This document shows, in pieces, positions 1 through 20,803 of a DNA stretch of 20,803 bases; the stretch's first letter is position 1, and every line of letters starts with the position of its first letter. The DNA comes from a virus. The notes under the pieces were generated by a model. It worked only from the letters and a program-made list of their open reading frames with translations. It ran no database searches and was not told where the DNA came from. The DNA is taken from the IMG/VR virus record IMGVR_UViG_3300027908_000253, positions 1 to 20,803 of that record. The stretch is one strand, 5' to 3'. Made by a program: the position numbers and the translations under genes.

Positions 1-276
1 ATGGGATGTGATATGCATCGATATATCGAAGCGCACAACAAGCATCGCGACGCGGCACAAGCGGCTTACGATCTGTTTATAAAACATTGTGGGCGTCGCA
101 TGCCGCGTGTTCCAGGAATGGACACGGTGATTCGGTTGGCTTGGCGTATCGAGTGTGGGCGATCAATCGAGGAGGCAGCTGGGCGCGAATATCTTTATCG
201 ATGGCACATTGTGTTCAATAGTTCGTCGCAGAATGCAGATCGGGTGTTCGGAGTGCCGCATACATTAGGGATGTGA
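1..276 (+). CDS. Hypothetical phage protein (5' end uncertain)
   Basis: I do not recognise this 91-residue frame. It is open from the first base of the window, so the true start may lie upstream; an internal ATG at residue 5 (MHRYIEAHNKHRD) is an alternative. The product is soluble-looking, with a basic helical first half (residues 5-45, several His, Arg and Lys) and no membrane segment or cysteine cluster. It precedes a 74-base gap holding a good promoter, so it probably ends one transcription unit. Codon choice resembles the next rightward genes. Confidence 0.5.
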   Translation: MGCDMHRYIEAHNKHRDAAQAAYDLFIKHCGRRMPRVPGMDTVIRLAWRIECGRSIEEAAGREYLYRWHIVFNSSSQNADRVFGVPHTLGM

Positions 277-283
277 TTTGCAC

Positions 284-312
284 TTGACGCGGTGGTATTG
301 AAAGAGTAGAAA
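284..312 (+). promoter_or_regulatory. Predicted sigma-70-type promoter
   Basis: TTGACG at 284-289 (5 of 6 to the -35 consensus) is followed after exactly 17 bases by TAGAAA at 307-312 (4 of 6 to the -10). It lies in the gap before the gene at 351. The spacer contains TTGAAAGAGT (298-307), which recurs in the promoter region before the gene at 1117. Confidence 0.5.
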
Positions 313-350
313 GGAATGCGCCTCGGATGGCGGGGCTTTAGGAGGACAAC

Positions 351-629
351 ATGGCTGAGAATCGGTGGATTAGACACGTTGTGTGGAAGGATGGTGAATA
401 TCAGTATTGTCGTGATTTAGTTGGAGCGCGTGGCAATCCGAGTGTTGGAAACGATCCTAAATCCATTGCAACTTATTTGCGTTTGCAGTCATCGGCTGCA
501 TTTCGCGACGGCGAGTATGAAGTAAGTTCACGATTAGGCGTTGCGGCAACAGCCATTAACGAAGATGCGCGAAATAATCACGAGCCGTCATGGTCGCTCG
601 CTGAATGGGTTCTGGATGGCGTCGAATAA
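351..629 (+). CDS. Hypothetical phage protein, 92 aa
   Basis: Not recognised. A strong Shine-Dalgarno sequence (AGGAGG, 340-345) sits 5 bases before the ATG, which fixes the start. The N-terminus (MAENRWIRHVVWKDGEYQY) is aromatic-rich, the middle is polar, and there is no membrane segment. The gene heads a two-gene unit with the frame at 670, driven by the candidate promoter at 284-312 and closed by the terminator at 1032-1057. It probably encodes a small early accessory protein; that is inferred from position only. Confidence 0.6.
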   Translation: MAENRWIRHVVWKDGEYQYCRDLVGARGNPSVGNDPKSIATYLRLQSSAAFRDGEYEVSSRLGVAATAINEDARNNHEPSWSLAEWVLDGVE

Positions 630-669
630 TTTAACTGGACGTGTGGCTGAAAAACAACGGGAGAAGGGA

Positions 670-1002
670 ATGAGTGCTATGGAACAAGACAATTTCGATA
701 CGCCGGTCGTGTTTCGCAAAGATCGCAAGAAAGATGCGGAAGTCACCGCAGTTTTTCCGTGCGAGCCGCATGACATTGAAGGTCGTTATATGACTTGCTA
801 TGTTCACGTGGGTCAGCATGGCGGGTGTGGCTGGGAATGGTATCGTGGAACGCGCGCAGCGAAGCCAGAAGAATACGTCGATCTGTTTGCGGAATTGGTT
901 GGCCTTGGTTACCGGCCGAAAGTCTATAGGCGGATCACGTCGCATCTCCGGGACGTGTTTATCGAGGAAGTGAAACGCTTGCATCGCGAGTTGTGCGACT
1001 AA
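670..1002 (+). CDS. Hypothetical phage protein, ~110 aa
   Basis: Not recognised. The frame is open from 541, but the likely start is ATG 670 (MSAMEQDNFDTPVVF), 6 bases after GGAG at 660-663; ATG 679 is also possible with AAGGGA at 664-669. Starting at 541 would require a long overlap with the previous gene. The product has an acidic N-terminus, a central aromatic and glycine segment (HVGQHGGCGWEWYRGTRAAK), and a charged helical C-terminus (RRITSHLRDVFIEEVKRLHRELCD). It is the last gene before a strong terminator. Confidence 0.6.
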   Translation: MSAMEQDNFDTPVVFRKDRKKDAEVTAVFPCEPHDIEGRYMTCYVHVGQHGGCGWEWYRGTRAAKPEEYVDLFAELVGLGYRPKVYRRITSHLRDVFIEEVKRLHRELCD

Positions 1003-1031
1003 TTCCGCAATAACGCGGCGCATGCCTGGAA

Positions 1032-1057
1032 AGCCCGCCCTGGTTGGCGGGTTTTTC
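1032..1057 (+). terminator. Rho-independent terminator
   Basis: CCCGCC (1034-1039) pairs with GGCGGG (1046-1051) around a 6-base loop and is followed by five T (1052-1056). It lies 30 bases after the stop at 1002. Confidence 0.8.
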
Positions 1058-1059
1058 GC

Positions 1060-1088
1060 TTTACAGGTTAGTTGAAAGAGTGTATGAG
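1060..1088 (+). promoter_or_regulatory. Predicted promoter directly after terminator
   Basis: TTTACA (1060-1065), a 17-base spacer and TATGAG (1083-1088) resemble a sigma-70 promoter. The spacer carries TTGAAAGAGT (1072-1081), the same ten bases found in the promoter spacer at 298-307. Its position just after a terminator and before the gene at 1117 supports the call. Confidence 0.4.
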
Positions 1089-1116
1089 TGGATTGTCGAA
1101 ACGAGAGGAGTAGGAC

Positions 1117-1365
1117 ATGACGGCAAAGGAAGCTTTTCGCAAGGCGTACATGATCGAACTTGCGCGGCAACATGCGCTGAAACCGGAAATTTACGTTTGG
1201 CCGATTTCGGAATTGCCGACGGTTGTTGATAAAATGATTGCAGCGCTAGAGCGTGGCGGCGCTAATATCGATTCGCCGGCAATCAAGGCGGCTTGCAAAG
1301 TTTGCGGGTTCAAGCCGAGCATTCAGCGCATCCGCGATTATTTAGCGAAAGGCGTGCTTGTCTAA
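1117..1365 (+). CDS. Hypothetical phage protein, 82 aa
   Basis: Not recognised. A good Shine-Dalgarno (GAGGAG, 1105-1110) precedes the ATG by 6 bases. The product is largely helical with a basic C-terminus (CKVCGFKPSIQRIRDYLAKG). The CKVC pair and the downstream helix could suit a small DNA-binding fold, but no standard domain is clear. It stands alone between its own candidate promoter (1060-1088) and a GAAA-tetraloop terminator (1390-1417), so it looks like a self-contained one-gene unit. Confidence 0.6.
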   Translation: MTAKEAFRKAYMIELARQHALKPEIYVWPISELPTVVDKMIAALERGGANIDSPAIKAACKVCGFKPSIQRIRDYLAKGVLV

Positions 1366-1383
1366 GCAACGTGGCGCGCGACA

Positions 1384-1722
1384 TTAAGAGCCGTCCGAAA
1401 GGGCGGCTTTTTCTTTTTGCGCTCGCATCGTCGGAAGATTGTATTTGCCGACGACGGATCCTGGACCACTGGTTAGCTTTAGGATCGGTTCAGCTCTTTG
1501 CATCAGGCAATCTATTGCCCATTGCGGGACGTGCCGGCGACCTTTGCGCCAGTGTTGGATTGCGCTCCAGGTAACTCGATTGTGGAATAGCGCGAGCACC
1601 TCGCGGTGCGATCCTGACGGCGCAAATGCGCGAATCACTTTGTTCAACGCGGCGACGCTACCACTCGGCACGGGAGAGCGGTTAGGGTGCTTAGGAAGCC
1701 CGCACGCTGGCGATTCGTTCAT
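1384..1722 (-). CDS. HTH regulator, Cro/CI-like phage DNA-binding protein
   Basis: This 112-residue leftward gene probably encodes a DNA-binding regulator. Residues 40-75 (HREVLALFHNRVTWSAIQHW and onward) follow the pattern of a phage Cro-type helix-turn-helix: helix, turn at RVTW, recognition helix SAIQHWRKGRR, then WAIDCL. The flanks are proline- and serine-rich and look disordered. The start has a weak AGG about 8 bases upstream on the minus strand. It is the only leftward gene in the left part of the window and faces a 400-base gene-free control region, as a lysogeny-type or early repressor would. Its operator is unknown; the 17-base palindrome at 2082-2098 is a candidate by proximity only. 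Confidence 0.65.
   Translation of the reverse strand: MNESPACGLPKHPNRSPVPSGSVAALNKVIRAFAPSGSHREVLALFHNRVTWSAIQHWRKGRRHVPQWAIDCLMQRAEPILKLTSGPGSVVGKYNLPTMRAQKEKAALSDGS
1390..1417 (+). terminator. Rho-independent terminator with GAAA tetraloop
   Basis: GCCGTCC (1390-1396) pairs with GGGCGGC (1401-1407), including one G-T pair, across a GAAA loop (1397-1400), followed by TTTTTCTTTTT. It lies 25 bases after the stop of the gene at 1117. The same bases encode the last residues of the leftward gene that ends at 1384, so the two units are convergent and overlap here. Confidence 0.85.
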
Positions 1723-2081
1723 GCCGGCTACCTAGCGCCTTGCGCCGCGTCGATCAATCCCAGGCGTCTGCGCGCCCGAGCTCCTAACTACCGCGTCAAA
1801 CCGTCGCACCCATTGAGCCAAAAGCCCTTTACGAGCCACTTTCAGTCCTACAAGACTGCAAGCAATCGGTGTTTAGATACCTTTGTAGGGGTAACCGAGG
1901 CTTTCCAGCTCGACCTGGCGTGCCGGCCGGCGCGAGGCGCTATCGGTTCGCGCTCACGACGCCGCAAGTAAGTGACTGGTCAGTAGCATCGTTTTGGCGA
2001 GGCGAAGGACCGCGGCGAAAGGGAATCGGGTGCACCCCACCTAGTCCCAGGCCCAAAATTTCCAAAAAATTTTCGCGCTGC

Positions 2082-2098
2082 GTAGTTGCCGTGACTAC
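2082..2098. repeat. 17-bp palindrome, copy A
   Basis: GTAGTTGCCGTGACTAC has 5-base inverted arms around 7 bases. It is one of four related sites (also 3927, 5060, 9478). It lies 24 bases before the GTG start of the cytosine methyltransferase and overlaps the -35 of a candidate promoter, so it could be an operator. Confidence 0.7.
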
Positions 2099-2116
2099 AG
2101 CAACCGTGCTACATTC
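2087..2116 (+). promoter_or_regulatory. Possible promoter for the methyltransferase block
   Basis: TTGCCG near 2087-2092, an 18-base spacer and TACATT (about 2111-2116) form a weak sigma-70-like pair. The -35 lies inside palindrome copy A, an arrangement that would let a bound protein block transcription. The match to consensus is modest. Confidence 0.3.
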
Positions 2117-2121
2117 CAACA

Positions 2122-2997
2122 GTGCAGCCACTTGCCTACTACAATGAGATCGACCCATACTGCGCTCGGTGGCTGCGCAACCTCATCGCAAATTCCCACA
2201 TCGCTCCAGGCCACGTCGACGAGCGTGACATCCGGGATGTCAAGCCTTATGAACTCGCCCCCTACACCCAATGCCATTTTTTTGCCGGCATCGGCGGCTG
2301 GTCTGTTGCGCTCCGACTCGCAAATATTTCCGATAATCAAAAAATTTGGACTGGCAGCTGTCCTTGCCAGCCTTTCTCCGCGGCAGGCTTTGCAGGCGGC
2401 TTTGATGATGAGCGGCATCTCTGGCCGGCATGGTTCCAACTCGTCGCGCAGTGCAAGCCTCCAATTATCTTTGGAGAGCAGGTTGCGAGCAAGCTTGGAC
2501 TGCAATGGTTCGACCTTGTTCAATCTGATCTGGAAAACGCGCACTACTCCGTTGGGGCGATCGATCTGTGCGCTGCGAGCGTCGGCGCGCCGCATATCAG
2601 ACAGCGATTATGGTTCGTGGGGCACGCCGAAGGTTGCGACGGGCGATTACCAGCGCGATCGATCCGGCAACAAGATTCTGAATTTGCAGGGGCAGGCAAA
2701 ACTCGCGAGCTGGCCGACACCAACGAAGGACGATTCGAAGAACAGTGGGAAACCGGAAACGGCGAGAGTAGCAAACAACAGCGATCCGTTTTCGTCACTT
2801 CCGACAACAGTGCATCGCGTAATTGGAGTGCTGTTGACTGGCTCCCCTGCACCGATGGAAAAGCGCGGCCAGTTGAACCCGGCACATTCCCGCTGGCTCA
2901 TGGGATACCCGCCCGAGTGGCTAAGCTGTGCGCCTTCGGCAACGCCATCGTCCCGCAAGTCGCGGCGGAATTCATCAAAGCGGCCCTAGCCCAATGA
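2122..2997 (+). CDS. DNA (cytosine-5) methyltransferase
   Basis: Transfers a methyl group from SAM to C5 of cytosine in DNA, probably shielding phage DNA from host restriction. Visible motifs are motif [10 protein letters not shown] (about residues 52-60), the catalytic loop [12 protein letters not shown] with the PCQ cysteine (about 78-89), GEQVAS in place of the usual ENV motif (about 113-118), the QRLWFVG motif VIII region (about 161-167), and motif [16 protein letters not shown] near the C-terminus. The length of about 291 residues is normal for compact phage enzymes. GTG 2122 is the only start that keeps the expected N-terminus ([18 protein letters not shown]); no Shine-Dalgarno is evident. 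The stop overlaps the next start (ATGA at 2994). A second frame covering nearly the whole gene is also open (see the entry at 2237). Confidence 0.9.
2237..2989 (+). CDS. Overlapping frame, [20 protein letters not shown]-type phage protein
   Basis: This frame is shifted by one base relative to the methyltransferase and is open from 2132 to 2989. Likely starts are ATG 2237 or 2249; neither has a good Shine-Dalgarno. Its translation has features I associate with a family of phage proteins often named DNA methyltransferase: LPASAAG near the start, [26 protein letters not shown] and SWPTP repeats, and [17 protein letters not shown] near the C-terminus. These segments are the other-frame reading of conserved methyltransferase DNA, so their conservation may be a by-product. 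It has no SAM-binding or catalytic motif of its own. It is either a real overprinted gene or a recurrent annotation shadow. Confidence 0.35.
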
Positions 2998-3203
2998 CCA
3001 AACTCCCCCACCACGAAGCAAACTATAAACCGACAACCCCGTTCCCCGGCCGCAGCTGCTTGAACTGCACGATGTTTTCCTGCGTCGTCGTTTCATCCTC
3101 GCCGGAGCCTGCCGCAGGCAGATGCCGACTGGTCCAGGATCCAATATCCCGCGAAGGTTGGTGCAAATTCCATGAGAAGGTGCTGCCTTGGGTGTTGCCG
3201 TGA
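2994..3203 (+). CDS. Small HiPIP-like cysteine protein
   Basis: A 69-residue protein whose cysteine pattern (SCLNCTMFSC, then GRCRLVQDPISREGWCKFHE) matches that of high-potential iron-sulfur proteins and related small phage proteins: CxxC, a variable stretch, then C...GWC followed by an aromatic residue. It could bind an Fe-S cluster or zinc. There is no signal peptide, so a periplasmic electron carrier of the classical HiPIP kind is unlikely. The start overlaps the methyltransferase stop (ATGA) and the stop overlaps the GTG proposed for the next gene (GTGA at 3200), so the three are probably translationally coupled. Confidence 0.6.
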   Translation: MTKLPHHEANYKPTTPFPGRSCLNCTMFSCVVVSSSPEPAAGRCRLVQDPISREGWCKFHEKVLPWVLP

Positions 3204-3227
3204 TCAAACTCCTTCAAGGCGACGCGA

Positions 3228-3992
3228 TTGCGTTGTGCAAAAACGCTTCGATCGTCGTGCATCGATCTCGTTGTTTCCGATCTACCTTACGGGCAGACTC
3301 AGAACGATTGGGATAAACCGCTGCCGTTTGAATCGATGTGGCAGGAGTTGCGTCGCGTTACGAAGCCTGCTGCAGCAATCTGCTTAATGGCCGCGCAACC
3401 ATTCGCCGCTCGCCTTGTGTGCAGCAACGAGAAAGATTTCCGCTACGATCTTATTTGGTACAAAAACAAAGCTACTGGATTTCTCAACGCGAAGCGCATG
3501 CCACTGCGAGCGCACGAACACATTCTAATTTTTTATCGGCAAACACCTATTTATAATCCGCAAAAAACTAACGGGCACGAGCCGGGGCACAACGCGAAGC
3601 GCGCTACTAAAAGTTCTAATTACGGAGCTTACGAAAGCACAGAATACGGCGGCAGCACTGAACGCTATCCGACGAGTGTTTTGTCAATTCCGATTATCAA
3701 TAATGATTCTCCCGACAAGGAGCATCCTACACAGAAGCCGGTTCCTTTGATGGAATGGCTGATCGCGTCGTACAGCGTGCCGGGAAACGTCGTGCTTGAT
3801 ATCACCGCCGGCAGTGGTACGATCGGCGTCGCGGCAAACAACCTGAATCGCCACGCTATCCTGTTCGAATTGAACCCGACGTACATAGAAATAGCTCAAC
3901 GCAGATGCGGTCTTGACAAACCCTTCGTAGTCACCGAAACTACGCCATGGCATACCGATGGACGCCTGAAGCTTGGCGCGCGTGGCAGTTGA
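3228..3992 (+). CDS. DNA N6-adenine/N4-cytosine methyltransferase, 5' end frame-disrupted
   Basis: An amino-methyltransferase of the beta arrangement. Motif IV DLPYG comes early (about residue 18), followed by a target-recognition region, HPTQKP (about residue 166), the SAM-binding motif DITAGSGTIG (about 190) and ELNPTYIEIAQRR. It would methylate adenine N6 or cytosine N4. The frame's first available start is TTG 3228, but the typical beginning of this family, MIKLLQGDAIALCK, is encoded in another frame from GTG 3200, coupled to the preceding stop. The two frames meet at an A5 run (3239-3243); removing one A would join them into a normal protein. The gene is therefore either frameshifted, affected by a sequencing error, or translated from a weak downstream start. 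Confidence 0.85.
   Translation: MRCAKTLRSSCIDLVVSDLPYGQTQNDWDKPLPFESMWQELRRVTKPAAAICLMAAQPFAARLVCSNEKDFRYDLIWYKNKATGFLNAKRMPLRAHEHILIFYRQTPIYNPQKTNGHEPGHNAKRATKSSNYGAYESTEYGGSTERYPTSVLSIPIINNDSPDKEHPTQKPVPLMEWLIASYSVPGNVVLDITAGSGTIGVAANNLNRHAILFELNPTYIEIAQRRCGLDKPFVVTETTPWHTDGRLKLGARGS
3927..3943. repeat. 17-bp palindrome, copy D (inverted)
   Basis: GTAGTCACCGAAACTAC; its reverse complement GTAGTTTCGGTGACTAC aligns with the other copies. It lies inside the end of the amino-methyltransferase gene and ends 3 bases before the ATG at 3947. Confidence 0.65.
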
Positions 3993-4153
3993 GCAACCAG
4001 CAGCTGCTGGCGCGAGGATTCAAGCTGGTGACCAATTATTTGCGCGACGGCACGATCGAGCACTGGGCGATTCGCGGCGAGCAAAAACTGCGCAACGATC
4101 CGTGCTGGCCGCTAATCCCGTTGGAATGCCTCGAACACCATAAGGAGTCTTGA
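3947..4153 (+). CDS. Hypothetical phage protein, 68 aa
   Basis: Not recognised. It starts inside the last 46 bases of the methyltransferase gene, in another frame, and ends one base before the next gene's ATG. No clear Shine-Dalgarno is visible; palindrome copy D occupies the position just upstream of the start. The product is tryptophan-rich (WTPEAW, RAWQL, IEHWAIRG, CWPLIPL) with a charged C-terminus. The overlap is longer than elsewhere in the window, but codon use after 3992 and the tight spacing to the next gene support it as coding. Confidence 0.5.
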   Translation: MAYRWTPEAWRAWQLSNQQLLARGFKLVTNYLRDGTIEHWAIRGEQKLRNDPCWPLIPLECLEHHKES

Positions 4154-4154
4154 G

Positions 4155-4376
4155 ATGAAACACCTGATCATGGACGCAACGGGTCACAGCACGATCGAGT
4201 TCAACCCGCTTGACAGCGGGCAAGCCAGCGAGGCGATGGAGCGCTTCCGCGCCCTGACTGGCAACGGGCACGTCGCTGCCACGCGCAAGGCCGGCGAGAC
4301 CGATTACCAGGTGATCAAGACCCCGGACCAGCAGCAGGACGAGACCCTGTTCGTCCCGCAGATGCGCGGTGGCTGA
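4155..4376 (+). CDS. Conserved small phage protein, 73 aa
   Basis: Resembles a small protein I have seen repeatedly in proteobacterial phages, starting with a hydrophobic Met-Asp-Ala-Thr-Gly-His segment (LIMDATGHSTIEF), with an AMERFRALTGNG middle and a DETLFVPQMRGG end. Its function is unknown; the fold may be a small alpha/beta domain. The Shine-Dalgarno AGGAG (4143-4147) gives good spacing to ATG 4155, and the preceding stop is only one base away. The codons are GC-rich, unlike the AT-richer genes on either side. Confidence 0.7.
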   Translation: MKHLIMDATGHSTIEFNPLDSGQASEAMERFRALTGNGHVAATRKAGETDYQVIKTPDQQQDETLFVPQMRGG

Positions 4377-4394
4377 CTTGCCTCCGGCGGCCCT

Positions 4395-5009
4395 GTGCAC
4401 GCGCTTGAACTGTGGTTGGAACAGTTATCTGCGGCGCAGTTATTAGCTGTTGTAATTTGCGCCTTGATTGCCGGCGGTTTTGTTGGCGCTTTATTTTCCA
4501 GTTTTTTGGAACCGCGGTGCAACATGGCTGTTGACGGTGACATAGATAATTGGCGTCACGCTTGCCGAACTGCAACAATAGCATGCGTTGGTAGCGGCTA
4601 CGCGAATACCGGCGAGATTACCAAAAAATCTTTCGACCTCCTGCGCAGTTGGCTTTCGAAATCCCAGCTTGAAGATTTCAATGTGCTGAGACATTTCGAT
4701 GTCATCGGCAGCAGGACCGGAACGAGATATCGTATTTCCCAGCGTTCCAGTTTCAACGTCGAAGAACTTTCATCTGCCGGGTATCCTATTGCCATGCTTT
4801 GTTTCATCCCGCAAGGCGCCCACGCCATGGGTGATATCATGCTGGCTCAGAAGGTCATGCTGGAAACCGACGAGCCCTCGGCGCTGAAGATTGCAAATCG
4901 GAGCTCCCGTTTTAGAAGCGACGTGTATGCTGGTCTCGTGGCAGCCACGCAGCGTTCGATTTCGCTTAATTCCATTTGGCGAAGGCTCTTCGAGCAGGTT
5001 ATCGACTAA
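4395..5009 (+). CDS. Membrane-anchored hypothetical protein, 204 aa
   Basis: Not recognised. It begins at GTG 4395 with a weak upstream signal. Residues 12-38 ([20 protein letters not shown] and onward) form one clear N-terminal membrane segment; the rest is predicted soluble with mixed helices. This suggests a protein held in the inner membrane by its N-terminus, but no catalytic motif stands out. It is followed by palindrome copy B and a very strong terminator, so it ends a transcription unit. An accessory or superinfection-exclusion role is possible but unsupported by any motif. Confidence 0.6.
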
Positions 5010-5059
5010 ACGTAAAATAATTTCGGCTCGTTCGCCGAAGGCGGGGTTGACTCTCTCCG

Positions 5060-5076
5060 GTAGTTATGGCAACTAC
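5060..5076. repeat. 17-bp palindrome, copy B
   Basis: GTAGTTATGGCAACTAC; the most symmetrical copy, with perfect 6-base arms around 5 bases. It lies 60 bases before the long-stem terminator. Confidence 0.7.
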
Positions 5077-5135
5077 ACAAGTGCCGACGATCCTGGACCC
5101 ATAGTCGCCCCCAGCCTCGTAAGTCCAGGCGCGGT

Positions 5136-5189
5136 GCCCGGCTCCTGCTTAACCCGCCGTAGGCGGGTTAAGCAGGAGCCGGGCTTTTT
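5136..5189 (+). terminator. Exceptionally long perfect-stem terminator
   Basis: The arms 5136-5158 and 5162-5184 are perfectly complementary over 23 base pairs with a 3-base GTA loop, followed by TTTTT (5185-5189). This is far longer than a usual intrinsic terminator stem. It separates the membrane protein gene from the RHH/ClpX-finger/glycosyltransferase unit. Confidence 0.9.
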
Positions 5190-5224
5190 AACCCGCCGAA
5201 GGTGGGCAAGCCAGGGAATGCGTG

Positions 5225-5383
5225 TTGCCCGACAACCATCCGACTTCAATCCGGCTCGATCGCTCGCTCAAGGTCGAACTGGTCAAGTTTGCCAAGGCAC
5301 AGGGCTGCTCGGTGACTTGGTTGATCGCCGACATCCTGAGGAAGTGGGCGGCCTGGAAGAAGGCGCAGGAGCAAAAGAAATGA
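5225..5383 (+). CDS. Ribbon-helix-helix (Arc/CopG-like) DNA-binding protein, 52 aa
   Basis: A short gene with a clear ribbon-helix-helix pattern: the beta strand [10 protein letters not shown], then helix A ([11 protein letters not shown]), a turn with Cys-Ser, and helix B ([19 protein letters not shown]). Such proteins bind DNA as dimers through the paired N-terminal strands and usually act as repressors or autoregulators. TTG 5225 is preferred because AGGGA (5213-5217) lies 7 bases upstream; GTG 5222 is also possible. The stop overlaps the next ATG (ATGA at 5380). Lying just after the strong terminator, it could regulate the downstream cassette, perhaps through one of the nearby palindromes; that is inference. 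Confidence 0.75.
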
Positions 5384-5553
5384 GCAAAACGAAATGCTAT
5401 TGTTCGTTTTGTGGAAAAAGCAACGAGGAAGTATTTCAGTTAATAGCTGGCGTGACTTGTTTTATTTGTAATGAGTGCGTTGGTTTGTGTGTAGAGATAA
5501 TTGCGAAAAAGCGTGCGGAAGTCACAAAGTCTCTTTTGGAAGCGGGCTACTAA
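5380..5553 (+). CDS. Stand-alone ClpX-type C4 zinc-finger protein, 57 aa
   Basis: The protein is essentially only the N-terminal zinc-binding domain of Clp[21 protein letters not shown] continuing to [14 protein letters not shown], with the four zinc cysteines in CxxC...CxxC (C8, C11, C30, C33). In ClpX this domain dimerises and binds substrates and adaptors such as SspB, lambda O and MuB. No AAA+ ATPase follows; the protein ends after a short charged helix. It may bind host ClpX or its adaptors, or serve as a simple zinc module. The start overlaps the RHH stop (ATGA), so the two are coupled. The codons are AT-richer than those of the following glycosyltransferase. Confidence 0.85.
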
Positions 5554-5554
5554 A

Positions 5555-6577
5555 ATGAAAATCGCTCTCATCATCACGACGATCAACGTCCCGACTGTTT
5601 TGCAGCTCTACCGCAAGCTTGATTCCACTGTCCATTTCTTCGTTGCCGCCGACGAAAAGACACCGTTGGAAGCCTACCAGTTCTGCGCTGACATCCCCGA
5701 TTGCGAGATTTATTCGCCCGATCGCCAGAATAAACTGGGGTACGAGTGTTCTTCCTTGCTGGGGTGGTCCACGGTGACGCGCAGAAATATTGCGCTGCTT
5801 GAGGCTTTGAAATGGGGCGCTGAAATCGTTGTTACGATCGATGATGACAATATGGCGATGGATGATCCATATTTCTGGTATTTTCAGAAATTGTTGGATA
5901 ACCAGTGGCCGTGGGTCGGGCTCCAAATCGGCTCCAGCCTATGCTGGTTCGACCCCGGCTCGCTTCAATTCTCGCGCGACAATCGCACGGTGACACAGCG
6001 CGGTTTTCCCCAGCGCTATCCCATGCATCCTATCGTCAAGCCTATCATCGGCGCCAGGATCGGCGTAGCGCAAGGCATGATCCTTGGTGATCCCGATACC
6101 AGCGCGATCGACCGCATTTCACAGCAGCCGGAAGTGCATCAGGTCAGTGAACTGCTGCGCGCCGGCAGCGTTGTCAATTTGAATACCTGGACCGTGTTCA
6201 ACACGCAGAACACGGCTTTCCTGCGCGAGTTGGCTCCGGCCATGTTTTGCAATCCGCATTTCGGGCGTTACGACGACATCTATGCCAGCCTCATGACCCA
6301 GCGCATCATGCGCGAGCGCGGACTGCATGTCCATCTGGGGCAACCGTTCGTGTGGCAGCAGCGCAATGATCACGACCTGCTGAAGGACTTGGCTGCGGAG
6401 CAATGGGGCGCCGAGCACATCCTGGAATTCGCCGATTACCTTAAACGTTCCCCCTTGCCCGCCAGCATCTCGGTTGTCGAGCAATGCATCATCCTGACCA
6501 ACGGCTGCGCTCTGTTCTCCGACGATGCCAAGGAAGTGGCAGAAGCGTGGTATCGGGATTGCGAGCGCGTCCTATGA
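5555..6577 (+). CDS. Glycosyltransferase, RGP/STELLO (DUF288)-like
   Basis: Residues 1-10 (MKIALIITTI) form the first strand of a GT-A nucleotide-sugar fold. RRNIALLEALKWGAEIVVTI followed by DDDN (about 77-99) matches reversibly glycosylated polypeptide and STELLO-like proteins, where the acidic triplet (residues 96-98) binds the metal and sugar nucleotide. The middle region (GLQIGSSLCWFDPGS, GFPQRYP, YDDIYASLMTQRIM) also fits that group. It probably transfers or rearranges a sugar; the acceptor is unknown. ATG 5555 lies one base after the previous stop. The stop overlaps the next ATG (6574). The codons are GC-rich and uniform. First large gene of the sugar cassette. Confidence 0.75.
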   Translation: MKIALIITTINVPTVLQLYRKLDSTVHFFVAADEKTPLEAYQFCADIPDCEIYSPDRQNKLGYECSSLLGWSTVTRRNIALLEALKWGAEIVVTIDDDNMAMDDPYFWYFQKLLDNQWPWVGLQIGSSLCWFDPGSLQFSRDNRTVTQRGFPQRYPMHPIVKPIIGARIGVAQGMILGDPDTSAIDRISQQPEVHQVSELLRAGSVVNLNTWTVFNTQNTAFLRELAPAMFCNPHFGRYDDIYASLMTQRIMRERGLHVHLGQPFVWQQRNDHDLLKDLAAEQWGAEHILEFADYLKRSPLPASISVVEQCIILTNGCALFSDDAKEVAEAWYRDCERVL

Positions 6578-6747
6578 AAATATCCTGGTCAAAATTGGAA
6601 TTGTTGCAGCACGAAGTAACTTTTAGTATTGCGGCTGATGTACGTTCCTCAACTGAAATGGAAGTTCTAATTCGCATTTTACAGATCGCTAAAGAAGCCA
6701 TGGAAGAATATGAAAAGGATTTTCCTACGAAGGAAAAACCAAAATGA
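6574..6747 (+). CDS. Small hypothetical protein, 57 aa
   Basis: Not recognised. It is coupled at both ends: its ATG overlaps the previous stop (ATGA, 6574) and its stop overlaps the next ATG (6744). The product is mainly helical and acidic (EMEVLIRILQIAKEAMEEYEKDF) with a lysine-rich tail. The codons are clearly AT-richer than the glycosyltransferase before it, which suggests a separately acquired small gene. Confidence 0.6.
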   Translation: MKISWSKLELLQHEVTFSIAADVRSSTEMEVLIRILQIAKEAMEEYEKDFPTKEKPK

Positions 6748-8078
6748 ATCGTGTCGCCATAGCATTTTCCTCTTGCGATCGCGTCGAGCTGACCAAGCGC
6801 TCGATCGAGCCGCTGTTTCAGCCTGACAAGTTTGATCTTCATTGGGTTGATGGGAGCAAAACGGAGGAAGGTAAATTTTTTACATACAGGGTTTATGATT
6901 CGCCGATTTTGATTTCCACAAATAAGATACAGTTGCACCAAAACATTAATGGTGGTTCTGGGTCTGCAATTGTTTATGCGCTCACGAAACTGCTAAAGAA
7001 GTTATGGGAAAAGCCGGGCACTAAAGCGACTTCTCAAGGTTACGACTACATCGGCCTCGTCGAGAATGACGTGCTGCTTCACGACGGCTGGTTCGACGAC
7101 ATGATGGCTCTGTTCGAGCGTGGCGAGCAGGATGGCTTGAAGGTCGGCGCCGTCTCCGCGCGCTGCTACGAGGACCGAATTCTTATTCAGCGAGACGGCT
7201 ACGCCGTCATGCACAACCTCGGCGCCGGGATGATCGTGTTCACCCGCGAAGCCGCTGAGATTGTCCTGCAGACCTACCGCACCGTCTGGACCACCGAGAA
7301 CCGCCTGCTGTTTTCTCAACTCAGTGGAATCGACATCGGCCGTTACTGGGCCTTCCGCGGCGACCAGCATTTTCTTGTCGCAGACTGGCGGTTTGATATG
7401 ATTTTAGCCGCTCACGGTTTTGTCAGTCTCGCCCTGACTCCCAACCGGGCAACCATGCTGGATCAGGACATCGCACCGCTTGGTTTGAAATATGCCGATG
7501 GCAACTTTGCGCTCGCCTGTAACTCCGCGGCGTTCGAGCGTTATCGCGACAACCTTGCCAGGATACGCGCGGGCGACCTCGCACCGGGCATCAATCATCC
7601 CTTCTACCATGATGGGCAGGCTCACATGATTTTTGCACACCAGGTTCCTCAGATCGGAGGTTCCTACGCCGGCAACTGGCGTGTCCGCGACTTCCAGGGG
7701 TTTGGTCCATTCTGCTGGGTTGCGGGCGGCCCAGCACTGGAGGACGAATCTTGCGGCACCCAGCGGGTCAGCGATCAGCTCCCGACCGCGACGCTGCCGA
7801 TCGTCGGCCCGTGCGATCTGGTTGTGAGCGGCGGCAAGATCGGAGGCAAGGTGTGCGTCGTCGATGCACAGTCCGGTTTCAACGTCGACCTGGATTTGCC
7901 CGCCGAAGGCTCGCCTAGCGGGGTGCTGCAGATCGCGGTGCCGGGATCGGCGGTGTATCGCGACGTGGTACTGACGGCGTTGACGCCGGGCATATGCTTC
8001 TTTGGCGTGCGGACACGGGAGAAGCAGCCTTGGCTGCCCCAAGTTCGGTTCGACTATTCGACGTTGCCTCTTGCTTAA
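6744..8078 (+). CDS. Glycosyltransferase, GT-A fold, with C-terminal beta-rich domain
   Basis: The N-terminal part looks like a GT-A glycosyltransferase: the first strand VAIAFSSCDRVELTKRSIEP, then NINGGSGSAIVYAL (about 67-80) and YDYIGLVENDVLLHDGW (about 100-116), where END (107-109) takes the place of the DxD metal motif. The residues around AVMHNLGAGMIVFTRE resemble the acceptor side of GT2-like enzymes. Residues from about 310 are beta-rich and may form a separate binding domain. The donor and acceptor sugars are unknown. Bases 6840-7000 are AT-richer than the rest, a patch inside the gene. Coupled to the small gene upstream. Confidence 0.7.
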   Translation: MNRVAIAFSSCDRVELTKRSIEPLFQPDKFDLHWVDGSKTEEGKFFTYRVYDSPILISTNKIQLHQNINGGSGSAIVYALTKLLKKLWEKPGTKATSQGYDYIGLVENDVLLHDGWFDDMMALFERGEQDGLKVGAVSARCYEDRILIQRDGYAVMHNLGAGMIVFTREAAEIVLQTYRTVWTTENRLLFSQLSGIDIGRYWAFRGDQHFLVADWRFDMILAAHGFVSLALTPNRATMLDQDIAPLGLKYADGNFALACNSAAFERYRDNLARIRAGDLAPGINHPFYHDGQAHMIFAHQVPQIGGSYAGNWRVRDFQGFGPFCWVAGGPALEDESCGTQRVSDQLPTATLPIVGPCDLVVSGGKIGGKVCVVDAQSGFNVDLDLPAEGSPSGVLQIAVPGSAVYRDVVLTALTPGICFFGVRTREKQPWLPQVRFDYSTLPLA

Positions 8079-8093
8079 CTGGGGAGGAGTGAC

Positions 8094-8411
8094 ATGTGCA
8101 ACGCCTGCGGATTTCTGTGTTGCGCCTGGGATGGCTTTGCGTACTGCGGCTGCGACGGCTGCGAAGAACCACTTTGCTGGACCGAGGACGAGGAGGACTA
8201 CGACGATGAAGGTGACTTTGGAGAGTACGACGAAGATCGTGACGTTGGTAGTGGACGGGAAATCCGTGCCGGCGAGGATATGGGAAGACGTCACCGAGCG
8301 CGGAATCCGCTGCCATGCCTATGTGACCCGGATCGCGGTGCACCAGGACGACGACGCCTCACAGTTCGAAGCGGAACTGAAAGAGCAGCGCCAGCCTTCC
8401 GCTGCGATTGA
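8094..8411 (+). CDS. Cysteine-rich acidic small phage protein (C-terminus uncertain)
   Basis: A strong Shine-Dalgarno (GGGGAGGAG, about 8080-8088) precedes ATG 8094. The first 29 residues contain eight cysteines (MCNACGFLCC, CGCDGC, CW), followed by a very acidic stretch (TEDEEDYDDEGDFGEYDED). The pattern resembles small Cys-rich phage proteins with a possible metal site. The frame stays open to 8411, but from 8206 it overlaps a better supported gene in another frame, and its last 60 residues look like a non-coding shadow. Translation to the frame end is expected unless the sequence has an error. Confidence 0.5.
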   Translation: MCNACGFLCCAWDGFAYCGCDGCEEPLCWTEDEEDYDDEGDFGEYDEDRDVGSGREIRAGEDMGRRHRARNPLPCLCDPDRGAPGRRRLTVRSGTERAAPAFRCD

Positions 8412-8439
8412 AGCTATCCCACTGCGCCTCGTTGTCTAG
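8206..8439 (+). CDS. Conserved small phage protein, 77 aa
   Basis: Begins MKVTLESTTKIVTLVVDGKS and continues with ARIWEDVTERGIRCHAYVTRIAV, ASQFEAELKEQ and an IPLRLVV end. This pattern occurs in many phages near structural or accessory genes; it looks like a small beta-rich protein whose function I do not know. A GGAGG lies about 10 bases before ATG 8206. The gene starts inside the acidic part of the previous gene. Confidence 0.7.
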   Translation: MKVTLESTTKIVTLVVDGKSVPARIWEDVTERGIRCHAYVTRIAVHQDDDASQFEAELKEQRQPSAAIEAIPLRLVV

Positions 8440-8452
8440 GACATAGCGACAA

Positions 8453-9481
8453 ATGAAAATCCTGATTACAGGCGGCGCGGGATTCATAGGGCGAGCGTTT
8501 ACGCGCCGGTTGGTTGATGATGGGCATGATGTCTTGATCGTGGATAACTTGTCTACGGGATTACACCCGGAGCGTTGGGCATTTAATTGGGCATTTAATT
8601 GGGCATTTAACTCGTGCAATAATTTTGAATTTCAATGTAGGGATTGCCGAGATTTTTTTGCGCACTGGTTCGATTTTTTTGATCATCACGACGGCAATCC
8701 GTTTGATCTTGTCATCCACTGCGCTGCGATTGTTGGCGGCCGGCTGAATATCGACGGCGATCCGCTCAGTGTTGCGACGAACCTCTCGATCGACAGCGAG
8801 TTTTTCAACTGGGCAGTCCGCGGCAAGAAGCTTCCCAAGGTCATATATTTTTCATCGTCGGCGGTCTATCCGCTGGAGTTGCAGACAAGGGAGCGCAATT
8901 GCGCCTTGTCCGAATCGCTGGTCACGTTTGATACCTCGCGCCTGAGTCGGCCCGATCAAACATACGGATGGGCCAAGCTCTCCGGCGAATATCTTGCCAA
9001 GATCGCTGCCGAGAAGTACGGACTTGATGTCAAGATTTACAGGCCCTTTGGCGGCTACGGCGAGGATCAATCTCTGTCCTACCCCTTCCCCTCGATCATT
9101 CGCCGCATTCTCCGCGGCGAGGATCCGATCACAGTCTGGGGTTCGGGCGACCAGGAACGTGACTTCATTCATATCGACGACATCGTGGACGCCGTGCTCC
9201 AAACCATGGATGACCTCAAGCCGGGCGAGGTTCTGAATCTCGGCACCGGCCGTGGCGTGTCGTTCAAGGAACTGGCGCGCATAGCGCTGCGCGTGCTCGA
9301 CCTCCCGCAGACGACTTGCATCATCAACGATCCGACGAAGCCGGAGGGCGTCTTCCGCCGTGTCGCTGACACTTACAAACTCAACCAGTTCTACCAGCCA
9401 AAAGTATGGCTGGAGCAGGGTATCCTGCGGGTTGCCGAGCACCTTAAAAAGACGCTTGACGTGCCCGAAAATATCGTGTAG
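8453..9481 (+). CDS. NAD-dependent sugar epimerase/dehydratase (extended SDR)
   Basis: Acts on a nucleotide sugar. Visible are the Rossmann motif GGAGFIG (residues 7-13), the adenine-ribose acidic residue D31 in VDNLSTG, the SSSAVYP serine region (134-140), and the catalytic Y171 with K175 in YGWAKLSGEY. The IYRPFGGYG and RDFIHIDDIVDA segments are also typical. The substrate (UDP-hexose, GDP-mannose type or other) cannot be fixed from sequence alone. An in-frame 12-base tandem repeat adds WAFN three times (residues about 42-53) after the first Rossmann unit, an unusual insertion. The stop lies inside palindrome copy C. The start ATG 8453 has a weak Shine-Dalgarno. Confidence 0.9.
   Translation: MKILITGGAGFIGRAFTRRLVDDGHDVLIVDNLSTGLHPERWAFNWAFNWAFNSCNNFEFQCRDCRDFFAHWFDFFDHHDGNPFDLVIHCAAIVGGRLNIDGDPLSVATNLSIDSEFFNWAVRGKKLPKVIYFSSSAVYPLELQTRERNCALSESLVTFDTSRLSRPDQTYGWAKLSGEYLAKIAAEKYGLDVKIYRPFGGYGEDQSLSYPFPSIIRRILRGEDPITVWGSGDQERDFIHIDDIVDAVLQTMDDLKPGEVLNLGTGRGVSFKELARIALRVLDLPQTTCIINDPTKPEGVFRRVADTYKLNQFYQPKVWLEQGILRVAEHLKKTLDVPENIV
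8575..8610 (+). repeat. Three perfect 12-bp tandem repeats
   Basis: TTGGGCATTTAA occurs three times head to tail with no mismatch. The unit is four codons long, so a change in copy number keeps the epimerase frame and adds or removes WAFN. Confidence 0.9.
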
Positions 9482-9494
9482 TTATGGTGACTAC
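9478..9494. repeat. 17-bp palindrome, copy C
   Basis: GTAGTTATGGTGACTAC spans the epimerase stop codon (9479-9481) and is followed immediately by an ATG (9495), near the start of the next small gene. Confidence 0.7.
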
Positions 9495-9506
9495 ATGGAG
9501 GCGGTT

Positions 9507-9725
9507 ATGCACGAATTGACTTATGTCAAGGGAACTGACGCGCGCAATTACATTGTGCGGTGTACTTGTGCTTGGGCAGCATCCGGCACGTTTCTGGAAA
9601 CAGAAAATCGCGGCGCTTATCACTTATATCAGAACAATCCGTTGCGTTGGAACGACCCCAAGAGGTTTTATCAATCGGACAGGACTTATCCGCCCTTCAG
9701 CAATTTTAAGGGGAAACTGCCGTGA
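9507..9725 (+). CDS. Small hypothetical protein, 72 aa
   Basis: Not recognised. GGAGG (9497-9501) is 5 bases before ATG 9507, so that start (MHELTYVKG) is preferred over ATG 9495. The product has a CTCAW pair, many aromatics (YHLYQNNPLRW, RFYQ) and a basic C-terminus. Its stop overlaps the recombinase start (GTGA, 9722), so the two are probably translated together; a helper or regulatory role for the recombinase is possible. Confidence 0.55.
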   Translation: MHELTYVKGTDARNYIVRCTCAWAASGTFLETENRGAYHLYQNNPLRWNDPKRFYQSDRTYPPFSNFKGKLP

Positions 9726-10426
9726 TTCTCGGCTATACAAGGGTCTCGACTCAGGAACAAGCCGGCAAGAACACTACGTCTCTTGCCGCGCAGGAACAGG
9801 TCATTCGCGGCATCGCCATGACGCGCGGCGCCAGTTCGTTCGACGTGCAGATTTTTTCTGATCCCGGCGTGTCGGGCTCGATCCCGCTGGATCGGCGGCC
9901 GGCGGGCAAGGAGTTGCTGGAGACGGTACAGAAGGGCGACACCGTTTGTGCATCGAAGCTCGATCGCATGTTCCGATCGGCATCCGATGCGTTGGTGACC
10001 GCGGAGCATTTGAAGGACAAGGGTGTGCAGCTCATCCTGTTCGATATCGGGGTCGACCCAGTGACGGATAATGGGATGGCCAAGTGCTTCTTCACGATGG
10101 CGAGCGCCTTTGCCGAACTGGAGCGGCATCGCATCGGCGAGCGAATGGAATCCGGCCGCCAGCAGAAGCGCGAGCGGATGGGTCATCTTGGTGGCGTGGC
10201 GCCCTACGGTTACCGCGTCGTTGGCGCCAAGCGAGAGTCCAGGCTGGAGCCGATCCCCGATGAGCAGGTCATCCTGAAGCAGGCGCTGGACCTCGCGTCT
10301 ACTGAAGGCTGGTCTTCCTGGAAAATCACCAAGCACCTGAATGGCCAAGGCCACAAGAACCGCGTCGGCCAGCCGTTCGAGTGCTTCCAGGTCAAGCGGA
10401 TGTTGGAGCGGCAACAGATTGCTTAA
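9722..10426 (+). CDS. Serine recombinase (resolvase/invertase family)
   Basis: Site-specific recombinase that cuts and rejoins DNA through a serine-phosphate link. The N-terminal catalytic domain begins ILGYTRVST with nucleophile S9 and R7. SKLDRMFRS (78-86) holds the D81, R82 and R85 active-site set, and ELERHRIGERM (about 132-142) is the E-helix region. GGVAPYGYRV (about 157-166) begins a short recombinase-type DNA-binding domain. At 234 residues it is close to resolvase/invertase size, shorter than large phage integrases. GTG start, coupled to the small gene before it. Its target sites are unknown; it could be a phage integrase relative or a cargo gene inside the sugar cassette. Confidence 0.9.
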   Translation: MILGYTRVSTQEQAGKNTTSLAAQEQVIRGIAMTRGASSFDVQIFSDPGVSGSIPLDRRPAGKELLETVQKGDTVCASKLDRMFRSASDALVTAEHLKDKGVQLILFDIGVDPVTDNGMAKCFFTMASAFAELERHRIGERMESGRQQKRERMGHLGGVAPYGYRVVGAKRESRLEPIPDEQVILKQALDLASTEGWSSWKITKHLNGQGHKNRVGQPFECFQVKRMLERQQIA

Positions 10427-10432
10427 TGATTG

Positions 10433-11056
10433 ATGAGTGACATCGTGCGCAAGCAGAAAGTCAAGCAACTCGGCCGCGCCTTCGAAAGATCGCGGCCAAA
10501 GTACCGAGCCGACCGGCAGCCGGCAGCGCAACCGCACAGGAGGACATCCGTGCATCTCTCCAAGAAAGTAATCTACTTCGGCATCATCGGCTTTTCGGTC
10601 GCGATGCTGATCTTCATGGACTATCCCTCGATGCTCGGCAGCACCGGCACCGTGTCGCTGATGTGGCTGGTCAAGATGGTGGTCGATATCATGTTCGCCG
10701 GCATGGCCTTGGTACGGCTCGCTGGCCCGGCGTTCTTCGCCAGCGACGAAGATGACGACGAAGTTTCCATCCATGAAGAAGATTTGCACTTTTCGGATAC
10801 GGCACTGTTCGGCCTGTTCATGGTCGATCTAGTCGGAAATCTCTGCTGGCACGCCTATTTGACGGTGCAGACCACGGGCGGCGAGAGCTTCTACTACAGC
10901 CTGTGGACCCTCGGCGAAATCATCGCTCTATTCTTCGCCTACATCCTCTGGTCGCATGCCGTCAAAACTCAGCGGCGTATGGCCCGCAAGTCGCGCGAGA
11001 CGGCAACCGGGGCCAGCGCGGCATCGCCTGACACACGCTTCCGCAAAGCATCCTGA
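10433..11056 (+). CDS. Four-helix membrane protein, unknown function
   Basis: Four membrane segments are visible: about 46-63, 76-97, 124-144 and 155-174. Between the second and third lies an acidic loop (SDEDDDEVSIHEEDLH), and both ends are basic. I do not recognise the family. ATG 10433 follows the recombinase stop by 6 bases; an internal GTG 10550 has a much better Shine-Dalgarno (AGGAGG, 10538-10543) and would give a protein starting HLSKKVIYFG, right before the first helix. The upstream 39 codons have coding-like third positions, so the longer form is kept. Holin, exporter and host-modifying roles all remain open. Confidence 0.65.
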   Translation: MSDIVRKQKVKQLGRAFERSRPKYRADRQPAAQPHRRTSVHLSKKVIYFGIIGFSVAMLIFMDYPSMLGSTGTVSLMWLVKMVVDIMFAGMALVRLAGPAFFASDEDDDEVSIHEEDLHFSDTALFGLFMVDLVGNLCWHAYLTVQTTGGESFYYSLWTLGEIIALFFAYILWSHAVKTQRRMARKSRETATGASAASPDTRFRKAS

Positions 11057-11070
11057 CCCGAGGCCGCGCC

Positions 11071-11259
11071 ATGAAAATCCATCCGTTCCATTCCTATCCG
11101 TCAAGTTATCTTGCGCTGGTCATTTGGGGCGCGACGGGTTTCATGGCGCAGCCCACCATTGCCAGTTTTACCGTGCATTTCGCGTTGGTCCCGATCTTGT
11201 TGCTGGTCATCTTGTGGCTGGCACATTGGGAAGGCCGACGCGAGACGGTCAGTTCTTAA
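11071..11259 (+). CDS. Small membrane protein, 62 aa
   Basis: Residues about 12-32 and 34-51 form two hydrophobic segments (YLALVIWGATGFMAQ and FALVPILLLVILWLA), followed by a short charged tail. Not recognised. It lies 14 bases after the four-helix protein and may act with it. Its stop lies inside a 17-base inverted repeat (11255-11271) that ends at the next start codon. Confidence 0.6.
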   Translation: MKIHPFHSYPSSYLALVIWGATGFMAQPTIASFTVHFALVPILLLVILWLAHWEGRRETVSS

Positions 11260-11271
11260 CCGGGGGTTAAG
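11255..11271. repeat. Inverted repeat covering the next gene's ribosome site
   Basis: CTTAACC (11255-11261) and GGTTAAG (11265-11271) are perfect 7-base arms around GGG. The structure contains the previous stop and the G-rich Shine-Dalgarno of the gene at 11272, and ends one base before its TTG, so it could control that start. Confidence 0.5.
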
Positions 11272-11475
11272 TTGGAAATAAAAGCTGACTTCGGCGACCT
11301 CGTTCGCACCGTCTGCCCGCTTTGTGAGCGGGGAACCGAGGTGCGGTATCGCCCCGAGACGAATGAGTATGTGCACGACTTAAAATTAATGGTGCAGCCG
11401 CGGCAGGGAAGATCGTTCTCGCATACGCTCTGCTTGGCGAATGGGCTCTGGAAGAAGTATCAGGATTCAAAGTAA
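11272..11475 (+). CDS. Small zinc-ribbon-like protein, 67 aa
   Basis: TTG start at 11272, preceded by a G-rich stretch (11262-11266) inside an inverted repeat. A CPLC pair (residues about 15-18) and a later HTLC suggest a small metal-binding fold; the rest is basic and polar. Not recognised further. The stop TAA shares its last A with the next ATG, so the two are coupled. Confidence 0.5.
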   Translation: MEIKADFGDLVRTVCPLCERGTEVRYRPETNEYVHDLKLMVQPRQGRSFSHTLCLANGLWKKYQDSK

Positions 11476-11663
11476 TGACTAACAAATTTGTGGTTGGCCA
11501 GCGAGTTAAAAAATTGTACGGAGATTATAGATTCAAAGGTTATGTGGTTGCTGTGTTCCAAAAATTGTCGCAAGTTGAGCGTTGTGTAGTTGAGAATGAA
11601 GATGGTATTTTGCATATTTTTAACCTGGAGCAACTTGTGTTGTGGGAAAATATAGATGGGTAA
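11475..11663 (+). CDS. Conserved small phage protein, 62 aa
   Basis: Sequence features such as VGQRVKKLYGDYRFKGYVVA, VFQKLS, VERCVVENEDGILHIF match a small conserved phage protein I have seen in proteobacterial phages, probably an SH3-like beta barrel. Function unknown. ATG 11475 overlaps the previous stop by one base, and the gene overlaps the next start by 8 bases. The codons are AT-richer than the following glycosyltransferase. Confidence 0.65.
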   Translation: MTNKFVVGQRVKKLYGDYRFKGYVVAVFQKLSQVERCVVENEDGILHIFNLEQLVLWENIDG

Positions 11664-13038
11664 CCGCAAATTCGCCGTCGATTTTTTCAATCAGGCCGTC
11701 AGCGCCTGCAACGACACCAATAATCCGACGCGGCTCAACCATGCTTACCAGCTTTTCAGTTCCGCCTGTCTCACCGATCCGACGTGGGGCGAGGCGTGGT
11801 ACTGGAACGGCAACAACAATAATGATCTGAATCTTCATCCCGCCGCCATTGCGTGTTGGCGCCAGGCGGTCGAGACTATTACCGACAAGACACTCAAGGC
11901 CAAGGCGATGTGCAATCTGTCGTGGCGCCTGCATGGCCTTGGGCACGTCAAGGAAGCCTACGACTTCGCCATGCGCTCGATCGACCTGGACGACAGTCTC
12001 GATGCGACGTGGATCAATCTCTCGACGATTCATACCACGATGGACCAGCCGGTGACGGCTCTGTCTTGCGCCCTGCGTGGGTTCAAGCTAGATCCCAAGA
12101 ATCCGATTAACGAGTTCGCGCTGGCGATGGCGTACCTGTTTGACAGGCAATGGGCCAAGGGTTTCCAGCATCTGGAATCGCGCTTTGCTTACCGGCTGCG
12201 CAACTATCTGCAGTACCCCTATCCGAAATGGAAGGGTGAGCCCGACAAGCAGGTGTTCATCGCTGCGGATCAGGGGATCGGCGACACGTTGTCGTTTGCC
12301 CGGTTCCTCCCCGCTGCGTGCAAGCGCGCCAAGTACGTGCATGCCTATGTGCAGCCGGAATTGCTGCTGCTGTTCCAGCGTGCGTTTTTCAATATTGACA
12401 ATTTGAACCTCGTTCCGAGTGGTAACCAGTTTCCACCGGCTGATGTCTGGACTACGTTCGTCAGCCTCCCCGGCACGCTGGGCTGCACGGATGAGGAGAT
12501 CATCAACGTTCCTAACATCCACGTCGACCATTACGACTTCGCGGCGAACTGGCGCATTCCCGATCGCAAGCTTCATATCGGGATCGCGTGGACGGGTTCG
12601 CCGCTGAATGACATCGACAAGCATCGCAACATTCCGGTGACGCAGTTTCTCGATCTCTACAAAGTGCCGGGCATCCAGCTTTATTCGCTGCAGAAGTCGG
12701 ATCGCAACAAGGAGCTGTACGATGCCGGCGCGATGTCGCTGATCTGGGATTTAACGCCGTACATTGCCACGATCGTCGACACGATGGCGCTGGTGCGCAA
12801 GCTTGATCTGATCATCTGTTGCGAATCGGCGCTGCTGCATATGTGCACCACGGTAGGTGTGGAGTGCTGGATTCCATATTCCTATCTCGGCAAAGATTAT
12901 AGGATGGGAGTTGACGGCAAGAACGTGCTGTGGGGACCGAAGGTCAGGACGTTCCGGCAGGGACCGGATATGACTTGGCAGTCGGTGTTTGCCGAGATCA
13001 TCGAGGCGTTGCGCGAGCGGATCGGATTAACGTCATGA
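11656..13038 (+). CDS. TPR-containing glycosyltransferase (GT-B, OGT/GT9-like)
   Basis: The N-terminal half carries tetratricopeptide-like helical repeats (about residues 45-75, 82-112, 116-148), a protein-binding scaffold. The C-terminal half resembles TPR-linked glycosyltransferases: AADQGIGDTLSFARFLP (about 203-219), HIGIAWTGSP (307-316), HRNIPVTQFLDL, QLYSLQK, and DLIICCESALLHMCTTVG (about 384-401), where family members usually read VDTSVAHLAGALG. It probably transfers a sugar to a protein or glycan recognised by the TPR part. The start overlaps the preceding gene by 8 bases and the stop overlaps the next ATG (13035). Long and GC-rich, of normal size for the family. Confidence 0.85.
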   Translation: MGNRKFAVDFFNQAVSACNDTNNPTRLNHAYQLFSSACLTDPTWGEAWYWNGNNNNDLNLHPAAIACWRQAVETITDKTLKAKAMCNLSWRLHGLGHVKEAYDFAMRSIDLDDSLDATWINLSTIHTTMDQPVTALSCALRGFKLDPKNPINEFALAMAYLFDRQWAKGFQHLESRFAYRLRNYLQYPYPKWKGEPDKQVFIAADQGIGDTLSFARFLPAACKRAKYVHAYVQPELLLLFQRAFFNIDNLNLVPSGNQFPPADVWTTFVSLPGTLGCTDEEIINVPNIHVDHYDFAANWRIPDRKLHIGIAWTGSPLNDIDKHRNIPVTQFLDLYKVPGIQLYSLQKSDRNKELYDAGAMSLIWDLTPYIATIVDTMALVRKLDLIICCESALLHMCTTVGVECWIPYSYLGKDYRMGVDGKNVLWGPKVRTFRQGPDMTWQSVFAEIIEALRERIGLTS

Positions 13039-13214
13039 TAACAACCAAAAATCCAAGCTTGGAAAAGAAAAAGACTGATTATCTAGCTGCACTGCTAGAG
13101 GACTATGCTGATGGCTTAGAAGGTCATTGGATCGTATTTGAGAGTGATTACCCGGTGTTTGCAGAGGATTTACGAAACGCGGCTAAGACGATTCGCGCGC
13201 TTTCGCGTCGTTAA
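13035..13214 (+). CDS. Small hypothetical protein, 59 aa
   Basis: Not recognised. ATG 13035 overlaps the TPR glycosyltransferase stop (ATGA). The product is a charged helical protein (SLEKKKTDYLAALLEDYADG, then DLRNAAKTIRALSRR). AT-richer than its large neighbours, like the other small genes set between sugar genes. Confidence 0.6.
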   Translation: MITTKNPSLEKKKTDYLAALLEDYADGLEGHWIVFESDYPVFAEDLRNAAKTIRALSRR

Positions 13215-13218
13215 ACAA

Positions 13219-14031
13219 ATGACTCAAAGCATAATCAACATCGACTTGACTGCGGCGGATCGCACTGTCTCGTTCCAGCTCTCGATCGATTCCGATTGCC
13301 TGTCGGACCGCGAACTGATGAACGCGATCAAGTTGGGCGGCAGCGTTGAACCTGAGGTCTGTCACCTGATGATGCGCGTCATGCGTCCTGGCGATTACGC
13401 GATCGACGGCGGCGCCAATATCGGGTTCTTTACGGTGCTGTTGTCGAAGCTTGTCGGCAAGGATGGCTGTGTTCTGTCGGTAGAGCCAGGGCAAAACAAT
13501 TTGTATAAGCTTGAAGAAAATATCCGACTCAATAAATTGTCTAACGTCGAGGTTGTTGATCAACCGTTGTGGGATAAGTATGAGATGGTCAAGCTGTACC
13601 TGTGCGAGGATGGCGGCAAGAATTCGCTGGCAGCGCATGAAGGTACGCGAGGGTCGTCTGATATTACTACTGTCGTGCTTGACGATTATTTAGATTTGCG
13701 CCGAAGATTACGTTTGTTGAAATTAGACATTGAAGGTGCCGAAGAAAAAGCGTTGCGAGGCGCGTTGAGTTTTTTGAATGAAACGCATCATTGCCCTTAC
13801 ATTGTTGCGGAATTGAACATTGAGGCGCTTCCTAAGTTTAATAGTTCGCCTGCCAGTATCTGTGATTTTATGCGCGAACGCGGTTATAACCTGTTCCTCT
13901 TGCATCCGAACGGCGCGCTTCCGACCTATGTTCCGCGCAGAACGAAGGTGCAGCCGACGAGGTTGAACTGGAATGTGTTGTTCTCGACGTTCGAGGCGGT
14001 GGGCGCGGCTTGGCCGGAGATCGTGATATGA
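13219..14031 (+). CDS. FkbM-family SAM-dependent methyltransferase
   Basis: Predicted O-methyltransferase acting on a sugar or other hydroxyl. The SAM-binding motif YAIDGGANIGFFTVLLSKLV lies at about 60-79, followed by VLSVEPGQNN (about 85-94) and LLKLDIEGAEEKALRG (about 166-181), which is the FkbM signature region. The C-terminal part (IVAELNIEALPKF, GYNLFLLHPNG) also fits. FkbM enzymes commonly decorate glycans, so it fits as the last step of the cassette. ATG 13219 is 4 bases after the previous stop. Bases 13640-13850 are AT-richer than the rest. The stop overlaps the next ATG (14028). Confidence 0.85.
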   Translation: MTQSIINIDLTAADRTVSFQLSIDSDCLSDRELMNAIKLGGSVEPEVCHLMMRVMRPGDYAIDGGANIGFFTVLLSKLVGKDGCVLSVEPGQNNLYKLEENIRLNKLSNVEVVDQPLWDKYEMVKLYLCEDGGKNSLAAHEGTRGSSDITTVVLDDYLDLRRRLRLLKLDIEGAEEKALRGALSFLNETHHCPYIVAELNIEALPKFNSSPASICDFMRERGYNLFLLHPNGALPTYVPRRTKVQPTRLNWNVLFSTFEAVGAAWPEIVI

Positions 14032-14435
14032 CAATCACCGACGACGAATATTCGGTCCTGCTGATCGCGGATCAAGGCGAGTACATGCTGGCGATCGGTC
14101 ACTGGGAAAAGTCGATCAAAGCTTTGGCGGCTCGCGGACTGCTGAATATGGGCATATTTAATGGAGGTCCGCAGTATACTATTAGCAATGCTGGCCGACA
14201 GGCGCTTAAGGAACGCGAGCAGGCAGAAGACAAGCAGTGGGGCGCGTTGATCAAAGCCGGTTCCAAGCTTGGCGACGCCCAGAAAACGGCGAGAGATCAC
14301 ATCGAATCAGCGGCGCAATCCATCGCGGCTGCGGCCAAGGCTGGTTCCGTTCTTGGCGATACGCCGGAAACTGCGGCTCGCAAATGGATGCCTGCAATCC
14401 TGGAACGTGCTTTGGACATCATCAACAATGGCTGA
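14028..14435 (+). CDS. Hypothetical protein with winged-helix-like N-terminus
   Basis: 135 residues. The first 60 (DDEYSVLLIADQGEYMLAIG, then SIKALAARGLLN, YTISNAGRQALKERE) have the pattern of a small winged helix: helices, a basic turn and a beta wing with YTIS. The remainder is alanine-rich and probably a long helix or coiled coil. It lies just before the packaging genes, where a DNA-binding protein such as a small terminase would be plausible; no decisive small-terminase motif is seen. Coupled to the FkbM gene by ATGA. Confidence 0.6.
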   Translation: MTITDDEYSVLLIADQGEYMLAIGHWEKSIKALAARGLLNMGIFNGGPQYTISNAGRQALKEREQAEDKQWGALIKAGSKLGDAQKTARDHIESAAQSIAAAAKAGSVLGDTPETAARKWMPAILERALDIINNG

Positions 14436-14622
14436 AAGACCTGACTTGAACGAATTGGTGCGTAAAGCGCAAGAGCGTTTCAACGCTTTGAGCCCTCGTC
14501 AGAAGCGTGAGCATCGTGCAGCTCAGCGCAAGTCTTGGGTAGTCGGCGAGATGATGTTGGAGTATTCCGAGATGACTCGGGAATACGCTGAACGGTTGTT
14601 TGATGAGACTGTTAATGGATGA
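14428..14622 (+). CDS. Small basic hypothetical protein, 64 aa
   Basis: Not recognised. ATG 14428 overlaps the preceding stop, in another frame. Highly charged, helical product (ERPDLNELVRKAQERF, LSPRQKREHRAAQRKSW, MLEYSEMTREYAERLF). Its stop overlaps the start of the next gene by 8 bases. The frame is open further upstream but has no good start signal there. Confidence 0.6.
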   Translation: MAERPDLNELVRKAQERFNALSPRQKREHRAAQRKSWVVGEMMLEYSEMTREYAERLFDETVNG

Positions 14623-14959
14623 GGACGCGCAGTTCTTCACGCAGCATCCCGATCGCTACGCGCATATCCGCGAGCCGCGGCGCGTGCTGGTCAAGACGCC
14701 GCAACGGGGTGTGTTTTACGCGCCCGAATCCGAAGGCGAGTTCTGGAGCCTTGGACCGCATGACAAGAGCCGGCGCCGCATCCTGCTCTGGCGCGTGCCG
14801 GAGAGCCATCCAGCCTATGATCCGAAGGGTATCAAAATTCTGAAAGTGCCCTTCCTTTTATTCAGTGACGAAAATGTGGAAGACACTGACGCAGTGCTGC
14901 TTCCGATCATCCATCAGATTATGGTCGAGCAGGCGAAGAAGCAGAGAGTCAAGATTTGA
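14615..14959 (+). CDS. Conserved phage protein near terminase, 114 aa
   Basis: Begins MDEDAQFFTQHPDRYAHIRE and continues with PRRVLVKTPQRGVFYAPESE and an ILLWRVPESHPAYDP segment. I associate this pattern with small conserved proteins just upstream of phage terminase genes; function unknown. ATG 14615 is chosen over 14600 because it keeps the N-terminal pattern and a short overlap. The stop overlaps the TTG of the next gene (TTGA, 14956). Confidence 0.6.
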   Translation: MDEDAQFFTQHPDRYAHIREPRRVLVKTPQRGVFYAPESEGEFWSLGPHDKSRRRILLWRVPESHPAYDPKGIKILKVPFLLFSDENVEDTDAVLLPIIHQIMVEQAKKQRVKI

Positions 14960-15171
14960 GCTGGTCCCGCTCCGTCTACAGTTCCAACGTCTCCGAAGTT
15001 GGCTACGATGATGAGACGCAGGAACTCTTGATTACCTGGCTGAAAAGCGGCAAGGTGTCGGCCTACGCGGGTGTGCCGGAGGATGTTGCCGAAGCGTGCT
15101 CGCGGGCGCCAAGCGTTGGGCAGTTCGTGAATTCGGAAGTGAAGCCGTTTTATCAGCATAGGTATCGTTAG
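14956..15171 (+). CDS. KTSC-domain protein, 71 aa
   Basis: The protein matches the KTSC domain: SRSVYSSNVSEVGYDDETQE, then LLITWLKSGKVSAYAGVP, followed by the VGQFVNSEVKPFYQ end. The family name comes from a conserved Lys-Thr-Ser-Cys pattern in other members; here the corresponding residues differ in part. Found in phages and bacteria, sometimes fused to lysyl-tRNA synthetase; role unknown. TTG start at 14956, coupled to the preceding stop. Confidence 0.75.
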   Translation: MSWSRSVYSSNVSEVGYDDETQELLITWLKSGKVSAYAGVPEDVAEACSRAPSVGQFVNSEVKPFYQHRYR

Positions 15172-15175
15172 CGTC

Positions 15176-15328
15176 ATGTCTAGCAAAATAATCGGCACCT
15201 GCATCATGGTAGCTTTTGGCGCTGCAATGTGTGGGGCTCTTTTCCCACCAGGAGATGTGAAACGTCAATTATTTGTCGTTTGCTTCTGGTTTAGCATCGG
15301 ATTTGCTACAGCGGTGATTTGGCAATAA
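15176..15328 (+). CDS. Tiny two-helix membrane protein, 50 aa
   Basis: ATG 15176 lies 4 bases after the KTSC stop. Two hydrophobic stretches are visible: residues 5-21 (IIGTCIMVAFGAAMCGA) and 31-48 (LFVVCFWFSIGFATAVIW), joined by a short polar loop. The position just before the packaging genes and the two-helix form fit a small holin-like or accessory protein, but many phage membrane peptides look like this. No Shine-Dalgarno is clear. Confidence 0.55.
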   Translation: MSSKIIGTCIMVAFGAAMCGALFPPGDVKRQLFVVCFWFSIGFATAVIWQ

Positions 15329-15343
15329 CGTATTGTTAATCAA

Positions 15344-15616
15344 ATGACTGGCGATTCTCAAATACCTTCCAACTCCGATTTTTTTCGCAAGATGGCAGAT
15401 CGGATCGAGCGCAACAAGGACGACGGCTTCGGCGGTGCCTGCGTCATCGTCCCCCCGCACGGCGGCGGCAACCCGATCGAGCTTCTGATCGTGGTGCCCC
15501 ATGGCGGCGTGATGGATCTGGCCCAGTTCTTTGCTACCATAAGCTCGCGTATCCAGACGACGGTCGAGGAAACCGCGGCACAGTCGGCTATTGCGCAGGG
15601 GTTCGGCAGGCGCTAG
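15344..15616 (+). CDS. Conserved phage protein preceding terminase, 90 aa
   Basis: A pattern such as MADRIERNKDDGFGGACVIV, PPHGGGNPIELLIV and DLAQFFATISSRIQ occurs in phage proteins encoded directly before the terminase gene; function unknown, possibly linked to packaging. ATG 15344, then 12 bases between its stop and the terminase start. Confidence 0.6.
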   Translation: MTGDSQIPSNSDFFRKMADRIERNKDDGFGGACVIVPPHGGGNPIELLIVVPHGGVMDLAQFFATISSRIQTTVEETAAQSAIAQGFGRR

Positions 15617-15628
15617 TCTCCCTGCCCC

Positions 15629-17545
15629 ATGGCAGGATGGTCCCACGAGAAGCGCGAGAAGGCTGAGCGCGCTTTTTATCAGTTTCTCAAGCGTTCATTC
15701 GTGAATTCCAAGGATGCGGGGCGCATTTGCCTTGGCGATCATCTTTATGATGGCCAGATACGATTCATCACGACTGTTTTCGACGCGCTGGAACAAGACA
15801 TCCATAAAATTTACATTCTAAAATCCCGCCAATTGGGCCTCTCCACGATTGCTCGTGCGCTGTCCATTTTCTGGCTTGGCATTCACGAAGGTATGAAAGG
15901 TGCCCTGGTGTTCGACACCGCGCCGCACAAAGAGTCGGCGCGTAAAGAACTCGTCACGATGATCACCAATTTACCCGCTAGTCTGAAATTTCCTAAAGTA
16001 AAAGGCACTGGATCAGGTAACCGCGATAGCATGGAATTGGTAAACGATTCGTCGATGATTTTTATGTCGGCGGGCGTTAAGAAATCTAAGTCTAGTGGCA
16101 CGCTTGGTCGATCTGAAGGTCTGACTATGGCGCATCTTTCTGAACTTTGTTCTTATGACAACGAGGAGGGGTTGAAGTCGTTTGAGCAGTCTCTGTCGGA
16201 ACTGCATCCAAACAGACTTTACATTTACGAATCTACGGCAAGAGGTTTTAACCAGTGGTACGTTCTATATAGGCGCGCTCGCAAGGACGAAGCGCATTGC
16301 AAGTGCCTGTTTCTTGGCTGGTGGTCCAAACCTTCGCAGAAAATAGATCGCGACGATCCCGATTTTCAGACTTACGGGCTGCTACCCCCAACCGATAAGG
16401 AGCGGGAAAAGATTCAAGCGGTCAAGACCGAGTACCAACACGAGATCACTCCCGAGCAGTTGGCGTGGGTACGCCGTAAGTTCGATCCCAATTATGCAGA
16501 GGACGAGGATGACGATTCGGAAGGTGAGGATGATTCGATCATGCTTGCCGAGCAGGCTTGGACCGAGGAGGAAGCTTTCCAGCAGAGCGGCGCGATCTTC
16601 TTCGGCTCCAAGCAACTCACCGACCAGAGCAACAATTATGTTCGCCAGAAGGCCAAGACTTACATGTACCTGGCTGGCGAGAACTTTGTGGACATGCGGG
16701 TTTATCCTGCTCAGAATATGCGCTCAGTGGAGCTTAAAGTTTGGGATGAACCGGAGATTGGCGCCCAGTATGTTATGGGTATCGACCCGGCATTTGGCGA
16801 GAATGAGAACAATGATCGGTCTTCGATCCACATATCCCGATGCTATGCTGACGGGCTGGATCAAGTTGCTGAGTATGCTTGGCCGCTGATCACGACCCGC
16901 CAGTTTGCATGGGTCATTGCCAGTCTTCTAGGGTGGTACGGCAGCAACGGCGCTGAGATCAGTTACATCCTGGAGATCAACGGCCCTGGCTCGGCGGTGT
17001 TCAACGAGCTGCGCTCGCTTAAATTTCAGATCGAGAACGATAAAACGCAGCGCAAGGATTTGGAGGATCGCGGGCTATTGAACGTTTTCAGGAATGTTAA
17101 GACCTACATCTATACGCGGGTCGACGCGATGGGCGTTGGATCGAATTTTCACTGGGAAACGAACGGCAAGCGCAAGGTTATGATCATGGAGCGCCTACGC
17201 GACTTTGTGTCGACCGGCAAGATGCGGATCAGGTCGGCGTCTTTGATCGAGGAAATGAAGACGATCGCCCGTGAGGGAGATTCGATCAGCGCACCCCAGG
17301 GCATGCGCGACGATCGGGTGCTGGCCGCGGCCTTCGCCGCTTATTACTGGGACACCAAGATCAAGAACACCATGATTTCCCGCCGTCAAACGCGGGAAGC
17401 TGAGGTTGCCAAGAAGCGGGCATCGCTGGTCGACCAGGTGGCCTTGTTCAATCGCAACCATCTTGATATGTTCTTTGCGCAGAAGCGCGCGGTACGGGCA
17501 GTTCAGCAGCGTGCCCAGATACGGAATGCTTGGAGATACCGATGA
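15629..17545 (+). CDS. Terminase large subunit
   Basis: ATP-driven motor and nuclease that packages phage DNA through the portal. The ATPase domain shows a variant Walker A, KSRQLGLST (residues 65-73), Walker B-like TMAHLSE (166-172) and the coupling-like YESTARG (200-206). The nuclease domain begins at YVMGIDPAFGENENNDRSSI (about 381-400), with the metal-binding aspartate in GIDPAFG; DDRVLAAAFAAYYWD lies near 573-587. The length of 638 residues is at the upper end. A very acidic insert EDEDDDSEGEDD (about 291-302) sits between the domains. No strong Shine-Dalgarno. Bases about 15780-16290 are AT-richer than the rest of the gene. Confidence 0.95.
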   Translation: MAGWSHEKREKAERAFYQFLKRSFVNSKDAGRICLGDHLYDGQIRFITTVFDALEQDIHKIYILKSRQLGLSTIARALSIFWLGIHEGMKGALVFDTAPHKESARKELVTMITNLPASLKFPKVKGTGSGNRDSMELVNDSSMIFMSAGVKKSKSSGTLGRSEGLTMAHLSELCSYDNEEGLKSFEQSLSELHPNRLYIYESTARGFNQWYVLYRRARKDEAHCKCLFLGWWSKPSQKIDRDDPDFQTYGLLPPTDKEREKIQAVKTEYQHEITPEQLAWVRRKFDPNYAEDEDDDSEGEDDSIMLAEQAWTEEEAFQQSGAIFFGSKQLTDQSNNYVRQKAKTYMYLAGENFVDMRVYPAQNMRSVELKVWDEPEIGAQYVMGIDPAFGENENNDRSSIHISRCYADGLDQVAEYAWPLITTRQFAWVIASLLGWYGSNGAEISYILEINGPGSAVFNELRSLKFQIENDKTQRKDLEDRGLLNVFRNVKTYIYTRVDAMGVGSNFHWETNGKRKVMIMERLRDFVSTGKMRIRSASLIEEMKTIAREGDSISAPQGMRDDRVLAAAFAAYYWDTKIKNTMISRRQTREAEVAKKRASLVDQVALFNRNHLDMFFAQKRAVRAVQQRAQIRNAWRYR

Positions 17546-18051
17546 AATTGCGGTGCACGCATTGTCGCAAGGCGTTCTCGTGGGATCCTCAATTGCCGTG
17601 GCCTGACAACTGCCCATTTCTTGATTGCCAGGAAGACATCAGCATGCCGGATCGCGGCGAGGGCGTGGTGATGCCGTTCATCCGCAGCGCCAAGACTTCA
17701 AACAATGACAAGCTCTATCGGGACATGGAGCGTGGGTCGGAATTTCGCGCCGAGAAGGCGGCCGAGCTTACGGGGGCGTCGGTCGCGGATATGTCGTCGC
17801 TGAAGATTACCGACATGAATGACCAGATGCGGGCGGGTGACATGGCGGCCAAGGCGGAAGCTGACGCGGCAATGGCGCGTCTCAAGGCAACAACCAAGGC
17901 GCCGATCGGCTTCGCCGAGAATGGCGCGGAATTCAGTGCCGGCATTTCGTCTGGCGCCATCTCGGTTAACGGTCAGATCATGACGGGCATCGAGCCCAAT
18001 GCCGGTGCTCGGGCGGCCCAGCGCGTCGCTCGCAAGATGCAGGGGTGGTAA
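17542..18051 (+). CDS. Zinc-ribbon phage protein between terminase and portal
   Basis: 169 residues. The N-terminus MKLRCTHCRKAFSW...NCPFLDC is a CxxC...CxxxxC zinc-ribbon-like module; the rest is alanine/methionine-rich and probably helical, ending in a basic segment (GARAAQRVARKMQGW). I have seen such proteins between terminase and portal genes in proteobacterial phages; the role is not known to me. ATG 17542 overlaps the terminase stop (ATGA); portal GTG 18052 follows directly after its stop. Confidence 0.7.
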   Translation: MKLRCTHCRKAFSWDPQLPWPDNCPFLDCQEDISMPDRGEGVVMPFIRSAKTSNNDKLYRDMERGSEFRAEKAAELTGASVADMSSLKITDMNDQMRAGDMAAKAEADAAMARLKATTKAPIGFAENGAEFSAGISSGAISVNGQIMTGIEPNAGARAAQRVARKMQGW

Positions 18052-19773
18052 GTGCTTACGGTTCCCACCGACAAGCGCGAACTCCTAGCTTTTGCCAATG
18101 AACATATCGAGATGTGTCGCATCAGCGTCGGGATGCGGGCTTCGTATTGCCGGTTGATGAACGCCATTGCGGAGACCGGACGTTACGACGGCACCAAGTC
18201 CCTGATCAATATGCTGACGACGCATCTCAACCGCACGTCATCGCACCTGTTCAGCCCGGTCGAACTCAGGTTCGCGTTGGATTTCGAGCGCGGTTATCCC
18301 AAGAATTATCTGCAACGCGCCGCGGTTGTCGCTAAGATTTTGACTCGTTCGTGGGAGCGCAGCAACACCGATAATGCATTTGGTCTTGGCGTGTTTCAGG
18401 CGTTGAAATATGGCGCTTGTCTGCTGAAGCAATGGGTGCAGACGGAAGGGCCGAGTCAGGTTCCTGTTTATTACAAGAAATTGGTGATGCCGTGGCAGTT
18501 CGGCGTCTACAACGAAGCGGAGAACGAGATTGACCGCCAGCCTGCGATGGTCGAGACGACGACAATGACCTTGCCGGAAGTGTGGCGGCGCATTTATCAT
18601 TTGCCCGAGGCAAAAAAACTGTTTGATCGTATCCGCGGGCACGCCATGCGAGGCCAGGCGATGTCCGATCCGCAGTCCTATTTCCATCAAGTGCTGTCGA
18701 CATCCCAATTGCAAACCGGAGTTCAGGGTGCGACTCGCCCGTTGCCTGGCGGCATCGTGCAGCTCAACAACGATCCGAACTATGCGATCATGGGGCCACA
18801 GGTTGGCGCTGATGTCGTCAACGTGCATGAGCTTTGGGTGCAGGATGATGAGGACTACACTACGATCATCATGGTGGAGCCGGATATCATCATTGCACCG
18901 TTTGGCAAGAAGATGAATCTGACCGGCGTTGACGGCTTGCAGCCATACACGCTGATCCAGCCGAATGAAGTTTCTAATTGGTTCTGGGGCAGGTCGGAAC
19001 TGGTTGATCTCATCGAACCGCAGGCGCTGCTGTCGACGTGGTGCGATGATGCGAAGCGGCTGTTCGGTTTGCAGGTCGATAAGATATTGGCGTTCGTGGG
19101 CGAGAACGGTATTGACGACGAGAAGTACGGGCAGTTCCGCGGCGCCGGCTATATGAATTTATCGCCGGGGTCCGATGTGAAGGATTTAACCCCGAAGATA
19201 CCTCCTGAAATGATGCCGATGATCAAGTTCGTCATCGAGCAGATCAATTGGCTGTCGGGCTTTCCGAATATCATGCAAGGCCAGGGTGAGCCTGGTGTGC
19301 GCGCGGGGTCACATGCCGATACGCTGATGAAAACGGCGTCGCCCTATCTTCGCGACCGCGCGCTTCTGGTGGAACGCCAGTGCGCCACGGCGGCCGACAA
19401 GACGCTTTCGCTGAAAGAGGCCAAGGATGGTTCTAAATATTGGACCGATGGCACGTCGATAGAGACGATGGAGAAGACTGGATTCATCCTCGGCGATTTG
19501 CCGGAGGATTGGCGCGTCACTGTTGATTCGCATTCGTCGAGCCCGATCTTCTCCGACGAGAATACGCAATTGATCATGGCTGGGCACAAGCTTGGCGTGG
19601 TGACTAAGGAATACGTGCTAGACAACTTGCCGTTCCCGAACAAGGAGGAAGGCAAGGCGCAGATCAAGGAGCAGGAAGAAAAGAAAGCTGCTCAGATGCA
19701 GCAATTGCTTCAAGATCATCCCGAGCTTGGCGAGGTGTTGGCGAAGAAACAGTTGAGTGGTGGGAAGCGTTAG
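18052..19773 (+). CDS. Portal protein (P22-like)
   Basis: Forms the dodecameric gate through which DNA enters the capsid. The 573-residue protein has the long acidic/helical layout of P22-type portals: LLNAIAE-like and LTTHLNRTSSHLFSPVELRF segments near residues 40-75, WVQDDEDYTTIIMVEPDIII near 264-283, PNEVSNWFWGRSELVDLIEP near 302-321, and INWLSGFPNIMQGQGEPGVR with the following SHADTLMKTASPYLRDR near 395-440. The tail is Lys/Glu/Gln-rich. GTG start, directly after the preceding stop, with a G-rich Shine-Dalgarno. The stop is the start of a stem-loop that also covers the end of the leftward gene. Confidence 0.85.
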   Translation: MLTVPTDKRELLAFANEHIEMCRISVGMRASYCRLMNAIAETGRYDGTKSLINMLTTHLNRTSSHLFSPVELRFALDFERGYPKNYLQRAAVVAKILTRSWERSNTDNAFGLGVFQALKYGACLLKQWVQTEGPSQVPVYYKKLVMPWQFGVYNEAENEIDRQPAMVETTTMTLPEVWRRIYHLPEAKKLFDRIRGHAMRGQAMSDPQSYFHQVLSTSQLQTGVQGATRPLPGGIVQLNNDPNYAIMGPQVGADVVNVHELWVQDDEDYTTIIMVEPDIIIAPFGKKMNLTGVDGLQPYTLIQPNEVSNWFWGRSELVDLIEPQALLSTWCDDAKRLFGLQVDKILAFVGENGIDDEKYGQFRGAGYMNLSPGSDVKDLTPKIPPEMMPMIKFVIEQINWLSGFPNIMQGQGEPGVRAGSHADTLMKTASPYLRDRALLVERQCATAADKTLSLKEAKDGSKYWTDGTSIETMEKTGFILGDLPEDWRVTVDSHSSSPIFSDENTQLIMAGHKLGVVTKEYVLDNLPFPNKEEGKAQIKEQEEKKAAQMQQLLQDHPELGEVLAKKQLSGGKR

Positions 19774-19791
19774 CCCGTCGCAGGCGGGTTA
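19771..19791. terminator. Convergent stem-loop after portal
   Basis: TAGCCCGTC (19771-19779) and GGCGGGTTA (19783-19791) pair over 9 positions (two wobbles) around GCA. It contains the portal stop on one strand and the leftward gene's stop on the other. No T-run follows on either strand, so it may be a weak terminator or an RNA stabiliser. Confidence 0.5.
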
Positions 19792-20136
19792 GTTGCCACG
19801 CCCGTTGAATCCTGGAACTGGCGAAAGAATAGCAGGTCCACCGCGCATCGCGCCGCGTATGATTGGATCGCTCTCGGCCAATTTCTGGAATTCCGTCTGG
19901 GTACGTTGCTGGTGAAGTGCGCGTTCGATGTGGGCGCGCTTGGACAGATCGCAGTCTTCTACTGCCCAACAGGAAATATCTTTGGAAAAGAACACTCCAG
20001 TTTTTCCAAAGTCATCGGTGATTGTGAGTGAATCTGCCTTCGCATTAAAGTTACTACACGCTTTTTCGGCAGTTTCTTTGGTCTTGAAAACAAATTCCAA
20101 GGCGACGGGCGGGCAAGCGATTGTTATGATGTGCAT
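19789..20136 (-). CDS. Conserved phage protein, ~115 aa
   Basis: Leftward. MHIITIACPPVALEFVFKTK begins at ATG 20136, with AAGGA about 8 bases upstream on the minus strand; the longer frame to 20172 lacks support. DDFGKTGVFF, DCDLSKRAHIERALHQQRTQ and PAILSPVPGF follow. The DLSKxAHIERxLHQQRTQ pattern is one I associate with a conserved protein of phages with this gene layout; function unknown. It is the second gene of a leftward pair and overlaps the HTH gene by 13 bases. Confidence 0.7.
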   Translation of the reverse strand: MHIITIACPPVALEFVFKTKETAEKACSNFNAKADSLTITDDFGKTGVFFSKDISCWAVEDCDLSKRAHIERALHQQRTQTEFQKLAESDPIIRGAMRGGPAILSPVPGFNGRGN

Positions 20137-20405
20137 GTTGGTGGTTCCTTTCCATCGCGCTTGGCAGCCCAAGCTTTGAATTCGTCAATCGGGAATCGTA
20201 TGCAGTTGTTGCCGAAGCGTCGGTAGGGTGGCGGCTCTCCGATTATCCTGGCCGGACGTTTTTTAGAAGGCTTTACCCAACTGTAGACGGTCGTGAAGTG
20301 TACGCTGAGATAGCGCGCCGCGTCCTTTGCGGTCCAGTACGCTTTCTGGATTTCTTCCGGCGAACGGGTTTTCCGTTGCTGGTAGGTTTCAACCCATTTG
20401 CCCAT
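20124..20405 (-). CDS. Excisionase/MerR-like HTH protein
   Basis: Small DNA-binding protein. YWTAKDAARYLSVHFTTVYS followed by WVK is a helix-turn-helix of the excisionase/MerR-like (helix_turn_helix_17) type, and FGNNCIRFPIDEFKAWAAKR matches the wing that follows in that group. It may act as a directionality factor or local transcription regulator; a link to the serine recombinase is possible but 10 kb away. ATG 20405 (MGKWVETYQQ) is preferred; ATG 20429 adds MRVLSLCS. Neither has a clear Shine-Dalgarno. It is divergent from the micro-ORF/scaffold unit and first of two leftward genes. Confidence 0.75.
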   Translation of the reverse strand: MGKWVETYQQRKTRSPEEIQKAYWTAKDAARYLSVHFTTVYSWVKPSKKRPARIIGEPPPYRRFGNNCIRFPIDEFKAWAAKRDGKEPPTCTS

Positions 20406-20555
20406 GGAGCACAAACTTAGCACTCTCATGCACTAAAGGCAATACATAAATGCAGAGCCACTATTAGGCGGCTTTCTTCGCGTGCTTGATTATCCTCAAG
20501 CCGCTTCGAATGGTTCGGTGCGGTGTCTTAAACCCAACCACTCAGGAGAACAGCG
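20406..20555. other. Divergent intergenic region with alternative hairpins
   Basis: No gene is seen. GCGGCTT (20468-20474) can pair with AAGCCGC (20498-20504), while GCTTGA (20484-20489) can pair with TCAAGC (20496-20501). The two pairings share bases and exclude each other. Promoters for both directions probably lie here, but I see no clear consensus pair. Confidence 0.45.
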
Positions 20556-20603
20556 ATGTTCGTTCGCGAGAAGCGCAAGGGTCACCGCAAGGGTCGCCGG
20601 TAA
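20556..20603 (+). CDS. Micro-ORF, 15 aa, ends HRKGRR
   Basis: AGGAG (20544-20548) precedes ATG 20556 with good spacing. The product MFVREKRKGHRKGRR is extremely basic. The stop TAA shares its last A with the next micro-ORF's ATG. A Shine-Dalgarno and a matching C-terminus in the next frame support translation, but 15 residues is at the limit; it could instead be a leader peptide. Confidence 0.4.
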   Translation: MFVREKRKGHRKGRR

Positions 20604-20647
20604 TGACTCGGTTCAAATGGAAGATGCATCGTAAGGGCCGTCGCTGA
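20603..20647 (+). CDS. Micro-ORF, 14 aa, ends HRKGRR
   Basis: ATG 20603 overlaps the preceding stop by one base. The product MTRFKWKMHRKGRR ends with the same six residues as the micro-ORF before it, with different codons in part, as a duplicated or co-selected peptide would. It ends 8 bases before the scaffold-like gene. Confidence 0.4.
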   Translation: MTRFKWKMHRKGRR

Positions 20648-20655
20648 CCCCACCG

Positions 20656-20803
20656 ATGCCTGTTCCTCCAACAACTCCACCCGCAGCTGCTCCTCAAGGA
20701 GCGCAACCGCAACAGGCTCCGATGGGGTCGACCTCGGCGACGGGGCCTACCGCCAACAAGGGGTATGAGGCGGCGGCGATGCAGCGGGGGGGGGGGCTGG
20801 TCA
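20656..20803 (+). CDS. Scaffold-associated phage protein, 5' part
   Basis: Partial; runs off the window. The N-terminus MPVPPTTPPAAAPQGAQPQQ is a proline/alanine/glutamine-rich tail followed by STSATGPTANKGYEAAAMQR. Short tails of this kind with a TGPTxNxGxEAA segment occur in a small phage protein encoded next to the scaffold and major capsid genes, so a capsid-assembly role is likely. ATG 20656 follows the micro-ORF stop by 8 bases. An 11-G run (20786-20796) lies near the window end and may be a sequencing artefact. Confidence 0.55.
   Translation, partial: MPVPPTTPPAAAPQGAQPQQAPMGSTSATGPTANKGYEAAAMQRGGGLV

Follow-up and report, generated by a model that had tools for sequence, protein, structure and literature searches.

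Spaced palindromes on four promoters of an uncultivated phage as candidate operators of a ribbon-helix-helix repressor

Phage repressors of the ribbon-helix-helix (RHH) type, such as Arc and Mnt of P22, act on operators in which two half-sites are placed on core promoters, and Arc shuts down its own promoter and others once enough of the protein accumulates. Operators of the lambda type are comparable in size to a 17-bp palindrome, and half-sites paired in direct or outward orientation are hard for an ordinary helix-turn-helix (HTH) dimer. Crossover sites of serine recombinases span about 26–28 bp. With respect to other related systems, PMC2812701 describes RelB dimers that bind one face of the DNA and for which the spacing of half-sites is essential, PMC9499535 reports that the Omega protein (ParB) of pSM19035 bound 3R and 4R fragments in differing orientation combinations with roughly similar affinity, and PMC9283540 presents the mycobacteriophage stoperators as asymmetric sites occurring in numerous copies.

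We analyse here a stretch of viral DNA, a complete IMG/VR record of 20,803 bp referred to below as the window, which by comparison with its relatives appears to be a fragment, about one third, of a phage genome of about 63 kb. It contains the 17-bp palindrome GTAGT-N7-ACTAC in four copies. The locus resembles the Arc/Mnt systems in that a small phage-encoded RHH protein (Arc-like by comparison with PHROGs) is accompanied by two half-sites on core promoters, with presumed negative feedback; it differs in its half-site, GTAGT, in the four promoters spread over 7.4 kb, and in a half-site orientation that is apparently free. Varied relative orientation of half-sites is also reported for Omega (PMC9499535), but Omega repeats are contiguous and 7 bp long, whereas here single pairs with an axis spacing of 10 bp (or 11 bp) occur at phage promoters. 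By profile and fold the closest solved relatives of the RHH protein are of the CopG family (6iya, 7etr, 1b01), a likeness to CopG, CopASO and RelB, but neither a toxin partner nor a setting of copy control was found beside the RHH gene in the window. As with the stoperators described in PMC9283540, several candidate repressor sites are distributed across a phage genome; unlike stoperators, which are asymmetric and have no fixed link to promoters, these sites are few, have symmetric arms and are tied to promoters. A text search of open PMC papers found no paper on the motif.

Table 1. Candidate operators, genes and leader hairpins in the window
Feature	Position	Strand	Description
Operator copy 1, GTAGTTGCCGTGACTAC	2082..2098		Upstream of C5-methyltransferase gene
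Operator copy 2, GTAGTCACCGAAACTAC	3927..3943		8 bp 3' of TTGACA (3913–3918)
Operator copy 3, GTAGTTATGGCAACTAC	5060..5076		7 bp 3' of TTGACT (5047–5052); in the promoter of the RHH gene and its leader RNA
Operator copy 4, GTAGTTATGGTGACTAC	9478..9494		16 bp 3' of TTGACG (9456–9461)
Small helical protein, possibly XRE/Cro-like HTH	1384..1722	-	Divergent from operator copy 1
C5 cytosine DNA methyltransferase gene	2122..2997	+	PF00145 4.5e-15; phrog_363; downstream of operator copy 1
N6/N4 DNA methyltransferase ORF	3228..3992	+	PF01555 5.9e-30; 3' end holds operator copy 2
Leader hairpin 1	5092..5129	+	C-rich loop (CCCCC at 5108–5112); RNA folding
Leader hairpin 2	5136..5189	+	23-bp perfect stem then TTTTT; terminator/attenuator-like
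RHH protein, 53 aa	5222..5383	+	GTG start; candidate repressor
Small ORF between operator copy 4 and recombinase gene	9507..9725	+	Homologue in L152/G011
Small serine recombinase (resolvase domain)	9722..10426	+	PF00239 1.3e-30; phrog_95; downstream of operator copy 4

An earlier note on this DNA had listed four sites, and a pattern scan finds all of them where it placed them (Table 1), with no fifth copy in the window when one mismatch is allowed. Copy 1 does overlie a candidate -35 box, as the note had supposed; the box (TTGCCG, 2086–2091) belongs to the C5-methyltransferase promoter, which has 18-bp spacing and an extended -10 element TGC-TACATT, with TACATT at 2110–2115. The start of the methyltransferase gene could alternatively be 2145. 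Copy 2 lies within the 3' end of the N6-methyltransferase ORF, ahead of a small ORF (3947–4153) without homologue among the relative loci compared. Copy 3 is indeed followed by the long terminator-like hairpin, and copy 4 is at the promoter of the ORF at 9507 and the serine recombinase gene. Two copies had been described as close to an ATG; this holds for copy 2, which adjoins the small ORF, but the ATG at 9495 that touches copy 4 is probably not a true start; the homologous gene in relative G011 starts at the equivalent of the ATG at 9507. The latter is preceded by GGAGG.

The fixed pattern has no match in 100 shuffles of the window, but when the arms and gap are left free (any 5-base arm, gap 0–12), a family of at least four copies appears in 5 of 200 dinucleotide shuffles (about 2.5%). 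Taken from the window on its own, the case for a palindrome family beyond chance is suggestive rather than overwhelming. In a de novo ranking of palindromes, where most records are dominated by GC-rich repeats, GTAGT-N7 is first in the window and in its nearest relative and, with 6-base arms, first in G006. Chance recurrence of a short palindrome, which the free-arm shuffles might favour, is dismissed because the palindrome recurs across the clade at matching promoters, and its probability seems negligible to us.

The check for enrichment in relatives that the note had called for gave a divided result: sites are clustered in the nearest relatives, but whole-record searches of 36 relative records (a subset of the 80 portal loci, selected by length of contig) found the pattern in nine (21 sites) and none in the other 27. 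In the nearest relative (G001, 63,405 bp) five copies all fall between 42.6 and 50.9 kb, that is, in 8.3 kb of 63 kb. In relatives the sites are found beside the divergent HTH gene, at the leader of the RHH gene and ahead of the recombinase gene, and some relatives without the motif have other repeats at the same promoters. A separate IMG/VR scan with 14 fixed bases returned at least 119 stretches, 80 of which were listed with one match each; these were judged to be mostly chance and were left unused.

Placement on promoters was assessed for 48 sites in distinct contexts from the window and 44 other loci, sites with fewer than 40 or 60 flank bases and identical contexts having been dropped. 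The -35 sequence TTGAC lies at most 25 nt upstream of 36 of these, compared with 213 of 9000 random positions (2.4%); with stricter removal of near-copies, TTGAC lies within 28 nt, on either side, at 28 of 40 sites. At eight of the 12 sites without TTGAC the palindrome is on the -35 itself with GTGCTA downstream, as at copy 1. In front of the C5-methyltransferase gene the palindrome covers the -35, and at the other promoters it falls between -35 and +1; its N7 centre is free, and its flanks are kept at just one base on each side. Compared with a sigma-70-type promoter (-35 and -10 separated by 16–18 bp), the -35 is clear at 36 of the 48 sites, the -10 boxes are poor, and a generic promoter scan lists none of these promoters. 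On this sequence evidence, identification of the palindromes as operators on core promoters is well supported. The note's proposal of a phage regulator's binding site agrees with the multiple copies, their placement on promoters and the matching genes in relatives; of the two readers it named, the RHH protein appears to be a better candidate than the HTH protein.

The note's other proposal was an RNA hairpin that would act at translation starts. Two copies do lie near ATG codons, the arms can form small hairpins, and the variants in L332/L279 and G005 preserve arm complementarity, GTAGC-N7-GCTAC and CTAGT-N7-ACTAG altering both arms together. This covariation is not decisive between DNA and RNA: the search for exact copies fixed the arms in advance, for which reason an argument that they never covary was dropped, and the variants suit a palindrome of either kind. 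Folding energies are weak (-2.0 to -4.2 kcal/mol), sites that cover the -35 and -10 regions would be largely untranscribed, and the direct and outward half-site pairs of relatives could not fold in this manner, all of which makes the hairpin very improbable. We give no more credence to the idea that the serine recombinase encoded nearby recombines DNA at these sites. Multiple palindromic copies, one of which precedes the recombinase gene in several relatives, would suit such a function, but the copies track -35 boxes, the 7-bp centre is free where a longer conserved site with a fixed centre would be expected, and 17 bp is short for sites of this kind.

Geometry of the half-sites bears on the nature of the protein that reads them. 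In 124 clade loci (1.8 Mb, overlaps counted, contexts deduplicated when at least 85% alike) pairs of GTAGT occur 40 times as inward N7, 8 times as direct N5, 6 times as outward N3 and 6 times as inward N8, and every other bin of orientation and spacing holds at most 3. By a Poisson estimate from the other bins, direct N5 has a probability of 6e-6 and outward N3 one of 1e-6, with no correction for how many bins there are; the direct N5 peak taken alone is weaker than its value suggests because control words obtained by permutation also peak strongly as direct repeats (for example, TGATG with 21). The inward N7 peak is the outlier against the same control. The inward N7, direct N5 and outward N3 classes share a common 10-bp axis spacing and differ by a flip of the half-site unit around a point lying 1 bp 3' to the middle of GTAGT. 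Locus L319 has an 11-bp version (inward N8, direct N6), which is a minority class, and the outward N7 pair of L291 fits neither. Half-sites at such a fixed helical spacing are what an RHH operator would present, and flipped units are easier to reconcile with symmetric RHH dimers than with an HTH dimer of the ordinary kind.

The 53-aa protein belongs to the RHH fold (CopG/Arc superfamily), with a strand, two helices and a matching family profile. It matches phrog_582, an Arc-like repressor (E 2e-4), and the profile of its family matches the CopG-family RHH protein 6iya (1.2e-8) and CopG 1b01 (4.4e-4). The AF2 model has a pLDDT of 89.8, and the top Foldseek matches are RHH proteins, the best at E 0.011 and none reaching E 0.001. 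Of the 28 family members taken into the alignment (23 for the HTH protein) out of those found, 11 match RHH_1 and 9 match RHH_5 at E 0.01; the window protein alone is below the Pfam gathering score for RHH_1 and RHH_4. Among Pfam families it scores best against Mitoregulin, still below threshold.

In 16 of 22 site-bearing loci a site lies 89–498 nt upstream of the RHH gene (the start in L272 being placed by homology), and in the window copy 3 precedes it in the same way, as expected of an operator in the gene's own promoter. Elsewhere the site is 1.2 kb (L301) or 2.0 kb (L296, record G019, without a site near the RHH gene) upstream, in L302, L305 and L308 the GTAGT half-sites in front of the gene are paired in a different geometry, and L286 begins right at a contig end. 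The putative DNA-reading strand, P7-T8-S9-I10-R11-L12, conforms to PTS[IVL]R in all 22 site-bearing loci and in 1 of 15 loci without the exact motif, although the 22 are not independent, L271/L272/L275/L276 and L281/L284/L285/L286/L288 being near-copies; the single exception, L300, has outward-facing GTAGT half-sites. The position of the sites ahead of the RHH gene, the constant strand and the half-site flips make the RHH protein, as far as sequence comparison can tell, the best candidate reader.

The divergent HTH protein, perhaps Cro/XRE-like, could instead read the palindromes, with another role for the RHH protein. Its gene is divergent from copy 1; 19 of 22 site-bearing loci have it within the stretch compared, and the record of L293 contains it too. 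The palindrome has the size of a lambda-type operator. HTH and RHH genes usually co-occur, and gene presence fails to separate them. The protein has no Pfam or PHROG match, its AF2 pLDDT is 78, and its Foldseek matches are all at E >1, several being to XRE-type repressors. Its recognition-helix region varies widely among loci with identical arms (TWSAIQHW, QYGAIQGW, SFACVRAW, HRTTVYNW, GYQTIKHW), the half-site is also paired in direct and outward orientation at such promoters, where a lambda-type operator would show inward symmetry and a conserved helix, and in the window its start is about 360 bp from the nearest site as against 145 bp between a site and the RHH start; we consider the HTH protein an unlikely reader. 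Still less likely is a regulator encoded outside the fragment, such as the XRE-like small protein family at 37,146–37,442 (-) of G001. The window being about one third of the genome, and the presence of this family in 8 of 11 relative records compared, would leave room for it, but its putative recognition segment shows no correspondence to the operator: it ends in YWMERG in both G019, with three exact sites, and G012, whose one exact match lies outside the region compared, and differs from this in G001, G003 and G011. In G001 the gene is about 5 kb from the nearest site.

We consider it likely that the four palindromes are operators of one phage regulon read by the RHH protein as a repressor. 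Each lies on the core promoter of a rightward unit (the C5-methyltransferase gene; the small ORF at 3947; the leader RNA and RHH gene; the ORF at 9507 and serine recombinase gene), where bound protein would block RNA polymerase; repression rather than activation is inferred because the sites overlap -35 to +1. Each GTAGT half-site would take one RHH dimer, the two-fold axes of the two dimers being separated by one DNA turn (10 bp) on the same face, and contacts would be made by the strand P-T-S-I-R, including S9 and R11. Since an RHH dimer is two-fold symmetric, a flipped half-site would be tolerated without loss of binding. As to timing, the RHH protein, once abundant, would shut its own promoter and the other three, as Arc does in P22. 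If this is right, an uncultivated phage clade gains a defined regulon with a candidate repressor, as well as a testable rule for RHH reading of half-sites, and the 38 RHH-bearing loci, many with the operator in view, provide natural changes of orientation, spacing and half-site on which an RHH recognition code could be tried out.

Several strand variants go with altered operators. With S-V-K the pair is direct N5 (L297, L298); L299, with S-V-Q, has CACTA-N5-TAGTG at two promoters; the RHH promoter of L290/G005, where the strand reads S-I-D, has CTAGT-N7-ACTAG; and L332, with PISIR, has GTAGC-N7-GCTAC. Paired GTAG cores behind the -35 are present in 32 of 35 loci with R or K at position 11 and in 1 of 3 with D, H or Q (Fisher P 0.04 for the 38 RHH-bearing loci, uncorrected for relatedness), so that the apparent link of strand residue to operator is weak when tested; L274/G008, L295 and L277 have R at this position yet no paired cores. 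CTA-N5-TAG in L307 (3 seen, 4.6 expected) and GTGT-N12-ACAC in G012 (2 seen, 1.0 expected) are no commoner than chance, and are suggestive only through two copies of each behind TTGAC. Profile search found no RHH protein in G012 and L279.

A wider reading, which we put forward tentatively, is that the clade combines a permutation series of operators, GTAGT being kept while orientation and spacing flip (inward N7, direct N5, outward N3, the 11-bp class), with a half-site change linked to R11 and an undescribed small RNA or attenuator under operator control, the RHH promoter first transcribing an RNA with a C-rich loop that ends in a terminator-like hairpin. Such a leader sits between copy 3 and the RHH gene and recurs in the clade; 32 leader starts were placed by hand (18 at exact palindromes, 14 at variant promoters) and 27 distinct ones kept. 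Rfam has no match at gathering scores anywhere in the window. RNAalifold on five leaders gives a compensatory change in 1 of 23 pairs and an unfavourable covariation term, so the structure draws its support from enrichment and not from covariation. We regard the C-rich leader as a candidate for a new phage RNA. Terminase and portal, compared with named phages, have remote relatives only (9 and 2 records), with no close one in the collection. The phages of this clade are uncultivated, and two of the portal relatives are located in Acetobacteraceae MAG contigs.

All four copies of the palindrome GTAGT-N7-ACTAC reported by the earlier note were confirmed, and a scan of the window revealed no further near-copy at one mismatch. 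The note had also put the chance expectation at about 0.02 sites; the window alone makes a good case against chance but not an overwhelming one, as four copies are reached in 5 of 200 shuffles when any 5-base arm and any gap of 0–12 is allowed. At 20,803 bp, the window spans its IMG/VR record from end to end and, judging by relatives of ~63 kb with repeats at both record ends (e.g., 127 bp in G001 and 123 bp in G011), is probably a fragment of a phage of that size. The expected recurrence in relatives holds for a minority of them: among 36 relatives' records searched whole, the palindrome is present in 9 (five copies in G001, three each in G006, G011 and G019, two each in G002 and G003, and one each in G004, G009 and G012) and absent from 27. 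A portal search yielded 80 loci, 8 of which have the pattern, one copy each, upstream of the portal gene, and it occurs in 21 of 63 loci of a second set, obtained by a glycosyltransferase-profile search and centred on the operator region. Where enough sequence is available, an HTH gene on the minus strand usually comes first, followed by a site, the RHH gene, the glycosyltransferase, a further site and the recombinase gene. Two portal relatives lie within Acetobacteraceae MAG contigs (L334, PLFB01000004.1; L335, CAINEA010000556.1), a hint of alphaproteobacterial hosts, with binning error as the alternative.

Coordinates of the features in the window and in related records (G) and loci (L)
Record	Position	Strand	Feature
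Window	2082, 3927, 5060, 9478 (starts)		GTAGT-N7-ACTAC; 5060 is operator 3
Window	1384-1722	-	HTH, small helical protein
Window	5078-5195		Leader, C-rich-loop, terminator-like, between RHH promoter and next gene
Window	5222-5383	+	RHH, 53-aa ribbon-helix-helix protein
Window	8575-8610		Short repeat of three in-frame tandem TTGGGCATTTAA units within nucleotide-sugar epimerase gene
Window	20124-20429	-	HTH_17/excisionase-like gene adjoining portal gene; also in many relatives
G001	37146-37442	-	Small, conserved, XRE-like protein, in a region beyond the window's stretch
L299	3360, 12104		CACTA-N5-TAGTG
L279	6543, 8714		GTAGC-N7-GCTAC
L332			GTAGC-N7-GCTAC, once
G005	17257		CTAGT-N7-ACTAG
L298	8578, 13758		GTAG direct repeats

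The placement of the palindromes relative to -35 boxes is that of operators. TTGAC is found within 25 nt upstream of 36 of 48 distinct-context copies, compared to 213 of 9000 random positions in the same loci; after removal of near-copies, it lies within 28 nt on either side of 28 of 40. TTGACN and the palindrome are separated by 4 to 16 bp, which puts the palindrome in the interval from -35 to about +4. Of the 12 copies without upstream TTGAC, eight, including window copy 2082, lie on the -35 itself and are followed by GTGCTA; among the last four, judged by eye, two (L283 7691 and 8783) have layouts resembling this class and two (L278 5039 and L283 9691) have TTGCA upstream. The flanks prefer T before (77%) and A after (81%) the palindrome. 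A generic sigma-70 scan listed none of the site-bearing promoters because their -10 boxes are poor. We conclude that the palindromes are very probably the operator of a regulator that would bind there and block the promoters.

The two small DNA-binding candidates that co-occur with the sites are the RHH and HTH proteins, and gene presence across loci fails to separate them as the reader. RHH is Arc/CopG-like by PHROG, by family profile against PDB and by structure model, and as a single sequence falls below Pfam gathering. HTH has no match in Pfam or PHROG, and its structural matches, several of them to XRE-like repressors, are all insignificant. Of 22 site-bearing loci, 16 have a site 89–498 nt upstream of the RHH gene. 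The putative DNA-reading strand, in which we take S9 and R11 to contact bases as in the Arc and CopG structures, reads PTS[IVL]R in every one of the 22 (which include near-copies of one another) versus 1 of 15 loci without the exact motif. The HTH recognition segment varies widely among the loci compared.

The geometry of GTAGT half-sites bears on the same choice. After removal of similar contexts, pairs in 124 loci were inward N7 (40), direct N5 (8), outward N3 (6) and inward N8 (6), with at most 3 in every other bin. Supposing that a symmetric unit reads each half-site, with its centre 1 bp 3' of that of GTAGT, the axes of the two units would lie 10 bp apart in all three of N7, N5 and N3; L319, which has both inward N8 and direct N6, provides the 11-bp counterpart. 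Two geometries can coexist in one genome: in both L305 and L308 the half-sites are paired outward N3 at the promoter of the RHH gene and inward N7 close to the recombinase gene. An ordinary HTH dimer requires one symmetry, which an RHH dimer does not. Site proximity to its own gene, the constant strand as against the variable HTH segment, and this geometry favour RHH, which is likely to be the regulator that would bind and repress. An RHH protein reading repeats in more than one orientation has a likeness in omega/ParB of pSM19035, which binds heptads in several orientations (PMC9499535). The XRE-like protein family of G001, present in 8 of 11 relative records compared, is a possible second regulator.

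Some relatives lacking GTAGT-N7-ACTAC, namely L299, L279, L332, G005 and L298 (Table), carry other repeats at promoters equivalent to the site-bearing ones, and by sequence there seem to be several operator types within the clade. These repeats are above chance in L299, L279, G005 and L298, in a comparison that also covered L307 and G012; CTA-N5-TAG in L307 and GTGT-N12-ACAC in G012 were not above chance, and their position behind TTGAC is the sole pointer suggesting them as operators. RHH strands in relatives without the exact motif are partly different (S-V-Q, S-I-H, S-I-D, PISIR, S-V-K). In a formal tally, strand residue and operator were weakly linked: paired GTAG cores behind a -35 were present in 32 of the 35 loci whose RHH has R or K at position 11, compared to 1 of the 3 having D, H or Q (uncorrected P 0.04), with L274, L295 and L277 as exceptions. 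RHH was not found in G012 and L279.

Two hairpins separate operator 3 from the RHH gene in the window. The folding energy of this leader is -73.3 kcal/mol (z of -9.3); the leaders of two relatives gave z of -4.3 and -2.1. Covariation over five leaders did not support a structure, and no Rfam family matched the window. In 17 of the 32 leaders a T-run follows a stem of at least 8 bp, versus 4 of 300 random stretches. Among 27 distinct leaders, CCCCC is found in 19 (versus 98 of 2000), CCTCC in 18 (versus 122 of 2000) and GGGGG in none. The C-rich terminator-like leader, a candidate small RNA or attenuator, recurs in the clade (the window, L271, L273, L291, L300, L304, L306 and others).

Follow-up and report, generated by a model that had tools for sequence, protein, structure and literature searches.

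A conserved gene overprinted on phage C5-cytosine methyltransferase genes, probably encoding the second subunit of a split enzyme

The C5-cytosine DNA methyltransferase (MTase) gene at positions 2122-2997 of a 20,803-base stretch of viral DNA (hereafter the window) is overlapped in the +1 frame by a second gene. This gene, which we call beta, has a conserved start and stop of its own, is always nested over the MTase, and bears the motif IX that is missing from the MTase frame, which we call alpha. We regard it as very probable that alpha and beta are the two parts of a split C5-MTase encoded in nested +1 frames, with beta as the target-recognition and motif IX subunit.

According to this proposal, positions 2122-2997 would encode both subunits of the enzyme. 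Translation in frame 0 would yield alpha, an acidic protein containing the AdoMet-binding and catalytic motifs I-VIII as well as motif X, and translation from an internal start at 2237 (or 2249) would yield beta, a strongly basic protein in which motif IX is accompanied by WPTP repeats replacing the target-recognition region. Neither polypeptide alone would be a complete MTase; the two would assemble, motif IX and the recognition of the DNA target being contributed by beta, and the complex would methylate cytosines, presumably shielding the phage DNA from host restriction. We infer the translation of both frames, their assembly, the activity of the complex and the reading of DNA by the WPTP repeats from sequence; the protective role is suggested by the general role of orphan MTases in phages. 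The features of the locus are as follows.

2122-2997 (+): alpha, the C5-cytosine MTase frame (frame 0), 291 residues, pI 5.8, with motifs I-VIII and X and without IX (PF00145, phrog_363, translation)
2237-2989 (+): beta, the overprinted gene in the +1 frame, 250 residues from ATG 2237 (alternative ATG 2249), pI 11.1 (start/stop pattern in relatives, phrog_1008, selection)
2278-2301 (+): alpha motif I, FFAGIGGW (sequence; conserved in the alpha alignment)
2359-2379 (+): alpha motif IV with the catalytic Cys, CPCQPFS (sequence; aligned to M.HhaI)
2473-2484 (+): alpha motif VI in a variant form, GEQV instead of the usual ENV (sequence; invariant in the alpha alignment)
2584-2607 (+): alpha motif VIII region, GAPHIRQR (sequence; aligned to M.HhaI)
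2938-2955 (+): alpha motif X, GNAIVP (sequence; GNA invariant in the alpha alignment)
2447-2587 (+): helix and two-strand element predicted in beta (residues 71-117, from SLESRLR to GRSICALRA), overprinting alpha motifs VI-VIII (AF2 model; per-column second-frame conservation)
2618-2647 (+): beta repeat 1, WPTPxxxD type (residues 128-137; W128 and T130 nearly invariant in the beta alignment; repeat family)
2711-2734 (+): beta repeat 2, WPTPTKDD (residues 159-166; W159 and T161 nearly invariant in the beta alignment; repeat family)
2873-2920 (+): motif IX in the beta frame, 16 residues (profile match to the single-frame motif IX, which aligns with motif IX of M.HhaI)

Evidence for a second gene

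The MTase gene starts with GTG and encodes 291 residues. Its product matches PF00145 above the curated cut-off (E 4.5e-15) and phrog_363 (E 3e-79), and contains motifs I, IV, VI and VIII of the C5-MTases, motif VI in the form GEQV. Motif IX is absent from frame 0 and is found in the +1 frame. The latter is open from a TTG at 2132 to position 2989, and from stop to stop over 2045-2989 (314 codons), so that both frames are open where an earlier sequence-only reading of this locus had placed them.

That reading had put the chance of such an open run at roughly one in a million. The estimate is wrong, because a frame lying over a gene is not random sequence: when the synonymous codons of the window MTase were shuffled, 1.5 stops were expected in the +1 frame over codons 48-276, and the frame was open in 13% of the trials (P = 0.13). 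The open run in the window sequence alone is unremarkable and constitutes weak evidence. Stops were also sought in relatives, using 212 homologues that had been gathered by the MTase protein alone, blind to the second frame, and a null model in which the MTase protein and codon usage are preserved. The +1 frame contained 2 stops against 652 expected, and was open in 210 of the 212 sequences, compared with 10.2 expected. The other four frames were far nearer to expectation and none was depleted like +1 (observed/expected stops: +2, 2344/2047; -0, 759/829; -1, 1275/1134; -2, 1481/1270).

A second, unbiased sample was obtained by picking viral MTases by the DNA pattern of motif IV alone (PCQPF followed by S or a similar residue and by AGK), which samples one large class of C5-MTases and gave 99 distinct complete MTases. 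No +1 stop at all was present over the tested stretch in 80 of these (4.7 expected); the +1 frame contained 43 stops in total compared with 387 expected, with the +2 frame at expectation (1245 and 1235, respectively). Nearly all of the open-frame MTases in this sample bear motif IX in the second frame. L490 and L535, both of which have motif IX in frame 0, stand out with 10 and 9 stops in the +1 frame. Judged from these sequences, the overprinted layout is the rule among the sampled phage C5-MTases, within the class that is caught by the motif IV pattern.

Selection was assessed in 91 disjoint pairs of sequences, the count being restricted to single changes whose neighbouring codons were identical. 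The test is a strong one because the +1 register puts every third position of an MTase codon at a second position of beta. NN/NS was 0.35 [0.29-0.41] in the overlap and 1.72 [1.07-3.00] in MTase codons 1-38 upstream, the pairs not being phylogenetically independent. A check of synonymous-site constraint gave a consistent picture: MTase-synonymous changes are suppressed when they change the second-frame residue, with SN/SS being 0.47 [0.40-0.57] in the overlap and 1.56 [1.05-2.81] in the same upstream codons, and those involving a second-frame stop amount to 4 of 1648 weighted opportunities in the overlap versus 81 of 536 upstream. The constraint on beta also covers codons 45-166 (NN/NS 0.42 [0.35-0.51]). 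Opposite the variable region of the MTase, where the repeats are located, beta is more constrained than alpha (beta NN/NS, 0.26 [0.19-0.35]; alpha NS/SS, 0.77 [0.44-2.03]). At several positions the second-frame residue is more fixed than the MTase residue it overprints: Leu137 of the MTase is conserved at 75% and the corresponding Trp of beta at 99%, and Val251 (84%) and Ala259 (81%) of the MTase are each overprinted by a Leu that is 99% conserved. Beta is under purifying selection at the protein level.

The boundaries of beta are sharp. In relatives, stops occur frequently in the +1 frame as far as MTase codon 40 (at codon 21 in 65% of them), and there are essentially none from codon 41 to approximately codon 276. 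An ATG is present at MTase codon 39 in 66% of the relatives and at codon 43 in 38%; their counterparts in the window are ATG 2237 (250 residues) and ATG 2249 (246 residues), both products ending at 2989. The TTG at 2132 was considered as a start of beta and rejected, given the frequent +1 stops in relatives before MTase codon 41. Shine-Dalgarno matches of 6 nt (for example, AAGGAG at -11) precede 28% of the ATG39 starts, compared with 1.9% of 1243 control ATGs in the +1 frame; the window beta start has only a weak match. The ATG of its own and the Shine-Dalgarno enrichment point to internal initiation rather than frameshifting as the probable route to beta.

The sequence-only reading had also described features of the second translation as recurring in phage proteins, and such a family exists. 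The window beta protein matches PHROG 1008 (E 3.8e-31) and PHROG 31772 (E 2e-21), as do all 100 of 100 aligned second-frame proteins. Both PHROGs bear the description 'DNA methyltransferase', which seems to have been carried over from the gene they overlap; they are the beta family, and the description hides an alternative-frame partnership with PHROG 363, which is alpha. Searches of Pfam, NCBIfam and the PDB with beta returned no useful relative. Canonical MTases have nothing that corresponds to the N-terminal half of beta, and the AF2 model of beta is mostly of low confidence (mean pLDDT 62), the best part being the helix and two-strand element (mostly pLDDT 75-92). The WPTPxxxD repeats are present in 0-6 copies per beta, with a median spacing of 36 residues. 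Beta is strongly basic (pI 11.1) and alpha is acidic (pI 5.8).

A search with the beta profile found no standalone beta: each of the 80 loci recovered overlaps an MTase, always in the same register. Five of these 80 loci have a disrupted alpha. In L230, L246, L263, L264 and L275, the MTase frame contains one stop (TGA or TAG) or a frameshift and the second frame is present, which may reflect real loss, recoding or an assembly error. PADLOC matched one relative, weakly, to its orphan-MTase model and returned nothing further.

Motif IX, repeats and layouts among relatives

Motif IX was identified by sequence profile rather than by structure. In beta the motif is C-terminal, and a scan for the related motif LNPxFVEWLMG revealed that the nesting recurs in several clearly distinct MTase subfamilies; motif X of alpha (GNxVVP), read in the other frame, usually follows LNP at a distance of 65 nt. 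In a few high-G+C viral contigs, LSPRFVEWLMGLPDGWVTD and LGNGVVPQQ share a frame with the catalytic motifs. The profile of these single-frame MTases aligns with M.HhaI (E 2e-27), and the motif stretch lands on motifs IX-X of M.HhaI (RKLHPRECARVMGYPDSYKVHPSTSQAYKQFGNSVVI); its alignment to motif IX of M.HhaI (RKLHPRECARVMGYPDSY) is a low-scoring tail that is colinear with the strong match. A Foldseek search with a single-frame relative returned M.HhaI, M.HaeIII and other C5-MTases, matched mainly in the catalytic domain (~165 columns). The assignment of motif IX to beta and its absence from alpha follow from the hhalign matches of each protein to the single-frame MTases: alpha matches over motifs I-VIII (E 4e-18), and beta only around motif IX (22 residues, E 3.4e-6, probability 88%). 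As expected, hhalign found no match between beta and a small alpha alignment.

Where motif IX is in the +1 frame, the second frame contains 50 stops compared with 966.5 expected (n=341); this group includes loci that were found through beta and is biased in that respect, the unbiased figure being that of the 99 MTases. Where motif IX is in frame 0, there are 74 second-frame stops compared with 97 expected, and none of the sequences is fully open (n=19). We had taken the second frame of the latter group to be at chance, but this was revised, as 12 members are depleted of stops up to motif IX (10 compared with 32.4).

Three layouts can be distinguished among the relatives. In the commonest by far (C1), which is that of the window, the repeats and motif IX are both in +1. 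In the second (C2; 12 cases including L514), the repeats are in +1 and motif IX is in frame 0. This is the depleted set just mentioned, and its +1 frame is depleted up to motif IX because the repeats stand in +1 there. L540, L541, L542, L545, L546, L607 and others are of this type. In the third (C3), the repeats, motif IX and motif X are all in frame 0 and the second frame is not depleted (5 cases, 12 stops compared with 14.5), L569 being the clearest example of all three elements in one frame. L514 has an 11-residue motif in the catalytic frame and GNAIN in another frame, and looks like a recent frameshift that joined the two frames.

L540, L541 and L545 encode in +1 a repeat peptide, LLPTPRATDGTKGGPNQRGSSGDL.LPSAV, that L569 encodes nearly identically in frame 0. 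Its being read in different frames argues that the peptide itself is likely to be the product that matters and that it occupies the target-recognition domain (TRD) position of the MTase. Given that the C2 group has motif IX in frame 0 and the repeats in +1, beta is not merely a carrier of motif IX. A broader reading of the layouts is possible, and we put it forward tentatively: the alternative-frame split may be the normal form of phage C5-MTases, beta being a set of tandem recognition modules (0-6 WPTP repeats) that evolve in their own frame, with alpha nearly free to drift there. As part of the same tentative reading, the frame boundary may have moved in evolution between a state with everything in one frame, one with the repeats in +1 and motif IX in frame 0, and one with both in +1.

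Alternative explanations and implications

The sequence-only reading had offered a choice between a true overprinted gene pair and a widespread annotation shadow, in which the amino acids and codon usage of the MTase happen to avoid +1 stops and gene finders call the resulting frame. The 13% of codon shuffles that leave the +1 frame of the window MTase open and the richness of beta in S, T, P, R and A, as is typical of shadow proteins, would both fit a shadow. The depletion to 2 stops under a null that preserves the MTase protein and codon usage, the purifying selection on beta amino acids, the sharp start and stop boundaries with their Shine-Dalgarno enrichment, and second-frame residues that are more fixed than those of the MTase would not, and the codon-shuffle null and selection tests leave a shadow with practically no probability. 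Thus, stop depletion, purifying selection and the gene's own start and stop in relatives bear out the overprinted pair. A mobile element concealed in another frame, of the kind seen in ShiLan with its out-of-frame HNH endonuclease (PMC11855218), would likewise place a second protein in a phage methylase gene, and we give it an equally negligible chance: beta has no match to HNH or other nucleases, the second frame spans the conserved catalytic region instead of forming an insertion, and it is present in nearly all members rather than patchily.

If beta is a real protein, it could have a separate job, as an anti-restriction protein, an MTase regulator or a DNA-binding protein, and not be an MTase subunit. 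An N-terminal half unmatched in known MTases, the lack of a Pfam or PDB relative, the pI of 11.1, and the stop-depleted +1 repeat frame of the C2 group despite its motif IX being in frame 0 are all compatible with this view. We nevertheless consider it unlikely, as alpha lacks motif IX, beta bears it together with the repeats at the TRD position (both are part of the MTase itself in single-frame relatives), and none of the 80 beta-found loci has beta standing alone. Programmed ribosomal frameshifting, on the other hand, would produce a fusion of catalytic domain, TRD and motif IX instead of a separate beta. Such a fusion would put motifs I-VIII, the repeats and motif IX in canonical order, as they naturally occur in L569. 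However, the constraint on beta already holds over codons 45-166, before any site at which a shift would be useful, and beta is equipped with its own start codons and Shine-Dalgarno matches; a shift would also lose motif X, which alpha retains in frame 0. This makes frameshifting highly improbable, and a split C5-MTase with a separately initiated beta subunit is the explanation we prefer.

The overlap can already be seen in GenBank, where the genes are mostly named 'DNA methyltransferase' or 'Mte8-like' and no explanation is given. Both frames are annotated as overlapping genes in K1G (gp34/gp35) and PhiXhv-5, the second frame alone in PMG1, and the first alone in PVN06 and BcepC6B. Gene 58 of the laboratory phage N15 (L619:14547-15542) carries an overprinted second frame ending in LNPHHSRWLMGLPVEW that is unannotated in the record. 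Matches found by tblastn include the E. coli phages Bas71, Bas72 and Bas80.

Several other observations concern the window itself. A second, unrelated DNA MTase, probably of the N6-adenine or N4-cytosine type, is encoded just downstream at 3228-3992 (+) (phrog_67, E 4e-61; DLPYG-type motif), so that two MTases lie side by side. A further methyltransferase-like protein is encoded at 13138-14028 (+) (phrog_8156, E 6e-20), and the product of 8453-9481 (+) matches phrog_540, 'nucleotide-sugar epimerase' (E 8e-59). GC skew over positions 1-1000 is 0.25, much above the rest of the contig (20,803 bases).

To our knowledge, it is rare in bacteria and phages for two conserved, functional proteins to share a long overlap on the same strand, and such overlaps are usually disputed. 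The present overlap comprises ~235 shared codons with protein-level conservation in both frames, in hundreds of divergent phages and prophages, and single-frame relatives reveal which parts have moved. Alternative-frame split MTases were nowhere described as common in phages in the literature we searched, most subscription journals being outside its scope. What appears to be new is how general the layout is, being the rule among the phage C5-MTases sampled; the location of the recognition-region repeats in the overprinted frame, which in that region is selected more strongly than the MTase frame; and the survival of intermediate and single-frame forms.

If our interpretation is correct, many phage genes annotated as a single cytosine MTase yield two proteins. 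Tests in which only frame 0 is expressed or recoded would in that case yield inactive enzymes and lead to false conclusions on orphan MTases, because codon optimisation destroys beta. On the tentative reading of beta as a set of recognition modules, phages could also alter their methylation specificity through the gain, loss or exchange of repeats while keeping the link between the subunits. The family provides many natural variants of a split MTase, a kind of enzyme that is used for targeted DNA methylation, and in it one can study how a single sequence accommodates two proteins.

Comparison with known systems

An enzyme of this kind is already known in the form of the characterised M.EcoHK31I (YGGCCR). 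Lee, Kam and Shaw reportedly described in 1995 that the small EcoHK31I gene is contained within the large one and read in a different frame; the window shows nesting of this type, as beta (2237-2989) lies inside alpha (2122-2997) in another frame. The large subunit of M.EcoHK31I contains motifs I-VIII and X, and the small one only motif IX (PMC3404938). The likeness thus extends to there being two polypeptides, with motifs I-VIII and X but not IX on the large one and motif IX on the second, as predicted here. There are also differences. M.EcoHK31I is part of a restriction-modification system, whereas the window enzyme is phage-borne and no restriction endonuclease was identified with it. The predicted TRD of M.EcoHK31I has been placed in the large subunit (PMC3404938), whereas the repeats at the TRD position are in the overprinted frame here. 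The likeness is one of layout in the features compared, and membership in the M.EcoHK31I family is a separate question.

M.EcoHK31I and M.AquI have been listed as exceptions to the rule that these enzymes are monomeric (PMC3404938). M.AquI resembles the window enzyme in being a naturally split C5-MTase. Its split is located inside the variable region, and motifs IX and X are together on the small polypeptide (PMC3404938); here, by contrast, motif X is in frame 0 with alpha, motif IX is in +1, and the genes are nested.

Two phage systems share single aspects of the layout. An insertion in actinophage methylases, ShiLan, holds an out-of-frame HNH endonuclease (PMC11855218); this is a homing insertion, whereas the MTase itself is overprinted here. 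Bacillus phages encode multispecific C5-MTases with tandem target-recognition domains in a single coding sequence (PMC8936443), and the WPTP repeats of beta, 0-6 in number and ~36 residues apart, similarly place several units in a row. Our guess is that the WPTP repeats may be recognition units.
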